Of a DNA stretch of 64,000 bases, positions 1 to 64,000 are shown piece after piece. A program made the position numbers and the translations under genes. Source of the DNA: Lachnospiraceae bacterium (GTDB taxonomy: Bacteria; Bacillota; Clostridia; Lachnospirales; Lachnospiraceae); contig JAAUZT010000011.1 of assembly GCA_014804485.1 (NCBI GenBank), positions 137,903 to 201,902 of the forward strand, written 5' to 3'. Position 1 is the first letter of the stretch. Each line of letters starts with the position of its first letter. The notes beneath the pieces were generated by a model. That model searched no databases. It was not told the origin of the DNA and saw nothing but the letters and a program-made list of their open reading frames with translations.

Positions 1-254
1 ACCTCAATGTTGGGATTCCTTTGCCATATCTTGTCCAATTCTAATCCGGTTCCACATCCTAAATCTAAAATTTTCTGACATTCCGAAGGTAAGATTTCGG
101 CAAATATCTGATAAGACTTCTCCCAAATTGACATATGTTCTTCATAATCATGCAGCCGCTTCGCAAAGAAGTCAGACATTTCTTCCAGCGGGAAATCTGC
201 CGTATCACGAAGCCATTGTTTTAAATTCTGCATGTATTCTTCAGTTGATTGCAT
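1..254 (-). CDS. SAM-dependent methyltransferase, N-terminal part (runs off window)
   Basis: Only the first 84 codons are present; the gene continues past base 1. The reverse-strand translation starts MQSTEEYMQNLKQWL and reaches ILDLGCGTGLELDKIW at residues 64-79, the glycine-rich motif I of class I (Rossmann-fold) methyltransferases that binds S-adenosylmethionine. The ATG at 254 follows a GGAGACA ribosome-binding site. The helical N-terminus before motif I is typical of small-molecule methyltransferases of this general type, but the substrate cannot be inferred. The gene is divergent from the DUF2971 gene. Seen: motif I, start and ribosome-binding site. Inferred: methyltransferase activity on an unknown substrate. 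Confidence 0.8.
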   Translation of the reverse strand, partial: MQSTEEYMQNLKQWLRDTADFPLEEMSDFFAKRLHDYEEHMSIWEKSYQIFAEILPSECQKILDLGCGTGLELDKIWQRNPNIE

Positions 255-400
255 AATATTTGTCTCCTTCCATGATTCTGTCGTAATCAAACTGCCATGG
301 TATAACGTAACATATTTTAATCCTGTCATCCACCTCACGCATTTTTATAAAAAAACATGAACCAATACCAATGAAACTATTCGATGCCCCAATTAACAAA

Positions 401-430
401 ATGACTTTTATCTCTGATTTGTGGTATACT
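401..430 (+). promoter_or_regulatory. Probable sigma-A promoter of the DUF2971 gene
   Basis: ATGACT (401-406) and TATACT (425-430) are separated by 18 bases, and the -10 box ends 37 bases before the ATG at 468. A GGAGGT ribosome-binding site lies at 457-462. The -35 box is two bases off TTGACA and the -10 box is close to consensus. This is a sequence match only. Confidence 0.5.
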
Positions 431-467
431 AAAATCACATCAGTACAAACATTTACGGAGGTCGCCT

Positions 468-1289
468 ATGCTCTATCACTACACAGACTTTACCGCATTC
501 GACGGAATCATCCGCTGCGGAGAGCTGAGACTTAACAATATCTTAAATATGAACGACGCTTCCGAGATGACACTTTTCATGAACGGAATCTGCAAAGCCG
601 TCATCGAAAAGTTACGTGCAGACGGAGATCACGACAGACTCCGTGAAGCGCAGAATTTTTTTGTCAGGGAAATGGAAGAAGAATTTCATTATTCTGCCTA
701 TGCAGCATGTTTCTCAAGATACCGCGATGATGCCGCCCAGTGGGAGCGCTACGGACATCTTGGTCAGGGCGTATGCATTGCCTTCCATGAAGCGCTTATG
801 AAGAAGATGGTCGGCGGTGTCGTCTCCCTTCAGGAAGTATATTATCAGTCCGACATGCGGGAGCATCATCTCGTGGGCGAATTTTACCGGCTATTTAAGA
901 ATCCGGAACAGTTGTCGGATAATCTGCCCCGATTACGAGATCTGATGAACGATGCCTGGGTGGAATCAGCCGCCTTCAAGCACCCTTCTTTCGCAAACGA
1001 ACGGGAATTCCGGTTAGTGGTCTCACCGTTCATCTCCAACGATTTTGCCGTAGAACCGAAATATCATGTGGCACGGGGCAGAATCAAAAAATATTATCCG
1101 CTGGACTTAAACCGTATGTGCGGCAAATTAAATCTGCATCTGTCAGATCTGGTAGGTGAGATCATCATCGGTCCCACCTCCTCACAGTCCCTTCCGATCT
1201 TGCAGGATTATTTAGATGATTGCGGTTTAAACATCCTGAATGACAAGATCAGCATGTCAGATTGTCCTCTGCGCCAACCGACATCCTGA
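468..1289 (+). CDS. DUF2971 family protein
   Basis: This 273-residue protein has the hallmarks of the DUF2971 family: an N-terminal LYHYTDF, then RLNNILNMND (residues 21-30), the core ACFSRYRDDAAQWERYGHLG near residues 80-100, GVCIAF just after it, and a later stretch with ANEREFRLVV. The function is not established. The N-terminal H-Y-T and the general pattern recall ADP-ribosyltransferase-like folds, which is only a suggestion. There is no signal peptide or membrane segment. The gene has its own promoter and ribosome-binding site and is divergent from its left neighbour, so it looks like a single-gene accessory insertion. Such genes often sit in variable regions, but nothing else here marks a defence island. 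Confidence 0.75.
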   Translation: MLYHYTDFTAFDGIIRCGELRLNNILNMNDASEMTLFMNGICKAVIEKLRADGDHDRLREAQNFFVREMEEEFHYSAYAACFSRYRDDAAQWERYGHLGQGVCIAFHEALMKKMVGGVVSLQEVYYQSDMREHHLVGEFYRLFKNPEQLSDNLPRLRDLMNDAWVESAAFKHPSFANEREFRLVVSPFISNDFAVEPKYHVARGRIKKYYPLDLNRMCGKLNLHLSDLVGEIIIGPTSSQSLPILQDYLDDCGLNILNDKISMSDCPLRQPTS

Positions 1290-1312
1290 CGGATTTTTCA
1301 CCTATATACAGA

Positions 1313-1376
1313 ACACCCTGAACATCGCTTTGATACAGCATATATTAAGATGTACCGTCACCGACATTCAGGGTGT
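1313..1376. repeat. 64-nt symmetrical inverted repeat
   Basis: ACACCCTGAA (1313-1322) and TTCAGGGTGT (1367-1376) form a perfect 10-bp inverted repeat. Inside it, after a symmetrical CA/CA internal loop, TCG pairs with CGA, and further in TACA pairs with TGTA. It lies between the converging ends of the DUF2971 gene and the lipoprotein gene. No T-tract follows on either strand, so it is not a standard rho-independent terminator, although a role at the 3' ends is the simplest idea. Confidence 0.55.
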
Positions 1377-1461
1377 ATTATATTGTTAATTATGATATTT
1401 GTTATTCTTCACTCCACACATACTACACAGCGTAATAACCTGTGTCAAGCATCATCACTAA

Positions 1462-2226
1462 TTACTTCGCCGCCGTCACGGAAGTAATATGGGGATTTAC
1501 GCCCTCATACCAATACAGGAAGCCTTCCATATCAATTTTATCACCGATATTTAAACCTTTCACAGCAGCATACACATCCGTCGTCTTGTCACGCAGATAA
1601 GACTCTACCGTAAAGGTATAAGTATTGCCATCGAGAGATACATTGAAATACAAGTCATCTCCGTCCTGTCCGGAACCATCCCAGTTGTACAGAAAAGCAA
1701 CATCGTTTCCGTCATCATCCTGACCGGCAGCCTCCACGGTCATTCCTTTAAAGGATACAAACTTATTCTGGTGCTTGATTAAATCATCGGAATTAAGCAG
1801 TGATGTGACATTCTCTGCGGCCGCTACATAATTTCCGTCTTCAATCTCAAAAGTAGCGCCTTCTGCAATCTCTACTTCTCCCGACCATTCCGCTTTATAT
1901 CCGGTTACTTTAATCTTCGTTCCCGTTGTCAGCTTATTATAGTCTTCTTCCGAACAAGTAATATTGTATACAAAATAAGCGCCATCCTTATCCTGCGTAT
2001 ACAGGGTAGCCTTATTGTCCCACCATGACTGCTTGTCCTGCACATATGTTTCAATCACAACTTCCGAATCTAATGGGGCTGCCACATATTCATCATATGT
2101 CATGACACCCTCAGATTTTACATCCGCTGCACCGCTCTCGGACGTTGTATCTCCGCCCTTAGAACCACATCCTGCACAAGTTAACACAAGTGCCGAAGCC
2201 AAAAGTAATGTTATAAATTTTTTCAT
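1462..2226 (-). CDS. Predicted lipoprotein with OB-fold-like repeats
   Basis: The 254-residue protein starts with a lipoprotein signal: MKK, a hydrophobic stretch and the lipobox CAGC with the modified cysteine at position 20. A short Gly/Ser/Asp linker follows. The mature part has two similar beta-rich halves: VVIETYVQDKQSW...TKIKVTGYKAEWSGEVEI, then FVSFKGMTVEAAG...IDMEGFLYWYEGVNPHI. This pattern, with the 'GDKI.MEGFLYWYEG.NPHIT' ending, resembles OB-fold domains of Clostridia lipoproteins. It would sit on the outer face of the cytoplasmic membrane. Partner and ligand are unknown. It lies downstream of the ABC importer but appears to have its own promoter, so it may not belong to it. Confidence 0.7.
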   Translation of the reverse strand: MKKFITLLLASALVLTCAGCGSKGGDTTSESGAADVKSEGVMTYDEYVAAPLDSEVVIETYVQDKQSWWDNKATLYTQDKDGAYFVYNITCSEEDYNKLTTGTKIKVTGYKAEWSGEVEIAEGATFEIEDGNYVAAAENVTSLLNSDDLIKHQNKFVSFKGMTVEAAGQDDDGNDVAFLYNWDGSGQDGDDLYFNVSLDGNTYTFTVESYLRDKTTDVYAAVKGLNIGDKIDMEGFLYWYEGVNPHITSVTAAK

Positions 2227-2296
2227 TTTTGTACCATGCCTTTCTCTTTACCTGCAAGTTTGTTGACCGAAATACTGCCGATCTATGCACAAACTA

Positions 2297-2324
2297 AGTA
2301 TACATGAAATTCACAGGAAATCAA
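2297..2324 (-). promoter_or_regulatory. Possible sigma-A promoter of the lipoprotein gene
   Basis: On the minus strand TTGATT (2319-2324) and TATACT (2297-2302) are 16 bases apart. The -35 box lies inside the last codons of the upstream binding-protein gene. The -10 box is good and the -35 box moderate. Confidence 0.4.
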
Positions 2325-3918
2325 TAGCAAATTGTCGGATTACATATACGATCATGCCACCCCAGACAACAGCCAGTGCCGTTAACAGTATCACGGATGC
2401 CTTAGGAAGCGCTCCCAGCTCCTTCTCCCCGGAAGCCAATCGGCTATTCTGTATCCCGATCTGATCCAGCCGGTACAGAGACGTTGTATCACTGTACAGT
2501 CCGGCAATATATTCCTCATCGATCACCTGCCCTCTTCTGACGGATTTCACGGTATTCTCCACAAGCTGTCCGGCGGCATCGCGAAGAGATGCAGAACCCA
2601 CGAACACAGGCGTAACGAAAGTATGCTCCACGTTATCAAGCAACAACTCTGCCGCCTTGATCTTAACCTCATAATGCGAGACGGCATCTGTACCGATTTC
2701 AGACAGATACTCTTTATATTCGGCGGACTCCTGTGCCTTTGTCGTCACAGGCACATACCCTTCCGTCTCTGCATAAGCGATCTGTACCTCATTTGTCAGC
2801 AGATATTGTGTAAACAGCCACGATGCCATAACCTCCTGCGGATCTTCTTTATTGAAAACACAGACTGACGGCCCCTGAGATATCATGCTTGGATTTCCCA
2901 CATCAAACTGCGGAATCATCATGACCGCAGTCTCAAATTCAACGATCTTATCTTCACTGATGTCACATAACGGTGCATCCGTTCCCATCCATGTGGCGCC
3001 CGCCGTGGAATCTATAGCGAAGATACACTGCCCGGCATTCAGGAAATTCGCCGGATAACTTGAAATCTTAAAAGTAGAAAATGCCCCGCTGTCACCGTGT
3101 TCTGCAACGGTTGCCAGAAGCTCTGATGTAGTATCGTTAAAAAGCAGTATATTACCACTCTCATCAGAATATCCAGCACCTTTTTGCCTCAACATCTGAA
3201 TCATCATATTATCTGTAGATTTGTAGATAAAAGGAATCAACACCTTCTGCCCGTTGACCAGAAACGTGCCGTCCGCATCCTGCTCCATCGCAGCCTCGGA
3301 AACCTCCCATATAAAGTCCCATGTAAGAACATCCGGCAAAGTATACCCTAAGGTCTCCACATAAGTCTTGTTCACGTAACAGGCTTCCGTAGAACGCATG
3401 TACGGAAGAGCATAGCAGTGCCCGTCAATAGAACATTCTTCCAAAAACTTCGGAATGATCTCCGACACTTTAGGGGAATCAAATTTCACTTCACTCCCGC
3501 CAAGTCCATATGCTCCATCCGTATACAGCTCCTCCAGCGGAACTACCAGATTCGTTCCCGTCAGATATGTGGCAATATGATCCGGATAAGTAATACATAC
3601 GTTAGGCGTGGTGTCTGTGGCAATATTCGTAATCACATCGTTATAGATCTTACCATAATCCGTATAGAGACGCAGATTCACGGTAATATTCGGATACAGC
3701 GTCTCAAACTCATCGATCGCTCTCTCATAGATCGCCGTCTGTGTTTTATTGGTGTCATTCTTTGCCCAAAACGTGATCTCATATTCTCTTGTATCATCAA
3801 ACTGCTCCGGCATCTCGAAGGCGGAAAGTCCTTCCCTGCCATGACAGCCCGACAGCATGAATATGCATCCGCATAATATAGCCGAACATAATATTCTGTT
3901 GAAAATATTTTTCCTCAT
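2311..3918 (-). CDS. ABC transporter extracellular solute-binding lipoprotein with C-terminal membrane segment
   Basis: This 535-residue protein is a family 1 (carbohydrate-type) binding protein. It has a lipoprotein signal with lipobox LSGC (Cys25), then YEITFWAKND and 'FETLYPNITVNL', the usual start of the first lobe. It would capture a sugar or sugar-like substrate outside the cell and pass it to the two permeases encoded upstream. Its start overlaps the stop of the permease gene by 4 bases, so translation is coupled. It is oddly long for the family: the last 30 residues contain an extra hydrophobic segment (SVILLTALAVVWGGMIVYVI), so the protein may be held at both ends. The substrate is unknown. 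Confidence 0.9.
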   Translation of the reverse strand: MRKNIFNRILCSAILCGCIFMLSGCHGREGLSAFEMPEQFDDTREYEITFWAKNDTNKTQTAIYERAIDEFETLYPNITVNLRLYTDYGKIYNDVITNIATDTTPNVCITYPDHIATYLTGTNLVVPLEELYTDGAYGLGGSEVKFDSPKVSEIIPKFLEECSIDGHCYALPYMRSTEACYVNKTYVETLGYTLPDVLTWDFIWEVSEAAMEQDADGTFLVNGQKVLIPFIYKSTDNMMIQMLRQKGAGYSDESGNILLFNDTTSELLATVAEHGDSGAFSTFKISSYPANFLNAGQCIFAIDSTAGATWMGTDAPLCDISEDKIVEFETAVMMIPQFDVGNPSMISQGPSVCVFNKEDPQEVMASWLFTQYLLTNEVQIAYAETEGYVPVTTKAQESAEYKEYLSEIGTDAVSHYEVKIKAAELLLDNVEHTFVTPVFVGSASLRDAAGQLVENTVKSVRRGQVIDEEYIAGLYSDTTSLYRLDQIGIQNSRLASGEKELGALPKASVILLTALAVVWGGMIVYVIRQFAIDFL

Positions 3919-4811
3919 CCCTTCGTGCCTCCTCTGGAAACGCCCTCCATGATTTTCTTATGGAACACGAGAAACAACAGGATCAGAGGTACCGAAATCA
4001 CTACTACCGCCGCCATCATCGCCGGAATATTCTCACGTCCGAAACCGTTTTCGCGAATCTCCTGAATTCCGTTAGATACAAGAAAATAATCCGGATCATC
4101 CGTGATCAGCCGCGGCCACACATAAGAATTCCAGCATTCGATCACTTTCAGGATCGTAATCGTCACAAGCGTCGGCTTGGAGATCGGTATCATCACCCTA
4201 AGCAGATACCTTAAGTCGGAGGTGCCGTCCACCTTCGCGGCATAATACAGACTGTCCGGTATCTGTTCAAAATTCTCCTTGAGCAGATAAACATAAAAAA
4301 CCGACATCACTGACGGCAGAATCAATCCGGCGAAGGAATTGCGCATATCAAGATTCGTGACCGTCATAAAGTTCGTAATAACTGCCAGTTCGTTCGGAAT
4401 CATCATCATGGAGAGGAAAATAACGAACATGACATTCTTCCCCCGAAATTCCAGCCTTGCAAATGCAAATGCCGCCAATGTAATCACCACCAGCATAATA
4501 AACGTTGTCACCAGCGTAAAGATCAACGTATTTAACAGATAACGTCCGAGCGGCACTGCGGTAAATGCTTCCACATAATTCTGCATGGTCGGAGACAACG
4601 TGAAGAATCTTGGAATATATTCAGCATTATACGCACTGTAACTCTTGACAGAAGTCAAAGCCATCCAGTAAAACGGAAATAACACGATAACAGCCCACAC
4701 CGATAACAGAATATAGGTGATGACCGCCGCAGTTTTTTTACGCCTGCGGGCAGTCTTTTCTATTTTTTGATAAGCAGTCATATTCTTCTGATCAATTACC
4801 TTTTCTACCAT
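3915..4811 (-). CDS. Carbohydrate ABC transporter permease (MalG/UgpE type)
   Basis: A 298-residue inner-membrane permease with about six transmembrane helices, starting after a basic cytoplasmic N-terminus (RRRKKTAAVITYILL). The EAA loop that docks on the ATPase is clear: YAAKVDGTSDLRYLLRVMIP, followed by ISKPTL. Length and topology fit the MalG/UgpE family (CUT1 class). A GAGGTTATT ribosome-binding site precedes the ATG. Together with the other permease it forms the translocation channel. The gene lies between the first permease (36-base gap) and the binding protein (4-base overlap). Confidence 0.93.
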   Translation of the reverse strand: MVEKVIDQKNMTAYQKIEKTARRRKKTAAVITYILLSVWAVIVLFPFYWMALTSVKSYSAYNAEYIPRFFTLSPTMQNYVEAFTAVPLGRYLLNTLIFTLVTTFIMLVVITLAAFAFARLEFRGKNVMFVIFLSMMMIPNELAVITNFMTVTNLDMRNSFAGLILPSVMSVFYVYLLKENFEQIPDSLYYAAKVDGTSDLRYLLRVMIPISKPTLVTITILKVIECWNSYVWPRLITDDPDYFLVSNGIQEIRENGFGRENIPAMMAAVVVISVPLILLFLVFHKKIMEGVSRGGTKG

Positions 4812-4847
4812 AATAATAACCTCTTAGAACAGTCCATTTCTATATTT

Positions 4848-5753
4848 TTAATAATGCACTTTTCTTTTACTAATCAGCAGATTGATGCAGGTGATCGTAA
4901 ATACAATGGCGAACAGCAGGATTGCCGCTGCCGATGCATAGGAGGGATACCCGCCGCTGTCCCCGTAGAGCATATCATAGACATAGCCAACAATGGTATT
5001 CATCCCCGCCGCATTCAGATTCGTGCCGAACAGAGCCACCACATCGCTGTACGCTTTAAATGCCCCGATAAATCCCGTTATAATCAGATAAAATATCATA
5101 GGCGATATCATCGGCAGAGTGATTCTTGCGAAAGTCCTGAACTTCGATGTGCCATCTACCTTCGCCGCATTATAATACTGCTGATCCACCGCTGCCAGCG
5201 CACTGGTCAGAATCAGAATCTTAAAGGGCATGACAACCCAGATCGTATAAATACATAAGACAAACATCTTCGCCCAATAAGGTCCGTCTATAAAATCTAC
5301 ACCCTCTCCGCCGAAGCACCTGATCAACAGATTGATCAATCCGTCGGAATAAGCAGTCTTCTTGAACAGAATCATAAACACCATGCCGACTGCCAGCGTA
5401 TTGGTCACATAGGGCAGAAAATATATGGTCTGAAACAAGTCGCGAAAGGGCTTTACGGAATTTAACCCAAGGGAAATAATCAGCGCGATCCATGTGGAGA
5501 GCGGTACGGTAATTATCACTAACAGGAAAGTGTTCTTCAACGCCTGTAAGAAATAAGGGTCCCGCAGAACATATGCATAATTATAAGAACCGATACCAAA
5601 ATAGGTCTGAGATGCCGAATTATATCCCTCTTCAAAAGAATAGACCAGCACATCGACTAGCGGGTACACCATGAAAACTCCAAGAAAGAGAACCGCCGGC
5701 AAAAGATAGAGCCATCCTTTTAAATTACTGTTGCTTATTTTGTCACGCTTCAT
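4848..5753 (-). CDS. Carbohydrate ABC transporter permease (MalF/UgpA type)
   Basis: A 301-residue permease with six predicted membrane helices, beginning with LKGWLYLLPAVLFLGVFMVY as the first helix. It carries the EAA motif YYNAAKVDGTSKFRTFARIT followed by LPMISP. It matches the UgpA/MalF-like half of CUT1 importers without the extra periplasmic domain of enteric MalF. The start codon overlaps the end of the ATPase gene by 4 bases (ATGA), a sign of translational coupling. It pairs with the MalG-type permease encoded next. Confidence 0.93.
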   Translation of the reverse strand: MKRDKISNSNLKGWLYLLPAVLFLGVFMVYPLVDVLVYSFEEGYNSASQTYFGIGSYNYAYVLRDPYFLQALKNTFLLVIITVPLSTWIALIISLGLNSVKPFRDLFQTIYFLPYVTNTLAVGMVFMILFKKTAYSDGLINLLIRCFGGEGVDFIDGPYWAKMFVLCIYTIWVVMPFKILILTSALAAVDQQYYNAAKVDGTSKFRTFARITLPMISPMIFYLIITGFIGAFKAYSDVVALFGTNLNAAGMNTIVGYVYDMLYGDSGGYPSYASAAAILLFAIVFTITCINLLISKRKVHY

Positions 5754-6877
5754 AAACTTTTCTCCCCGAAACAGATTCTCTTCTGCGTCTCCTTATCAAA
5801 CAAAAACACTTTGCGGGATATGAGGGAAAAGCTTACGAAGGTTCCTTCTTCTTTCCGCCCCGCATTCAGACTGATCTTATGATCCGTACTTAAGATCGCA
5901 CGAACCGTAGGATTTACGGAGGCCGTGTTCGTGCATACTACACTGATATCCCTTCCCATCACTTCCACTCTGTCTAATCGGCAGCGAAACCCCCCGTCTT
6001 CCTTCAGCACGAAGCCTTCGGGCCTGATCCCCACATAGACCTGTCTGTCCGCAACACCCCCGATATGCATAACGGTATCCTCCCCAATGATGAGTGTGCC
6101 GCCCTGTACCTGTCCTTCAAAAACATTGATCGGCGGCGTTCCGAGGAACCTGGCAACAAAAAGATTCGCCGGACTGTCATAGACCTCCTGAGGTTCGCCG
6201 ATCTGCTGGATCTCTCCTTCCTTCATCACAACGATTCTGTCGGAGATACTCATCGCTTCTTCCTGATCGTGTGTCACGAAGATGGTGGTGATGCCTGTCT
6301 CCTGCTGAATTCTTCTGATCTCTTCCCTGGTCTGGATTCGCAGACGTGCATCGAGATTGGAAAGCGGTTCATCCAGCAAAAGCACTTTCGGTCTTTTCAC
6401 AAGCGCACGGGCAATCGCCACCCGCTGCTGCTGTCCTCCCGAAAGTTCTCTCGGCTTACGCTCCATCAAATCATCAATCTGAACTAACTTCGCCGCCTCT
6501 GTTACCTTTTCAAGCATCTCAGACTTAGAGAGCTTGTCCTTGCCCTTAAGATTTTGAAGCGGGAAAAGGATATTCTGCTTTACGTTCAGATGCGGATAAA
6601 GGGCATAATTCTGAAATACCAGACCGATTCCCCGATTCTCCGGCGGCAGATCCGTGACATCCTCATCTCCGAAAAAGATTCTTCCTTCCGTGGGCTTCAA
6701 CAATCCGCTGATCAGATTAAGCGCTGTGCTCTTACCGCATCCGGAAGGTCCCAGCAGCCCAATCAGTTTGCCGTCCGGAATCTCAAAGTTGAAATCGTTG
6801 ACCGCTATTACATCCGTATGGCTCTTCCTGTCCCTGCTCGGAAACTTTTTTGTCAGATTCTTCAATACTACTTTCAT
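5750..6877 (-). CDS. ABC transporter ATP-binding protein (MalK/UgpC/MsmX type)
   Basis: A 375-residue ATPase that powers the importer. It has Walker A GPSGCGKST, the Q-loop VFQNYALYPH, the signature LSGGQQQRVAIARAL, Walker B VLLLDEPLSNLDA and the switch histidine in FVTHDQEEAM. The C-terminal ~140 residues form the TOBE/OB-type regulatory domain typical of sugar ATPases (FEGQVQGG..., YVGIRPEGF). In many Firmicutes such an ATPase serves several importers; here it is encoded in the same operon as its permeases, which suggests a dedicated role. It begins 18 bases after the BaiN-like gene. Confidence 0.95.
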   Translation of the reverse strand: MKVVLKNLTKKFPSRDRKSHTDVIAVNDFNFEIPDGKLIGLLGPSGCGKSTALNLISGLLKPTEGRIFFGDEDVTDLPPENRGIGLVFQNYALYPHLNVKQNILFPLQNLKGKDKLSKSEMLEKVTEAAKLVQIDDLMERKPRELSGGQQQRVAIARALVKRPKVLLLDEPLSNLDARLRIQTREEIRRIQQETGITTIFVTHDQEEAMSISDRIVVMKEGEIQQIGEPQEVYDSPANLFVARFLGTPPINVFEGQVQGGTLIIGEDTVMHIGGVADRQVYVGIRPEGFVLKEDGGFRCRLDRVEVMGRDISVVCTNTASVNPTVRAILSTDHKISLNAGRKEEGTFVSFSLISRKVFLFDKETQKRICFGEKSL

Positions 6878-6895
6878 TTCAATATCCGTACCTTT

Positions 6896-8167
6896 CTACA
6901 GCGCATGCGCTGCTGCTCTTCCTGCCACGATACCGCTGCTCCACGCCCACTGCAAATTATAGCCACCGCATATACCATCGATATCCAGTATCTCTCCCGC
7001 AAAGAAAAGATGCGGAACGATCTTTGACTCCAGTGTTCGGGTCACCTCCCTGCAGTCCACGCCTCCGGCACATACCTGCGCCTGCTCAAAAGAGTTCGTT
7101 CCCTTGACCACAACAGAGAATGACCGGAAAAGACCGGCCAGTTTCACCCGAGCTGCCGTAGGCACATCCGCCGCCCGATCCGTCTCCCTGATTCCTGCCA
7201 GTTTCAGAAGAAGAAGTCCGATTTTCTTATTGACCAATCCGGTCACAAACCGTTCCATCGTCTGCATACTCTGTCTGCCCCATCTGTCTTCCCAGAAACC
7301 GCCGTCTCTCTCATATCTTCCGTTCGCCGTAGTGTTATCATCTCCCACATCCATGGTCATGGGACCATCCGGCATCAGATCGATCTCAATCGTAACCCGT
7401 CTGCGTTCCTGCAGTGCATATGCTGCCTCTCTGCTCAGTTGAAATACTGGAATGCCGGAAATACCGTAATTCGTCCATTGCAGTTCACCGCGCTGCGTCC
7501 GCACGGTCTTATCGTCTATCCGTAACGTCAGTCCTGCCTCACAGCGCACTCCCGCCACCTGTTTATAGAAATCTTCCTGACAATGCAGCGCCACAAGTGC
7601 CGGAACAAGAGGAACAATGTGATGTCCCAGTTTTCGTGCCATCGCGGCCCCTGCGCCGTCCGATCCTGTTCCCGGAGCTGCGCTGCCGCCACAGGCAAGT
7701 ATTACCGCATCGTAACGTTCTTTCCGTCCATCCTTCGTCATCACGGTCAGCCCGTCTGTCCGCCTGATCAGGTCGGCCACCCGCTGATTTGTATGTACAC
7801 ACACCTTTTGCCGTTCCAGCTCGAATCGTAGAACATCCTGCACGGTTGAGGCCTGTTCGCTGGCAGGATACAGATAACCATTCCGGTTCTTAATCCGCAT
7901 GCCCAGTCCGGAGAAGAACTCTTTCGTCTGCGTCACACCGACCGTCTCGTACAGATCCCCGACAAGCGATACACCGCTGCCATAGTAACATTCCGGGCTC
8001 ATCTCTTCATTGGAAAAGTTACACTTGCCGTTTCCCGTTGATAAAAGTTTCCTGCCGACCCTGTCATTTCTCTCATATAGAGTCACCTGCGCGCCTGCCC
8101 GCGCGGCATGGATGGCAGCCGTCATCCCCGCCGCGCCGCCGCCGACCACAGCAATTTTTCTATTCAT
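6896..8167 (-). CDS. NAD(P)/FAD-dependent oxidoreductase, HI0933/BaiN-like family
   Basis: A 423-residue flavoprotein. MNRKIAVVGGGAAGMTAAIHAA is the FAD-binding dinucleotide fold, followed by RVGRKLLSTGNGKCNFSN, the family signature, and a C-terminal GEILDIDGICGGYNLQWAWSSG that completes the FAD site. The family includes BaiN, a proposed bile-acid reductase, but most members are uncharacterised, so the substrate is open. I place the start at 8167, where ATG follows GGAGGTTATT; the open frame extends 19 codons upstream without a better site. It is the first gene of a tight run with the sugar importer, although a functional link is not obvious. Confidence 0.88.
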   Translation of the reverse strand: MNRKIAVVGGGAAGMTAAIHAARAGAQVTLYERNDRVGRKLLSTGNGKCNFSNEEMSPECYYGSGVSLVGDLYETVGVTQTKEFFSGLGMRIKNRNGYLYPASEQASTVQDVLRFELERQKVCVHTNQRVADLIRRTDGLTVMTKDGRKERYDAVILACGGSAAPGTGSDGAGAAMARKLGHHIVPLVPALVALHCQEDFYKQVAGVRCEAGLTLRIDDKTVRTQRGELQWTNYGISGIPVFQLSREAAYALQERRRVTIEIDLMPDGPMTMDVGDDNTTANGRYERDGGFWEDRWGRQSMQTMERFVTGLVNKKIGLLLLKLAGIRETDRAADVPTAARVKLAGLFRSFSVVVKGTNSFEQAQVCAGGVDCREVTRTLESKIVPHLFFAGEILDIDGICGGYNLQWAWSSGIVAGRAAAHAL

Positions 8168-8276
8168 AATAACCTCCATGCCGCTCTTCGTATCAGCACA
8201 AAAAAGCTCAGTATTTCTTAGCAAGACACCCTATGATGCAGGCTTTAGAAGTACTTTTTACGTTAATATGATACCC

Positions 8277-8921
8277 TCAACTGGAATAAGATTCAAGGAA
8301 ATTATAAAGTTCTTCCTCCGTCTCAATATACTTTCCCCGCATAATCTCCGCCTGCAGCCCGTCATCGAGACCGGCAAGCAGAATATCCGTATTCATATAG
8401 AGTGTCTGCTTGTCCTCCTGATAAACGACAATAAAATGATCAGCCACCATAAGATAATAACCTTTATTCTCTTCCTGTTTATAATATTTACAGATCACCA
8501 CCCTGTCCTTGGAAAAGGCAGTCAGCTCAATCGTCTCAAACCCCTGCTCTAATTCCGTCAGCGGCGGATTACGGTCGTAAGATTCCAGTTCCTGAAGAAG
8601 CCCCTCCCGGTCCAGCCCGATATATTTGACCGGCACATTCTCTTCTTTTTCATTCACCGTGCCACTCATCAGATCCACTTCCTCGATCAAATATGTCGTG
8701 TCCGCCGTTACCACGGGAACCTCCGCCACCGCCGTCTCTATGATCTGCTCCTGTACATCGCCGATTTCCGGCATTTTCTGTCTGGTCTGTTCACTGCTCT
8801 CCCTCATCTGATATCGGTTTGGATAGAAGAAGTGCTCCGCCTTAAGCGCGACATAGCCTCCTGCCCCGAGCATAATTCCCGATAACATAAGAAAAAGACT
8901 GATACGTCTTATAAATTTCAT
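8277..8921 (-). CDS. BofC-like protein (BofC C-terminal domain)
   Basis: A 214-residue protein with an N-terminal membrane anchor (FIRRISLFLMLSGIMLGAGGYVAL) and a C-terminal domain resembling that of BofC, the forespore protein that in Bacillus restrains the SpoIVB protease and so times sigma-K activation. The matching part is YYLMVADHFIVVYQEDKQTL, then a segment with GLQAEIMRGKYIETEEELYNFL at the very end. Residues 40-120 are acidic and variable. The likely site of action is the intermembrane space of the forespore. A sigma-G-like promoter may precede it. Family membership is fairly sure; the exact role in this organism is inferred. Confidence 0.7.
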   Translation of the reverse strand: MKFIRRISLFLMLSGIMLGAGGYVALKAEHFFYPNRYQMRESSEQTRQKMPEIGDVQEQIIETAVAEVPVVTADTTYLIEEVDLMSGTVNEKEENVPVKYIGLDREGLLQELESYDRNPPLTELEQGFETIELTAFSKDRVVICKYYKQEENKGYYLMVADHFIVVYQEDKQTLYMNTDILLAGLDDGLQAEIMRGKYIETEEELYNFLESYSS

Positions 8922-8958
8922 CCTTCTAATTGCCTTTCTTACCGGATTTCCTGTAATC

Positions 8959-8987
8959 AGTATCAGTCATTTCACAAATTTTATGCA
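8959..8987 (-). promoter_or_regulatory. Possible sigma-G-like promoter before the BofC-like gene
   Basis: On the minus strand TGCATA (8982-8987) is followed after 17 bases by GATACT (8959-8964). This resembles the forespore sigma-G pattern (GYATA, about 17-18 bases, then CATACTA), which would fit a BofC-like product. The match to the -10 box is partial. Confidence 0.35.
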
Positions 8988-9008
8988 GTATTTTATTATT
9001 TTGTTAGA

Positions 9009-10667
9009 TCAAAGAATGCCGAGATTCCTGCCCAGCATGATGAAGAAAAAGCCAAGCGGAATTCTGGACAGCTCCGCTTCCCCTATGACCCTTAAGATCA
9101 TCAAAAACGTCACATAGATAAATAATCCCGCAATTATGCCGATCGACAGCGTCAACATACCGCCCAGCGGTTCCAGCAAAAAACTACTAAGCAGCGCAAC
9201 CACCACACCGGACACACCGGCAGCTGCCGCCGGAAAAACAATTCCTCCCAGCCATTCCTGCCTGTATTTCAAATTTCTGCTGACAAGAAAGAAATTCAGC
9301 CCGCCGCACACTGCAAAAGACAAAATCAGCGCATACACAATACCATCTGCACCAAGCAGCGCCTTTTGTACCAGAATATATGCTGTAAGAACATGAACTA
9401 TCAGCGAGATTCCTGCCGTAAAGAGCAGTTCCCTTATCATATGAACCCTGTACATAAGTTGTCCGAAGAGGAAGCAGAAACCATACAGTATTATAATGAC
9501 CGCTCCCTTCTGTACCCATGCGGTCAGCGCATCGCTTTCGCCCTTATACAGACATTCGGCAAACGCTCTCGCCAGTGCCGCCAGATAAATGGCCGTCGGA
9601 AAAGCTACGATACACAGTCTGCGCACCGCCTTTCCGATCCGCTCCCGCATGATGCGGTAATCGCCCCGGTCATACGCATTACTGATCCTGCCCGCAGCCG
9701 TGTAAATGCTCCATACACCTAATGCTGCCCCCACGCTGATCAACACGGCATATTTGCCGTAATAACACCCCCATACTCCTGTCCGCTCCGGTCCCAACTC
9801 ACGCCTATTCATGCAATAGTTAAACATACGCTGGTCAATCAACATGTAAAGATTGGAAATCATTGCCGAAACAGCAAAGGGAAGACTGTTGCGCAATACC
9901 ATACCCTGCAAGGAATACTGGGTTTCCAGACGCTTACTCCCATCCATTCCCAGCTTGCCGCGAAGTGTTCCCGAGTAAACCACATATACCACCAGCAGAT
10001 GGATCGTAGTAATGATCTGTGACACCATGACTCCGAGCATAGCACCAAGCGCACCATATGCATAACTGTATACATTGTCCTGTCTGAGCGCTGCAACCTT
10101 AGTACCGTATATATAGCAAACATCCCCGAAACAAAAGGCACAGACCACCATGGAAATACTCTCAATATATTGGGAGTGCGCTGTCAGCACACCAAGCCCG
10201 TAGCCGTCAAAATATCCACGGAAAGTACCGATAAACGCAGCGAAAATGAGTATCGGAGCAACCGCCATGACCGCCATACGGGCAAACGACTCCAACACAA
10301 AAATATCCGCTATGATTTTGGACATTAGTAATACCAGCAATGCCAGCACAACGCTGATAAGCAAATCCATACTGAATGCCGCACGAAACGCACGCTTCGC
10401 ATTCTTATACTGGTCCCGCTTCACCCGATATCGTATGATTCCGGCCATGGTCTTCGTCATACAGTATGAAGTAAAAATCGTAATCAGAAAAAAAATCTCG
10501 TATGCTGGCGCAAACAATCCGATTCCGGCATCGCCAATCACCTTCGACAAAGGAATCCTCATGAGAAGCAATATGATATAAGATATAATGCCCGCATATT
10601 GTACCATCGGATTTTTAATCGATCTATTCAGTAGTCCGCCGTCAGAATCTCTCTTTCGTAATTTCAT
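9009..10667 (-). CDS. SpoVB-like / MOP-superfamily polysaccharide flippase
   Basis: A 552-residue membrane protein with about 12-14 hydrophobic segments. The N-terminus (KNPMVQYAGIISYIILLLMRIPLSKVIGDAGIGLFAPAY) matches the start of stage V sporulation protein B and related lipid-II or oligosaccharide flippases; GTFRGYFDGYG is another family motif. It would move undecaprenyl-linked sugars or wall precursors across the membrane, possibly for the spore cortex. The acidic and basic residues in the helices of the first half fit the MOP superfamily. The next gene towards its 3' end is the BofC-like gene, which supports a sporulation role but does not prove it. The ribosome-binding site (GAGGG) is 12 bases from the ATG. 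Confidence 0.82.
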   Translation of the reverse strand: MKLRKRDSDGGLLNRSIKNPMVQYAGIISYIILLLMRIPLSKVIGDAGIGLFAPAYEIFFLITIFTSYCMTKTMAGIIRYRVKRDQYKNAKRAFRAAFSMDLLISVVLALLVLLMSKIIADIFVLESFARMAVMAVAPILIFAAFIGTFRGYFDGYGLGVLTAHSQYIESISMVVCAFCFGDVCYIYGTKVAALRQDNVYSYAYGALGAMLGVMVSQIITTIHLLVVYVVYSGTLRGKLGMDGSKRLETQYSLQGMVLRNSLPFAVSAMISNLYMLIDQRMFNYCMNRRELGPERTGVWGCYYGKYAVLISVGAALGVWSIYTAAGRISNAYDRGDYRIMRERIGKAVRRLCIVAFPTAIYLAALARAFAECLYKGESDALTAWVQKGAVIIILYGFCFLFGQLMYRVHMIRELLFTAGISLIVHVLTAYILVQKALLGADGIVYALILSFAVCGGLNFFLVSRNLKYRQEWLGGIVFPAAAAGVSGVVVALLSSFLLEPLGGMLTLSIGIIAGLFIYVTFLMILRVIGEAELSRIPLGFFFIMLGRNLGIL

Positions 10668-10707
10668 AGCAATACCATGCCCTCTTATTCATCTTAGTTT
10701 CATCCGT

Positions 10708-11211
10708 TTACTGCGCTCTGGAAATCCCCAGATTCATAAGGACTGCCTCCTGCTTCTCCTCCATGACGGCAGCCTCCCGCTCTTCCATATGATCATACCC
10801 ACACAGATGAAACATACTGTGTGCCATCAGAAAAGCAAACTCGCGCAAAACACTGTGCCCGTATTCCTGTGCCTGCGACAATACACGATCCGCGGATAAA
10901 ATAATATCCCCCAAAATCAGTTCACCGCTGTCCGGATCAAAATAATCAGCCGACATATGCTCAACTCGCGAAAAATCCCCTTCATTGTCAAAAGAAATAT
11001 TCGGAAAAGACAGTACATCTGTCTCGCGATCCATATCCCTGTAGTTTTTGTTATATTCACGTATCCCCGCATTATCCGTAATCAGAAGATTGACCGTCGT
11101 CTCATACGGACAGTTTTCCATCTGCGTGACTGCTTCCATAATCTTATTCAGAATATCCTGCACATTGAAGGGAAAATCGACCTTAGTCTCGTTCTCAACG
11201 TAAGAAGTCAT
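10708..11211 (-). CDS. ybeY: Endoribonuclease YbeY (rRNA maturation)
   Basis: A 167-residue zinc-dependent RNase that takes part in 16S rRNA 3'-end maturation and ribosome quality control. The metal site is clear: AHSMFHLCGYDHMEE near residues 130-144, with three histidines in the H-x3-H-x5-H arrangement. DVLSFPNISFD is the other conserved block. I set the start at ATG 11211 because GAGGAG lies ten bases upstream; a TTG six codons earlier falls inside that ribosome-binding site. The gene overlaps the end of the HD-protein gene by 17 bases, in the usual phoH-HD-ybeY order. Confidence 0.95.
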   Translation of the reverse strand: MTSYVENETKVDFPFNVQDILNKIMEAVTQMENCPYETTVNLLITDNAGIREYNKNYRDMDRETDVLSFPNISFDNEGDFSRVEHMSADYFDPDSGELILGDIILSADRVLSQAQEYGHSVLREFAFLMAHSMFHLCGYDHMEEREAAVMEEKQEAVLMNLGISRAQ

Positions 11212-12394
11212 AATATAATTTCTCCTCAATAAATATCTTCTTCATCTCACGAATCTGTGACAATGATATTTCATTCCACCACAGCTCGTCCGTTTCCAAT
11301 TTTTTCTGGAACACAGTTTCAATTAACTGCGCATAATCCAACTGTGCCATAGGATCTTTCTCAAACAGATATAGAATCGAAGATACAATGCAGTCTGCAA
11401 ACAATACGACAATCGTTTCCCTGGACACTACTTTTTCCGATTCGTCCACATACTCCTTTAAAATTTTCTTGGTACTGGAAGGGAAATGATACTCATTACA
11501 GATCAAAGACACATTCTCCCACGTATTCTCACCCCTAAGCTTGCCGATACGGTGATAATATGCACATGCTTTCGCCGCTGCATCGTCCAGTTCCAGACGT
11601 CTGGCAATGCGGTCGCTTAAGTAGGCCGTGTGTACCGCATGATAATACTCTTCCTTGGACATCTCCTTAAGCTGTACCAAAAGCGGAAATTCTGGATCGT
11701 TGATCTCCATATACTTTTCCCGATTCCTGTGAATTACCGCAGTACTGAACATCTTAAGACTGATCAGCAGCAGGATACAGCACACGACCAGATTGATCGC
11801 CGGAATCAAAAATTGCGCCGCCGAAAGCTTCATCGGAGTAAATAATATCTCATTGGCAGTCAGACACAGCGTCAAAACAGCCAGCGATATAAACAGCGGC
11901 AGCATAACGCGAAAATCATCATCCAGAGTACTGAAAACCAGACTTCCTACCACACCGCTGATAAAATAAAGCCAGAAGATCGCAAAATCCCCTCCGACAA
12001 AATGGACCGACAAAAGAAGGCATACACTTCCTGCCATCACACCCGTCGCAGTATCGCTGAAGACTCCGAGCAGTACGAAGATCACGAGAAAAGGCCAGCC
12101 TGTCACCGGCAGATAGGGAAGGAAAACTGCCGCCAGCAAGCCGCCCAGATACATGAGTGTAAATCTGCCGTATTTTCCTTCATTACGATATATGAAACGC
12201 TGATTAATCTCCTCCATTGCAAAAGAAAATATCACCATACCGGTACCGGTCATAACCATAACCGTATTACGCAGCATCTCTTCCATCTCGCCCTTATGCA
12301 GTATCGTTCCTGCCAGCGCAATTATGCCTGCCAGTATAAACATTAATCCAAACACCGCTATTCTCTTTAAAGTCTGTCTCTTATCTTTTTCCAC
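11195..12394 (-). CDS. PgpH-like membrane HD protein, degenerate and shortened
   Basis: A 399-residue protein between phoH and ybeY, the place where Bacillus has PgpH (YqfF), a c-di-AMP phosphodiesterase of about 700 residues. Residues 1-220 hold six or seven membrane helices. From residue 236 it follows the PgpH HD domain (EFPLLVQLKEM...YYHAVHTAYLSDRI). The extracellular 7TMR-HDED part is missing. The key HD pair reads HR at 281-282 (YYHRIGKL; family YYHDIGK), and later histidines are mostly lost, so catalysis is doubtful. FADCIVSS matches the family's conserved LADS region. The start is GTG at 12394 with AGGA nine bases upstream. It may be a non-catalytic sensor or scaffold. Confidence 0.8.
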   Translation of the reverse strand: MEKDKRQTLKRIAVFGLMFILAGIIALAGTILHKGEMEEMLRNTVMVMTGTGMVIFSFAMEEINQRFIYRNEGKYGRFTLMYLGGLLAAVFLPYLPVTGWPFLVIFVLLGVFSDTATGVMAGSVCLLLSVHFVGGDFAIFWLYFISGVVGSLVFSTLDDDFRVMLPLFISLAVLTLCLTANEILFTPMKLSAAQFLIPAINLVVCCILLLISLKMFSTAVIHRNREKYMEINDPEFPLLVQLKEMSKEEYYHAVHTAYLSDRIARRLELDDAAAKACAYYHRIGKLRGENTWENVSLICNEYHFPSSTKKILKEYVDESEKVVSRETIVVLFADCIVSSILYLFEKDPMAQLDYAQLIETVFQKKLETDELWWNEISLSQIREMKKIFIEEKLYYDFLR

Positions 12395-13394
12395 GTTCGT
12401 AATTCCTGTTTCTCTGTTTTAGTTCTGTACGCTTCTTCTCTTTAGATTCATAGTCATCATATGCCCTGACAATTTTCTGCACCAGGGGATGCCGTACAAC
12501 ATCCTTACTTGTCAGTCTGCAAAAGGCAATATCGTCGATCTTAGCTAATACCTTCATGGCAATGTCCAGACCCGATTTCACATCCGGTGCCAGATCCTTC
12601 TGGGAAGCATCCCCTGTTATGATCACCTTAGAGCCGAAACCGATACGGGTCAAAAACATCTTCATCTGTGCCGGTGTCGTATTCTGTGCCTCATCCAGAA
12701 TAATGTAGGCATTATCCAGTGTACGTCCCCTCATATATGCAAGAGGCGCCACTTCGATCAATCCTTTTTCCATATTCTTGGCGAAACTCTCCGCTCCCAT
12801 GATCTGATATAAAGCATCATAGAGCGGTCTGAGATACGGATCCACTTTACTCTGCAGATCCCCGGGCAGAAAGCCGAGCTTTTCCCCTGCCTCGATCGCC
12901 GGTCTTGTGAGAATGATCCTGCTCACCTCGTTATTTTTAAAAGCCGTAACCGCCATCGCCATGGCCAGATATGTCTTACCGGTTCCGGCAGGCCCGATAC
13001 CAAATACGATCATGCGATCCCTGATGGCATCCACATATTGTTTCTGTCCCAAAGTCTTTGGTTTAATCGGCTTACCGTTTATTGTATGACAGATACAGTC
13101 GCTGTCTATCTCAAGCAGCACGTCCTTGTCACTCTCGCCTTCCATTTCAATGGCATAATTCACATTCTGTTCTTCCAATACATTACCTCTCTCTGACAGG
13201 GCAAGAAGTTCTCTCACCACGTGAGACGCTTTCATGACCGCCTCACGGTCGCCGCTTATCTTAACGGCACCGTCCCTGTCTACAATGACCACATCCAGAT
13301 CGTCTTCTATTTTCCGGATATAGGCATCACGCTCACCGAATAAATTCCGCATATGCTCCACGGACGCATCTATACTGACTGTAAATTCTCCCAT
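12381..13394 (-). CDS. phoH: PhoH family ATPase
   Basis: A 337-residue PhoH/YbeZ-type protein: an N-terminal KH-like region (residues 1-70), then a P-loop ATPase with Walker A GIGPAGTGKTYLAM (Lys140) and Walker B AYIILDEAQN, plus the family stretch TRIGFGSKVIITGDASQ. PhoH proteins act with YbeY in RNA metabolism; the precise reaction is not settled. The C-terminal tail is very basic (KEKKRTELKQRNRNYERGKR). The gene overlaps the next one by 14 bases and follows yqfD by 46 bases, the standard Firmicute arrangement. Confidence 0.93.
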   Translation of the reverse strand: MGEFTVSIDASVEHMRNLFGERDAYIRKIEDDLDVVIVDRDGAVKISGDREAVMKASHVVRELLALSERGNVLEEQNVNYAIEMEGESDKDVLLEIDSDCICHTINGKPIKPKTLGQKQYVDAIRDRMIVFGIGPAGTGKTYLAMAMAVTAFKNNEVSRIILTRPAIEAGEKLGFLPGDLQSKVDPYLRPLYDALYQIMGAESFAKNMEKGLIEVAPLAYMRGRTLDNAYIILDEAQNTTPAQMKMFLTRIGFGSKVIITGDASQKDLAPDVKSGLDIAMKVLAKIDDIAFCRLTSKDVVRHPLVQKIVRAYDDYESKEKKRTELKQRNRNYERGKR

Positions 13395-13440
13395 CTATCT
13401 GTCTTCTGCCTCTCTATCCGTTACCGTTTGCTCTAAATCT

Positions 13441-14709
13441 CTACTCTGCCGTCTCATCCTGTACAGGCTCTTCCCCAACACTTACCTGCTCCGTGCTCGT
13501 CGGCACAAGTTCCGCTGCTGATTCCTCCAACTGTATATTGGCACTTAATACCCAATTTTTATCATTCTTTTTTATTGTAACATTTTTTTTGATAATTTGT
13601 ACCCCTTTTTCGTTTAAAGTTTCTTTAATTTTATGCCACTCATCCTGCATCATCGAATTCATTTCATCTTCCGTGTGCTTCTGGCGTATCATTTCATATT
13701 CCTGAACTGTTTTTTTTCCGTAAAAAATGGGCAGATAGAGACGATCCAACAATTTCACCTGTTTCTTCTCGCCGCTGACATCATATTCCGCATACGGGAT
13801 CTTTCCTAGTCTGAGATTGAGCTCCCTGTCATTGACCCCGAGCATGAGCATTGTTTTCTGTTTGCCGGTATACATCTTCTCCTCATATAGAATGTCCTTT
13901 TTAACGGAAACCGATTCCGTATAACGGAGTTTGATATCGGCATCTGACTCCACATATTGATATTTTCTGACCGTAGTGTCCTCATTGTATACCGGCACGG
14001 CTCCGCTGACCAGCACATCCCCCTTTTCTACCGTATCTCCCAACGCTACCTGCGGCACACCGCTCCTTGTGATGATATACGATATCGTTCCGGACTTCGT
14101 GGCAATCAGATCGTGTCCTTCCGTCCCGGCTTCGCTTCCTGTTTTATCAGATTGACTAAGTTGGTCATAATTTGGCATTTCATTTTCCTTGATATAGATC
14201 AGCAGCGTAGTACCTTTTACCTGTACTGATGTCCAGGTAATCACATCATAGTCTTCCCGCAGTGCTTTCTCCAGCTCCTCAATCCGAAGCCGGCTTTTTT
14301 TCATGGCGACACGGACATCCTTCTCTTCCAGATAATCAAGCAGCACATCCTCTGTCAGCACATAGTTGCCCTCGAACCTGATATTCCAGATATAGCCCGA
14401 TGTCAGCATCCAGAAGAGCATGCAGCATAGGAAACCTGCAACGAATATTTTGCGTCGTCCCATTTTGGACATAAAAAAAGGCAGTCCGTACCTTTTCAGA
14501 ACGGATGCCTTCGTTCCGGTCTTCTTAAGAAGCGGCTTTAATGCAAAAAACCCCCGCACGCTGATATTCATCGTATCATAGTCGCCGTGATCCTCAATAT
14601 CCCACACCAGAATATTGTGATTTCCACACAGATTGAGCAGTCTTTCCGTGGAGTACCCCCACACTTTGATCGTCACATAACCTCTGATATATTGCACCCA
14701 GTGAAGCAT
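13441..14709 (-). CDS. yqfD: Sporulation protein YqfD
   Basis: A 422-residue sporulation protein. It has a conserved N-terminal cytoplasmic region (LHWVQYIRGYVTIKVWGYST...LLNLCGNHNI), a single membrane helix around residues 80-100 (IFVAGFLCCMLFWMLTSGYIW), and an extracytoplasmic beta-rich part beginning RFEGNYVLTEDVLL. In Bacillus YqfD works with YqfC in the mother-cell sigma-E programme. I choose ATG 14709, which has GGAGAGGG just upstream and lies 13 bases after the yqfC stop; two earlier ATGs in frame overlap yqfC and lack a site. The C-terminus is rich in Glu and Thr. Confidence 0.92.
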   Translation of the reverse strand: MLHWVQYIRGYVTIKVWGYSTERLLNLCGNHNILVWDIEDHGDYDTMNISVRGFFALKPLLKKTGTKASVLKRYGLPFFMSKMGRRKIFVAGFLCCMLFWMLTSGYIWNIRFEGNYVLTEDVLLDYLEEKDVRVAMKKSRLRIEELEKALREDYDVITWTSVQVKGTTLLIYIKENEMPNYDQLSQSDKTGSEAGTEGHDLIATKSGTISYIITRSGVPQVALGDTVEKGDVLVSGAVPVYNEDTTVRKYQYVESDADIKLRYTESVSVKKDILYEEKMYTGKQKTMLMLGVNDRELNLRLGKIPYAEYDVSGEKKQVKLLDRLYLPIFYGKKTVQEYEMIRQKHTEDEMNSMMQDEWHKIKETLNEKGVQIIKKNVTIKKNDKNWVLSANIQLEESAAELVPTSTEQVSVGEEPVQDETAE

Positions 14710-14722
14710 CCTACCCTCTCCA

Positions 14723-15022
14723 TCAAACATATCGGACAGCATCGATACTGCCGCTTATTTTCATGTCTTCATTGGTATAATAATCAATTGACAGTCTCCG
14801 TCCCTCAAAGCATATCTTACAATTCTTACCTTGCAGTACGATAGACTCCGTGGTATACTCCAGAATCCCCTTATAATTCTCTATAAAAGCTTCCTGTTTT
14901 CCCGTGATCGTCACAATCGCCGCTCCCAACATCGTATCTTTCGGAAGACGTAAGGATTCCACGATCAGTTCTTTGGAATTTGACAGAGCTTGTATTGGCA
15001 TTTTTTTATGATTTCTCTTCAT
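14723..15022 (-). CDS. yqfC: Sporulation protein YqfC (YabP/YqfC family)
   Basis: A 99-residue YabP/YqfC-type protein. The core reads LRLPKDTMLGAAIVTITGK...IENYKGILEYTTESIVLQGKNCKICFEG, followed by LSIDYYTNEDMKISG, matching the small beta-rich family required for sporulation and controlled by sigma-E in Bacillus. It is followed directly by yqfD. The start at 15022 has no strong ribosome-binding site; an ATG seven codons later is an alternative. On the minus strand TCATGAA (15050-15056) and CATATAGT (15028-15035), 14 bases apart, resemble a sigma-E promoter but lie very near the start codon. Confidence 0.88.
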   Translation of the reverse strand: MKRNHKKMPIQALSNSKELIVESLRLPKDTMLGAAIVTITGKQEAFIENYKGILEYTTESIVLQGKNCKICFEGRRLSIDYYTNEDMKISGSIDAVRYV

Positions 15023-15070
15023 AGTTCACTATATGTTCCGAAGAAGAAATTCATGACTGGATTTATGTCT

Positions 15071-16378
15071 TTATTCCCGCACAATACCCTTAATTAACTC
15101 TGTTTTCTGTACGGACTGTTTTGTAAAATGGTACGCCTTCAAAAACCTTTCTCTTGCCGCCGCCAGCTTATCCGGGTCGTTGGCATAGATCGTTGCTAAA
15201 GATTCACCTGCTTTCACCTGATCCCCGACTTTCTTATGCAGGATTAATCCCACCGATAAGTCGATCTCACTGTCCTTCGTCTCGCGCCCACCGCCGAGAA
15301 TCAGAGAACAAATGCCGATTTCATCACAGTCGATCCTACTCACATACCCCTCCTGCGGTGTCATAATCTCTTCCACCACAGCCGCCTTCGGCAGGAGTGA
15401 GGTATCATACACCGCCCGAGGATCACCGCCCTGTGCCTGCACAAAATCTGCCAGCTTCTTCAAAGCACTTCCGTCCGCAATCACATGCTCTAATTTCTCT
15501 TTTGCCTCCTCCTCGTCGGCGGCTGCACCTCCTGCAACCAGCATATAAGCTCCCAGCGTCATGCACAACCGCATAAAATCCTCCGGTCCTTCTCCCCGCA
15601 AAGTGGCGATGGCCTCCTCCACTTCCAACGCATTTCCCACTGCCCGTCCAAGCGGCTGGTCCATATCCGATACGACAGCGATGGTTTTTCTGCCGGCCAT
15701 ATTGCCAAGCGTAACCATCTCCCGTGCCAGCGCGAAGGAATCTTCCTCCTTTTTCATAAAAGCGCCGCTTCCTGTCTTCACATCCAGCACTATGGCATCC
15801 GCGCCGGAAGCAAGCTTCTTGCTCATAATGGAGCTGGCGATCAATGACATATTATCCACCGTGGCAGTCACATCCCGCAAAGCATATAATTTCTTATCTG
15901 CCGGCGCGATATCCGCTGTCTGTCCCATGATGGACACACCGATCTCATTGACCTGCCTGATGAAATGTTCTTCTGTGATCCCCGTAGTAAATCCGGCAAA
16001 GCTCTCCAGCTTATCAATAGTACCTCCGGTATGTCCCAGCCCTCTGCCGCTCATCTTAGCAATCTTAACACCACAGGCGGCAACCATCGGCGTAAGCGCA
16101 ATAGATGTCTTATCCCCCACGCCGCCGGTGGAATGTTTATCCACCTTAACGCCTTCGACAGCGCTTAAGTTCATCATGTCTCCGCTGTGAGCCATTGCCA
16201 TGGTGAGCGCCACTGTCTCCCGGGCACTCATTCCCTGAAAATAGACTGCCATCATCATGGCGGACATCTGATAGTCCGGTATATGATCCGCCGTGTATTC
16301 TTTGATCATATACTCTATTTCTTCGGTGCTTAATGCGTCTCCGTTACGTTTCTTCATAATCAGATCATACATTCTCAT
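15071..16378 (-). CDS. pdp: Pyrimidine-nucleoside phosphorylase
   Basis: A 435-residue enzyme that cleaves uridine and thymidine/deoxyuridine with phosphate to the base and (deoxy)ribose 1-phosphate (nucleoside salvage). It is recognised by MRMYDLIMKKRNGDALSTEEI, the phosphate-binding KHSTGGVGDKTS around residues 81-92, MSGRGLGHTGGTIDKLES and the central VLDVKTGSGAFMK. The length matches the Firmicute Pdp/DeoA family. A GGAGGT ribosome-binding site lies eight bases before the ATG. It follows rlmH in the same direction by 15 bases. DeoA (thymidine-specific) is the alternative name, and the sequence alone does not settle specificity. Confidence 0.94.
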   Translation of the reverse strand: MRMYDLIMKKRNGDALSTEEIEYMIKEYTADHIPDYQMSAMMMAVYFQGMSARETVALTMAMAHSGDMMNLSAVEGVKVDKHSTGGVGDKTSIALTPMVAACGVKIAKMSGRGLGHTGGTIDKLESFAGFTTGITEEHFIRQVNEIGVSIMGQTADIAPADKKLYALRDVTATVDNMSLIASSIMSKKLASGADAIVLDVKTGSGAFMKKEEDSFALAREMVTLGNMAGRKTIAVVSDMDQPLGRAVGNALEVEEAIATLRGEGPEDFMRLCMTLGAYMLVAGGAAADEEEAKEKLEHVIADGSALKKLADFVQAQGGDPRAVYDTSLLPKAAVVEEIMTPQEGYVSRIDCDEIGICSLILGGGRETKDSEIDLSVGLILHKKVGDQVKAGESLATIYANDPDKLAAARERFLKAYHFTKQSVQKTELIKGIVRE

Positions 16379-16393
16379 AATAAACGACCTCCA

Positions 16394-16873
16394 TTATTTA
16401 TGATACGGCTCTCCGTTTATAATGCGGTAAGCGCGATAAATCTGCTCTAACAAAATGACCCGCATCAACTGATGGGGAAACGTCATTTTAGAAAAGCTGA
16501 CCGCAAGGTCAGCCCTCTTACACACATCTTTATGCAGTCCCAGAGAACCGCCTATAATAAACTGAATATGGCTGATTCCTCCCGTCGCAAGCTTCTCGAT
16601 CTCACCTGCAAAACCTACGGAATCATACATTTTGCCTTGAATTTCCAAAGTCACAACGTAAGCTTCCTCCCTGATAAATCGCAGGATTCGCGCCGCCTCT
16701 TTCTTCTTAACCGTTTCTTCCGACGCAGTTCCTGCCCCATCCGGCGTCTTCTCATCTTCCACCTGAATAATTTCCAGCTTACAGTAACGACTAAGCCGTT
16801 TCTCGTACTCTGCTATGGCATCACGATAAAATTTTTCTTTGATCTTTCCGACCGTGATCACAGTTATCTTCAT
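16394..16873 (-). CDS. rlmH: 23S rRNA (pseudouridine-1915-N3)-methyltransferase RlmH
   Basis: A 159-residue SPOUT-class methyltransferase acting on pseudouridine 1915 in helix 69 of 23S rRNA, on assembled ribosomes. The family landmarks are MKITVITVGKIKEKFYRDAI at the start, the SAM-binding FIIGGSLGLH in the trefoil knot, SFSKMTFPHQLMRVILLEQIYRAYRI and the closing GEPYHK. Its start overlaps the end of the preceding zinc-ribbon gene by 4 bases (ATGA). Confidence 0.97.
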   Translation of the reverse strand: MKITVITVGKIKEKFYRDAIAEYEKRLSRYCKLEIIQVEDEKTPDGAGTASEETVKKKEAARILRFIREEAYVVTLEIQGKMYDSVGFAGEIEKLATGGISHIQFIIGGSLGLHKDVCKRADLAVSFSKMTFPHQLMRVILLEQIYRAYRIINGEPYHK

Positions 16874-17604
16874 TGATTCTCGAACAACTCCTGATAATAC
16901 TCGTCCACAAAATGTTCCAACAGCGCCTCATCGAGATTCATAAATTTATCATTAATAATCGACTTCATCTTATCTGTCCGTCTGAAATATTTCTGCTCAT
17001 CCGGAATGTTCTCCCCTGCTTCAGCCATAAACAACCCCTCATCAATCTGCTGTGCACTCAGGTGTTCTTCACACCACTTGGTCATCTCCGATAACAGGGA
17101 GTCTTCTGATTTCGCCTTAATAAACAGGATCTTGGAATTACGCATGGACACGGCTCCGAACACGATAAAGAGCACAAACAGGGCACCCATAACACCGCAT
17201 ACGAGATATTTTGTCATACCGCTGCTTCGATAGAGCGGTATTACCCCCATAAACACAAGCAGAACAAGAATAAATCCTACGATTCCGACAAACAAAAGCG
17301 TATATGCCGAAGAACGGTTATCCTCCGCCTTCGCCGCACTGTTCTGATAGGCATGGTATACCGGCGGCGGATCGGGAATGCTATCTGTCTCCGTTGTCTC
17401 ATGATCATCGACGAATGCACCATATCCCTCCAATATTTTAGAATTTGCGGCTGATTCCTCAATCGGATAACCATAATCCTGTCGCCCAGCCTCCGCACTC
17501 TGTTCCTTCTCATCCTCCAGCTGATCTACCAACTCTACTTTACATTCCGCACAGCGCTCTATTCCCTCTCTGTACTCGCTCTTACACACCGGACACCAAG
17601 GCAT
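16870..17604 (-). CDS. Zinc-ribbon membrane protein of unknown function
   Basis: A 244-residue protein. Residues 1-25 form a rubredoxin-like zinc ribbon with CPVC (Cys4, Cys7) and CAEC (Cys18, Cys21). An acidic linker follows, then two membrane helices (LLFVGIVGFILVLLVFMGVI and YLVCGVMGALFVLFIVFGAV) and a cytoplasmic helical tail ending FVDEYYQELFENQ. I place the start at ATG 17604, where AAGGAG lies eight bases upstream; the frame runs 30 codons further back without a site. It overlaps rlmH by 4 bases and so is probably co-transcribed with rlmH and pdp. The function is unknown. Confidence 0.75.
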   Translation of the reverse strand: MPWCPVCKSEYREGIERCAECKVELVDQLEDEKEQSAEAGRQDYGYPIEESAANSKILEGYGAFVDDHETTETDSIPDPPPVYHAYQNSAAKAEDNRSSAYTLLFVGIVGFILVLLVFMGVIPLYRSSGMTKYLVCGVMGALFVLFIVFGAVSMRNSKILFIKAKSEDSLLSEMTKWCEEHLSAQQIDEGLFMAEAGENIPDEQKYFRRTDKMKSIINDKFMNLDEALLEHFVDEYYQELFENQ

Positions 17605-17721
17605 ACTGTCACACTCCTTATCACAAAAGTTTGCAAACTGCCTAAAAATTCCATCGCATAATCTTATTTTATAATCATTTTGCATAAATTGCAACTATTT
17701 CCAATGTGCATTTTGTCAATT

Positions 17722-18924
17722 TTACTCACTTCGCGCTACGTTTTTCAGTAATTCCCTCAAACCCTGATTTTTATTTTCTGACTTATCAATATCCATGCAA
17801 AGAGAAGAATCATCTTTATTACGCCACACAGAGCACTCGCCGATGGCACTCATATCTCTCCACAGTGTAAACACACCTTTCTCGGTAATACCGCTCCATT
17901 CTTCCACGCTGCCGGTATAATCCACAGTGTTCGCATACAGCTCACCGTCATACAGACCGTTGCTGAAATTGCCGACCACATTCTGTAAGATCCGCTCCCT
18001 TACCTGCAGCTTAGAGATGTCCACATCATAGTGTTCCGCCCCATTTCCATTCGGCAGATCGTCCGCCCATTCACCGCTGTAACTGTGCTCCGTATATTTA
18101 CCCATGGCATTGCTCTTATTCTTCTTACCGATATAGAATCTGAACCATGTTCCGTTGCCGCTTCTTACACCGTTTGCCCAGCCGCCGTAATAGTAACTGT
18201 TATTCTCATAGATTGCCAGCCCTTGTCCGTGCGGCAGTCCGTCACTGTTCACATCCCCGTTATAATAATACTTGTCTGTGCCTTCCAGTTCCTCAGACAG
18301 TTTCACATACCGCTTTAAGTGCGCCAGATCCCAGATGGCAGCCTGATTATTATCTGCAAAATAAGGCAGCGCCTCATTTAAAATGAATTCCTTGCTGTAT
18401 GCTACATCGCTTTCGTCTTCTATATCGACCACGATTGCTGTCTTATCGCTGTCGCTTGCCACAAAAGTATCATCCGGATCAGTGTCCGTCTCTGTTTTCT
18501 GCCCGCTCTCTGCCCCGGCCTTCTCCTCACTCGTCTGCTCCGGTGCCTCCACAGAAACGGTCTCTCCGGACATTCCGGAGACATAATCGTTCTGTTTCTG
18601 CTCCTGCGCATACTGCGTGATATCCTGCTGTAGATCATTTGCTCCGGTCTGTGCCGCTCTCTTTCGACCAGGCAGCAGAAACAGCAGCACAATGATACAT
18701 ATTAAAAGCACCGCAATGATTCCCAGCAGTACCGGCGTCATAAACGGCTTCTGCAATATCTCCGCCAGACCACCACCGACTTCTTCCACTTCATCATCCT
18801 GCGTTTGATCAAGCTCCTCCATCGGGATTTCGCTCTGCTCGCTTTGCTTTGTATGCAATTCTGACTTAATATCATCACGCCAATCATCCTGATCCGTGTG
18901 AGGTTTTCGTTCCATCAAATTCAT
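17722..18924 (-). CDS. Membrane-anchored protein with MORN-like repeats
   Basis: About 400 residues. An acidic cytoplasmic region (1-60) is followed by one membrane helix (VLLGIIAVLLICIIVLLFLL) and an extracytoplasmic part. After a Glu/Thr-rich linker come MORN-like units: YYYNGDVNSDGLPHGQGLAIY, YYYGGWANGVRSGNGTWF and YSGEWADDLPNGNGAEHY. Such repeats form beta-hairpin rods and usually act in protein or lipid binding. I prefer ATG 18924; an upstream GTG (18933) lies too close to the AAAGG. It lies upstream of the zinc-ribbon gene with a 117-base gap. The role is unknown; a cell-envelope or sporulation scaffold is only a guess. Confidence 0.75.
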   Translation of the reverse strand: MNLMERKPHTDQDDWRDDIKSELHTKQSEQSEIPMEELDQTQDDEVEEVGGGLAEILQKPFMTPVLLGIIAVLLICIIVLLFLLPGRKRAAQTGANDLQQDITQYAQEQKQNDYVSGMSGETVSVEAPEQTSEEKAGAESGQKTETDTDPDDTFVASDSDKTAIVVDIEDESDVAYSKEFILNEALPYFADNNQAAIWDLAHLKRYVKLSEELEGTDKYYYNGDVNSDGLPHGQGLAIYENNSYYYGGWANGVRSGNGTWFRFYIGKKNKSNAMGKYTEHSYSGEWADDLPNGNGAEHYDVDISKLQVRERILQNVVGNFSNGLYDGELYANTVDYTGSVEEWSGITEKGVFTLWRDMSAIGECSVWRNKDDSSLCMDIDKSENKNQGLRELLKNVARSE

Positions 18925-18944
18925 AGGCCACACTTACCTTTCTC

Positions 18945-19238
18945 TTAATAATCCAGGCAGACTCTCCCCTCTGTCACCGTTCCGATATATTTTGCAGCCG
19001 CAACATGTGCAGGGTGCACCTGATAGTTCTGCAGATCCTCCGCGCTTTCAAACACCGAGATCAATCCGATATCCTTATTACTTGAGACAAGCGGTGATGT
19101 TACCACCTGCAGCGACACCACGCCCGACACCTGCTCTTTTACACCTTCCAGTTCTCTATTAATACGCTCCGCCGCTTCCTTTTTCTCCTGATCGGATAAC
19201 TCTGCCTTCCAGTTCCACAATACAATATGATTTACCAT
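18945..19238 (-). CDS. Dabb family (stress-responsive alpha/beta barrel) protein
   Basis: A 97-residue dimeric-barrel protein of the Dabb family: MVNHIVLWNWK at the start, the central SVFESAEDLQNYQVHPAHVA and the ending TVTEGRVCLDY are typical. Members are small cytoplasmic ferredoxin-like folds; some are stress-induced, others have enzymatic roles, so no reaction is assigned. The GAAAGGA ribosome-binding site lies eight bases before the ATG. It is the most upstream gene of this run and faces the gene-free stretch 19239-19605. Confidence 0.88.
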   Translation of the reverse strand: MVNHIVLWNWKAELSDQEKKEAAERINRELEGVKEQVSGVVSLQVVTSPLVSSNKDIGLISVFESAEDLQNYQVHPAHVAAAKYIGTVTEGRVCLDY

Positions 19239-19307
19239 TTTCTTAATCCTTTCTCATCCATTATACTTGTCAATCCTTAATAAACTACTATACAAATTAT
19301 TAAGATT

Positions 19308-19396
19308 TTCGTAACTATTTAGAACTCTTGTTCTTCACAGTTACGAAGCACCTTCTGAACAGTTATAGATTTGCTTACTTATTTTTGACACTGTTC
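19308..19396. repeat. Two adjacent hairpins in the intergenic stretch
   Basis: TTCGTAACT (19308-19316) and AGTTACGAA (19339-19347) are a perfect 9-bp inverted repeat. Centred within it GAAC (19322-19325) pairs with GTTC (19330-19333), leaving symmetrical 5-base internal loops. Next to it GAACAGT (19357-19363) pairs with ACTGTTC (19390-19396). Neither is followed by a T-tract. They lie between the Dabb promoter region and palindromic element copy 1. Confidence 0.6.
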
Positions 19397-19419
19397 AAGC
19401 TAACCTAGCCAATACCTAA

Positions 19420-19558
19420 GCACAGATGAAAGTTAATATCTTAAAGAGCCCCTCAAAAAGCGTCGGCACTTAACGAGGTTTCTCACGAGTTTAGTGTCCG
19501 CTACGCTTTTTGCGGAGCGAAAGCGCGGCTCCGTAGATATTAACTTTTATCGCTGCGT
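19420..19558. repeat. Palindromic dispersed element, copy 1
   Basis: This 139-base element folds into one long interrupted hairpin. The outer arms are GCACAGATGAAAGTTAATAT (from 19420) and the AGATATTAACTTTTATC region ending near 19558. The next stem is AAAAAGCGT (19455-19463) with ACGCTTTTT (19503-19511). The innermost stem is GGCACTTAAC (19465-19474) with GTTTAGTGTC (19489-19498). A side hairpin CGGAGC/GCTCCG lies in the 3' arm. A second copy is at 61686-61821; shared blocks include CCCCTCAAAAAGCGT, CTCACGAGT and CGCTACGCTTTTTGCGGAGCGA. The remaining intergenic bases (19239-19605) hold the hairpins described separately and no gene. Confidence 0.85.
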
Positions 19559-19571
19559 ACCATTTAGATAA

Positions 19572-19593
19572 AGCTGTGGAATACTCCACAGCT
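19572..19593 (-). terminator. Probable terminator of the nfn operon
   Basis: Perfect inverted repeat AGCTGTGGA (19572-19580) and TCCACAGCT (19585-19593) with a 4-base loop, about 13 bases after the nfnB stop. On the minus strand it is followed by TTATCTAAAT, a weak T-rich tail. Confidence 0.6.
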
Positions 19594-19605
19594 CTATCAT
19601 TTGCA

Positions 19606-20994
19606 CTATTTGGACAAATACTCATCAATCCCTTTTGCCGCCGCTTTACCCGCCCCCATGGCAAGTATCACGGTAGCAGCTCCCGTCACAGCATCGCCGC
19701 CCGCGTAGACACCTTCTTTGCTCGTCCTACCGAACTCTTCCTCTGCAACGATACATTTATATTTATTGACTTCCAAACCTTTCGTGGTGGAAGATATAAG
19801 CGGATTCGGTGATGTACCGAGAGACATAATAACCGTATCCACTTCCATTGTAAACTCGGAACCTTCGATCACTACGGGACGTCTTCTGCCGGAAGCGTCA
19901 GGCTCTCCCAGCTCCATCCGTACACACTTGATACCGCACACCCATCCGTTCTCATCCTCGAGGATCTCTGTCGGGTTAGTAAGCAGATCAAAGATAATAC
20001 CTTCTTCCTTGGCATGATGCACTTCTTCCACACGGGCCGGAAGTTCTTCTTCGCTTCTGCGATATACAATATGCACCTCCGCGCCGAGACGAAGCGCTGT
20101 TCTTGCGGCATCCATCGCCACATTACCGCCACCTACGACCGCTACCTTCTTGCCTCTCATGATAGGTGTATTGGATTCCTCGTCAAATGCCTTCATCAGA
20201 TTACTTCTTGTCAGATATTCGTTGGCGGAGAATACGCCGTTTGCCTGTTCGCCGGGAATTCCCATGAATTTCGGCAGACCGGCTCCTGAACCGATAAATA
20301 CGGCATCGAATCCTTCTTCCTCCAGAAGTTCATCTATTGTGACGGATTTACCCACCACTACATTCGTCTCGATCTTAACACCCAGAGACTGTACATTCTC
20401 GATTTCTTTGGCAACCACATCCTTCTTCGGAAGTCGGAATTCAGGAATGCCATACACAAGTACGCCGCCTGCCTCATGCAGCGCTTCAAAGATGGTGACA
20501 TCATAGCCCATCTTAGCCAGATCTCCTGCACAGGTCAGCCCGGACGGACCGGAACCAATCACCGCCACCTTCTTGCCCTTCTTCTCCTTCGCACCTTCGG
20601 GCTTAACACCATTCTCCCGCGCCCAGTCAGCCACAAAGCGCTCCAGTTTACCGATAGAGATAGGCTCACCTTTGATACCGCGGATACATTTACCTTCACA
20701 TTGGCTCTCCTGCGGGCAGACACGTCCGCATACCGCCGGAAGTGCGGAAGATTCACTGATAATCTGATATGCCGCAGCAATATCTCCTTCTTTTACTTTC
20801 TCGATAAATCCGGGTATATTGATTGCTACAGGGCAGCCCTTGATACACTGTGCATTCTTACAGTTGATACAGCGGGTCGCCTCGCACATTGCTTCCTCTT
20901 TATCATATCCCAGACATACTTCCTCAAAATTTGTTGCACGTACCTTGGCATCCTGTTCACGGACGGGTACTTTCTTTAATACATCTGCTTCCAT
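19606..20994 (-). CDS. nfnB: NADPH-binding large subunit of an NfnAB-type transhydrogenase (GltA-like)
   Basis: A 462-residue flavoprotein of the glutamate-synthase small-subunit family. An N-terminal iron-sulphur domain carries CINCKNAQCIKGCP and CGRVCPQESQCEGKC. Two dinucleotide folds follow: VAVIGSGPSGLTCAGDLAKMG (FAD) and VAVVGGGNVAMDAARTALRLG (NADPH). The C-terminus has GVYAGGDAVTGAATVILAMGAG. Next to an NfnA-like gene it fits NfnB of the electron-bifurcating NADH-dependent ferredoxin:NADP oxidoreductase. The alternative is a stand-alone GltA-type glutamate synthase, but no large GltB partner is visible. The start is ATG 20994 after GGAGAGGA; its A is shared with the stop of nfnA. Confidence 0.85.
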   Translation of the reverse strand: MEADVLKKVPVREQDAKVRATNFEEVCLGYDKEEAMCEATRCINCKNAQCIKGCPVAINIPGFIEKVKEGDIAAAYQIISESSALPAVCGRVCPQESQCEGKCIRGIKGEPISIGKLERFVADWARENGVKPEGAKEKKGKKVAVIGSGPSGLTCAGDLAKMGYDVTIFEALHEAGGVLVYGIPEFRLPKKDVVAKEIENVQSLGVKIETNVVVGKSVTIDELLEEEGFDAVFIGSGAGLPKFMGIPGEQANGVFSANEYLTRSNLMKAFDEESNTPIMRGKKVAVVGGGNVAMDAARTALRLGAEVHIVYRRSEEELPARVEEVHHAKEEGIIFDLLTNPTEILEDENGWVCGIKCVRMELGEPDASGRRRPVVIEGSEFTMEVDTVIMSLGTSPNPLISSTTKGLEVNKYKCIVAEEEFGRTSKEGVYAGGDAVTGAATVILAMGAGKAAAKGIDEYLSK

Positions 20995-21884
20995 TATTCC
21001 TCTCCTCCGCAATTTCCGCATCCGCCATGATGGGTATTACCCTCTTGTGCCTTTAAGAATGCTCTTCCCTCTTTCGTCTTATAGATCTGCTGGCGTTTCA
21101 TTGCCTGATCAAAATCTACTTTATGCCCGTCAAATTCCGGACCGTCCACACAGGCAAACTTAACCTCCCCATCTACTGTCAGACGACATGCACCGCACAT
21201 ACCGGTTCCATCCACCATGATCGGGTTCATACTTACTACCGTGGGCAGATCATATTTCTTAGTCGTAAGACATACGAATTTCATCATAATCATGGGTCCG
21301 ATGGCTACACATACATCATAACTCTTGCCTTCCTCCGTGATCAGGTCGTCGATCACCTTCGTCACCATGCCGCTTCTGCCATAAGAACCGTCATCCGTCG
21401 TGATATAGAGATTTCCTGCAACCGCCTTCATCTCTTCTTCCATAATCAGCAGATCCTTCGTCTTTGCGCCTACGATCACATCTGCCTCTATTCCATGCTC
21501 ATGCAGCCATTTCACCTGCGGATATACCGGTGCCGTGCCGAGTCCGCCCGCTACAAACAGAATTTTCTTTTGACGCAGACTCTCTATCTCTTCTTCCACA
21601 AATTCGGAAGGGCATCCCAGCGGTCCCACAAAATCGTGGAAGCTGTCGCCGGTCTTAAGGTTACGCATCTTCTCTGTCGCCGCACCTACCACCTGCACTA
21701 CAATTGTGATCGTACCCGCCGTCCTGTCATAATCGCATATGGTCAGCGGAATGCGCTCGCTGTCTTCGTCCATTCTGACGATTACAAATTGTCCCGGTTG
21801 ACAGGCCTTCGCAACCCGTGGAGCTTCAACGTCCATCAGATAGATGTTCGTCGTAAGTTCTTCAGCTTTCAATATCTTGTACAT
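20994..21884 (-). CDS. nfnA: NfnA-type FAD/NAD-binding [2Fe-2S] subunit
   Basis: A 296-residue ferredoxin-NAD reductase-like protein. The N-terminal FAD-binding barrel has RIPLTICDYD, the NAD-binding domain has FVAGGLGTAPVYPQVKWLHE, and the C-terminal [2Fe-2S] site is MCGACRLTVDGEVKFACVDGPEFDGH. The tail ends with a Cys/Gly-rich HHGGCGNCGGEE. With NfnB it would couple ferredoxin and NADH oxidation to NADP reduction in the cytoplasm. I start at ATG 21884, where GGAGGAAAAG precedes; the open frame extends 24 codons further without a ribosome-binding site. Other names in use are sulfide dehydrogenase subunit or PyrK-like protein, but no pyrD is near. Confidence 0.86.
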   Translation of the reverse strand: MYKILKAEELTTNIYLMDVEAPRVAKACQPGQFVIVRMDEDSERIPLTICDYDRTAGTITIVVQVVGAATEKMRNLKTGDSFHDFVGPLGCPSEFVEEEIESLRQKKILFVAGGLGTAPVYPQVKWLHEHGIEADVIVGAKTKDLLIMEEEMKAVAGNLYITTDDGSYGRSGMVTKVIDDLITEEGKSYDVCVAIGPMIMMKFVCLTTKKYDLPTVVSMNPIMVDGTGMCGACRLTVDGEVKFACVDGPEFDGHKVDFDQAMKRQQIYKTKEGRAFLKAQEGNTHHGGCGNCGGEE

Positions 21885-21983
21885 TGTTACTTTTCCTCCT
21901 AAACTGATATCCCTGTTTATCCAATACGCACCCGGATTACATGATATGCCTATCATATACAGAATTAAGCACGCACCTTACTT

Positions 21984-22012
21984 ATGATAAAAGAACTTCC
22001 TTGTTTTTGCAA
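21984..22012 (-). promoter_or_regulatory. Probable sigma-A promoter of nfnAB
   Basis: On the minus strand TTGCAA (22007-22012) and TATCAT (21984-21989) lie 17 bases apart, about 100 bases before the nfnA start. Confidence 0.5.
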
Positions 22013-22063
22013 CTCTTTTCTGTTAATACCAGATTTTTACTCAAAGCACCGCATGGAACAGAC

Positions 22064-23515
22064 TTATATGGGAATCGCTATAAATGCGCCTTTATCATCA
22101 TATCCAAGCTGCGCCGCCTCGCCGGTGTAGATCTGAATCAGGAATACCTTATCCGTGCGGCTCAACATTCCCGTTCCGTCGTCATAATACTCATAGATCG
22201 TATAATAGTCATCTGCCCCGCCCACTCTCAGTACAGAGCTGAACTGATAGCTAAATGTTCCGTTCTGTCGTTGATTGTGCCCCTCGGTATCTTCCAGATA
22301 TCCGTTTTCCACCAGCCGGTCTACCAGATTCGATACTGCCTGGGCAGTAGATATGGCGCCCGGCAGCCTTAACGTATATGTACGCAGTGTTACTTCACTG
22401 GACACGCCCTCTTCACTGATATTGACGAATTTAAAAAGTGTCTTTCCCAGCGGCATGGGAATCGGTCCGGTATACGGCACACTGTCCGCTGTCGGCTCGG
22501 ATTCATCTGTGGTATAGTAGATCTTACATCCCTCTATTCCCTCTACCGCAATCATCGTCGGTTCCGTATACTCCCCACTGTAGAGTTCAACCTCCGGAGC
22601 ATTCGGTACCGGCAGATTAATGATATACTTCTTACTGACGATCTCGCTCTCTATTCCATAATCGTTGACGAAAAAGGCGCTGATCGTATACTCTCCTGTC
22701 TCCAGGAATAACGGAGCGGTATAGATCGTACTGTTCTTCGTAGGTTTCGTTCCGTCCATCGTGTAGTAGATGGTGCCGGAAGTATTAGAGCTGAGTTTCA
22801 AAGGGATAACTTCGGCATAGCTTCCTTCCACATAACTGAATTCCGGCTCCATGGCGAGATATCCCTGAAACATATTGACGATCCCATCCTCCGGGCAGTT
22901 TCGCAAAAGCTCGTTGATCTGACCGTACATCTCCTGATTCGCATAGATCGTCACGATCTTATTATATGCCTTCTCCAGATCTTCATATGGAAAATCGCCT
23001 CGTTCTATGATCCGATACAGAACCTGAAGCGCCGAATCATTATCCTGCTGTAGATAATAATAATCCGCTTCCAGAAAAAGAATCTGTGCCACATCGGGAT
23101 ATTTCACATACGCGGTTTCCAGACAGGCAATCGCCTCACCATAAGACTCATCTGCGGCATATTCCTGTGCCTTCTTAATCTGATATTCCACTGTCCTGAT
23201 ATGGTAGGCATACGCACTGTAGGAAAGTAGTCCCACCACACATATGAGCACAACACTGGCAATCACCCAAATCTTCCTACCGTCTTCATCCGAAGCATTA
23301 TGTTCCTGTGTCTTCTGCTCTTTACTTTCCCCGTCTTCCCGCGCTCTCCCCTGTGTGTCTTCCCCTTCCTGCAACGCTGCAAGTGTGGACAAGGTTTCCG
23401 TTATGCTGTTTTCTATCTCCGGCTCAAAGTCCGGCACGATTCGAATCTCTTCACCGCATTTCTCGCAGATCAGATATCCTTCCTTTAACTCATTTCCACA
23501 ATGGGGACACTTCAT
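22064..23515 (-). CDS. Zinc-ribbon, TPR-like and CHB_HEX-domain membrane protein
   Basis: A 483-residue protein of mixed build. Residues 1-25 are a zinc ribbon (CPHCGNELKEGYLICEKCGEE). After an acidic linker a membrane helix follows (IWVIASVVLICVVGLLSYSAYAY, near 83-105). Residues 115-210 look like tetratricopeptide helices (KAQEYAADESYGEAIACLETAY). Two CHB_HEX_C-type beta-sandwich units come next: GTIYYTMDGTKPTKNSTIYT and CKIYYTTDESEPTADSVPYT. The C-terminal ~100 residues resemble a small SH3- or PepSY-like fold but I do not recognise it. The protein would face outward with the ribbon inside. The role is unknown; it follows folD with a 33-base gap. Confidence 0.75.
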   Translation of the reverse strand: MKCPHCGNELKEGYLICEKCGEEIRIVPDFEPEIENSITETLSTLAALQEGEDTQGRAREDGESKEQKTQEHNASDEDGRKIWVIASVVLICVVGLLSYSAYAYHIRTVEYQIKKAQEYAADESYGEAIACLETAYVKYPDVAQILFLEADYYYLQQDNDSALQVLYRIIERGDFPYEDLEKAYNKIVTIYANQEMYGQINELLRNCPEDGIVNMFQGYLAMEPEFSYVEGSYAEVIPLKLSSNTSGTIYYTMDGTKPTKNSTIYTAPLFLETGEYTISAFFVNDYGIESEIVSKKYIINLPVPNAPEVELYSGEYTEPTMIAVEGIEGCKIYYTTDESEPTADSVPYTGPIPMPLGKTLFKFVNISEEGVSSEVTLRTYTLRLPGAISTAQAVSNLVDRLVENGYLEDTEGHNQRQNGTFSYQFSSVLRVGGADDYYTIYEYYDDGTGMLSRTDKVFLIQIYTGEAAQLGYDDKGAFIAIPI

Positions 23516-23548
23516 AATAGTTCCCTTTCTCTCTCGACCACTGAAAGA

Positions 23549-24391
23549 TTATTGCGCTTTTCCCGCTTCCACACAGTTGTGCATAAGCATTGCTATCGTC
23601 ATGGGACCCACGCCTCCCGGCACGGGCGTTATGGCACTGCAAACCGACGCCACATCGTCATAATCCACATCACCGCATAACTTATTATTCTCATTGCGGT
23701 GGATACCTACATCTATTACCACCGCCCCCTCTTTCACATATTCCTTCGTAATCATCTTAGGTCTGCCCACCGCGACAATCAGAATATCCGCTCTTTTTGT
23801 CACCTCTTTCAGATCCTTAGTTCGGGAATGGGCAACCGTTACCGTCCCATTCTCCCGCAGAAGCAGCAATGCCATAGGTTTTCCCACGATATTACTTCTT
23901 CCGATCACGACACATTCTTTAGCGGCAATCTCAATTCCGGAACGTTTTAGCAACTGAATAATACCGGCCGGTGTACAGGAAACAAAACCGGGTTGACCGA
24001 TACAGAGCGCACCGACACTCTGCGGATGGAATCCGTCCACATCCTTCTTCGGATCGATCGCCCGTATCACCTCGTCTTCGTCAATATGTTTCGGAAGCGG
24101 AAGTTGTACCAGAATACCATTAACTTCTTTTTTCTCATTCAAATCTCTGATCAGCTTAAGCAGCTCCTCCTGTGTCGTCTCCTCCGGCAGCTCATACGAC
24201 TGAGAATCGATACCGATATAGGCACAGGCCTTTTTCTTATTTCCTACATACACACTGGAAGCCGGATCATTTCCCACCTGAATCACTGCCAGGCATATAT
24301 GAATATGCTCTTCTTTCAGTTTTCCGACCTCTATCTTTAATTCCTCTTTGATCGCCGTAGAGATTGCCTTACCGTCAATGATCTGTGGCAT
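23549..24391 (-). CDS. folD: Bifunctional methylene-THF dehydrogenase/methenyl-THF cyclohydrolase
   Basis: A 280-residue cytosolic one-carbon enzyme that oxidises 5,10-methylene-THF with NADP and hydrolyses the methenyl product to 10-formyl-THF. It has the catalytic SVYVGNKKKACAYIGI (the lysine in Y-V-x-x-K), the NADP-binding CVVIGRSNIVGKPMALLL and the closing TPVPGGVGPMTIAMLMHN. A GGGAGGA ribosome-binding site precedes the ATG. It lies 26 bases downstream of fhs, so the two consecutive pathway enzymes are co-expressed. Confidence 0.97.
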   Translation of the reverse strand: MPQIIDGKAISTAIKEELKIEVGKLKEEHIHICLAVIQVGNDPASSVYVGNKKKACAYIGIDSQSYELPEETTQEELLKLIRDLNEKKEVNGILVQLPLPKHIDEDEVIRAIDPKKDVDGFHPQSVGALCIGQPGFVSCTPAGIIQLLKRSGIEIAAKECVVIGRSNIVGKPMALLLLRENGTVTVAHSRTKDLKEVTKRADILIVAVGRPKMITKEYVKEGAVVIDVGIHRNENNKLCGDVDYDDVASVCSAITPVPGGVGPMTIAMLMHNCVEAGKAQ

Positions 24392-24417
24392 AATCCGCGT
24401 CCTCCCTTTTTCATATT

Positions 24418-26088
24418 TTAAAATAAACCTGTAATTACTCCGCTCTCATTCACGTCAATCTGGTAAGCTGCCGGATTCTTAGGAAGTCCGGGCATAGTCA
24501 TGACCGTTCCGGTCAGTGCAACCACGAATCCTGCACCGGCAGCCACATATACCTCTCGCACATTCATGTTAAATCCCACTGGCCTGCCCAGAAGCGCCGG
24601 ATCGTCTGACAGAGAATACTGCGTCTTCGCCATGCACACCGGCATATCACCGAATCCCATTTCCTGCAGCTTCTTAAGCTGCCGCTCCGCCGCCGGCGAA
24701 TAAGACACTCCTCCAGCGCCATATATCTCTGCAGCAACCGTCTCAATTTTCTCTCTAAGAGACAGGCCATCCTCATATAGTACTTTAAAATGACTTTCTT
24801 TATGTTCCAACGTATCAAGCACCTTCGTAGCAAGTTCTACCCCTCCGGCACCGCCTTTCTCCCAAACCTCGGAGATTGCGAACTCACAGTCTCTGTCCTG
24901 ACAGAACTTGCGCACATATCCGATCTCCGCCTCCGTATCGGTTACGAAAGAATTGAGTGCAACTACGATCGGCACACCGTATTTATGAAGATTCTCAATA
25001 TGTTTTTCGAGATTAACAATGCCGGCCTCCAGCGCAATCAGATTTTCTTTGCTAAGCTCGCTTTTTGCCACTCCTCCATTGTACTTTAATGCGCGGACCG
25101 TGGCAACCAGTACTACCGCATCGGGTTTCAGTCCCGCCATACGGCATTTAATATCAAAAAATTTCTCTGCACCCAGATCAGCGCCGAACCCGGCCTCCGT
25201 AATAACATAGTCCGCCATCTTAAGCGCTGTCTTCGTGGCGCGGATCGAATTGCAGCCGTGCGCAATATTGGCAAACGGTCCACCGTGTACCAGTGCCGGT
25301 GTGTGCTCCAATGTCTGAATCAGATTCGGTTTCATGGCATCTTTAAGTAATGCCGCCATTGCGCCTACCGCTTTCAAATCTGATGCCGTCACCGGTCCGC
25401 CCTGATAATCATAGGCAACAATGATCTTGCCCAGCCTGTCCTTTAGATCCGTCATATCGGAGGCTAAACAGAGTATCGCCATAATCTCGGATGCCACTGT
25501 AATAACAAAATGATCTTCCCGCACTACGCCGTCCGTCCTGCCGCCGAGCCCGACGATCACATTGCGCAGCGCCCTGTCATTCATATCCAGACAGCGCTTC
25601 CACACGATCTGTCTGGGATCAATATTCAGCTCGTTTCCCTGCTGGATGTGGTTATCCAAGATCGCGGCCAGCAGATTATTGGCTGAGGTAATGGCATGAA
25701 AATCTCCGGTAAAGTGCAGATTCAGATCTTCCATGGGCACTACCTGCGCATAGCCCCCGCCTGCGGCACCGCCCTTAATCCCGAAACACGGACCGAGAGA
25801 CGGCTCTCTGAGGGCGATAACCGCCTTTTTCCCCATCTTTCCGAACGCCTGACCGAGCCCGACGCTTGTAGTGGTCTTACCCTCTCCGGCGGGCGTGGGA
25901 TTGATTGCTGTCACGAGAATCAATTTACCGTCAGGATTATTCTGAATACGCTCTATGTATTCATCCGATATTTTAGCCTTATATCTGCCATACAGTTCCA
26001 GATCATCCGGTCCGACTCCGATTTGTCCGGCAACATCCGCAATATTCTCAAGAACCGCTTCCTGTGCAATTTCAATATCTGTTTTCAA
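24418..26088 (-). CDS. fhs: Formate--tetrahydrofolate ligase
   Basis: A 556-residue enzyme that makes 10-formyl-THF from formate, ATP and THF. The nucleotide loop reads [19 protein letters not shown]; other blocks are [23 protein letters not shown] and [20 protein letters not shown] place the start at TTG 26088 ([11 protein letters not shown]), because AGGAAACGGGC precedes it and the resulting length is the family norm; an ATG 22 codons upstream would add residues foreign to the family. It is upstream of folD. In acetogens the pair belongs to the methyl branch of the Wood-Ljungdahl pathway, but here it may only serve purine and formyl-Met synthesis. Confidence 0.96.
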
Positions 26089-26163
26089 GCCCGTTTCCTG
26101 CCTTTCTGTTTTTCCTGAAAAACAAATGAATACTTTGCGCCGCTTGCTCTTCACGAGCGGCTG

Positions 26164-28887
26164 TTATATGGTTTCCTCTACGAACTGCTCAAACTCCTCC
26201 GCCGTCATTACTATTTTACGTGGTTTCGTTCCCTCTTCTTCTCCGACAACGCCCGCTTCACACAGTTGATCCATAATGCGGGCCGCCCGGTTGAATCCGA
26301 TTTTGAAGACGCGCTGCAGCATACCGATGGATGCTTTGTCTTTCTCAATGATAAATCTGCCGGCCTCTACGAAATACTCATCATATTCGGAACCGCCGTC
26401 ACTTCCCGGCATTCCGCCGCCGCTGCCGCTTCCCATATTTTTGATCTGGTTCTCCACATCGTCACTGTATACATTGCCGATAGCCTGATTCTTAAGGAAA
26501 TCTACCACATCCGACACTTCCTTATCCGACACGAAAGCACCCTGAATGCGGGCCGGTTTCGGATATCCCTGCGGATAAAAGAGCATGTCACCTTTACCTA
26601 ACAGCTTCTCCGCGCCTACCATATCAAGGATCGTGCGGGAATCCACGCCGCTGGAAACGGCAAACGCCACACGGCTGGGCATATTGGCTTTGATCAGACC
26701 TGTAATAACGTCTACAGACGGTCGCTGTGTCGCTATGATCAGATGGATACCGCAGGCTCTCGCAAGCTGAGCAAGACGACAGATGGATTCTTCCACCTCA
26801 CCCGGCGATACCATCATCAGATCCGCCAGCTCGTCCACAATGATGAGGATCTGCGGCAGTTTCTCCGGCGCCTCCGGATCACCTGATGCTTTCATACCCT
26901 CCACTTTCTTATTGTAACCTTTCAGATCCCTGACATTGTAATCCGCGAATTTTTTATAACGATCCGTCATCTCCGCCACGCCCCAATGGAGGGCTGCGGC
27001 CGCTTTCTTCGGATCTGTCACTACGGGAATCAGCAGATGCGGTATGCCGTTATAGACACTGAGTTCCACCACCTTCGGATCGACCATGATCATCTTCACA
27101 TCCTCCGGTTTTGCCTTATATAAAATTCCCATAATAATCGTGTTAATACAAACTGACTTACCGGACCCGGTAGCGCCCGCAATGAGCATGTGGGGCATCT
27201 TGGCGATATCCGCCACCACGATCTTGCCGCCGATATCCTTACCCACAGCAAAGGCAAGGTTTGAATTAAATTCTTTAAATTCCTTGGATTCCACCAATTC
27301 TCTGAAGGAGACCGCACTGTTCTCTTTGTTCGGAACCTCTATGCCGACAGCCGCCTTACCCGGAATCGGCGCCTCGATTCGAATATCCGTAGCCGCAAGA
27401 TTCAGTTTAATATCATCCGAAAGCCCTACGATCTTGCTGACCTTGACACCCTGCTCCGGCTGTAGCTCGTAGCGTGTGACAGACGGTCCCTGACTGATAT
27501 CCGTGACGGTTACTCTCACACCGAAAGTATTTAACGTCTGCTGCAGCCTCACGGCAGTCTCTTTTAGCTCCTTAGCGGAATCTCCGTTTTTCTTGCCGCT
27601 GCCTTTCGCTAACAAATTCGTGGACGGAAATTTATACGGTTTCGTAATCTTTGATTCTCCGCCTACAATCTGTCTGTTGATTTCTCCGCTGTCTGCCGTT
27701 CCCGACACTTCTGCCGGAGCCTCTTTCGTCTGTCCTGCCGCACTCTTATATGCAGCCGGACGTTCTCTTCCGGCATCCGGCGCCATGCTGTTACCAAACA
27801 GCCGTTCCGGTCTGTCAGGCATCGTCGCTTCTTCCTCGTGAGCCTCCGGAATTTCGAAATCATCTTCCTGATCCGGTTCGTCGACCGCACCGTGAATTTG
27901 AATCTCATCCAGATCGTCAGACTCATTCTCTATATAATGATAGGAATGCGCCTCCCTTACCGGCATGCGATTCGATTCCGTCTGCTCATCTTCTTCTGTC
28001 ATATGTAAAGTGATTTCATGGATATCATCCCTGGTCTTTTCCGTGTTCTCCTTCTCTTTACCCCTGTCAAGCGCCGTGTCAACCATAACACCGGTCACCT
28101 TTTTATCCATGCGCAGGATTTTCTCGTTCTCTATCTCTTCCTCCCGCTGTCTGCGCTGCTCCTCTGCTCTGGCGCGCTTCTCTTCCATAGCGATTCGTCT
28201 TTCCTGTGCACGTTCCCTGCGGTATGCAGCATCTTCCACAGAACGCTCATACATCCGCTTTCCCTGTCTGGTTACGCCGCCGATAAAGGATTTCTCCGTG
28301 ACAACCACTATACAAATGATTCCTACTACGAAAATCGCCAGTACCGTGCCTACCATCCCCAGAAATTTATAGGAAAGATAGGCAATGGATCCTGCAATAA
28401 TACCACCGCCGTTTCGGTTCTCACTGCAGCGCAGGTAGATCTCCTTAATCTGATATCCCTCCGCCTGCGCAAGTTTTGTACCAAGCAACTCACATACCAT
28501 GCTGATCAGCACAAACAATACAATGCCTGCCACCAGTTTTCTGGTAGCAATATCATTCCCCATATTGGACATGCCGAAAGCGATCGCCAGAAAGACGATC
28601 ACCGGCGCAATATATGCCGTCAACCCGAAGATACCGAACATCACGCTGCTGACTGCATTGCCGGCCCTGCCCACGATACCGAAGTTGCACAGAAACAGAA
28701 TGACCGCCAGCGCCAGAAAAACAAGTAACAGAATCTCATTGCGTATCGCGACATCCATAGGCTGTGCCGCTCTGCCTGCCGTATTTCTTTTTTTCGTCTG
28801 CGTCTGTCTGCTTCCACCCGTATTTCTATTTGAAGTTGTCGTTTTTTTCTTTGCGGAAGAACGGTTTCCTCCCTGACTTGCTGCCAT
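26164..28887 (-). CDS. ftsK: DNA translocase FtsK/SpoIIIE
   Basis: A 907-residue translocase. After a basic N-terminus come four membrane helices (residues ~48-200), a long charged linker with a Glu/Arg coiled-coil (RRERAQERRIAMEEKRARAEEQ), and from about 420 the motor: TVTDISQGPSVTRYELQPEQG, Walker A AGATGSGKSVCINTI, IMVDPKVVELSVYNGIPHLL and Walker B IIVDELADLMM. The C-terminal gamma domain (SIGMLQRVFKIGFNRAARIMDQL) reads polar DNA sequences. It pumps chromosomal DNA at the septum; in sporulating cells this is SpoIIIE's work. It has a good promoter and a CAGGAGG ribosome-binding site. Confidence 0.96.
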   Translation of the reverse strand: MAASQGGNRSSAKKKTTTSNRNTGGSRQTQTKKRNTAGRAAQPMDVAIRNEILLLVFLALAVILFLCNFGIVGRAGNAVSSVMFGIFGLTAYIAPVIVFLAIAFGMSNMGNDIATRKLVAGIVLFVLISMVCELLGTKLAQAEGYQIKEIYLRCSENRNGGGIIAGSIAYLSYKFLGMVGTVLAIFVVGIICIVVVTEKSFIGGVTRQGKRMYERSVEDAAYRRERAQERRIAMEEKRARAEEQRRQREEEIENEKILRMDKKVTGVMVDTALDRGKEKENTEKTRDDIHEITLHMTEEDEQTESNRMPVREAHSYHYIENESDDLDEIQIHGAVDEPDQEDDFEIPEAHEEEATMPDRPERLFGNSMAPDAGRERPAAYKSAAGQTKEAPAEVSGTADSGEINRQIVGGESKITKPYKFPSTNLLAKGSGKKNGDSAKELKETAVRLQQTLNTFGVRVTVTDISQGPSVTRYELQPEQGVKVSKIVGLSDDIKLNLAATDIRIEAPIPGKAAVGIEVPNKENSAVSFRELVESKEFKEFNSNLAFAVGKDIGGKIVVADIAKMPHMLIAGATGSGKSVCINTIIMGILYKAKPEDVKMIMVDPKVVELSVYNGIPHLLIPVVTDPKKAAAALHWGVAEMTDRYKKFADYNVRDLKGYNKKVEGMKASGDPEAPEKLPQILIIVDELADLMMVSPGEVEESICRLAQLARACGIHLIIATQRPSVDVITGLIKANMPSRVAFAVSSGVDSRTILDMVGAEKLLGKGDMLFYPQGYPKPARIQGAFVSDKEVSDVVDFLKNQAIGNVYSDDVENQIKNMGSGSGGGMPGSDGGSEYDEYFVEAGRFIIEKDKASIGMLQRVFKIGFNRAARIMDQLCEAGVVGEEEGTKPRKIVMTAEEFEQFVEETI

Positions 28888-28933
28888 GACAATGCCTCCT
28901 GAGCATACTCCTCCTGATAATATAACTCAATAT

Positions 28934-28962
28934 AGTATAGCATTTTCATTTTCGCTTGTCAT
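28934..28962 (-). promoter_or_regulatory. Sigma-A promoter of ftsK/spoIIIE
   Basis: On the minus strand ATGACA (28957-28962) and TATACT (28934-28939) are 17 bases apart, both one base from consensus. The -10 box lies 46 bases before the ATG at 28887. Confidence 0.65.
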
Positions 28963-28965
28963 CCC

Positions 28966-29754
28966 TTATTTTGTATCTGCATTTTTCTTATCCACCATAT
29001 CGTGGAGCTGTGCGATGGCATCTTTGATTCCGCCCACCTCACATATGATCCCCTCCTGGACCGCTTCATTTCCTACCAGAATCGTTCCTACGTCTTTCGT
29101 CAGCACACCGGTCTCCATCATCAGCTCTTCCAATCTCGATTTGGATATCTTACAGTGTTCACAGACGAATCCTGTAATTCGATTTTGAATCTGGCGGAAA
29201 TAATCAAATGTCTGCTGTACACCGATCACCATGCCATTTAACCGTACCGGATGGATTACCATGGTTCCCGTAGGCACGATATAGGAATAATCTGTGCTTA
29301 CGGCAATCGGAACACCTATGGAGTGACTGCCGCCCAGCACAAGCGAAACCGTCGGTTTGCTAAGCGATGCGATCATCTCTGCTATGGCAAGCCCGGCTTC
29401 CACATCCCCGCCCATCGTATTGAGCAGGATCAATACACCGTCTATCTCCTTACTGTCTTCGATCGCTGCAAGTTGCGGCAGAATATGCTCATATTTGGTT
29501 GTCTTGGCCGTGCTGCTTAAGTTATCATGTCCCTCAATCTCTCCGATGATAGAAATCAAATGGATCTTGTGATGTGATTCGTTTTCATCCAATGTGATCT
29601 GTCCCACTTCGCTGATCCGTTCATCTCTGTGTTTCTCTTTATCCTGTTGTTTTTCCTGCTCCTCGCGTTTCTCATCCTTATTATTTTTACTTTCTTTATT
29701 CTCTTTACTTTCCTTATTTTCCCTGCCGTTATTCTTGTTATCCTTATTTCCCAT
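28966..29754 (-). CDS. ClpP-class protease, TepA/YmfB type
   Basis: A 262-residue ClpP-fold protein of the translocation-enhancing TepA group. The core runs from IGEIEGHD to the C-terminus and includes the oxyanion part NTMGGDVEAGLAIAEMIASL, the nucleophile region VLGGSHSIGVPIAVS and TGTMVIHPVR. TepA-like proteases sit with ftsK/spoIIIE in many Firmicutes, as here (78-base gap), and are linked to secretion or spore formation. The first ~45 residues are an unusual low-complexity stretch of Lys, Glu, Asn and Asp. The start is ATG 29754, five bases after GGAGGG; the ATG just before it is too close, and longer frames overlap the upstream gene. Confidence 0.86.
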   Translation of the reverse strand: MGNKDNKNNGRENKESKENKESKNNKDEKREEQEKQQDKEKHRDERISEVGQITLDENESHHKIHLISIIGEIEGHDNLSSTAKTTKYEHILPQLAAIEDSKEIDGVLILLNTMGGDVEAGLAIAEMIASLSKPTVSLVLGGSHSIGVPIAVSTDYSYIVPTGTMVIHPVRLNGMVIGVQQTFDYFRQIQNRITGFVCEHCKISKSRLEELMMETGVLTKDVGTILVGNEAVQEGIICEVGGIKDAIAQLHDMVDKKNADTK

Positions 29755-29875
29755 CATGACCCTCCGACTATTTCCTATAAACTTAAAAAGGAGAACCGAC
29801 GTTGTTATTTCACGTGATTCTCCCTTAGTTTGCGTTATTCGTGATGATTTATGCATCGAATTATATTCTGAACAG

Positions 29876-31468
29876 TTACAAAATATCAAAGTCGTCATGT
29901 TCCGGGACATTTACATCATATTTCATATCCTTCTCCTCGACAGCATACTGATAATCCATTTCTCTCTTTACATGTTTCTTCGGAAGGGGCAAAGGATTCT
30001 CTATGTAGCGCGGCGGCTTCACCTCTGCCTCCGGTTTGCAGCTGTCTATTGTCATTTCATCCTTCCCGGCATCCTCTGTTCGTCCGCTCTCTTCTCCCTG
30101 ATCGGCTGATGCATTGATGTTTTCGATCACCGCCTGCACAATCTTTGCTTTATCGCCGAAAATACAGTTCTGTATCCCTAACCCTGCCAGAACGGCCCAG
30201 ATATAAAGTGACAGCAGTCCGAACTGCCATCCCCCGATTGCCGCCATGGGAGTCGGCGCTACAATAATACACAACAGAATCCACAACATATAATTTTGTT
30301 CCCTGCCGCTTCGGAAAAACTCAAAAACAAGAAAAGAAGCAGGGATAATCAGTAACCCGATCAAATAGATATCATTCAAATACGGGCTTAAATTATTGAA
30401 TGCTACACTATATTGATACCATAGCTTCACATTCCGAATATTAAATTCCGCGCCGTACAATCCGAAATAAGTTGCCGCGAACAACATAGCTGCATATACG
30501 ACGATCGCTATGCCAATCACTGCAGCACTGACCCCCGCAGTGTTATTCACAGGCGCCTCTTCCTGCCTTTTCTTCCGTCCGGTAGCAACTGCCACGATCA
30601 TAAGCATAAGCGATGCAGCCGACAGCTCAATACATGCAAGCAGCCCGAGCACTGCACCTATTACCGCAGCCCCGAAAAACGCCGCCGGTTTATTTAAGTG
30701 ATTGTCGCAATAACTTTGTATAAAATTGACAACGACCAGCATGCCTATCATATATAACACGAAGAACAGCCATTCCGGACCGAAACATACGAGCATCTTC
30801 AGACAACAGAGCGAACATGCCATATACAGGAGCACAACGCATGCCGGAAGACGTCCGGCACTCTTCCTCGTCACCGCATAGGCAAGCAGCATACCGACAA
30901 TCTGTAAAGCAATCTGTAAGATAATCGCCGAATCAATCTTATGACCCAGAAAGGATACTACCACCGATAGACACAGTACATACAGGTACGAAATCCCGTT
31001 CAACGTGTTAGACATAACATTTCCGCCGGCTGCTATCGCCATATTATAATATTCTAAGCCGCTCACCTGGAGCCCCCACTCATTGTTAACAACAGATATG
31101 GCATATTCGGCATACATGATCCGCAAAAAAACGCCGCCTGCCAATATGAGAAGCACAACGACGCATTCCCATATCCGCAAAGTACGTTCTTTCCACGTAC
31201 ATTTCTTTCTGATCACTCCGGACAGGCCTCTGATCGCCCAATATAACAGAACCGTAACCGGAACAATGAGAAGTCCGAGTAAGATCAGTATATGGGTGTC
31301 CAGCCCGGCGAGAGGGCTGACTACAGGGTCCGGGAATCCTTTTCCATACGGTATACCCGCAAGGTAGGCTGTCCATACACCTCCGGCAAGCACCACCAGC
31401 GATATGACACACAGTACGGTATACAGAATCCACAATACGTAGCTAAACCACGTCTTACGATAAGTCAT
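29876..31468 (-). CDS. Polytopic membrane protein of unknown function
   Basis: A 530-residue protein with about 11-12 hydrophobic segments in residues 10-440 and an acidic, proline-containing cytoplasmic tail (PRYIENPLPLPKKHVKREMDY, then many Asp/Glu). The layout, including the large loop with NNEWGLQVSGLEYYNMAIAAGG, recalls GT-C-type glycosyltransferases, but the usual acidic catalytic motif in the first loop is not evident, so I do not assign activity. The ribosome-binding site is AAAAGGA. The gene follows the metY-type gene by 18 bases and may share its transcript. Confidence 0.7.
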   Translation of the reverse strand: MTYRKTWFSYVLWILYTVLCVISLVVLAGGVWTAYLAGIPYGKGFPDPVVSPLAGLDTHILILLGLLIVPVTVLLYWAIRGLSGVIRKKCTWKERTLRIWECVVVLLILAGGVFLRIMYAEYAISVVNNEWGLQVSGLEYYNMAIAAGGNVMSNTLNGISYLYVLCLSVVVSFLGHKIDSAIILQIALQIVGMLLAYAVTRKSAGRLPACVVLLYMACSLCCLKMLVCFGPEWLFFVLYMIGMLVVVNFIQSYCDNHLNKPAAFFGAAVIGAVLGLLACIELSAASLMLMIVAVATGRKKRQEEAPVNNTAGVSAAVIGIAIVVYAAMLFAATYFGLYGAEFNIRNVKLWYQYSVAFNNLSPYLNDIYLIGLLIIPASFLVFEFFRSGREQNYMLWILLCIIVAPTPMAAIGGWQFGLLSLYIWAVLAGLGIQNCIFGDKAKIVQAVIENINASADQGEESGRTEDAGKDEMTIDSCKPEAEVKPPRYIENPLPLPKKHVKREMDYQYAVEEKDMKYDVNVPEHDDFDIL

Positions 31469-31486
31469 AATGATTATCCTTTTACA

Positions 31487-32770
31487 TCATATTTTAGATA
31501 ATGCCTGTTCTAAATCCGCAATGATATCATCTATATGCTCAATTCCGACGGAAAATCTGATCAGATCGGGAGCCACGCCCGCTTCTTTAAGCTGCTCCTC
31601 ATTCATCTGCCTGTGCGTGTGGCTGGCCGGATGGAGCACACTCGTCCTTGCATCCGCAACATGCGTCACTATAGCAGCCAGTTCCAGAAAATCCATCATT
31701 TTAGAGGCCGCCTCTCTCCCGCCCTTTAAACCGAAAGAGATAACCCCGCAGGTTCCTTTCGGCATATATTTTTGTGCTGTCTCATAATATTTGCAACTCT
31801 TTAATCCCGGATAATTCACCCACGCTACTTTCTCATGTCCCTCCAAATACTCCGCCACTTTCTGCGCATTATAACAATGCCGTTCCATCCGCAGGTGCAA
31901 TGTTTCCAATCCGACATTCAGCAGAAAAGCATTCTGAGGAGACTGCATTGATCCCAAGTCTCTCATCAACTGGGTCGTGGCCTTGGTAAGATAAGCCGCC
32001 CTGCCGAATTTTTCCGTATAGATAATGCCGTGGTAAGACTCATCCGGCGTACATAATCCCGGGAATTTATCGGGATATGCGCTCCAGTCAAAATTACCGG
32101 AGTCCACGATACAGCCACCCAGCGCCATTGCGTGTCCATCCATATATTTCGTTGTGGAGTGGATCACGATATCCGCTCCCCACTTAATCGGATTACAGTT
32201 GATGGGTGTGGCGAAAGTATTGTCTACGATCAACGGAACTTGATGGTCATGTGCCGCTTTCGCAAACTTCTCGATATCCAGTACTACCAATGCCGGATTC
32301 GCTATCGTCTCCGCAAAAACGCACTTGGTATTCGGGCGAAATGCCTCTGCAAGCTCCTGTATCGATGCATCGGGATCCACGATGGTGCATTCAACCCCCA
32401 TCTTTTTCATGGTGCAGGTGATCAGGTTAAAGGTTCCGCCGTACACGGTGGACGACAGCACGACGTGATCTCCCGCCTCACAAATATTAAATACGGCATA
32501 ATAACTGGCCGCCTGCCCCGATGATGTCAGCATAGCCGCCTCACCGCCCTCCAGCTCACAGATCTTAGCCGCCACACAATCATTCGTGGGATTCTGCAGC
32601 CTGCTGTAGAAATATCCGCTCTCTTCCAAATCAAAAAGCCGCCCCATCTGTTCGGAGGATTCATACTTAAATGTCGTACTCTGATAGATCGGCAGCACAC
32701 GGGGCTCACCGTTCTTCGGCTGCCACCCTGACTGGATACAAATAGTTTCTTTCTGATATTGTTTATTCAT
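31487..32770 (-). CDS. metY: O-acetylhomoserine sulfhydrylase/aminocarboxypropyltransferase
   Basis: A 427-residue PLP enzyme of the Cys/Met metabolism family that joins O-acetylhomoserine with sulfide to make homocysteine. It shows SGYFYSRLQNPTNDCVAAKICELEGGEAAMLTSSGQAA early on, the cofactor aspartate in VDNTFATP and the Schiff-base lysine in VIHSTTKYMDGHAMALGG (Lys208). The C-terminus, RFSVGIEHIDDIIADLEQAL, is typical. The N-terminal TICIQSGWQP and the length fit the sulfhydrylase group rather than cystathionine synthase. It overlaps the end of the upstream CFI-box gene by 8 bases. Confidence 0.92.
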   Translation of the reverse strand: MNKQYQKETICIQSGWQPKNGEPRVLPIYQSTTFKYESSEQMGRLFDLEESGYFYSRLQNPTNDCVAAKICELEGGEAAMLTSSGQAASYYAVFNICEAGDHVVLSSTVYGGTFNLITCTMKKMGVECTIVDPDASIQELAEAFRPNTKCVFAETIANPALVVLDIEKFAKAAHDHQVPLIVDNTFATPINCNPIKWGADIVIHSTTKYMDGHAMALGGCIVDSGNFDWSAYPDKFPGLCTPDESYHGIIYTEKFGRAAYLTKATTQLMRDLGSMQSPQNAFLLNVGLETLHLRMERHCYNAQKVAEYLEGHEKVAWVNYPGLKSCKYYETAQKYMPKGTCGVISFGLKGGREAASKMMDFLELAAIVTHVADARTSVLHPASHTHRQMNEEQLKEAGVAPDLIRFSVGIEHIDDIIADLEQALSKI

Positions 32771-33581
32771 CTCTATGTAATACTCCTTCCTGTTTATGTC
32801 GGTCTGTCACCATATACTCCGCCTTCAGCTCCGACATCATCATTTCATACAACTGTCTGCATTGTTCATTTTCACGATTCTCAACATATGCAACACATTT
32901 ACTGATATAATGCTCCCACAGATACAGATATTTCTCTTCGGGTGCCGCCTCCCTGGCAATCCGCTTGACAATCGTAGGCGCGATATCATAATATTCCCGA
33001 ATAATCTCCTGGCCATCGTCCTGCCGGAACAGATACTCGTCCCTGTACCGCTTCATCAGTTCGATCTCCCTGCAGTCCTGCGGCTTATGCAGCCCACAGC
33101 ATACCGCAGTAGTCACGAAGCACAATTTCTGTTTAAACCCGGCTTGAATAGATTCATAATCGGCTGCCTGTATATGCTGCCCGAATCGCTCGTTCCATCT
33201 GTCGCATATGATGCCTGTCATTTTTTTCATCTCTTCTTCTGCCGCACCGCACCGCCTCTGATAAGCGATAATGGCCGGCAGAAAATAGGATACCATATAC
33301 AGGTTCATATTCAACTGCAATTCTTCTCTCTTCGTCCTTCCTTTGATATATTCCTGCATGTGCTGTACCTTATCTGTAAGGCAATCCGCCACTTGCATAT
33401 AAGCCTGCTCCCTGTCCGGCGTATCTTCATTCCACTCCGCCGCAAAAGCACACCATACGGAAACATTCTCTTCCAGATATTTCTCAAAGGATGTCGCATA
33501 AGTCTCTTTTCTAAACTCGGAGATCCGATCTGCCGCCTGATCCAGCATGCCGGCAATCTGATCCAAATGCATATTATTCAT
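32763..33581 (-). CDS. Conserved helical protein with CFI-box-like motif
   Basis: A 272-residue, largely helical cytoplasmic protein. Its second half has CFVTTAVCCGLHKPQDCREI, then ELMKRYRDEYL, which resembles the CFI-box/'CYIATAVYG' module seen at the C-termini of various bacterial proteins (a cysteine-led motif followed by LxxFRD-like residues). The function of that module is unknown. I start at ATG 33581, seven bases after AGGAG; the frame extends eight codons to a TTG directly after the yebC stop. It lies between yebC and the metY-type gene and overlaps the latter by 8 bases. No link to methionine synthesis is evident. Confidence 0.65.
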   Translation of the reverse strand: MNNMHLDQIAGMLDQAADRISEFRKETYATSFEKYLEENVSVWCAFAAEWNEDTPDREQAYMQVADCLTDKVQHMQEYIKGRTKREELQLNMNLYMVSYFLPAIIAYQRRCGAAEEEMKKMTGIICDRWNERFGQHIQAADYESIQAGFKQKLCFVTTAVCCGLHKPQDCREIELMKRYRDEYLFRQDDGQEIIREYYDIAPTIVKRIAREAAPEEKYLYLWEHYISKCVAYVENRENEQCRQLYEMMMSELKAEYMVTDRHKQEGVLHRDE

Positions 33582-33605
33582 TTGCATTCTCCTGCTCTTT
33601 GCCAA

Positions 33606-34334
33606 TTACTCATCCCAATTATGATACACCGCCTGCACATCATCGTCATCTTCCAGTAAATCGAGAGTTCTCTGCAGATTTTTGATTGCTGTCTCGTCTG
33701 TCAGTTCCACCCAGTTCTGAGGAATCATAGTAACCTCTGAGGATACCGGTATGACACCTGCTTCCTTTAATGCCGCATCCACTTCACTCCACTGATCGGG
33801 ATCTGTATATATTTCATAACAGTCCTCCTCTTCCTCGAAGTCTTCCGCACCCGCATCCAGTGCCAGCATCATCAGATCATCCGCTTCCACATCACACTCT
33901 TCCTTATCGATAATGATCTGACCCTTCTTATCAAACATGAAGGAAACACATCCGGGTGTTCCGACATTGCCCTGTCCTTTTGTAAAAGCGCTCCGCACAT
34001 TTGCCGCCGTTCTGTTCTGATTATCAGTCAGGGCATCCACAATAATCGCTATTCCGTTTGGTCCGTATCCCTCATATGTCACATACTTATAGTTGACGTT
34101 GCCGCCCTCGCCTGCCGCTTTCTTGATGCCTCTGTCAATGGTATCGTTAGGCATATTGTTTGCCTTTGCTTTGGCAATGACCTGTGCCAGCTTGAAATTA
34201 TTGGCCGGGTCCGGTCCGCCCTCTTTCACTGCAACTGCGATCTCTCTTCCGATGATCGTGAAGATCTTGCCCTTGGCAGCATCGTTTTTCTCCTTTTTAT
34301 GTTTAATATTTGCAAATTTAGAATGTCCTGACAT
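33606..34334 (-). CDS. YebC/PmpR family protein
   Basis: A 242-residue YebC/TACO1-type protein: MSGHSKFANIKHKKEKNDAAKGKIFTIIGREI is the family N-terminus, and KANNMPNDTIDRGIKKAAGE and YEGYGPNGIAIIVDALTDN follow. Proteins of this family have been described as transcription regulators and, more recently, as factors helping ribosomes at difficult sequences; which applies here is open. It is cytoplasmic. The upstream neighbour is the CNNM/CBS gene (44-base gap). Confidence 0.95.
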   Translation of the reverse strand: MSGHSKFANIKHKKEKNDAAKGKIFTIIGREIAVAVKEGGPDPANNFKLAQVIAKAKANNMPNDTIDRGIKKAAGEGGNVNYKYVTYEGYGPNGIAIIVDALTDNQNRTAANVRSAFTKGQGNVGTPGCVSFMFDKKGQIIIDKEECDVEADDLMMLALDAGAEDFEEEEDCYEIYTDPDQWSEVDAALKEAGVIPVSSEVTMIPQNWVELTDETAIKNLQRTLDLLEDDDDVQAVYHNWDE

Positions 34335-34378
34335 TTCATACTCTCCTTTGTCTTCTTATTTTTTATGTTCCGGATCGT

Positions 34379-35746
34379 TCATTCCGTTACTTCAGGCGAT
34401 TTCGGACACGCCAACACCGTCTGGATCATACGGTCTTTCACTTCCAGAATACGGAACATATAACCTTCATAGTCAAACTCGAAATCCTCTCCCTCTTCCG
34501 GAATATGTTCCAGTCTGGATATTACAAATCCGTTGACCGTGTCAAAGGGTTCCTCTTCAAAGCTGATTCCAAGCTGTTCCTCCAGCTCTTCCAACGGCAT
34601 TTTGCCCTGAATAACATACTCGTCCGTTCCGCTCCTGCTGATATAGCTGGCCTCCTCATCGTACTCATCCTCGATGTTTCCGACAATTTCCTCCAGAATA
34701 TCTTCCAACGCCACAAGTCCCGCCGTCTGCCCGTACTCGTCAATCACGATGACCATCTGGATCTTCTCCGTCTGCATCACCCTGAACAGATCGTCTATCT
34801 TTCTCTTCTCCGTTATAAACCGCGGTTCCCGCAAAAGCCCCTTGATCTTGCCGATCGGCTTATTCTTCATCCTGTCATTCATCTGCATGCGCATGACGTC
34901 TTTCAGGTGCAGAATACCTACGATATGGTCAATCGTGCCGTCATAGACCGGAAAACGGCTGTTGTGCGCATCCACAATAAACGCGGCCGCTTCCTGCAAT
35001 GTCATCGTGCACTCGATCCCTATCATATTATTTCTGTTGATCATGATATCCTTGGCTTCTTTATCGCCATACTCAAAGATATTGCTGATCATCTCCGCCT
35101 CATTGGCATGCAATATCCCCTGTTCATGACCTTCATTGACCATGGACAGTATTTCCTCCTCCGTGACATCCGACTTATCACCCGACGCATTAATACCGAA
35201 CAGACGTAAGATTCCGTTCGCCGTCATCGAGATCATCGCTGTCAAAGGAGACACCACCCGTACATAATAATAGATTGGTGTGACGAAAAGCCCCAGCCAC
35301 CTGTCCGGATTACGTGCTGCAGTTTTCTTAGGTATCGATATACCGAACGTTAACACTATGTACAGAAGAAACAGTGTGACCAATATTGCCGTAAGTACGG
35401 CAAACAATGTGATCTGCCATTCGGCCAGAGTCCCTATATTATAAACCGCCGCCCGATAGACAATATATCCGAAGTAACTGTTCAGGCGGTATAAATGCAA
35501 GGCTCCCATCAATAAATTGACCGTCACAGCCCCCAGTTGGATTGCACCGGTATATTGCGCATGATGTTCTGTCAGATAAGTAAGCCGAAGCTGCTTTGCA
35601 CTGAGCCTGCCGGACTCTTCTTTCTCCGTCTCTTCCTTATCCGCACCTTTCATATTGCTAAGTGCAGAACCGAAACCGTAAAATAACATTTCAAGCAGCA
35701 GTAGCAGAATAAACCATACTATACTGCCCGAGACACCGTCATCCAT
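34379..35746 (-). CDS. CNNM/CorC-type hemolysin family membrane protein with CBS domains
   Basis: A 455-residue protein with the DUF21/CNNM membrane domain (helices in residues ~8-200), a CBS pair (HEQGILHANEAEMISNIFEYG leads into ILHLKDVMRMQMNDR, then VMQTEKIQMVIVIDEYGQTAGLVALEDILEEIVG) and a C-terminal CorC_HlyC domain (LEEQLGISFEEEPFDTVNGFVISRLEHIP). Such proteins are tied to magnesium or other cation export; the 'hemolysin' label is historical. ATP or adenosine may bind the CBS pair. It has a strong promoter of its own. Confidence 0.92.
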   Translation of the reverse strand: MDDGVSGSIVWFILLLLLEMLFYGFGSALSNMKGADKEETEKEESGRLSAKQLRLTYLTEHHAQYTGAIQLGAVTVNLLMGALHLYRLNSYFGYIVYRAAVYNIGTLAEWQITLFAVLTAILVTLFLLYIVLTFGISIPKKTAARNPDRWLGLFVTPIYYYVRVVSPLTAMISMTANGILRLFGINASGDKSDVTEEEILSMVNEGHEQGILHANEAEMISNIFEYGDKEAKDIMINRNNMIGIECTMTLQEAAAFIVDAHNSRFPVYDGTIDHIVGILHLKDVMRMQMNDRMKNKPIGKIKGLLREPRFITEKRKIDDLFRVMQTEKIQMVIVIDEYGQTAGLVALEDILEEIVGNIEDEYDEEASYISRSGTDEYVIQGKMPLEELEEQLGISFEEEPFDTVNGFVISRLEHIPEEGEDFEFDYEGYMFRILEVKDRMIQTVLACPKSPEVTE

Positions 35747-35788
35747 ATTTTGAATCCCTTCCTTTATAATTGATATTATCTGTTCTAT

Positions 35789-35817
35789 AATATAACAAGG
35801 AATGGAACCTGTGTCAA
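35789..35817 (-). promoter_or_regulatory. Sigma-A promoter of the CNNM/CBS gene
   Basis: On the minus strand TTGACA (35812-35817) and TATATT (35789-35794) are 17 bases apart, with the -10 box 42 bases before the start. The -35 box is perfect. Confidence 0.7.
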
Positions 35818-35830
35818 ATTTAAGTCAGTC

Positions 35831-36178
35831 TTATGTATTTAACTCGAGGCTGACCATCAATCCATTATTCACCACCTGCATAATATCCTGATCAAGATGA
35901 CATATCCTGTCCTTTAAACGTTTCTTATCGATCGTCCGCAGCTGTTCCAGCAGAATAACAGAATCTTTTACCATATCATATTTGCTGGCATTCAGTTCAA
36001 TATGCGTAGGCAGCTTTGCCTTATTCATCTTTGAAGTGATCGCGGCACAGATCACCGTCGGACTATGCTTGTTCCCGATGTCATTCTGTATGATCAGCAC
36101 CGGTCTGATACCTCCCTGTTCGGAACCGATCACCGGTCTTAAATCCGCGTAATAGATATCTCCTCTTTTCATTATCAT
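35831..36178 (-). CDS. MazF/PemK-type endoribonuclease toxin (EndoA-like), solitary
   Basis: A 115-residue MazF-type mRNA interferase. [28 protein letters not shown] is the family start, followed by [21 protein letters not shown] and [16 protein letters not shown]. In Bacillus the homologue NdoA lies after alr with its antitoxin NdoAI between them. Here the 109 bases between alr and this gene hold no antitoxin-sized frame (only a 20-codon one). The antitoxin may be encoded elsewhere, or the protein may have another control. The start at 36178 follows AAGGA by six bases. Confidence 0.92.
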
Positions 36179-36287
36179 ACACTTCCTTATATTATCCTTA
36201 TACTAATATTTCCAACAATAGTATTGCCGGTTTCTCTAAGGGTATACATGATAATAATAGTAAATAACATAACAAATTTATGATGAC

Positions 36288-37469
36288 CTACAGATAGTCT
36301 TCGTAATAGTCCTTGGTTGCCGTAATCCGACCGTTTTTCAAGTAAACTCTGGGTATCCGCTTTCCGAGATCACAGGCAAGCTCATAATTGAATCTGCCCG
36401 ATAATTCTCCCAGATCTTCCATAGTGATCTGCTCTTTACCGTCCATTCCGATCAGAGTCACTTCGTCGCCTTCCGCCGCCTCCGGTATCTCCTCCACGCT
36501 GACCATGAACTGATCCATACAGACCCTGCCGAGAATCGGCGCTCTCCGGCCGCGAATCAGCACATAACCTTTACCGGACAATCCTCTCGGATATCCGTCT
36601 CCATACCCTACCGGTATCGTCGCAATGCGCATCCGCTTCGGTGTCACGTAAGTACCGCCGTAACTGACCGGCACCCCTGCTTCCACTTCCTTGATATATA
36701 CAATATGGCTTTTTAAGGACAACACCGGCTGCAGATTCACGATATCCCGTGACACCTCCGACGAAGGCCATAATCCATACAGTGTAATTCCTGCTCTGAC
36801 TACATCCATATCCGCCTCACGGATCTCAATCAGCCCGGCACTGTTGGAACAGTGCTTCACGGGGATACGGTAACCTGATTCTTTTTCCGCCAGATTCATA
36901 AAATCACGTATCTGCGTAAGCTGTTTCATTACCGCCGTCTTATCCCGCTCATCCGCCCTCGCGAAATGGGTAAACATCCCTTCCAGTTCAATACCTTCCG
37001 TGTGCAGCACTTTATCCACAAAGGCAAGGCCGCTCTCATCCGGTCTGATCCCCACCCTTGTCATTCCGGTATCAACCTTCACGTGCACTTTCGCACTTTT
37101 GCCGAGTCTGCGTGCACATGCCGCCAACTCGTCAACGGTATCTTCCCGAAATACTGCGGGCCTTATATCCTGTCGAATCAGCTCCTCATAACAATAGGGA
37201 AAAGTATATCCCAGAATAAGGATCGGTTTCCCAAGTCCCGCATGACGCAATATCAGCGCTTCCTCCGCAGTCGCCACCGCATAACCGAATACATAATCCA
37301 TTTTCTCCAATTCACGCCCGATCTGTACCGCCCCATGCCCGTAACCGTCCGTCTTAATGACGCCGATCATTTTCGTATGTGCAGTAAGATTTCCGTGCAT
37401 CTGTTCCATATTATAACAGACCGCGTCCAGATCTATCGCAGCGTAGACTCTTTGGTAATTTTCTTTCAT
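36288..37469 (-). CDS. alr: Alanine racemase
   Basis: A 393-residue PLP enzyme converting L- to D-alanine for peptidoglycan. The cofactor lysine is Lys39 in GVIKTDGYGHGAVQIG (the family more often has KANAYGHG). HVKVDTGMTRVG and the C-terminal ATIPVGYGDGYPRGLSG confirm the family, and VCMDQFMVSVEEIP supports the C-terminal beta domain. It follows nnr by five bases (GGAG ribosome-binding site overlapping the nnr stop region), so the two are co-translated, and it precedes the mazF-type gene. Confidence 0.96.
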   Translation of the reverse strand: MKENYQRVYAAIDLDAVCYNMEQMHGNLTAHTKMIGVIKTDGYGHGAVQIGRELEKMDYVFGYAVATAEEALILRHAGLGKPILILGYTFPYCYEELIRQDIRPAVFREDTVDELAACARRLGKSAKVHVKVDTGMTRVGIRPDESGLAFVDKVLHTEGIELEGMFTHFARADERDKTAVMKQLTQIRDFMNLAEKESGYRIPVKHCSNSAGLIEIREADMDVVRAGITLYGLWPSSEVSRDIVNLQPVLSLKSHIVYIKEVEAGVPVSYGGTYVTPKRMRIATIPVGYGDGYPRGLSGKGYVLIRGRRAPILGRVCMDQFMVSVEEIPEAAEGDEVTLIGMDGKEQITMEDLGELSGRFNYELACDLGKRIPRVYLKNGRITATKDYYEDYL

Positions 37470-37474
37470 GCCTC

Positions 37475-39025
37475 TTACTCCATTCCGTCCTGTTGCAGCA
37501 GGATCACATCCCTAATCCGTTCTATCATATCCGTGGCCGTCATGGACACGTTTGTTTCACGCTCTGCCGCCAGATCACCTGCGATACCGTGAAGATATAC
37601 TCCCGCCACCGCCGCATCCATCCCCTGCATTCCCTGCGCCAGCAATCCCGTAACCATGCCTGACAGCACATCACCGGAACCTGCCGTAGCCATTCCGTCA
37701 TTACCTGTGGTATTCAAATATCCCCTCTGTTCTCCATGCCCGGCTACCACGGTGCGCACATCCTTACAGACAACTGTACACCGCAGTCTGTCGCTAAGCA
37801 GAATCGGATAGTCTGTCAGGTGTTCTTTGGCCTGCGCAGTCGTACATCCATACAATCTCGCAAACTCTCCCAGGTGCGGGGTGAGAATAACAGTCCTTCC
37901 CCGACTGCCCTGCTCTGCCAAATTTTCCTGTAACCCTTGATCCTGTGCCAGAAGATTCAAGCCATCCGCATCGATGACTAACGGCTTACTGCTCTTAAAA
38001 ATACTGAATCGAAGCAGTTCCTGCGCCTGCTTTCCCATACCAATCCCCGGACCGATCAGGATACAGTCTGCCCAGTTCTCCGCCTCCTTAAGTCCCTGCG
38101 TAAACTTCTCCTCTTGTTCGGATGTAACATCACCCGTATAGGTAAGCAGCATTGCTTCCGGTACAAACTGCTGCAGCGCTTCTCTGTTCTCCACCGCCGT
38201 AACTACCTTCACCATACCTGTTCCGATTCGAAATGCGCTCTTTGCCGCCATCATGGCGGCCCCTGCGATCTGATCGTTTCCCGCAACGATAAGCACCTTG
38301 CCGAATGTTCCCTTATTGCCGTCAGGCCTGCGCCCCGGAAGCACACTGTCGTGCCGCCCTATATAGGTATACCAATACGGTTTCTCGCCAAGAAAGCTGC
38401 GCTCGTCTATCCCCATATTTCCGCATACCAGCCTACCGGTATATTCCGCTCCCGGATACAGGATCTGTCCGACCTTGCGAAATCCGTATGTCACAGTCAG
38501 ATCGGCCTTCACGGCACATCCCATGATCTCCCCCGTATCGGCACGAATCCCCGATGAAATATCCACGCTGCACACATAGGCGTCTCTTCGGTTGATCCAC
38601 TCTATGGCCTCCGCGTAGACTCCCGCTACAGGCCTTGACAAACCGATCCCCAATATCGCATCTATCACTATATCATATTCACCATTCTGTATTGTGCTAA
38701 AAACCTGCGCATCATATTCCCGCAAAATCTCGATCTGTCTGGCCGTCTCTACCGAATACCGTTCTTCATCGTCCAACATAATAAAGGTTACTTTATACCC
38801 TTGCAGCATAAACAGTCTTCCTACCGCCAGACCATCCCCGCCGTTGTTACCTCCTCCCGCTATAACCGCCACTCTGCACTGGACTTTACCGTACGCGCGC
38901 CTGATCTCCTCTACCGTCACAAGCGCCGCCCGCTCCATAAGCAGCAGCGCCGGAATCCGGTACTTCTCTATCGTGTTCCTGTCATAACGCTTCATCTCGG
39001 AAGCGGTCACTAAATGCTGCATCAT
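37475..39025 (-). CDS. nnr: Bifunctional NAD(P)H-hydrate epimerase/dehydratase
   Basis: About 516 residues with two domains that repair hydrated NADH and NADPH. The N-terminal YjeF_N epimerase part (to ~215) has VAVIAGGGNNGGDGLAVGR and VDISSGIRADTGE. The C-terminal ADP- or ATP-dependent dehydratase part has FGKVLIVAGNDQIAGAAMMA, VIDADGLNLLA, TPHLGEFARL and NDGMATAGSGDVLSGMVTGL. I choose ATG 39025 (GGAG six bases before); ATG 39022 is equally possible. Longer frames run to 39073 without a site. It heads an operon with alr and the mazF-type gene. Confidence 0.94.
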   Translation of the reverse strand: MMQHLVTASEMKRYDRNTIEKYRIPALLLMERAALVTVEEIRRAYGKVQCRVAVIAGGGNNGGDGLAVGRLFMLQGYKVTFIMLDDEERYSVETARQIEILREYDAQVFSTIQNGEYDIVIDAILGIGLSRPVAGVYAEAIEWINRRDAYVCSVDISSGIRADTGEIMGCAVKADLTVTYGFRKVGQILYPGAEYTGRLVCGNMGIDERSFLGEKPYWYTYIGRHDSVLPGRRPDGNKGTFGKVLIVAGNDQIAGAAMMAAKSAFRIGTGMVKVVTAVENREALQQFVPEAMLLTYTGDVTSEQEEKFTQGLKEAENWADCILIGPGIGMGKQAQELLRFSIFKSSKPLVIDADGLNLLAQDQGLQENLAEQGSRGRTVILTPHLGEFARLYGCTTAQAKEHLTDYPILLSDRLRCTVVCKDVRTVVAGHGEQRGYLNTTGNDGMATAGSGDVLSGMVTGLLAQGMQGMDAAVAGVYLHGIAGDLAAERETNVSMTATDMIERIRDVILLQQDGME

Positions 39026-39094
39026 ACACTTCTCCATTCCGCCTGGCACCACCCGCAGGCATACTTTCCCCAACGCAAGGGAAGCGTCAAAATC

Positions 39095-39790
39095 TCACGA
39101 TTTCAACGCATCCTCATCGTCACCTTTGTTTTCTAAATCCGAATCATCGTTCTTGTCATCCGGCTCTTTCTTGTTACCGTACTTCTCCTTCGGATCATAT
39201 TTCATATCAAAAATCTCTATGACATCCGCCCCGAAGATATCATGCATATAGGAGTACAACAGATGATTCATCGCCTCTTTCTCCTGCTTACGCACAACCT
39301 TTTTCTTCAATTCTCTCCGGATACCGTTGATCCATTCATTGATCTCTTCCAGTTCCTCCGTATTTTTCTGCAATTTATGGTAACATACCTCCATCGTGGC
39401 AAGCATCAGTTTATGATTCAAGTGGTTAATCTGCCTGGGAAGTTCCAGCATCTCCTCCTCACAGGCCTCTATCTTCTCGTTGCAGGCTGTAACAGTTTCC
39501 CTGCACTCTTCCATCTTTTTTTCCAATTTTTTGGAAGGCACTTTCCCCATTTCGTCCGCAAGCACTACGATCTCGTCCATCTTTGCCTTCTTCAGCTTTT
39601 TGATTTCCCGGCTTTCTTCATTGACCTTAGCCTGACGCTTGAGCAATTTATTCATTTCGCTTTCCATACGCTTGATCTCTGTGCTGTATTCCTTCTGCGT
39701 AAAAAGCTTATGCCATTTATTATCCAGCGTGAGAATCGGGATTTTCTTCCCGGACAGCGCCGGTTCAAATATTTCGTCTGTTCTGGACAT
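39095..39790 (-). CDS. Coiled-coil protein of unknown function
   Basis: A 231-residue cytoplasmic protein. After a short N-terminal region (IPILTLDNKWHKLF) residues 35-165 form a long, highly charged coiled coil with heptad-like Leu/Met spacing. A conserved-looking block HLLYSYMHDIFGADVIEIFDMKYDP follows, then a strongly acidic tail. I do not recognise a functional family; the clear C-terminal block suggests a real conserved protein. It lies between rex and nnr in the same direction with short gaps, so it may be co-expressed with Rex. Confidence 0.75.
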   Translation of the reverse strand: MSRTDEIFEPALSGKKIPILTLDNKWHKLFTQKEYSTEIKRMESEMNKLLKRQAKVNEESREIKKLKKAKMDEIVVLADEMGKVPSKKLEKKMEECRETVTACNEKIEACEEEMLELPRQINHLNHKLMLATMEVCYHKLQKNTEELEEINEWINGIRRELKKKVVRKQEKEAMNHLLYSYMHDIFGADVIEIFDMKYDPKEKYGNKKEPDDKNDDSDLENKGDDEDALKS

Positions 39791-39835
39791 ATATTCACTG
39801 CCTCTCTGTCATGTAATACTCTCTGTTATGCGATA

Positions 39836-40468
39836 TTATCTGTCATGCGGTGCAAGGTTGTAGGACAATTTCATCAAACTATCCGAAAGGTGCACGTTCT
39901 CAACCTGTATATCATCCGGCACTTGCAGATCCACATGTGCAAAATTCCATAATCCCTTGATCCCGCAGGATACAAGCTGTTCCGCCACTTCCACCGCGCT
40001 GCTCTTGGGTATGGTAAGAACTGCAATATCAATGTCATTGTCTTTCACAAAACGTTCCATTTCCCGCATCGGACGCACAGTGATCCCCCGAATCTGTGTG
40101 CCATGGAGCCGTTCATCGCTATCAAATATTCCTCTGAAAATAAATCCCCTGCGCTCAAAATTCATGTAATTTACAAGCGCCTGTCCCAGATGCCCGGCTC
40201 CCACAATAATCAGATTATGTTCCTCATGTAGTCCCAGGATCTTACCGATTTCATCATACAGATATCCTACATTATAGCCATACCCCTGCTGTCCGAACCC
40301 GCCGAAGTTATTCAGATCCTGTCTGATCTGCGAGGCAGTCACTCTCATGATATCGCTCAGTTCCTGTGAAGAAACCCTCTCGATCCCCTCATCCTTCAAT
40401 TCGCCAAGATATCTGAAATATCTGGGTAAACGGCTGATAACAGCCTGTGAAATCTCTTTGTCTTCCAC
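39836..40468 (-). CDS. rex: Redox-sensing transcriptional repressor Rex
   Basis: A 210-residue repressor that senses the NADH/NAD ratio. The N-terminal winged helix reads ISQAVISRLPRYFRYLGELK...VTASQIRQDLNNFGGFGQQGYGY. The Rossmann part has IIVGAGHLGQALVNYMNF for NAD(H), and the C-terminal domain-swap helix is present. Rex controls fermentation and electron-flow genes in anaerobes. The start is GTG 40468 behind GGGGGTG. Its promoter (40500-40528) is nearly consensus and lies back to back with that of the ABC-F gene. A canonical Rex operator is not evident there. Confidence 0.96.
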   Translation of the reverse strand: MEDKEISQAVISRLPRYFRYLGELKDEGIERVSSQELSDIMRVTASQIRQDLNNFGGFGQQGYGYNVGYLYDEIGKILGLHEEHNLIIVGAGHLGQALVNYMNFERRGFIFRGIFDSDERLHGTQIRGITVRPMREMERFVKDNDIDIAVLTIPKSSAVEVAEQLVSCGIKGLWNFAHVDLQVPDDIQVENVHLSDSLMKLSYNLAPHDR

Positions 40469-40499
40469 CTTGCCGCACCCCCTGTATCGTAATATGATA

Positions 40500-40528
40500 A
40501 GTATACAACTGTGTTAAAAAACTGTCAA
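40500..40528 (-). promoter_or_regulatory. Sigma-A promoter of rex
   Basis: On the minus strand TTGACA (40523-40528) and TATACT (40500-40505) are exactly 17 bases apart. The -35 box lies in AAACTGTCAA (40519-40528, plus strand), which is repeated inverted at 40561-40570. Confidence 0.8.
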
Positions 40529-40560
40529 ACAACTTAGCACAGCCGGTCCTCAACCGTAAC

Positions 40561-40589
40561 TTGACAGTTTAGCGTTCTGACGGTAAACT
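40561..40589 (+). promoter_or_regulatory. Sigma-A promoter of the ABC-F gene
   Basis: TTGACA (40561-40566) and TAAACT (40584-40589) are 17 bases apart. About 95 bases of leader precede the ATG at 40692, longer than for most genes here; a CCGG/CCGG hairpin (around 40613-40625) lies in it. The -35 box belongs to an inverted repeat shared with the rex promoter. Confidence 0.65.
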
Positions 40590-40691
40590 GTTTCTGGAAT
40601 TATTGCGGTTCATCCGGATCAACCGGGAATTGACCTCAATTATTGAATAAAGAAATTTCTTATAACATAAAAACAGAAAGGGTTGTGCCAT

Positions 40692-42653
40692 ATGCTGCTT
40701 TCCGTCAGTAATATTGATAAATCTTTCAACGATATCCCTGTACTGAAAAACGTATCGTTCCATATAGAAGATCACGATAAGGCTGCCATCGTCGGAATCA
40801 ACGGCGCCGGTAAGACTACTCTGCTGCGCATTATCATGGGAGAACTGACTCCCGACAACGGAATCGTGACGCTCTCCCGTGACCGGACGATCGGTTATCT
40901 CTCCCAGCACGAGGCAGTATCCGGTGAAAACACGATCTATGATGAACTTCTCTCTGTGAAGCAGAACATCATTGAACTGGAGCAGAAGATCCGTTCCACG
41001 GAATTGCAGATGAAGACGGCTTCCGAGGATACTTTGCAGCGCCTGATGAACACCTACTCCGACCTCACCCACGCCTTTGAATCCGCCAACGGCTACGCGT
41101 ACAAAAGCGAACTGACCGGCGTACTCAAAGGACTCGGATTTACGGAAGATGAATTTACGCGGTCTGTCGATACCCTCTCCGGCGGTCAGAAGACTCGTGT
41201 GGCTCTAGGTAAACTCCTCCTGATAAAGCCTGACCTGATCATCCTGGACGAGCCTACAAACCATTTGGACATGTCTTCCATCACTTGGCTGGAAACCTAT
41301 TTAAGAAGCTATAAAGGCGCCGTGATCATCGTATCCCACGACCGTTATTTTCTGGACAGAATTGCCAATAAAGTCATAGAGATCGACAACACCAAGGCCA
41401 CTGCCTTTACGGGAAATTATTCCGATTACGCCGCCAAAAAAGAAATTCTGCGTACGGCGGAATATAACGCTTATGTAAAGCAGCAGCAGGAAATTAAGCA
41501 TCAGGAAGAAGTAATCGAAAAATTAAAATCCTTTAACCGCGAAAAATCGATTCGTCGTGCCGAAAGCCGCGAAAAAATGTTAGATAAAATCGATGTGCTG
41601 GAAAAACCCACAACAGTACGCGCCGATATGCACCTTCGTCTGGAGCCAAAATATGAAAGCGGTAATGATGTGCTTCACGTAGAGAATCTGTCCAAGCACT
41701 TCGGCTCTCTCACGCTTTTTGAACAGCTTGGTTTTGATATCAGAAAGGGAGAGCATGTAGCGATCATCGGTGACAACGGTACCGGCAAGACTACGATCCT
41801 TAAAATGATCAACGATCTGGTAGCTCCGGATACCGGTGAGATCCGGCTCGGTACGAATGTAGCCATCGGTTACTATGATCAGGAACATCATGTATTACAT
41901 ATGGATAAAACACTGTTTGAGGAGATTTCCGATGATTATCCGACTCTCACTAACACGGAGATTCGTAATACTCTCGCTGCTTTTCTCTTTACCGGGGAAG
42001 ATGTGTTCAAGCAGGTAAAATCCCTAAGCGGCGGCGAACGGGGACGCGTCTCTCTCGCCAAGCTGATGTTATCGGAAGCTAATTTTCTCATTCTGGATGA
42101 GCCCACAAACCACTTGGATATTATGTCTAAGGAAATCTTGGAAGATGCGCTGAATGCCTACACCGGCACGGTACTCTATGTATCCCATGACCGCTATTTC
42201 ATCAATAAAACCGCCTCCAGGATCCTTGACTTAAACCATCAGGTACTGACCGGATATCTCGGTAATTATGATTATTATTTAGAGAAAAAGGAAGAACAGC
42301 TCGCACTAATCGATGCCGCAAAAAGAAATGCCGGCTCTGATCTGCCGCCGAATTCTCACAATATCCGCTCCGCTGTTTCCGAAGGCAATACAAACGCTTC
42401 GGCTGATGGCAGACAGGACTGGCTGGCACACAAAGAACAGCAGGCGGCACAGCGCAAAAAAGAAAATGCACTAAAGAAATGCGAAGCTCGGATTGAAGAA
42501 TTGGAAACCCGAAACGGGGAAATTGATGCACTCATGACATCGCCCGACATTTGTACCGATGTGGCTAAACTGCAGGAACTGAGCCGTGAAAAGGAATCCA
42601 ACGACACTGAATTGTCTGATCTGTACGAAAAATGGGAACAGCTCTCTGAATAA
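40692..42653 (+). CDS. ABC-F family ATP-binding protein
   Basis: A 653-residue soluble protein with two ABC domains and no membrane part. Domain 1 has Walker A GINGAGKTT, signature LSGGQKTRVALGKLL and LILDEPTNHLDMSS; domain 2 has GDNGTGKTT, LSGGERGRVSLAKLM and LILDEPTNHLDIMS. The interdomain linker is long and charged, and the C-terminal ~100 residues form a coiled coil. ABC-F proteins bind the ribosomal E site and act in translation or protect from antibiotics; this one looks like a YdiF/Uup-like housekeeping type, not a clear resistance factor. The start is ATG 40692, nine bases after AAAGGG; an upstream TTG is less likely. Confidence 0.93.
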   Translation: MLLSVSNIDKSFNDIPVLKNVSFHIEDHDKAAIVGINGAGKTTLLRIIMGELTPDNGIVTLSRDRTIGYLSQHEAVSGENTIYDELLSVKQNIIELEQKIRSTELQMKTASEDTLQRLMNTYSDLTHAFESANGYAYKSELTGVLKGLGFTEDEFTRSVDTLSGGQKTRVALGKLLLIKPDLIILDEPTNHLDMSSITWLETYLRSYKGAVIIVSHDRYFLDRIANKVIEIDNTKATAFTGNYSDYAAKKEILRTAEYNAYVKQQQEIKHQEEVIEKLKSFNREKSIRRAESREKMLDKIDVLEKPTTVRADMHLRLEPKYESGNDVLHVENLSKHFGSLTLFEQLGFDIRKGEHVAIIGDNGTGKTTILKMINDLVAPDTGEIRLGTNVAIGYYDQEHHVLHMDKTLFEEISDDYPTLTNTEIRNTLAAFLFTGEDVFKQVKSLSGGERGRVSLAKLMLSEANFLILDEPTNHLDIMSKEILEDALNAYTGTVLYVSHDRYFINKTASRILDLNHQVLTGYLGNYDYYLEKKEEQLALIDAAKRNAGSDLPPNSHNIRSAVSEGNTNASADGRQDWLAHKEQQAAQRKKENALKKCEARIEELETRNGEIDALMTSPDICTDVAKLQELSREKESNDTELSDLYEKWEQLSE

Positions 42654-42664
42654 GGGCTGTTCCC
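42634..42664 (+). terminator. Terminator spanning the end of the ABC-F gene
   Basis: GGGAACAGC (42634-42642) and GCTGTTCCC (42656-42664) form a perfect 9-bp stem with a 13-base loop that contains the stop codon. It is followed by TCTTATATTT, a moderate T-rich tail. The reverse strand could also serve icd, which ends at 42711. Confidence 0.6.
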
Positions 42665-42710
42665 TCTTATATTTAAAATCTCTTAAAATGAATCGAACTT
42701 GTTCCATTTT

Positions 42711-43916
42711 CTAGATTGCTTCATATTCCGCCTTGATTGCTTTAATAAAATTCTCGCTGTTTAAGACAGTCACATTCTGCAGCGAAGTGATTAAAGCCAA
42801 ATCTTTGGTCATCTTACCTGACTCGATCGTTCGGATCGTTGCACTTTCCAACTTGTCCGCAAATGTCACAAGCTCCGGATTATTATCCAGCTCCCCGCGT
42901 TTTCTGAGTGCTCCTGTCCATGCAAAGATAGTAGCAACAGAATTGGTGGAAGTCTCCTCACCTTTCAAGTGCTTATAATAATGCCGCTGTACTGTTCCGT
43001 GCGCCGCTTCGTATTCATAGACACCGCTGGGAGATACCAGTACGGAAGTCATCATAGCAAGAGAACCGAATGCGGAGGAAACCATATCGCTCATCACATC
43101 GCCGTCATAATTCTTGCACGCCCAGATAAATCCGCCCCTTGCCTTCATAACCCGCGCCACCGCATCGTCAATCAGCGTGTAGAAATACTCTATCCCTGCC
43201 GCCTCGAATTTGTCCTTGTACTCCGTATCATAGATCTCCTGAAAAATATCCTTGAAATTATGATCGTATTTCTTGGAGATCGTATCCTTCGTGGCGAACC
43301 ACAGATCCTGCTTCGTGTCAAGTGCATAATTAAAACATGCTTTGGCAAAGCTCGTGATAGACTCATCCGTATTATGAATCCCCTGCAGGATACCGGAACC
43401 CTTAAAATCATGTATTGTCTCCCTGATCGTAGTGCCGTCTTCGGCAGTAAATACCAGCTCCGCCCTGCCTGCACCGGGTACTTTGATCTCCGTATTCTTA
43501 TATACATCACCGTAAGCATGACGCGCCAGTGTGATCGGTTTCTCCCAATTTCTGACACAGGGTTCTATCCCTTTCACCACAATAGGGGTACGAAATACTG
43601 TGCCGTCTAACGCTGCACGTATCGTACCATTGGGACTTTTCCACATTTCCTTAAGATTATATTCCGTCACTCTTGCCGCATTGGGCGTAATTGTGGCACA
43701 CTTAACCGCTACACCGTATTTCTTCGTTGCTTCCGCAGAATCAATCGTAACCTGATCCAATGTCTCATCACGATGTGCCAGCCCCAGATCATAATATTCC
43801 GTCTTTAAGTCGATATAGGGCAATAACAGTTCGTCCTTGATCATTTTCCAGAGAATTCTTGTCATCTCATCTCCGTCCATCTCTACAAGGGGTGTCGTCA
43901 TCTTAATCTTTTCCAT
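42711..43916 (-). CDS. icd: NADP-dependent isocitrate dehydrogenase
   Basis: A 401-residue enzyme oxidising isocitrate to 2-oxoglutarate. It is of the eukaryote-like type [43 protein letters not shown], the metal and substrate region [27 protein letters not shown], and [22 protein letters not shown]. An AGGAGGA ribosome-binding site lies eight bases upstream. It is the third gene of an operon with Re-citrate synthase and a GntR regulator, which together point to glutamate precursor synthesis through the oxidative half of the TCA cycle. Confidence 0.95.
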
Positions 43917-43954
43917 CGTTGATTCCTCCTACCTTTTCATTATTTATTTTAAGA

Positions 43955-44671
43955 TTATTTTGCAGCTTCTTCACCGTAAATTTCATACAATCCATTCTTC
44001 ACCATGTTGTCATAAGCATTCAGCATATGTTTATTCGCAAGCTGCTCTGCCTTGTTCGCGTCACCCGCTTTAATCGCTTCCATTATCTGTCTGTGTTCAT
44101 CATTGGAGGCCCGCCCTCTCGTGTTTGTAGAAAGCGTCTTCTGTCTGACCCTGAGCACATACTGGTGATAATCCCGCAGCGTATGCTCCAGCATCTTGGA
44201 ATCGCATGCCTCGTAGAGAATATCATGGAAACGGTTGTCCAGCTCCGCCATCTGATCCATATGCCCTTTAGAAGCATGGAACTCGGCCAGATAAATATTT
44301 TCCTCCATCTCCTCCATCTGTTCTTTCGTAATCTTTTCTGTGGCAAGCCTGGCACATAATCCCTCCAGAAGCGAACGAATCATATAGATATCTTTTACAT
44401 CTTTTGCAGTGATTCCGGTAACATATGCTCCCTTATTGGGCACGATCTGTATCAGCCCCTCCAGCTCCAACTGCCGGAAAGCCTCCCTGACCGGTGTGCG
44501 GCTGACGCCCAGTTCTTCCCCGATCGCCACTTCCTTCAGTTCCTCGTGTTCCTTATACTTTCCGCTTAAAATATCCTCCCGCAGCTTCTGAAACACTCTT
44601 CCACGCAGGGAATACTTATCATTGACTTCATTCTTTAAACCATAATTAGCCATTTCGTTTTCCGTTTCCAC
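43955..44671 (-). CDS. GntR-family regulator with FCD domain
   Basis: A 238-residue repressor-type protein. The N-terminal winged helix reads RGRVFQKLREDILSGKYKEHEELKEVAIGEELGVSRTPVREAFRQLELEGLI, the FadR-subfamily pattern; the FCD ligand domain follows, with a metal-type RFHDILYEACDSKMLEHTL. Lying between the Re-citrate synthase and icd genes, it probably senses a TCA-related acid and controls the operon; a matching palindrome covers the promoter (46212-46231). The start is uncertain: GTG 44671 lies on the AAGGAG, whereas ATG 44653 is 17 bases from it. Confidence 0.9.
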   Translation of the reverse strand: METENEMANYGLKNEVNDKYSLRGRVFQKLREDILSGKYKEHEELKEVAIGEELGVSRTPVREAFRQLELEGLIQIVPNKGAYVTGITAKDVKDIYMIRSLLEGLCARLATEKITKEQMEEMEENIYLAEFHASKGHMDQMAELDNRFHDILYEACDSKMLEHTLRDYHQYVLRVRQKTLSTNTRGRASNDEHRQIMEAIKAGDANKAEQLANKHMLNAYDNMVKNGLYEIYGEEAAK

Positions 44672-44710
44672 TCCTTTTCACGTATCAGTCTTACCACTCC
44701 TAACAAATGC

Positions 44711-46135
44711 TTATGCACCCGGAGCCTCAATCCCTAACTCCTCACAGGTCTTCCTTATCTGTGCAACAAGCTCCTCATCCGTCAGCACCGTCACACGACC
44801 TGTGGCATACTCCTCATCTACCCATACCTTAAGCGCATGTACCAAATCGCAGTTCTTGTCCAAATGCTTATCATCCGGCAGATGATAGTACGTATTGATC
44901 CAGTGCGCGATTCCCGCCAGACCCGATGTATTGGATACTGCGCACAGAACCGGTCTGTTCAGGAATTTATCCGTGTCAAATATATTATAGATCTCCTCGT
45001 TCTTAAGAAGCCCGTCCGCATGAATTCCCGCTCTCGTCACATTGAAATTCTTACCCACAAAAGGTGTTCTGGGCGGAATCTCATAACCGATCTCTTTCTC
45101 ATAATATTCCGCCAGCTCCGTAATCACTCTGGTATCCATACCGTTTAAAGTGCCGCGAAGCTGTGCATATTCAAATACCATTGCCTCTAGCGGTGTATTG
45201 CCTGTCCTCTCACCGATACCAAACAGCGAGGTATTGATCCCCGAACAGCCATACAGCCATGCGGTGGTAGAATTGGATACCGCCTTGTAGAAATCATTAT
45301 GCCCATGCCATTCAAGCAGTTCATGCGGTACCCCTGCATGTGTATGTAACGCGTAAATGATTCCCTGCACGCTTCTGGGAATAACCGCACCCGGATAATT
45401 GACCCCGTATCCCATCGTATCGCAGGCACGCACCTTAATCGGTATCTTATACTCTTCCATGAGTTTCATCAGTTCCATGCAAAATGGAACCACATATCCG
45501 TAAATATCCGCCCGCGTAATATCCTCCAAATGACATCTGGGACTGATTCCCTCTTCCAGACAATCACGGATCACACCCAAATAATGATCCATCGCCTGTC
45601 TTCTTGTCATTTTAAGTTTTAAGAAAATATGATAATCCGAGCAGCTTACCAGAATGCCCGTCTCCTTCATACCGATCTCTTTCACCAGCTTGAAATCTTC
45701 CTTGCTGGCACGGATCCAACTCGTAATCTCCGGATACTGATATCCCTGCTCCATACATTTATATACCGCGTCCCGATCTTTTTTACTATACAGAAAAAAT
45801 TCGCAGGCACGGATCATACCGTTTGGTCCGCCCAACTTGTGCAGATAATCATAGATTGTAACGATCTGCTGCGTTGTATAGGGCGCTCTGGACTGCTGAC
45901 CGTCCCGAAACGTGGTATCCGTAATCCAAATATCTTTAGGCATATTATGCGGAACTGTCCTGTCGTTAAACGGAATCTTGGGTATTTCAGAATAAGGAAA
46001 CATATTCCGAAACACATTAGGCTTCTGAACATCGTCCAAAATGTACATATGTTCTTCTATTTCCAGAAGATTATTATGATTATTCATGGTTACCGGACGA
46101 TTCGCAAAAGTTCTCTCATCATACATAGCTGTCAC
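44711..46135 (-). CDS. Re-citrate synthase-type protein (homocitrate/isopropylmalate synthase family)
   Basis: A 474-residue DRE-TIM-type condensing enzyme: the motif is ITDTTFRDGQQSRAPYT (D-T-T-x-R-D-G-Q-Q), with CHLEDITRADIYGYVVPF and the metal ligands in ELLEWHGHNDF. Family members of this length and build in Clostridia that lie with icd are Re-citrate synthases, which form citrate from oxaloacetate and acetyl-CoA with the opposite stereochemistry to the usual enzyme. Genes for a normal citrate synthase and aconitase are not in this window. Isopropylmalate synthase is less likely because of the neighbours. The start is GTG 46135 or, three codons on, ATG 46126. Confidence 0.82.
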   Translation of the reverse strand: MTAMYDERTFANRPVTMNNHNNLLEIEEHMYILDDVQKPNVFRNMFPYSEIPKIPFNDRTVPHNMPKDIWITDTTFRDGQQSRAPYTTQQIVTIYDYLHKLGGPNGMIRACEFFLYSKKDRDAVYKCMEQGYQYPEITSWIRASKEDFKLVKEIGMKETGILVSCSDYHIFLKLKMTRRQAMDHYLGVIRDCLEEGISPRCHLEDITRADIYGYVVPFCMELMKLMEEYKIPIKVRACDTMGYGVNYPGAVIPRSVQGIIYALHTHAGVPHELLEWHGHNDFYKAVSNSTTAWLYGCSGINTSLFGIGERTGNTPLEAMVFEYAQLRGTLNGMDTRVITELAEYYEKEIGYEIPPRTPFVGKNFNVTRAGIHADGLLKNEEIYNIFDTDKFLNRPVLCAVSNTSGLAGIAHWINTYYHLPDDKHLDKNCDLVHALKVWVDEEYATGRVTVLTDEELVAQIRKTCEELGIEAPGA

Positions 46136-46211
46136 GTACCTTTCCGTGTCTATCCGCTGCGATCAACTTACTTATCTCTCATGCTGCATTGTCGCATGGA
46201 TGTACGCCACG

Positions 46212-46244
46212 TATAATTGTATACAATCATACCATTTGTGTCAA
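46212..46244 (-). promoter_or_regulatory. Promoter of the Re-citrate synthase operon with overlapping GntR-type operator
   Basis: On the minus strand TTGACA (46239-46244) and TACAAT (46216-46221) are 17 bases apart. The 20-base stretch 46212-46231 is a palindrome with one mismatched pair, centred on the perfect dyad ATTGTATACAAT (46216-46227), which covers the -10 box. FadR-type GntR regulators bind such GTATAC-centred dyads, and the operon encodes one. Confidence 0.7.
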
Positions 46245-47161
46245 CCCGTACCGCACATTTCTTCAAGATTTATCATCCCCCACCCCTGCTTATCCCATGA
46301 ATCTCCCATATCACGGGCACTGTAGATCATCCTGCGTTTCACCTGCTCATTACTCATATCCGGATATTTCTGCAATAAAAGCGCGGCCGCACCGGATACG
46401 ATGGGTGTTGCCATGGAAGTTCCGCTCTTCCTGATATATGCATTGCGGTAACCATTCCTCGGGTTCCCCAGAAACTGCAGATTGCATGATACGATATCCG
46501 TTCCGGGTGCAACCACATCGGGCTTGCGGTACAACATATCTCGGCTTCCTCTGCCGGAATAATTCTCACAAAGATCTCTGCGGGGACCAAAATACCCTCC
46601 TTCATGGCAGCCTACCGTGATCACCCTGCGGCTGCTTCCGAGGGGCGATACCGTACCCTCCCCCGGACCGTTATTACCGGCTGCACACACTACTACAATT
46701 CCTTGTTTCCACGCCTCATCCAGCAGATCTATCAGTTCCTTCATGCGCTCTTTCTCCCCGCTTGTTCCGATGCCCAGCGATATGTTGAGCACGCGGATCT
46801 GATAGCGGATGCGATTCTGCATAATCCATAGGATGCCCCGATGCATACTGTCTATACTGCCTTCTCCGTTTTGATCCAGTACCTTTCCCACACACAGACG
46901 ACAGGCCGGCGCTATCCCTTTGTATACTCCATGGGATGCATATCCGCTTCCGCCCACACACCCTGCCACATGAGTACCATGGCCGCTGTCGTCATAGCTT
47001 CCCTGCCGGTCATTCACAAAATCGGCAAAATCAACGATACGATCTCCAAAATCTGGGTGTGCGCAGATTCCCGTATCAAGAACTGCCACGGTAACATCTT
47101 CTGTTACGATATCCTCCTGTATATGATCAGTACATCCAACCTGCTTTCTGACACGATTCAC
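46241..47161 (-). CDS. S8 family subtilisin-like serine protease
   Basis: A 306-residue subtilase with the complete triad: Asp29 in AVLDTGICAHPDF, His61 in DSGHGTHVAGCVGG and the serine in KSGTSMATPIVSGAAALLL, plus the oxyanion Asn in VVCAAGNNGPGEGT. There is no signal peptide and almost no propeptide, so it may be intracellular like Isp proteases, although the N-terminal 20 residues do not show the Isp inhibitory LIPY motif. The start is GTG 47161, seven bases after GGTGGG. It lies between the surface island and the citrate operon, with the terminator of the former just upstream. Confidence 0.9.
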   Translation of the reverse strand: MNRVRKQVGCTDHIQEDIVTEDVTVAVLDTGICAHPDFGDRIVDFADFVNDRQGSYDDSGHGTHVAGCVGGSGYASHGVYKGIAPACRLCVGKVLDQNGEGSIDSMHRGILWIMQNRIRYQIRVLNISLGIGTSGEKERMKELIDLLDEAWKQGIVVVCAAGNNGPGEGTVSPLGSSRRVITVGCHEGGYFGPRRDLCENYSGRGSRDMLYRKPDVVAPGTDIVSCNLQFLGNPRNGYRNAYIRKSGTSMATPIVSGAAALLLQKYPDMSNEQVKRRMIYSARDMGDSWDKQGWGMINLEEMCGTG

Positions 47162-47235
47162 GACAATCCCACCATATTTCGTTCTACTGTCGTTCAGTCT
47201 TTGTCATATAGGAAGTCCAATGAACTTTCCTGCAT

Positions 47236-47276
47236 AATAAAAACTCCCGACTATAGATTTATTCTATGCCGAGAGT
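47236..47276 (-). terminator. Terminator of the sortase/LRR operon
   Basis: On the minus strand ACTCTCGGC pairs with GTCGGGAGT (47268-47276 and 47243-47251, two wobble pairs) with an inner ATAGA/TCTAT stem, followed by TTTTTATTATG. It lies about 60 bases after the LRR gene stop at 47339. Confidence 0.8.
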
Positions 47277-47338
47277 CTTACCATGTTCAGTGTCTTTTTA
47301 TTTACATCCTATTATATATACCGCACGTTTTGACCGGG

Positions 47339-50167
47339 CTACTTTATCTTTCTTCGTCTGCGTTTTCCTCCGCGATAGAAAAACAACGCCATAGCGGTAC
47401 AGACCATTCCCGCACTAAAGAACCACTTCGGATGAATACTGTAATCGCCGGTATCCGGTGAAGCATCTTTTTTACCAAGAGAAGCAAAGACCGCCTGACC
47501 GTCCTGTACGTCCGCCACCACCGTGCTGTTGCCGTAATTATAGATACCGTAGGGAGAGAAATGCTTCGCCGAAAACATAAGCGCATCCATGCCATCCACG
47601 GAGACGACTCTGCTCTCCACCTCTTCAAGCTGCCCGTCCGCATCCAGACAGATTACATGAAGATTATCTTCTCCTACGCCTTTCGGAATCGGAAGTGTAA
47701 CTTCCACACTCTGCTTACCCAGTCCTGTAATCGGAACTCCTGTCTGTGCTTCCGTCATACTGATCTCGTACGCGCACAGATTGTGCGGCAGCCTGTTACC
47801 GTATATTTTCTTATAAACATCACCAATTGTGGCTTTTGCATCTTCGCTGTCTGTGATCGTCAACACATAGTTTTCCTCGGAGCCTTCCATCACCGCGCCG
47901 GCCATACCGTCCTGCGGCAATGAATAACTGTTAATCCGCACATCTATTCCCTCACGGACCTCCTCCTGAGGCACACCACGTCCCAGCTCCTCTGTCCCCT
48001 CTTCCAACACATAAGTCCTGCCGTCTATGGTACAAGTCTCACCGGCTGCGGGTAAACTACCGAATCCGCGTCTGCCAACGATCTGGAGCGTACCGTCTTC
48101 TCCATCCGCCTCCTTCGTCACTTTACAGATTACACCGTTAAAACCGGCCTGTGCATCATCCAGTACCGTATCTGCCAAATCACTTACGCTCTCAGGAATC
48201 ACGGCGATCATATTCCCCTTAAAAGCCAGATCCCGATAGTCCTCTCTGTATACTTTCGTCGAAGCATCCTCATATGATAATTGCGGTATCGTCTCTGTCT
48301 CAAACACAATGACGCCATTGTCCGCCGCCTTCTGTGTTCCCGTACTGTCATAAGCACGCAGCCCGATCTTCTGAGCCGCTGCCGGTATATGCACCGTATT
48401 AATGGGACAACCCGCATAAGCTCTGTCCCGAACTTCTTTTACATTATTGCCACCCTCTATCGATGTAAGGTTATTGCAATTTTCAAAAGCTGCTTCACCG
48501 ATCACTTCCACGCTGTCCGGCAGAATCACTCCGGTCACGCTTTTATTATTTCTAAATACCTCAGCCCCGATCTGTTTTACTCCCGAGGGAATAGAAACGA
48601 CACCGCCGCTTCCCTTATACGCCAACACAATGCCGTCACCTACGATCAGGAAATCTCCGCTGCCGCTCTGTTTCCATTCTGAAAGCCATGGAGTTGCGGC
48701 AAATGCGGAAGCCGCAATATTACGCACACTGTTCGGAATGACCACATTAGTCAATCCATCGCAGTGATAGAATGCCGCATAACCGATCTCTTCCACACCA
48801 TTCGGAATCTGCACGGACTGCAGCGACGACCTCGCAAAAGAGAACTCACCTATTCTGACTATTCCATCGGGAATATCAAAAGATGTCATGTCATCATCAT
48901 AATATGCCTGCGCGGCAATCACGGAACCGTCCACTACGGTATACTTCGGGAAGGAACCGCCTTTCGCATCTCCCGACCCTGCAAGTCCCGGCACGGTATC
49001 GGTCGGTGTATCCTCCACCGGAGTACCGCCTATCGTCTCGCCCGTACTTCCCACATTGATCGTGGCATTTGCATTGTCAATCAGGATAAACGCCTCTCGG
49101 CCGATTACTCTCGTCTTACCCTTAACCGCGTCATCCTCTTCCGCCTCCATCGCATTCATATGCGACACTTCGTGATAATAATCTACCGGTGCCACAATCT
49201 GCGCCGTATCATCTTCACCAGATACATCATTTCCGCTTACGCTGTCAGTACCCGGCGCTTCCTCATACTCTGACACTTCGATATCTTCCAGTTCCAGCGA
49301 CTGCGCAAAAGTATTTGCTACAGTGCCGACTTCCGCCTGGATTTCCAGCTTTGTGCATCCGTCGAATGCCGTACTGTGAATTGTACCGACAGAAGGCGGG
49401 ATCTCAATTTCCCGCAGTCTGACACAGTCCTCAAAAGCTTTCATGTCAATGTTTTTGACGGAATAGGGAATATTAACTTCTTTCAGATTCTTACAGTTGG
49501 AAAAGGCATATGCGGAAATCTCCTTCACGTTGCTGCTGATATTCACCTTCTCCAGATTATAGTCACCCCAAAATGCATACGGTTTAATCTTCACAACCGT
49601 AGACGGCATCGAATAGCTGTCGCCTCTCCTGCCTGCAAGCAGTTGATACAGCGTATTTCTGCCGTTCTTATTATAGATTGCTCCCTCATCACATGTAAAT
49701 TGAGGATTACTGCTGTCGAAATGAACGTCCGACAGATTATAATCTCCCGCAAAAGCACCGTTACCCAGATCGCTCAGCCCGACGCCGACATTCACTTCCC
49801 TTAAGGACGGGCAGCCGCTGAAGGCCGCATTTCCTATCGTCTTTACCGAATCCGGAATCAAAACACTCTCAAGATTATTGCATCCGGTAAATGCCCCGGA
49901 GCCTATGACCTCCACGGAATCGCCGATCGTCACGTGCCTGATATTATCATTGCCCGCAAAAGCTCCGGCTTCTATCCGCTCGACGTAATTGGAAATAGAC
50001 ACGTCCTCAGCCGTGCCGTTGTATTTCACTAATGTCGTTCCATCCATCTGAAAATCAGATGCGGAAGAGGTCGGAGCCGCTTCCACATCTGATACAGGGA
50101 TCTGTGTAACTGCCACTGCCGTAACAAGAAGCAGTATACCAATCAGATTTCTTACTTTCTTTCCCAT
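47339..50167 (-). CDS. BspA-like leucine-rich-repeat surface protein, sortase substrate
   Basis: A 942-residue secreted protein. The signal peptide (NLIGILLLVTAVAVTQIPVSDVEAAP) is followed by two arrays of BspA/LRR_5 repeats such as IGSGAFTGCNNLESVLIPDSVKTIG, split by an acidic Gly/Thr-rich spacer near residues 300-410. The pre-anchor region ends in FSAKHFSPYGIYNYGN. The C-terminus is a sorting signal: SPDTGDYSIHPKWF, a hydrophobic stretch and KRRRRKIK. The SPxTG form fits class B sortases such as the one encoded two genes upstream. Repeats of this type bind host or microbial surface partners in other species; the ligand here is unknown. It starts 11 bases after the larger LRR gene stops. Confidence 0.9.
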   Translation of the reverse strand: MGKKVRNLIGILLLVTAVAVTQIPVSDVEAAPTSSASDFQMDGTTLVKYNGTAEDVSISNYVERIEAGAFAGNDNIRHVTIGDSVEVIGSGAFTGCNNLESVLIPDSVKTIGNAAFSGCPSLREVNVGVGLSDLGNGAFAGDYNLSDVHFDSSNPQFTCDEGAIYNKNGRNTLYQLLAGRRGDSYSMPSTVVKIKPYAFWGDYNLEKVNISSNVKEISAYAFSNCKNLKEVNIPYSVKNIDMKAFEDCVRLREIEIPPSVGTIHSTAFDGCTKLEIQAEVGTVANTFAQSLELEDIEVSEYEEAPGTDSVSGNDVSGEDDTAQIVAPVDYYHEVSHMNAMEAEEDDAVKGKTRVIGREAFILIDNANATINVGSTGETIGGTPVEDTPTDTVPGLAGSGDAKGGSFPKYTVVDGSVIAAQAYYDDDMTSFDIPDGIVRIGEFSFARSSLQSVQIPNGVEEIGYAAFYHCDGLTNVVIPNSVRNIAASAFAATPWLSEWKQSGSGDFLIVGDGIVLAYKGSGGVVSIPSGVKQIGAEVFRNNKSVTGVILPDSVEVIGEAAFENCNNLTSIEGGNNVKEVRDRAYAGCPINTVHIPAAAQKIGLRAYDSTGTQKAADNGVIVFETETIPQLSYEDASTKVYREDYRDLAFKGNMIAVIPESVSDLADTVLDDAQAGFNGVICKVTKEADGEDGTLQIVGRRGFGSLPAAGETCTIDGRTYVLEEGTEELGRGVPQEEVREGIDVRINSYSLPQDGMAGAVMEGSEENYVLTITDSEDAKATIGDVYKKIYGNRLPHNLCAYEISMTEAQTGVPITGLGKQSVEVTLPIPKGVGEDNLHVICLDADGQLEEVESRVVSVDGMDALMFSAKHFSPYGIYNYGNSTVVADVQDGQAVFASLGKKDASPDTGDYSIHPKWFFSAGMVCTAMALFFYRGGKRRRRKIK

Positions 50168-50178
50168 AGGATTTCCTT

Positions 50179-53100
50179 TTATGCCGTTTTCACTTTAGCT
50201 GATTTATCCTTCTTCATGAACAGAATAATGGATAAACATGCCAGACCGATGGATAAGAACCACTTCGGATGAATCGGATCTCCGGTCTTAGGTGTAGTAT
50301 CCAGCATACCCTCTGTCAGATTTCCCGTGTCTACATAGACCGTGTACGGCGAAAAGTGCGAAGCCGTAAATCTGATACAAGGAACACCGTTTATCGTTGT
50401 AAAGTTCTCATTTAAATTCTCTAACTGATTACCGTTAACAACCGCACCGGCCATATTATTACCGCCATACGCCACCAGTGCATCCGGAATCGGAATCGTG
50501 ATATCCACTGTAATTCCCGCAAGCTGGTCACCCGTAAGCTGATAGGTTCCTGTAGAATCCCACAAACTGATATCCATCGCATAATACAGGATGCTATCCA
50601 GACTGCCGTACTTGTTCGTCAGTGCTTCGGCTACCGCTCTGGTCGCCTCATCCGTCTCCGTAATCTTCACGATAAAGTTATCGGTCGTACCATTTGCATT
50701 GGCAGTTGCCAGATCCTTATTGGATATACCGGGCTTCGTGATATCCACACGCGTACTGCCGCTTCCGCCGGTGTTACCGCCACCGCCGTTATTGTCTGTA
50801 TTCGCCGCCGGTGTTGTTGCCGCCACATAATTAGCCGTCACGGTAACATTGCCTGCTGGCATCGTAAAGGTAGTAGCCGGCAGACTGACACTTGCCAGCG
50901 TAACCCCGTTAGACTCCGTCGTCCACTTCTGGAATACCATGCCCGCTGCAGGTTCGTTTGCCGCAATCACAACGGTAGAACCCTGTGCATACGTACCGCT
51001 TCCGCTGCCGTTTACAACCGTCACCGTAAAGCTAGCCGCTGTAGACGATGAAGTATTGGACGTAGATGATGTTGTGCTCGTAGAACTGCTGGACGATGAT
51101 GTACTACCCGATGAGGATGAAGTACTTCCTCTCGACGTATTAGAACTTCCGCCGCTGGTAGAACCTCTGCTCGTGTTCGTGGAACCGCCGCTTGTATTCG
51201 TAGATCCGCCGCTGGTCGCTGCATCGCGGTACAGAGCAATGATCGTCATATTGGCATCGATCGTTGTGTTCTCCGTCCAGTTATTACTCCACTGCAGGAA
51301 TTCCTTGCCTTCCTTAGTGTGATCGGCATATTGTGGAGCCTCCCATCCCAGATCCATAAAGCTGTTGTTCGGCTCTACATAATACTTGCCATCATCATCA
51401 CTGGAGTTACGTCCGCTTAATCTGTGACCGTCTATACCGTCAAGGAACTCCACTACATACTTGCCATTAATCATGGAACCATCCGACTCATACTGTGCGA
51501 TAAATACGGTCATATCGTCTGTAATCGGATCGTCTAACGTCATACCGCCGGTGGTCTCCCAATGGCTGAACTTATAACCCGGTCTGTGATCCGCCTGCCT
51601 CAGAGTCTCCTCCTCCGGCGGTGCTGTCGCCTTGCTGCCACCCGTATCATGATCGACAATCTGGGTTGCGCCGACCTGTGTTCCGTCATAGTCATAGAAC
51701 ATAACGCGGAACGCATTCAGCACTTCCACCTTCATGCCCTGACCCTCATATCGTTTTCCATAACGATACGCTGCGGAATCTTCGTAAGTATAGATCGTCA
51801 CATTCCGTTTCGGATCAAATGCCATATCCGCTATATCAACTTCCCGTCCGGGAATGGTTATTGACAACGGATGCGTCGCATTCGCTATACCACTGAATGC
51901 ATCATCTCTGATCTTATTAACAGTTCTCGGCAGTTTTACATTGATCAGGCTTAAACAATCCTTAAAGCAATTTTCCGGAATAATCCCCAATCCTTCCGCC
52001 GTGGAAAGATCAACTACTGATATTCCGTCACAGCCTTCAAAAGCACTCTCTGCAATCTCGGTCACACTGCTAATCAGCCTGTCGGGATCCGGTGCTACGG
52101 AAGTTTTCTCCAGATTCTCGTCGCCTGTATTCGGTTTACCTCTGGTCATAAGGCATTCTATGATTCTATATTTCCCGGCGTTATTCGCATCCTGCTCGTA
52201 GATGATACCGTTCTCTGCCGGATATTTCTCGTTGCCGACCACACTCGTCAGATTGCCGCATCCTCTGAAAGGAAGTAATCCGATCTCTTCAGCCTGGCCA
52301 AGCACTACTCTCTCCAACTGCTCGCAGCTGTCAAAAGCATAATCCGGTAATTTCTTAACGGTCGTCAGAATAACGCTTCTTAAATGGTCGTTACCGTTCG
52401 GATTTTCCTCACGTTGATCACCTTCTGCATAATCCACGTAATAACCGCTGAACAATCCGGGTGTTGCACCGTTTGTTCTTCGTGTATACATATTGTTGCT
52501 GGCTGCCGTTCTCTTCTTTCTTATATATGTGTCATAATTGTCGCCGTTTGCTGTCGCATAAGCGCTGACATCAATAGAGTCCACTCCCGCCGGAACCACT
52601 ACTTCCTGTGTTGCATTGATGAACGTCCATACTTTATCCGGAACCTTCTTATAATCAGGGAATGATTCATATTCAGGATCATTCAGATAACTCTCATAAT
52701 TATCCATAAAGTTATATGGTGTTGCTTTAAAGTACGGTATCGGATTAGCCACCGCCGCCTCTGCAACTATAGGCTCAAACAACAAATCAATTAAATATGC
52801 CTTTGCGGTATCTGTACCTCCGCTTGTCGGCAGATAACTTTTCCAAAATCCCGGCTCACAATAATTCGGATTAATCCAAGGTCCGTACCTCTGCTCCAGT
52901 TCCTGATCATATTCAGCCTTCGCAATTCCCAATCCGTTATCCAAAACAACCTGATCCTGATCCTGCTGCTTCGCATTCCAGATATAGGCATATTCTCTCC
53001 GCATCTGTTCCACGGCATCTCCGCTGTCATATACCGTATAGTAATAATAGTTCTCCATATCCTTACAGTAATCCCGCAGCTCTTCATCGAGATCGTTCAC

Positions 53101-55542
53101 GTTCTCCACATCCAGATCGCTGAACTTCGGATAATCTAACAGAGTGACTACCCCGCTCTTATCACACATTACCGTCAGATGCGTACCAACTTCGCTGTCC
53201 CACAGACTCTGATAGCACACATTGATTGCAGGAAGATTGACATTATCCTGATCCTTCAACACATGTGACATATCTGTTGCCCACTCAAACGGCGCGTAGT
53301 CTTCCACGATATCTCCATGGAATGTAAGCTGACTTCCCGTGGTCACGAATGCACTGTCATCCATCACCAGAGATTCATATCCCGCAGACGGTTTTGTGAA
53401 ATATACATCATATAAATACTTACATCCTGCAAACGCATCTTTGCCGATGTTTGTCACGGAATCGCCGATCCGTACTTTCTCCAATATAGGCAGGTCTCTA
53501 AACGCTCCATCGGCAATCGTGCTGACAGACCGGTTCTGTATTGTTATACTTTTGATTTTATTGCGCAGCTCCTTATTAGAGAAACATTCCGACCCAATAC
53601 TCTTGATATCAAAATTACCGATCTTGCTCGGAATGACAATGTCGATGCTCTTCGCGCTGGAATCAATCAGCGCACAGGAGATCAATTCCCCGTCATTACC
53701 TGCCCCGTAGCGATAACGATTGCCGTCCTCGCTCTCCAACGCCATCTCATAATAAGTCTTACCGCCGCTCTCATATACATACGGTATTCCGTTGCCGTCA
53801 TTTCTAACCGCATCCCAAGTACTTCTTCTGGGGTACGCCGGTCCGTCCGCATACAACTCCGGACCATATACGCAGAACTCCGGATCTGTCACGTAACGGA
53901 ATAAGCCTTCATCAAATGTTGCCGTTCCGCATTTCTCGGAAAATACAGCTTTCTTTAATCCAAAGCAGTTATAGAAAGTAGATTCCGGTATCTTCTTAGT
54001 ATAATTCTGTATATTGACTTCTGTCAGATTCCTGTGGTTCGCAAGGACATAATCGTCCATATTGCTAAGTCCTTCACTTGGGAAAGAAAAACTCTGTAAG
54101 GAATCCCCACTGGGCGACTGCACCGCAAAGCTTCCCTTACCAAGATTCTTAATCTTGGCCGTGCCGAAATTAACCGTCGTCAGTCTGGTATCATCAAAAA
54201 ATGCATAATCACCTATATCGCATTCACTGATTCTGTCATCAAATTTAATCTCATTCAGACTCAGACAACTTGAAAAAGCACCGTATCCGATTGTCTTAAG
54301 CGTCCACGGAAGCGAAAGCGGCGTATTGATACCGGACATACGGAAGGCTTCCGCACCGATCGCATAAGTATCCGCCGTATCCGTGAAATGTATCTCCGTC
54401 AGTTTCTGACAGCCATAGAACGCACGATTACCGATCATATCTGCATTACCGATCACCACGCTGGTAATGCCGGAATTTTCAAAAGCACTTTCACCGATAT
54501 ACTGTACCTTATCGGAGAAGTCGATCTGTCCCACATTCTGCACATTGTAAAACGCCTTATCTGCTATTGTGCTAATGTAACGAACATCCAGCAGTACAAG
54601 GTAACCGTCCACATCCACATAACCGTAAGGGAGTTCCTCAGACTTCTCATTACTGTATGCTACGTAGACGAGCTCGCTGTTACTCTGTCCGAGTCTCTGA
54701 TCTGTAGCCGATGTCAGTCTGTACTTCGTTCCCTTCAGAATGTTATTATGTTCACAGAAGAAATCGATCTGCTGATCACTATCCAGATTCGCAGGTGTTC
54801 TTACCATATCCTCCGGCGGATTCAGGGCAGGATCATTTGCGGCATAATATGCCTTAAATTCCTCTGTCTTCGTATTAAAATCTCTCTCGAAATATTTCTG
54901 GAAGAAGGCCACGGTCTTCTCATCCAATATCACGGCACCCGAAAGCGGATCATAATCCATGTAACTGTATGTAAGAGCATTGGTGGGATAAAACTGATTG
55001 CTCGGACTCAGATTATCCATATACTCAATTCCACAGCTCTTCGGGTCTCCGTTTGCACCAAAATAATTGTTAAATTCCGTCGCTTTTACTACAAAATAAT
55101 TTTTATTCGGCTGCAGACCGAGGTTTACAACATCTCTCGGGAAATAATTATTATATCTGCAAAGACGACCGAACTGAGAATTAATGGGCTCATACAGGAA
55201 CTGCCATGTCAGCACGAGAGACTGTCCGTCCCGCACTACGATCTCCGTCTGTTCCAGATCAGGATAATCCCCCGTCACGGCTGCAACCAACTGATCATCC
55301 GTATAATCCACATACTTGTTAACCGTGTTGCCGGGGTTTGACACATACTCATCTCCGGTTGCATCCACATATTGGATACCCGCATCACCTCCGGTCGTAT
55401 CATCCGCTTCATCTGCCAGGTTCTCCGGTACCGGAATCGCTGCAACGGCGATCGCTGTGACCATCAGTACTGCAGCAATACTGCGTCTCACTGTCCTTTT
55501 TAATCTTCTTTTTGATTTCTTTAATACTGTCTTTTTTGCCAT
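50179..55542 (-). CDS. Large LRR/InlB-repeat surface protein, sortase substrate
   Basis: A 1787-residue secreted protein. The signal peptide has an extended basic N-terminus (KKSKRRLKRTVRRSIAAVLMVTAIAVAAIPV). Many LRR_5 units follow (for example IGESAFENSGITSVVIGNADMIGNRAFYGC), with an insertion of ~250 residues near 770-1050 that is not repeat-like. From ~1340 there are InlB-type/beta-grasp repeats (VMFYDYDGTQVG..., VEFLDGIDGHRLSG), a Ser/Thr/Gly linker, another repeat (QGSTVVIAANEPAAGMVFQKW) and the pre-anchor domain ending IRFTASHFSPYTVYV. The anchor is TPKTGDPIHPKWFLSIG plus hydrophobic and basic parts. GAGGAAAG precedes the ATG. It lies 45 bases downstream of the sortase. Confidence 0.9.
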   Translation of the reverse strand: MAKKTVLKKSKRRLKRTVRRSIAAVLMVTAIAVAAIPVPENLADEADDTTGGDAGIQYVDATGDEYVSNPGNTVNKYVDYTDDQLVAAVTGDYPDLEQTEIVVRDGQSLVLTWQFLYEPINSQFGRLCRYNNYFPRDVVNLGLQPNKNYFVVKATEFNNYFGANGDPKSCGIEYMDNLSPSNQFYPTNALTYSYMDYDPLSGAVILDEKTVAFFQKYFERDFNTKTEEFKAYYAANDPALNPPEDMVRTPANLDSDQQIDFFCEHNNILKGTKYRLTSATDQRLGQSNSELVYVAYSNEKSEELPYGYVDVDGYLVLLDVRYISTIADKAFYNVQNVGQIDFSDKVQYIGESAFENSGITSVVIGNADMIGNRAFYGCQKLTEIHFTDTADTYAIGAEAFRMSGINTPLSLPWTLKTIGYGAFSSCLSLNEIKFDDRISECDIGDYAFFDDTRLTTVNFGTAKIKNLGKGSFAVQSPSGDSLQSFSFPSEGLSNMDDYVLANHRNLTEVNIQNYTKKIPESTFYNCFGLKKAVFSEKCGTATFDEGLFRYVTDPEFCVYGPELYADGPAYPRRSTWDAVRNDGNGIPYVYESGGKTYYEMALESEDGNRYRYGAGNDGELISCALIDSSAKSIDIVIPSKIGNFDIKSIGSECFSNKELRNKIKSITIQNRSVSTIADGAFRDLPILEKVRIGDSVTNIGKDAFAGCKYLYDVYFTKPSAGYESLVMDDSAFVTTGSQLTFHGDIVEDYAPFEWATDMSHVLKDQDNVNLPAINVCYQSLWDSEVGTHLTVMCDKSGVVTLLDYPKFSDLDVENVNDLDEELRDYCKDMENYYYYTVYDSGDAVEQMRREYAYIWNAKQQDQDQVVLDNGLGIAKAEYDQELEQRYGPWINPNYCEPGFWKSYLPTSGGTDTAKAYLIDLLFEPIVAEAAVANPIPYFKATPYNFMDNYESYLNDPEYESFPDYKKVPDKVWTFINATQEVVVPAGVDSIDVSAYATANGDNYDTYIRKKRTAASNNMYTRRTNGATPGLFSGYYVDYAEGDQREENPNGNDHLRSVILTTVKKLPDYAFDSCEQLERVVLGQAEEIGLLPFRGCGNLTSVVGNEKYPAENGIIYEQDANNAGKYRIIECLMTRGKPNTGDENLEKTSVAPDPDRLISSVTEIAESAFEGCDGISVVDLSTAEGLGIIPENCFKDCLSLINVKLPRTVNKIRDDAFSGIANATHPLSITIPGREVDIADMAFDPKRNVTIYTYEDSAAYRYGKRYEGQGMKVEVLNAFRVMFYDYDGTQVGATQIVDHDTGGSKATAPPEEETLRQADHRPGYKFSHWETTGGMTLDDPITDDMTVFIAQYESDGSMINGKYVVEFLDGIDGHRLSGRNSSDDDGKYYVEPNNSFMDLGWEAPQYADHTKEGKEFLQWSNNWTENTTIDANMTIIALYRDAATSGGSTNTSGGSTNTSRGSTSGGSSNTSRGSTSSSSGSTSSSSSSTSTTSSTSNTSSSTAASFTVTVVNGSGSGTYAQGSTVVIAANEPAAGMVFQKWTTESNGVTLASVSLPATTFTMPAGNVTVTANYVAATTPAANTDNNGGGGNTGGSGSTRVDITKPGISNKDLATANANGTTDNFIVKITETDEATRAVAEALTNKYGSLDSILYYAMDISLWDSTGTYQLTGDQLAGITVDITIPIPDALVAYGGNNMAGAVVNGNQLENLNENFTTINGVPCIRFTASHFSPYTVYVDTGNLTEGMLDTTPKTGDPIHPKWFLSIGLACLSIILFMKKDKSAKVKTA
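51036..51218 (-). repeat. Degenerate repeat coding for a Ser/Thr/Gly linker
   Basis: About 60 codons within the 1787-residue protein encode a low-complexity linker made of GGSTNTS/RGSTS-type units that grade into poly-Ser/Thr. It separates the InlB-like repeats from the C-terminal half and is likely a flexible, possibly glycosylated, spacer. Such tracts vary in length between strains. Confidence 0.7.
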
Positions 55543-55587
55543 TACTCTTTCCTCATTCCCTTACACATTTCTATTTATGTAAAAAAA

Positions 55588-56790
55588 TTAATTTTCCTCC
55601 CGTACTCTCTTCGCCACTACCACGAACCTGCCGTCTGTCTCGGAACTATCGCAGGTTGACAGTGTCAGGAGTTCGTCTCCGTAGCTTGCCTTCACTCCGG
55701 TGTCATAGAGTGACAGTGCCGCCATTTCCTGCATATTAGAATCAAATTCCTTCTCAGATGCGGCATCAAAGAACTGATAATACTTAAATACTACTTCATC
55801 CTCATTGTATATTCTCGACCGAAACACGTACATAACTTCGTATGTCCCCTTCTCGTAGATCGTGTCGAACTGAATCTGAGAATGCTTCTTACCATATTCT
55901 TCACTACTGTATCGATTCAAATTACCGAACATCTTGCCTGATTTCATATGATGACCGTATATGATCAGATTCGTGTTCCTATGCACCACATCGCAATCCT
56001 TATCCAAAAACAGACTGCCGTTCTTATCATATTCCTGATTAAAATTGTGATCCAGATAATACTCGTTGTTAGCCGTCTGCATAACCGGATAATCTATATT
56101 TGTATCGTCAATTTTCAGCCATCCGATTAGTTTTTTGTTCTTACTATATAAAGTCCGGTACTCCTCCAGCACCTCCAGTTCTATCGTCTCATCTTCAGAA
56201 TAGTGGATTTCCCGGAAAAGACTTCCCGTCAGGGTGCTGTTCCCCTTACCTTTAAGTTCAGCAAGATCCTCATAATCCGCCTGGGTACGGTCGGAAAAAT
56301 AATAATAAATCCCAAAATATCCAAAGCAAAGAACCGCCACAAGTGAACATATGACAACCGCTAATTTACGGCGTCTCTCCCTTTTTTTCAATTCATGGAG
56401 AATTTCTTTCTGCATCTCTTTATCAAATTCATCCAGAGATACTTTCTTCTCTTTTAAGGGAGTTGTTTTCCCCGTTCTTCGGGCTTCTTTTTGAGGACTT
56501 CCCGCCTTGCTCTTTTTCTTCTTTCCGGTCGGAAGCCTGCTGTTCTTATCATATCCCTGCCGCTTATACTGCTTCGCCAGCTCATAGATCTCATCATCGA
56601 AATCATTCCCGACAACCGTTTCAAAGCGATATGCACCCGCACCGATGTCGGCATACAGCGTAATTACTTCTCCCGGCTGCTCCATATTGACTTGTGTCTT
56701 GATTTTCTCAATCTTCGCCTGATCCCGCAGAGCCGCCTGATAATCCGACTCTGTCCGGAATCTCCTGCCGGAAACTTCAAATCCCGCCAT
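55588..56790 (-). CDS. Class B sortase with long cytoplasmic N-terminal extension
   Basis: A 400-residue transpeptidase. Residues 184-400 form the sortase fold with the catalytic His280 (LIIYGHHMKSGKMF), Cys380 (LLTLSTCDSS) and Arg388 (DGRFVVVAKR); WLKIDDTNIDYPVMQT and the YYLDHNF that follows are class B landmarks. One membrane helix lies at 143-164. Unusually, some 140 residues precede it, starting MAGFEVSGRRFRTESDYQAAL, with a globular-looking first 80 residues and a Lys-rich linker. It should join the two downstream LRR proteins to the wall through their (S/T)PxTG motifs. Class B sortases in Clostridia are known to use (S/P)PxTG. It is the first gene of the operon. Confidence 0.93.
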   Translation of the reverse strand: MAGFEVSGRRFRTESDYQAALRDQAKIEKIKTQVNMEQPGEVITLYADIGAGAYRFETVVGNDFDDEIYELAKQYKRQGYDKNSRLPTGKKKKSKAGSPQKEARRTGKTTPLKEKKVSLDEFDKEMQKEILHELKKRERRRKLAVVICSLVAVLCFGYFGIYYYFSDRTQADYEDLAELKGKGNSTLTGSLFREIHYSEDETIELEVLEEYRTLYSKNKKLIGWLKIDDTNIDYPVMQTANNEYYLDHNFNQEYDKNGSLFLDKDCDVVHRNTNLIIYGHHMKSGKMFGNLNRYSSEEYGKKHSQIQFDTIYEKGTYEVMYVFRSRIYNEDEVVFKYYQFFDAASEKEFDSNMQEMAALSLYDTGVKASYGDELLTLSTCDSSETDGRFVVVAKRVREEN

Positions 56791-56933
56791 AGGGGACCCG
56801 CTCCTTTATCATAATAATATGTGCCTAATAACCCAATCTGACTTATTAGCATATAGTATAATTTTACTATATCTTGAGATTTATGCAAGTGTTTTGTCAT
56901 AATTTACACAATTTCTCCAATTTGCACCATATC

Positions 56934-56962
56934 AAAACAGGACTCCCATCATGAGAGCCCTG
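56934..56962 (-). terminator. Rho-independent terminator of the YDG/MBG gene
   Basis: On the minus strand CAGGGCTC and GAGTCCTG (56962 down to 56938, one wobble pair) form a stem with a 9-base loop, followed by TTTT. It lies 11 bases after the stop at 56973. Confidence 0.75.
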
Positions 56963-56972
56963 CCCGTTAGAA

Positions 56973-59900
56973 CTATAAGCCAAAGAGTCCGAGTCCCTTT
57001 CCTTTGATCTTAAACGTAGCCGTCTTCGTCCCCCCGTAATTGCCCAGTCCGCGAATCACTACTTTAGCCGTACCTTTGTTAATATTATTGCTGTAACTGT
57101 CTGCTACGATCTCATACTCCTCCGGCTTTAAGGCTGTACCATTTACTTCCACATAGACCGCCTGCGGATCGGCTTTTGTATCAAGCTCGATCGCTTTGCC
57201 GGTATAGGTCTGGTCTTTTATGCTCACCTTTGCCTTCGTGATGCTCGCTGCAGTGATCCTGTAAGTTCCCGAAACTTCTCCGCTGTAATCCCTGCCCTTC
57301 GCCGTGATTGTCACATTAATCTTGGTTCCGACCGGGATAATATCATCCGCCCCCACCAGATCTCCTGCCTGCTTGTAAATTTTACCAATACGGGTTTTTT
57401 CGGCATACGAGTATTCCATATTCTTGTCATAGTCTTTGCCCGCTGCCAGTTTTTTACCATTCGTATCTGTCACCTGAACGGTCGTCTTATAAATATTCTT
57501 CTTATCCTGAAAAACCTTATCGGCGGCAGTTACTGTCATCTTACCGATATCCTGCGTTGTAATCTCATACTCTTTGGTTGTGCTTCCGGTAAAGTTGCCT
57601 TTGCCTTTGATCGTCAGTACAGCCAGACTGCCCGCTGCATTATTCTGTTTATATGCCAGCGTATAATCTGTACCGGCTTGCAGGGTCTGACTGCCGAATT
57701 TTACAACCGGTTCCGGCTTACAGCCGCCCTTAACGTAACTGTAAGCCTTATCCAAACTAATCTTTACCCTGCTTATGTCATATGCGGTAATCTTAAAGGT
57801 TTTCTTGATCTTTCCGCTGTATTCGTTCTTACCCGTAAAGGTTGCCGTTGCAGTTCCCACCTTCACATTATTGGTATACTCAACCTCATAATCCTTACCT
57901 TTCGTAAGCGTACGGGTTACCGTCTCACCGTCCAATTTGACATCGACCATCACTTTCACATCATCATCACGGATCGGCTTGCCTGTATAGACCGACGTAT
58001 TACCAAACGAAAACTCGACTTTCGCTTTGTTCAGGGAGGCAACCTCCGTAATCTTAAAAGTCACCCTCTTCGTTCCCGCATAATTTCCCATTCCTATAAC
58101 AGCGATGGTCGCGGTTCCGACATTTGTATGATCTCCGATATTATAGTCTACTCTATAATCTTCGCCCAGAGTCAATACCTTGCTCTTCTCCTTGACCGTA
58201 AGCAACGGTTCGATCGGTTTTCCCGTATAGGTCTGATCCGGTATTTTGGTCACCGTAAGCTTCGATACCAATATGCCGTCCGTTATCGTAAACCGGAAGT
58301 CTTGTTTCCCTTTATAATTGCCGATGCCGGACACGATTAGGGTATACACGCCTACATCCTTGTAGCTTGCCTCCTGATTATCTGCATTCCGTACAATATA
58401 ATCCTTGTTGACCGCAAGCTTCTTACCATTCCACAATACTGCCGGAGACGGCTTCTGTGCCTTCTTGCTATTGTATGCTACGGCGATATCATCGATAATG
58501 ACATCTTTGTCACTTATATCTTTAGGTACAATCGTAAAGGTTCTCGTTACCTTGCCTTCATAATTACCTTTACCTACGATGATAATCGATGGTGCCTTCG
58601 CCGCATTCCGATCCGCCGCATTCGTATTGTTGGTATAACTTATTGTGTAATCTTTCTTCTCCACAAGTCGCGTCTTATAATCATACACCCTGACCTCAGG
58701 CTTGATTGCCTTTCCGGTATAGGTATACTCCGAGACTTCAGTCATCCACAGTCCTTCCGGAATGATTCCACTGCTCGGAATATCTTCCGGGGGCACTTCA
58801 GGCTCATCATCCTCTCCGCCTGCCAGCAAATCGATATAATAATAGAATTTCACCGTATCGCTGTCCGGCTGTCCCTGCTTATGCGCATACGCCCAGATCA
58901 CCGTAAATCCGTTCACCTTCACTTCGATCGGATTATTATAGAGTGAATAGCGATTGCTTCCCTTATCAGGTTTCGAGCTGTCCAACGTATAATAAATCTC
59001 AGCACCCTCTGTCTCACAAGACAGTTTGATCGTCGTCCCGCGACTCACACCGCTTCCGGTGGCAACACTTGCTGTCGGAACTGCCACAGCATCCCTGACC
59101 GCATATTTCTCACGAACGCTGACTTGTACTGTCACACGCAGAGACACCTCGCCTCCATCGATATCCGCCGGCAGAACCACGTTACCTCCCATTATAAAGG
59201 TCTGTTCCGCTTCATTCCGCGGACCGTATGAAGTACCGTCTGTCGCTACTCTCTCCCACGCTACCGCCGCTGTTTCGTTGATCTCTGTCAGCTCGTTTTC
59301 TTCCGCACCGATATTCCGCGTTACGATCTTCACTGTCGCCGGCAGCTCAATCTTATCGATAGGCGTGCCGTTTTCTACATTGGTCACCGGTGCCGGTGCA
59401 ATGATCCGAAGCAGGTTCCTCGTCGGAACGATCTCTTTCTCCACTACCGTCAGGGTTCCTGACCGATATGTGATCCTGTAATTGGGACCCGCATCAGCAT
59501 CCGATGCCACGATATCATATGTTCCTGCCATATCGGTATTCTGAATATCACAGGTAAATATCGGTTCCTTTAACAGTTCCTCATCTTTCAATAACCCCAT
59601 CCCTGCAATCTCATAGGAATAATCACTCCGTTCTGGCAGTTTATCTTCTGTCTTAATCTCCTTATCGCCCACCTTAATAACTATCGGTCGTTGGGCAATG
59701 CTGAACGAATACTCCATCGATCCCCGATACTTGTCAGTCTCCTCCGGTTTAGAGGATGCCGTCACGGTAATCGTATATTCTCCGGCCGCGCTCGGCATAC
59801 CATTCACAATGTCACCAGACGAATATGCCCTGCCGTTCGCCAGCGTACCCTCAATACTGTACTCAAAATCAACCTTTTCCGTGATGTCCTTATTCTCGAC

Positions 59901-61523
59901 ACCGCTCTGATTTAATTCAACCTTCAGATTTTCTGTATTACACACCACCGGAGTCCCGTCATACACTTTCGGTGACGGTGTTATCGTAATACCTGAGATC
60001 GTGATTCGATCTTTCTCCAATACAGTCAGTGTACCCGATACATATTGGATCACATAATTCGCCCCCGCAGATGCATTACGCGGTGTGATCGTATATTTTC
60101 CCGTCTTCTCCGTGTTTGATATATCGCAGATATATGACGGTTTTTTCGTGATTTCATCGCCAGGCAACAATCCCTCTGGTGGTTCATAATCAAATTCCGT
60201 CGGGATCTTATCGCCCTGCTTAATAACCATATCCTTCGCCGTAAGGGTCACGGGTCTCTGGGTAATAGTAAAGTCTCTTCTCAGTTCACCTCTGTATTTA
60301 TCAGATATGACCACAACCTTCAATGTATATGTGCCGGCTTCCTTCGGTGTACCTGTCTTATTCTCCGGATCATCCGGCCCAGTAATATCATTTGAAGTGT
60401 ACAGTGTCCCATCTTTCTGTCCACCCGAAATGCTATACTGTAATGTCAGACCGGAAATTTCCGTTCCGGACGATGTCACCTTCACCTTACTGATATCACA
60501 TTCTACCGGCGTTCCATCGTATACTTTATCGGACACGGTAATACCGGAAATATCAACCGTCTCTTTACTTGATACGGTCAATGTCCCCTCAAGATAAGTA
60601 ATAATATAGTTTGGTCCCGCCTCTGCGCCCGATGCTGTAATCGTATATTTCCCCGGCGTGTCCTCCGTATCCTTTGTAACATCACAGGTTAGATTCGGTT
60701 TCTCTTTAAGTTCTTCCCCGTTTACCAAGCCAATAACTGTATATTCATAAGCCGGCAGCGGATCTCCGATTTTCTTCTGCTTATCACTTACCTTGATGGT
60801 GATCGTCTTCTTATTAATTGCAAACTGAATTCCCTGCGATCCCGCATACTTTCCGTTCGAGTCCGCAGCAGTCACTGTGAGCGTATAGTTTCCTGCATCC
60901 TTAGGCATTCCGGTTACGATAGTGCCGTCCGTCGTACTGTCCGAGGTGTAGCTATATGTCGTATTATCCGCCTTAGTTCCGGAAATACTGTATCTGAATT
61001 CCACCAGCGATGTAACATCTTCCTCTCTGGATGCTGCTGATGCTTCTTTCGGTACAATCGCTTTCAAAGAGCCGCTTGCTCTGGCCGATGTGCCGTCATA
61101 AAGCTTATTGGATACTGTGATTCCGGAAACCACAACTCTCTGCGGTCCGGTCGGTGTTGTCTCCCCCTCATCTCCATCCGCCTGCACCGCAGGTGCATCT
61201 GATTCGGCAGCATCTGGAGTACTATATGCTTCCGCACTTTCCTCATAGTTCTCAATCTGCGTTTCTCCCTCCGGCACAATACCCTGATCCGACTGTGTCT
61301 GCCCGACCGTATCCGGATTCTTAACCACAGTCTCATCATCGGCTTCCGAATCTGCCTCCGGCGTTATATCTGCTGTTATTTTCGGATTCTCTTCCTCGTA
61401 CAAGTCCCCTTCCTGTGCCGCATGCACAGTAAGCATATTAATATCCATACTTCCTATGCAAACAGCCGCCGAAAGCAGCCATGCTACCATCCTCATACGC
61501 TTTGTCCGAAAAACTCTGCTCAT
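56973..61523 (-). CDS. Giant secreted YDG/MBG-repeat and YTGK-repeat protein
   Basis: A 1516-residue secreted protein. After the signal peptide (MVAWLLSAAVCIGSMDINMLTVHAA) come an acidic linker (to ~130) and three YDG plus MBG-type units of ~190 residues (starts near 132, 326 and 509; ISGITVSDKVYDGTPV ... GTLTV). Then an Ig-like part, a CHB_HEX-type domain (EIYYTLDSSKPDKGSNRY) and seven ~80-residue repeats of the form YTGKxIxP ... DYxVxYxNN ... GxGNYxG. The last repeat ends at GLGLFGL without sorting signal or membrane helix, so it is not an obvious sortase substrate. The start is ATG 61523, eight bases after AAAGGAG. It is probably an adhesin or wall-associated rod; its ligand is unknown. 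Confidence 0.88.
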   Translation of the reverse strand: MSRVFRTKRMRMVAWLLSAAVCIGSMDINMLTVHAAQEGDLYEEENPKITADITPEADSEADDETVVKNPDTVGQTQSDQGIVPEGETQIENYEESAEAYSTPDAAESDAPAVQADGDEGETTPTGPQRVVVSGITVSNKLYDGTSARASGSLKAIVPKEASAASREEDVTSLVEFRYSISGTKADNTTYSYTSDSTTDGTIVTGMPKDAGNYTLTVTAADSNGKYAGSQGIQFAINKKTITIKVSDKQKKIGDPLPAYEYTVIGLVNGEELKEKPNLTCDVTKDTEDTPGKYTITASGAEAGPNYIITYLEGTLTVSSKETVDISGITVSDKVYDGTPVECDISKVKVTSSGTEISGLTLQYSISGGQKDGTLYTSNDITGPDDPENKTGTPKEAGTYTLKVVVISDKYRGELRRDFTITQRPVTLTAKDMVIKQGDKIPTEFDYEPPEGLLPGDEITKKPSYICDISNTEKTGKYTITPRNASAGANYVIQYVSGTLTVLEKDRITISGITITPSPKVYDGTPVVCNTENLKVELNQSGVENKDITEKVDFEYSIEGTLANGRAYSSGDIVNGMPSAAGEYTITVTASSKPEETDKYRGSMEYSFSIAQRPIVIKVGDKEIKTEDKLPERSDYSYEIAGMGLLKDEELLKEPIFTCDIQNTDMAGTYDIVASDADAGPNYRITYRSGTLTVVEKEIVPTRNLLRIIAPAPVTNVENGTPIDKIELPATVKIVTRNIGAEENELTEINETAAVAWERVATDGTSYGPRNEAEQTFIMGGNVVLPADIDGGEVSLRVTVQVSVREKYAVRDAVAVPTASVATGSGVSRGTTIKLSCETEGAEIYYTLDSSKPDKGSNRYSLYNNPIEVKVNGFTVIWAYAHKQGQPDSDTVKFYYYIDLLAGGEDDEPEVPPEDIPSSGIIPEGLWMTEVSEYTYTGKAIKPEVRVYDYKTRLVEKKDYTISYTNNTNAADRNAAKAPSIIIVGKGNYEGKVTRTFTIVPKDISDKDVIIDDIAVAYNSKKAQKPSPAVLWNGKKLAVNKDYIVRNADNQEASYKDVGVYTLIVSGIGNYKGKQDFRFTITDGILVSKLTVTKIPDQTYTGKPIEPLLTVKEKSKVLTLGEDYRVDYNIGDHTNVGTATIAVIGMGNYAGTKRVTFKITEVASLNKAKVEFSFGNTSVYTGKPIRDDDVKVMVDVKLDGETVTRTLTKGKDYEVEYTNNVKVGTATATFTGKNEYSGKIKKTFKITAYDISRVKISLDKAYSYVKGGCKPEPVVKFGSQTLQAGTDYTLAYKQNNAAGSLAVLTIKGKGNFTGSTTKEYEITTQDIGKMTVTAADKVFQDKKNIYKTTVQVTDTNGKKLAAGKDYDKNMEYSYAEKTRIGKIYKQAGDLVGADDIIPVGTKINVTITAKGRDYSGEVSGTYRITAASITKAKVSIKDQTYTGKAIELDTKADPQAVYVEVNGTALKPEEYEIVADSYSNNINKGTAKVVIRGLGNYGGTKTATFKIKGKGLGLFGL

Positions 61524-61581
61524 TCCCAACACTCCTTTATCCTTACGGCAATACTAGATATAGCTATATTTATACATATTT

Positions 61582-61610
61582 ATTATACTCGAAATACCAC
61601 CTGTTGTAAA
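61582..61610 (-). promoter_or_regulatory. Sigma-A promoter of the YDG/MBG gene
   Basis: On the minus strand TTTACA (61605-61610) and TATAAT (61582-61587) are 17 bases apart, with about 50 bases of leader before ATG 61523. Confidence 0.75.
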
Positions 61611-61685
61611 TTCTTCTTTTATAAAAATCCTTTTTACCTTTTACTCCTGACTGTATGTTACTATTCATACCCATGCCACAGCCTA

Positions 61686-61821
61686 AGCTCAGAGGGGAGT
61701 TAATATCTGAAGGAACCCCTCAAAAAGCGTTGGCACTTGACGAGGTATCTCACGAGTCTAGTGCCCGCTACGCTTTTTGCGGAGCGAGATCTCGGTGACG
61801 CAGATATAACTTCACTCTGGG
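61686..61821. repeat. Palindromic dispersed element, copy 2
   Basis: This 136-base second copy of the element at 19420-19558 has the same order of stems. The outer arms are GCTCAGAGGGGAGTTAATAT (from 61686) and AGATATAACTTCACTCTGGG (from 61801). The middle stem is AAAAAGCGT (61721-61729) with ACGCTTTTT (61769-61777). The inner stem is GGCACTTGAC (61731-61740) with GTCTAGTGCC (61755-61764). It sits in the gene-free stretch 61524-61946, between the YDG/MBG promoter and the Cys-rich gene promoter. Several stem bases differ from copy 1 in paired fashion. Confidence 0.85.
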
Positions 61822-61889
61822 CGACCGGGGTGCCCAATGTGTGAATGGTAATGACTGTATCGCTGCACAGAACAATTTTAAAATTTGTA

Positions 61890-61916
61890 ACACATATGCC
61901 CCATGCTCATAAGATA
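61890..61916 (+). promoter_or_regulatory. Possible sigma-K-type promoter of the Cys-rich gene
   Basis: AC (61890-61891) is followed after 16 bases by CATAAGATA (61908-61916), matching the mother-cell sigma-K pattern AC, 16-17 bases, CATAnnnTA. Transcription would start about 25 bases before the ATG at 61947. No good sigma-A promoter is seen nearby. Confidence 0.5.
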
Positions 61917-61946
61917 AACCATAAACAACATTTGGAGGAATTAACA

Positions 61947-62186
61947 ATGAGCGATTTATCAGCAACTCACTGCGGATGCAACAACAATAATAACACCAGT
62001 CTTTTCGGCGGCAACGGATGTGGTTCCTGGATCTGGATCCTGCTCCTCTTATCCTGCTGTGGCAACAACAACGACGGATGCGGATGCGACGGCAACGGTT
62101 TCAGCCTTTTCGGTAATAACGGCGACAATGGCTGCTGCAACACATTGATCTGGTTATTGATCCTTTCCAGCTGCTGCGGTAACTAA
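61947..62186 (+). CDS. Small Cys/Asn/Gly-rich two-repeat protein
   Basis: A 79-residue protein starting MSDLSATHCGC after a GGAGGAATTAACA ribosome-binding site; longer frames in phase begin 34 codons upstream without one. It is built of two tandem repeats: a Cys-Gly-Cys plus Asn/Gly-rich part, SLFG, Asn-Gly, then a hydrophobic IW-[IL]LLLS-type segment closing with CCGN. Ten cysteines occur in all. Proteins of this style in Lachnospiraceae carry the loose name 'chorion class high-cysteine protein'; their function is unknown. The sigma-K-like promoter suggests a spore-coat or crust component, but a membrane-active peptide is also possible because of the hydrophobic segments. Confidence 0.75.
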   Translation: MSDLSATHCGCNNNNNTSLFGGNGCGSWIWILLLLSCCGNNNDGCGCDGNGFSLFGNNGDNGCCNTLIWLLILSSCCGN

Positions 62187-62327
62187 TCCATGAAACTCCC
62201 CTTTTACACATCTATTTGATTTCACATCTGGGAAATAGGCTCTTGCACTTTAGAGCCTATTTTTCTCACATGTGTCATATACTGTAGAGAAAAATCAGTG
62301 CACCATGGCATCAGAAAGGCATACCTT

Positions 62328-62900
62328 ATGGCAGCTAAAAATGAAGAAGCAGCAAACGTTATGGCATTCGATGCCTTATACACTACCAATAATATTCAGA
62401 AATGGAAGGTTCTTCTCCCCTACATAGATCCCTCCATGCAGAAGCACATGGCGATCTATATTAAATATATGGAGTTGCAATACACAATGAGTTATGTCAG
62501 ACGGCATCCTTTTCAGATCAGCGGATGCAGTATACCTTCCGATAAAAAGCCGGATCTGCGCGAGCTGTGCCGGCAATTATGTCTCTACTCTTCCCCCGAG
62601 GAAATCAGACAATTGGAACAGATGCAGAACATGTTACAAACCATGGAAACCATGCAGGAAATGTCTCAGACCATGTCCGCCCTGCAGGAAATCTTTCCCG
62701 ATCTTGCCGCAGCATCACCTTTCGGAGATTCCGCTTCCTCAGAAAATAGCAGTGGTGCCGCAGAGGATTCGGAAGAATCGACCGGTTTCGGCGATGCTGC
62801 ACCATTTTCCATGATGGATATGTTAACGAACATGCTCACACCGGAGCAGAAGGCCATGTACGAAATGTTCCAGCAAAACACAGACATGCAAGAGTCGTAA
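62328..62900 (+). CDS. Helical protein of unknown function
   Basis: A 190-residue protein. The start is ATG 62328, eight bases after AAAGG; a GTG ten codons earlier has no site. The first half is helical (NVMAFDALYTTNNIQKWKVL, MQKHMAIYIKYMELQYTMSY); the middle has LCLYSSPEEIRQLEQMQNML, followed by a Met/Gln-rich helix, a Ser/Glu/Gly-rich linker and a C-terminal MMDMLTNMLTPEQKAMYEMF. It is rich in methionine. The YSSPEE motif recurs in the next gene. No family recognised. Cytoplasmic, as no signal or membrane segment is seen. Confidence 0.65.
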   Translation: MAAKNEEAANVMAFDALYTTNNIQKWKVLLPYIDPSMQKHMAIYIKYMELQYTMSYVRRHPFQISGCSIPSDKKPDLRELCRQLCLYSSPEEIRQLEQMQNMLQTMETMQEMSQTMSALQEIFPDLAAASPFGDSASSENSSGAAEDSEESTGFGDAAPFSMMDMLTNMLTPEQKAMYEMFQQNTDMQES

Positions 62901-63001
62901 TATATTTTTCGTACAATCAAAAGCAGCCTTTGTTACAATCATATCAAAAACGGATTCCGCACGAATCAGGCTATGATCAAAGCGGTAGAAAGGATGATAT
63001 C

Positions 63002-63268
63002 ATGACCGGAAACTGGATGGACGATCCGGCTGTTGCGCATATTGACAAAGCAAAGCTGGACTTTCTGCAATCCCTTGTCTTTGAGAGCCAGTCTCTCACC
63101 AAAGAGCAGATGATGCCCTTCTTTATGGCAATCGCAAAAAGAGGCAGGGACAACCACATTTCTTTTACAAAAGAAGAAGTGGAAACAATCACCACCACGA
63201 TACGCAGTTATTCTACGCCGGAAGAACTGGATAAGATCGACAAATTAATGAAACTGAGTAAAAAATAA
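63002..63268 (+). CDS. Small helical protein of unknown function
   Basis: An 88-residue protein, MTGNWMDDPAVAHIDKAKLDFLQSLVF..., ending SYSTPEELDKIDKLMKLSKK. The start is ATG 63002, seven bases after AAAGGA; the open frame upstream has no site. Its C-terminal part resembles the YSSPEE region of the upstream protein, so the two may share a helical module. It is probably co-transcribed with it (101-base gap) and ends at a strong terminator. No function can be given. Confidence 0.6.
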   Translation: MTGNWMDDPAVAHIDKAKLDFLQSLVFESQSLTKEQMMPFFMAIAKRGRDNHISFTKEEVETITTTIRSYSTPEELDKIDKLMKLSKK

Positions 63269-63271
63269 TAC

Positions 63272-63301
63272 AAAAAAAAACGAGCTCTGCTCGTTTTTTT
63301 A
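63272..63301. terminator. Bidirectional rho-independent terminator
   Basis: CGAGC (63281-63285) and GCTCG (63289-63293) with a 3-base loop, flanked by a run of nine A (63272-63280) and eight T (63294-63301). It can stop transcription of the small gene on the plus strand and of leuS on the minus strand. Confidence 0.93.
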
Positions 63302-64000
63302 TTTCTGTACAATATTTACGATCCTGCCCGGAACATAAATCTCTTTTACGATCGTTCCTGTCAGCTTATCTGCAATAACCTCTTTCGCCTTTGCGATCAC
63401 ATCATCTTTCGGATCGTCTTTGCCGATGGCAAGGGTGGCTCTTGTCTTGCCGTTGATCTGTACCGCAATCTCCACCGTAGACTCTACAGTCTTGGCCTCG
63501 TCGTACTCCGGCCATGTAGTCTGGTACACTCTGCCCTCAAATCCTACTCTCTGCCACAGTTCCTCTGTAATATGCGGCGCTACCGGATTCAACATCGTGA
63601 TCAGTGTCTTAAACTCACCCTTTGTCACGGAATTTTTCTTATAAAAATCATTGATGAGCGCCATCATTGCAGCAATCGCTGTGTTATATTTCAGATTTTC
63701 AAAATCATTGCTGACCTTCTTGATGGTCTGATGCATCTTCGTTTCGAAATCTTTAGAATACGTCATATCATCCGTCAGAATATCCTGCAATTTCCAAACT
63801 CTCTCCAGGAAACGCCGGCAGCCTTTGACACCGTCTTCACTCCACCCTGCACTTAATTCAAAAGCGCCGATAAACATTTCATAGGTTCTGAGTGTGTCCG
63901 CACCATAATCTGTCACAATGTCATCGGGATTTACCACATTACCAAGGGATTTGGACATCTTAACGACCGGATGCTCCGCCATTTCTCCGTATTTCTCTTT
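63299..64000 (-). CDS. leuS: Leucyl-tRNA synthetase, C-terminal part (runs off window)
   Basis: The last 233 codons of leuS; the 5' part lies beyond base 64000. The ATP-binding KMSKS motif is present (VVKMSKSLGNVVNPDDIV), followed by the anticodon-binding helical domain (DYGADTLRTYEMFIGAF...LNPVAPHITEELW) and the C-terminal domain ending VKEIYVPGRIVNIVQK. The enzyme charges tRNA-Leu in the cytoplasm. The frame stays open through the ATG at 63982 to the window edge, so that ATG is internal. The coding end overlaps the T-run of the terminator. Confidence 0.97.
   Translation of the reverse strand, partial: KEKYGEMAEHPVVKMSKSLGNVVNPDDIVTDYGADTLRTYEMFIGAFELSAGWSEDGVKGCRRFLERVWKLQDILTDDMTYSKDFETKMHQTIKKVSNDFENLKYNTAIAAMMALINDFYKKNSVTKGEFKTLITMLNPVAPHITEELWQRVGFEGRVYQTTWPEYDEAKTVESTVEIAVQINGKTRATLAIGKDDPKDDVIAKAKEVIADKLTGTIVKEIYVPGRIVNIVQK

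Follow-up and report, generated by a model that had tools for sequence, protein, structure and literature searches.

The locus raises the question of whether a long palindromic element, present twice in one stretch of bacterial DNA, is maintained for its fold or only reflects a recent duplication. An earlier note on the window (the whole stretch of 64,000 nucleotides analysed, which starts at C11:137903 of the host genome G000) had described the two copies, at 19420-19558 and 61686-61821, and argued for selection on the folded form. Both copies align over this block and adopt the fold described, with -62.7 kcal/mol (z -7.4) for copy 1 and -56.1 kcal/mol (z -5.1) for copy 2, and none of 200 dinucleotide shuffles folded as low in either case. 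The block is real, but it covers no more than the interior of the element, which in copy 2 extends between GACTGTAT repeats (Table 1). Three of the four stem changes quoted as compensatory fall on consensus pairs (columns 17/154, 19/152 and 62/96 of alignment A2), while that at G19466-T19497 is a one-sided wobble change at a base that is bulged in the consensus. The T/T mismatch said to be kept in both copies is also kept in the family, as TT was found in 145 of the 156 copies, of 183, where the pattern located the place.

The order of parts, from the outside in, is a terminal inverted repeat, a short spacer, P1, P1b, a three-way junction, P2 and P3. P1 is a long and variable stem of about 20-35 bp, and P1b is an inner stem with Watson-Crick pairs in some copies and tandem G.A in others. 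P2 is a conserved hairpin that contains the T/T mismatch and has a tip such as GAGGTNTTTTCGAG, and P3 is a short hairpin with a GNRA loop. The left end of copy 1 is GACACTGTTCA at 19387-19397, and no target duplication was found at its decayed ends (about 19387-19587).

Table 1. Features of the two element copies, in window coordinates.
Feature	Position	Strand	Basis
Copy 1, structured core and P1 (covariance model positions 1-155)	19411..19565	+	G000:C11:157313-157467, 164.6 bits
Copy 1, probable full extent with decayed ends (tentative)	19387..19587	+	Comparison with intact copies
Copy 1, P1 left arm (pairs with 19535-19556)	19420..19441	+	Consensus pairs 10-31 with 140-161
Copy 1, P1 right arm	19535..19556	+	Consensus pairs
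Copy 1, P1b left strand (pairs with 19527-19532)	19445..19450	+	Columns 35-40 with 132-137
Copy 1, P2 central hairpin, contains the T/T mismatch	19451..19515	+	Columns 41-67 with 91-120
Copy 1, P3 hairpin, GNRA loop GAAA at 19519-19522	19516..19526	+	Sequence
Copy 2, complete 196-bp element	61657..61852	+	Ends GTTACTATTCATA / TGTGAATGGTAAT, flanking 8-bp repeats
Copy 2, left terminal repeat	61657..61669	+	
Copy 2, right terminal repeat	61840..61852	+	
Copy 2, target duplication GACTGTAT, left	61649..61656	.	
Copy 2, target duplication GACTGTAT, right	61853..61860	.	
Copy 2, structured core and P1	61678..61831	+	G000:C11:199580-199733, 141.4 bits

The claim that this is more than a two-copy duplication holds. 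A BLAST search gave at least 40 long matches in the host genome (40 scored among 70 candidates), and covariance model R1, built from 37 complete host copies, found 50 places at E <=1e-12, of which 49 are full length and one is cut by a contig end; the 95 host rows of R1 include opposite-strand matches. The check proposed earlier, a covariance-model search of the host and other genomes, thereby found further copies in abundance and excluded chance. L022 (G000:C37) and L024 (G000:C17) are near-identical in element and flanks, i.e., they may represent a recent duplication or assembly redundancy, with host counts slightly inflated.

The family is present in 29 of the 31 genomes of the genus, host included, and under stricter filters in 80 of 150 Lachnospiraceae genomes and 79 of 149 genera. 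Only four of 249 genomes sampled from the phylum matched, all from the same family, and the count outside the family is 0 of 245 as read, the unmatched genomes among the rows listed beginning at 'same order', with 225 rows beyond the listing. Match rows per genome range from a single copy up to 146, with opposite-strand rows included. Named records that match the model come from [Clostridium] symbiosum, Clostridium transplantifaecale, Robinsoniella, Butyrivibrio and many uncultured Lachnospiraceae, and on their account the family is taken to be Lachnospiraceae. Model R2 matched in 75 of 120 pattern-scan stretches (48 of the 80 listed); as R2 includes some loci that were later searched, and R1 was built from host copies, those loci match by construction. 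No match reached the curated Rfam gathering thresholds for the window, L131 or nine loci, and permissive Rfam scans of two copies returned weak matches only, far below gathering scores. What emerges is a conserved three-way-junction fold, intergenic and unmatched in Rfam, that is shared by 80 of the 150 genomes sampled from one bacterial family. The earlier note, which recognised no known REP, MITE or riboswitch class, is right with respect to Rfam, but by its terminal repeats and target duplications the element is a MITE.

We confidently regard the copies as a structured MITE family. The element is about 175-220 bp, too short for a transposase gene, with many intergenic copies, and none of the 37 host copies lies inside a called gene, genes having been called by a simple script that was trained on codon bias in the window, not taken from an annotation. 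Its terminal inverted repeats are of two types, GTTACTNTTCAC with 8-bp duplications and CAATGTCATTAAGTTAAG with 9-11-bp duplications. Target duplications with terminal repeats are typical of DDE transposition. At GTTACT[AGT]TTCAC ends, the flanking 8-mers match at six or more of eight places in 6 of the 24 copies with both outer arms, compared to a mean of 0.64 and a maximum of 4 in 2000 shuffles. Exact 8/8 duplications flank window copy 2, L133, L292, L293 and others, with more cases from G028; the later 8-bp listing, restricted to matches of at least six places or long spans, provides no denominator. A 127-bp copy without P2 has a 7/8 duplication, and a 58-bp copy with little but the ends has an 8/8 duplication. 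In G028, eight GTTACTGTTCA-type arm pairs are spaced 196-236 bp apart. The possibility that the outer arms GTTACTGTTCA are an insertion-target hairpin was ruled out, since the 8-bp duplications flank the arms. Other genomes have other outer repeats, e.g., L068 and L153.

An autonomous element with 8-bp-type ends was not found in the loci examined. IS256 was considered as a partner and matched in three of seven genomes, but the fetched loci had no convincing ends, and candidate L311 had one possible end pair without a duplication (2/8). Units in L252 (2266-2411) and L237 (1211-1462) have GTTACT-type ends and exact 8-bp duplications apart from any core match, and are other MITEs on the same ends.

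The CAATGTCATTAAGTTAAG end occurs 261 times at up to two mismatches in the relative G023 (control 1), and among the 100 places listed many end pairs bound 189 bp and some 158 bp. Exact 9-11-bp duplications were found in 26 of the 31 fetched G023 copies with these ends, and one more has a single mismatch. The remaining four (L075, L076, L098, L106) have an outer pair of GTTACT ends flanked by 8-bp duplications, in which 8, 7, 8 and 8 positions agree, respectively. Since both duplication types are found on copies with these inner ends, the G023 unit has moved on two kinds of ends. Five fetched 158-bp copies are missing some of one P1 arm, yet every one is flanked by a duplication of its own, so this movement does not require an intact fold. 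Four longer G023 elements of 1679-1726 bp (L111, L115, L119, L120) encode a DDE transposase and have the same inner ends, CAATGTCATT, as the 189-bp copies; exact 10-bp duplications flank two of them, and the other two lack any. The one protein tested, from L120, belongs to the IS4 family (127.5 bits, cut-off 115). These IS4-type elements thus have ends in common with the 189-bp copies but differ from them in having a transposase gene, and the MITE core is absent from all four. L115, L119 and L120 also share a leader before the transposase gene with a strong G+C-rich hairpin, which is perhaps an attenuator.

Over the core region, the 37 host copies are either 155 or 170 nt, the difference being a 15-base extension of the P2 tip in the longer form, and other indels are almost absent. 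Both-sided changes occur at 28 of 53 pairs in these copies (A2; shuffled mean 12.0), and 97.9% of the cells pair, compared to 33-47% with slid partners. Among 59 matches from named records, which include two opposite-strand rows and several partial rows, both-sided changes were seen at 49 of 53 pairs (shuffled mean 38.0) and in 849 cells versus 243 after shuffling. The covariation score of 73 core sequences was 0.496, against 0.209 shuffled. A2 and A6 were not fitted to the model structure, while three other multi-copy alignments were. Three contig-end copies (L027, L034, L035) were left out of A2, and elsewhere we excluded opposite-strand matches, the duplicates L048 and L050 and, in assembling the set of 183 copies, A5 matches of less than about 130 bases. 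The P3 loop is GNRA in 171 of 183 copies (7 have other loops and 5 were not located), and the P3 closing pair has changed on both sides in 7 copies. Pairing as such demands neither the GNRA loop nor the T/T mismatch, although both are kept. Some copies, e.g., L181 and L194, have near-perfect long arms. G.U cells make up only 31 of 1896 (1.6%; A6, tip pair 40/46 left out). G.U pairs this rare are unusual for a stepwise-evolving RNA, and DNA-level maintenance of the arms or exchange also fits.

Orthologous sites allow the changes to be followed after insertion. In the sister genome G027, 16 sites match on both flanks with 82-98% identity, window copy 1 included, and 15 of these were analysed (L303 was left out). 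The 794 pairs comprise 741 that are the same and 25 that changed on both sides while staying Watson-Crick; the others are 4 pairs that became G-U, 5 that had been G-U, 9 that lost pairing, 7 that gained it and 3 with both bases replaced where one of the two states is a mismatch. As L346 is the partner of L030 as well as of L040, one of these two is probably paralogous; without L030 the two-sided changes number 21. P2 holds 19 of the 25 both-sided changes, with up to five per site, and such changes accompany the 155-to-170 length switch in L005, L010 and L029. L011 has the length switch without any double change, and isolated double changes are also seen in P1 (L026). This suggests that the both-sided changes in P2 partly reflect hairpin blocks taken over from other copies, besides compensation. 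One-sided stem changes number 25 in the 794 pairs, i.e., 1.6% per base compared to 6.8% (38/555) of unpaired bases, but with both-sided changes counted 81 of 1588 stem bases differ (5.1%), which is not far below the unpaired value. The stems are constrained or repaired after insertion. Window copy 1 is in the process of losing pairs, being mismatched at three stem positions where its G027 ortholog is paired.

The claim of selection on the fold therefore stands in part. Covariation is genuine, and the GNRA loop and the T/T mismatch are kept, but covariation alone is not proof here, because the paired changes at orthologous sites are mostly P2 blocks and G-U is rare. More generally, covariation in multi-copy elements is by itself no proof of RNA function, and the element family offers a clean natural test between covariation by fold selection and by exchange between copies.

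P2-type hairpins also occur without the rest of the element, in 45 of the 120 pattern-scan stretches from other Lachnospiraceae (e.g., L255, L257, L282, L212, L172). A looser pattern found 73 hairpins outside core matches in 46 stretches, two additional hits being the window copies themselves, and 22 of 24 same-strand neighbours closer than 200 bp are spaced 20-24 nt; one pair lies on opposite strands. Several follow tRNA genes (L242, L248). Records from Faecalicatena, Hungatella, Dorea sp. D27, Konateibacter, Frisingicoccus and Hespellia have stand-alone hairpins only. In the host genome all 17 exact hairpin-pattern matches lie inside element copies listed by the model. Rfam found nothing beyond rRNA, tRNA and an FMN riboswitch on 15 stand-alone-hairpin stretches. 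Promoters were unsupported, as the 45 nt upstream contain a perfect -10-like hexamer in 15 of 75 cases, compared to 13 of 85 inside MITE cores.

The evidence on strand is mixed. The GNRA loop and the tandem G.A pairs point to the + strand; both can form in single-stranded DNA too. Strand counts from RNAfold were rejected as G.U-biased or mixing alternative folds, and a symmetric alignment of the P1 arms was used instead. In copies from the genus this gave 118 G.U versus 33 A.C, with 24:7 in the host, 22:8 in other genus members, 8:7 in G017 and 30:0 in the near-identical copies of G023. Named copies from other genera gave 25:21 in the P1 arms and 15:20 in P2. With wider arms the signal fades, to 194 versus 164 over 183 copies and 41 versus 60 in named copies.

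Orientation relative to genes is also uneven. Host copies in same-direction gaps are antisense in 20 cases and sense in 4, and over the 183 copies the numbers are 80 versus 42 (p 0.0007). The antisense bias is strong in G000, G028 and the single copies of other genus members, whereas G007, G021, G017, G023 and the named copies together are balanced at 34:34 in such gaps; a universal orientation rule is thus ruled out. In the 97 cases with an opposite-strand gene to the right, the median distance between the right end of the element and the stop codon of that gene is 25 nt. Neighbouring cores less than 600 bp apart are arranged minus then plus in 15 of 15 cases in the loci scanned (11 of 11 without L029, L039, L305 and L320, whose paired coordinates had been seen beforehand), compared to 8 same-plus, 5 minus-plus and 1 same-minus among cores farther apart. 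Single copies are far commoner than doublets. Convergent genes as the cause of the doublets were rejected, since only 3 of 15 lie between convergent genes, with two more lacking a called neighbour.

Taken together, the elements form a Lachnospiraceae family of structured, non-autonomous MITEs, probably with the core as a passenger that selection keeps as a fold while copies exchange sequence. Insertion proceeds via the terminal repeats, as the fresh target duplications show, and in one genome it has used two kinds of ends in different copies, one of them in common with the resident IS4-type elements; DDE transposases supplied in trans would move the element. The fold of the passenger core would be kept by purifying selection on the single strand, RNA being likelier than ssDNA, and exchange of hairpin blocks among dispersed copies would spread paired changes and hide intermediates. 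Single-strand fold selection on the core is our preferred but unproven reading. A plain parasitic MITE, in which template switching and gene conversion alone keep the arms complementary and the fold is functionless, is a rather unlikely alternative, despite several findings that favour it: the 25 two-sided versus 4 one-sided G-U steps, clustered in P2 and three times coupled to the 155-to-170 switch; the rarity of G.U and its near equality with A.C in named copies; and the near-perfect long arms and the movement of arm-deficient copies. However, copying of arms would erase the T/T mismatch and the GNRA loop, yet both are kept; one-sided stem changes occur at about a quarter of the unpaired-base rate; and P2-type hairpins exist outside the element. 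These hairpins slightly raise another reading, which is possible but tentative, namely that P2 is a binding site for a Lachnospiraceae-specific RNA- or ssDNA-binding factor, adopted by the MITE core and by the separate tandem arrays with their 20-24 nt spacing. Terminal repeats of several unrelated kinds would then have captured the core, and exchange between copies would refresh its hairpin. If so, the element would be a mobile noncoding module and not a decayed transposon, and the stand-alone hairpins make the putative host factor a testable idea.

It is improbable that the family is a dispersed host regulatory RNA, an antisense or 3' end element for which mobility lies only in the past. The antisense excess, the short distance to opposite-strand stop codons and the absence of host copies from called genes would agree with such a role, but the balanced orientation in several genomes does not, exact fresh duplications and bursts indicate recent movement, and no conserved promoter was seen by eye. 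Still less credible, and in our view very improbable, is movement in the manner of REPINs, with a Y1 (RAYT) transposase acting on single-stranded DNA. The divergent doublets and the covarying hairpins resemble REPINs, but the terminal repeats and the 8- and 10-bp target duplications do not fit, and no match to the Y1 transposase PF01797 was found in the 85% complete G000 assembly, while the control was positive in 5 of 14 genomes. As far as the excerpted text of PMC3116915 describes them, REPINs and REP doublets with RAYT are likewise palindromic and dispersed, with inverted doublets and compensatory changes. The present element differs in being much longer, in its target duplications and in the lack of a Y1 transposase in the host assembly.

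Among other known systems, the bcr repeats (bcr1-bcr18) are similar in being intergenic, in that bcr1-bcr3 are MITE-like and in that some have conserved predicted structures (excerpts of PMC6542083 and PMC3446304). In the Bacillus cereus group, bcr1 reaches up to 130 copies and bcr movement is linked to a TTTAT motif (PMC6542083, in part), while excerpts of PMC3446304 give conserved predicted structures for bcr10 and bcr18 and bcr copies in mRNA for 84 of 165 in one strain and 62 of 155 (40%) in another. By description, the present family is set apart by its 8- or 10-bp duplications, its other host and its other core, and the TTTAT border motif of bcr1 is absent, as the duplications differ between sites. 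Two Clostridium species are among those covered by a 40-genome survey of stem-loop families (PMC2267715, in part). In the open-licence literature we recognised no description of the present element, and a search with the letters CTTAGCGAGGT returned, among open-licence papers, only unrelated subjects by title. Correia elements, ERIC and RUP are short intergenic palindromic MITEs that are thought to move in trans. The present family is again set apart by description, through its three-way-junction core across more than half of the sampled genera and its exchangeable terminal repeats.

The surroundings of the two window copies show some further features. A small ORF at 61947-62186 (+) adjoins copy 2 and appears by eye to be Cys/Asn/Gly-rich with hydrophobic stretches, and two very long minus-strand ORFs are found at 50179-55542 (1787 aa) and 56973-61532 (1519 aa). 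The stretch GAAGCACCTTCTGAACAGTTA occurs at about 19343-19366 in the window and in the left flank of L019, i.e., beside two different copies, which suggests a further repeat family.
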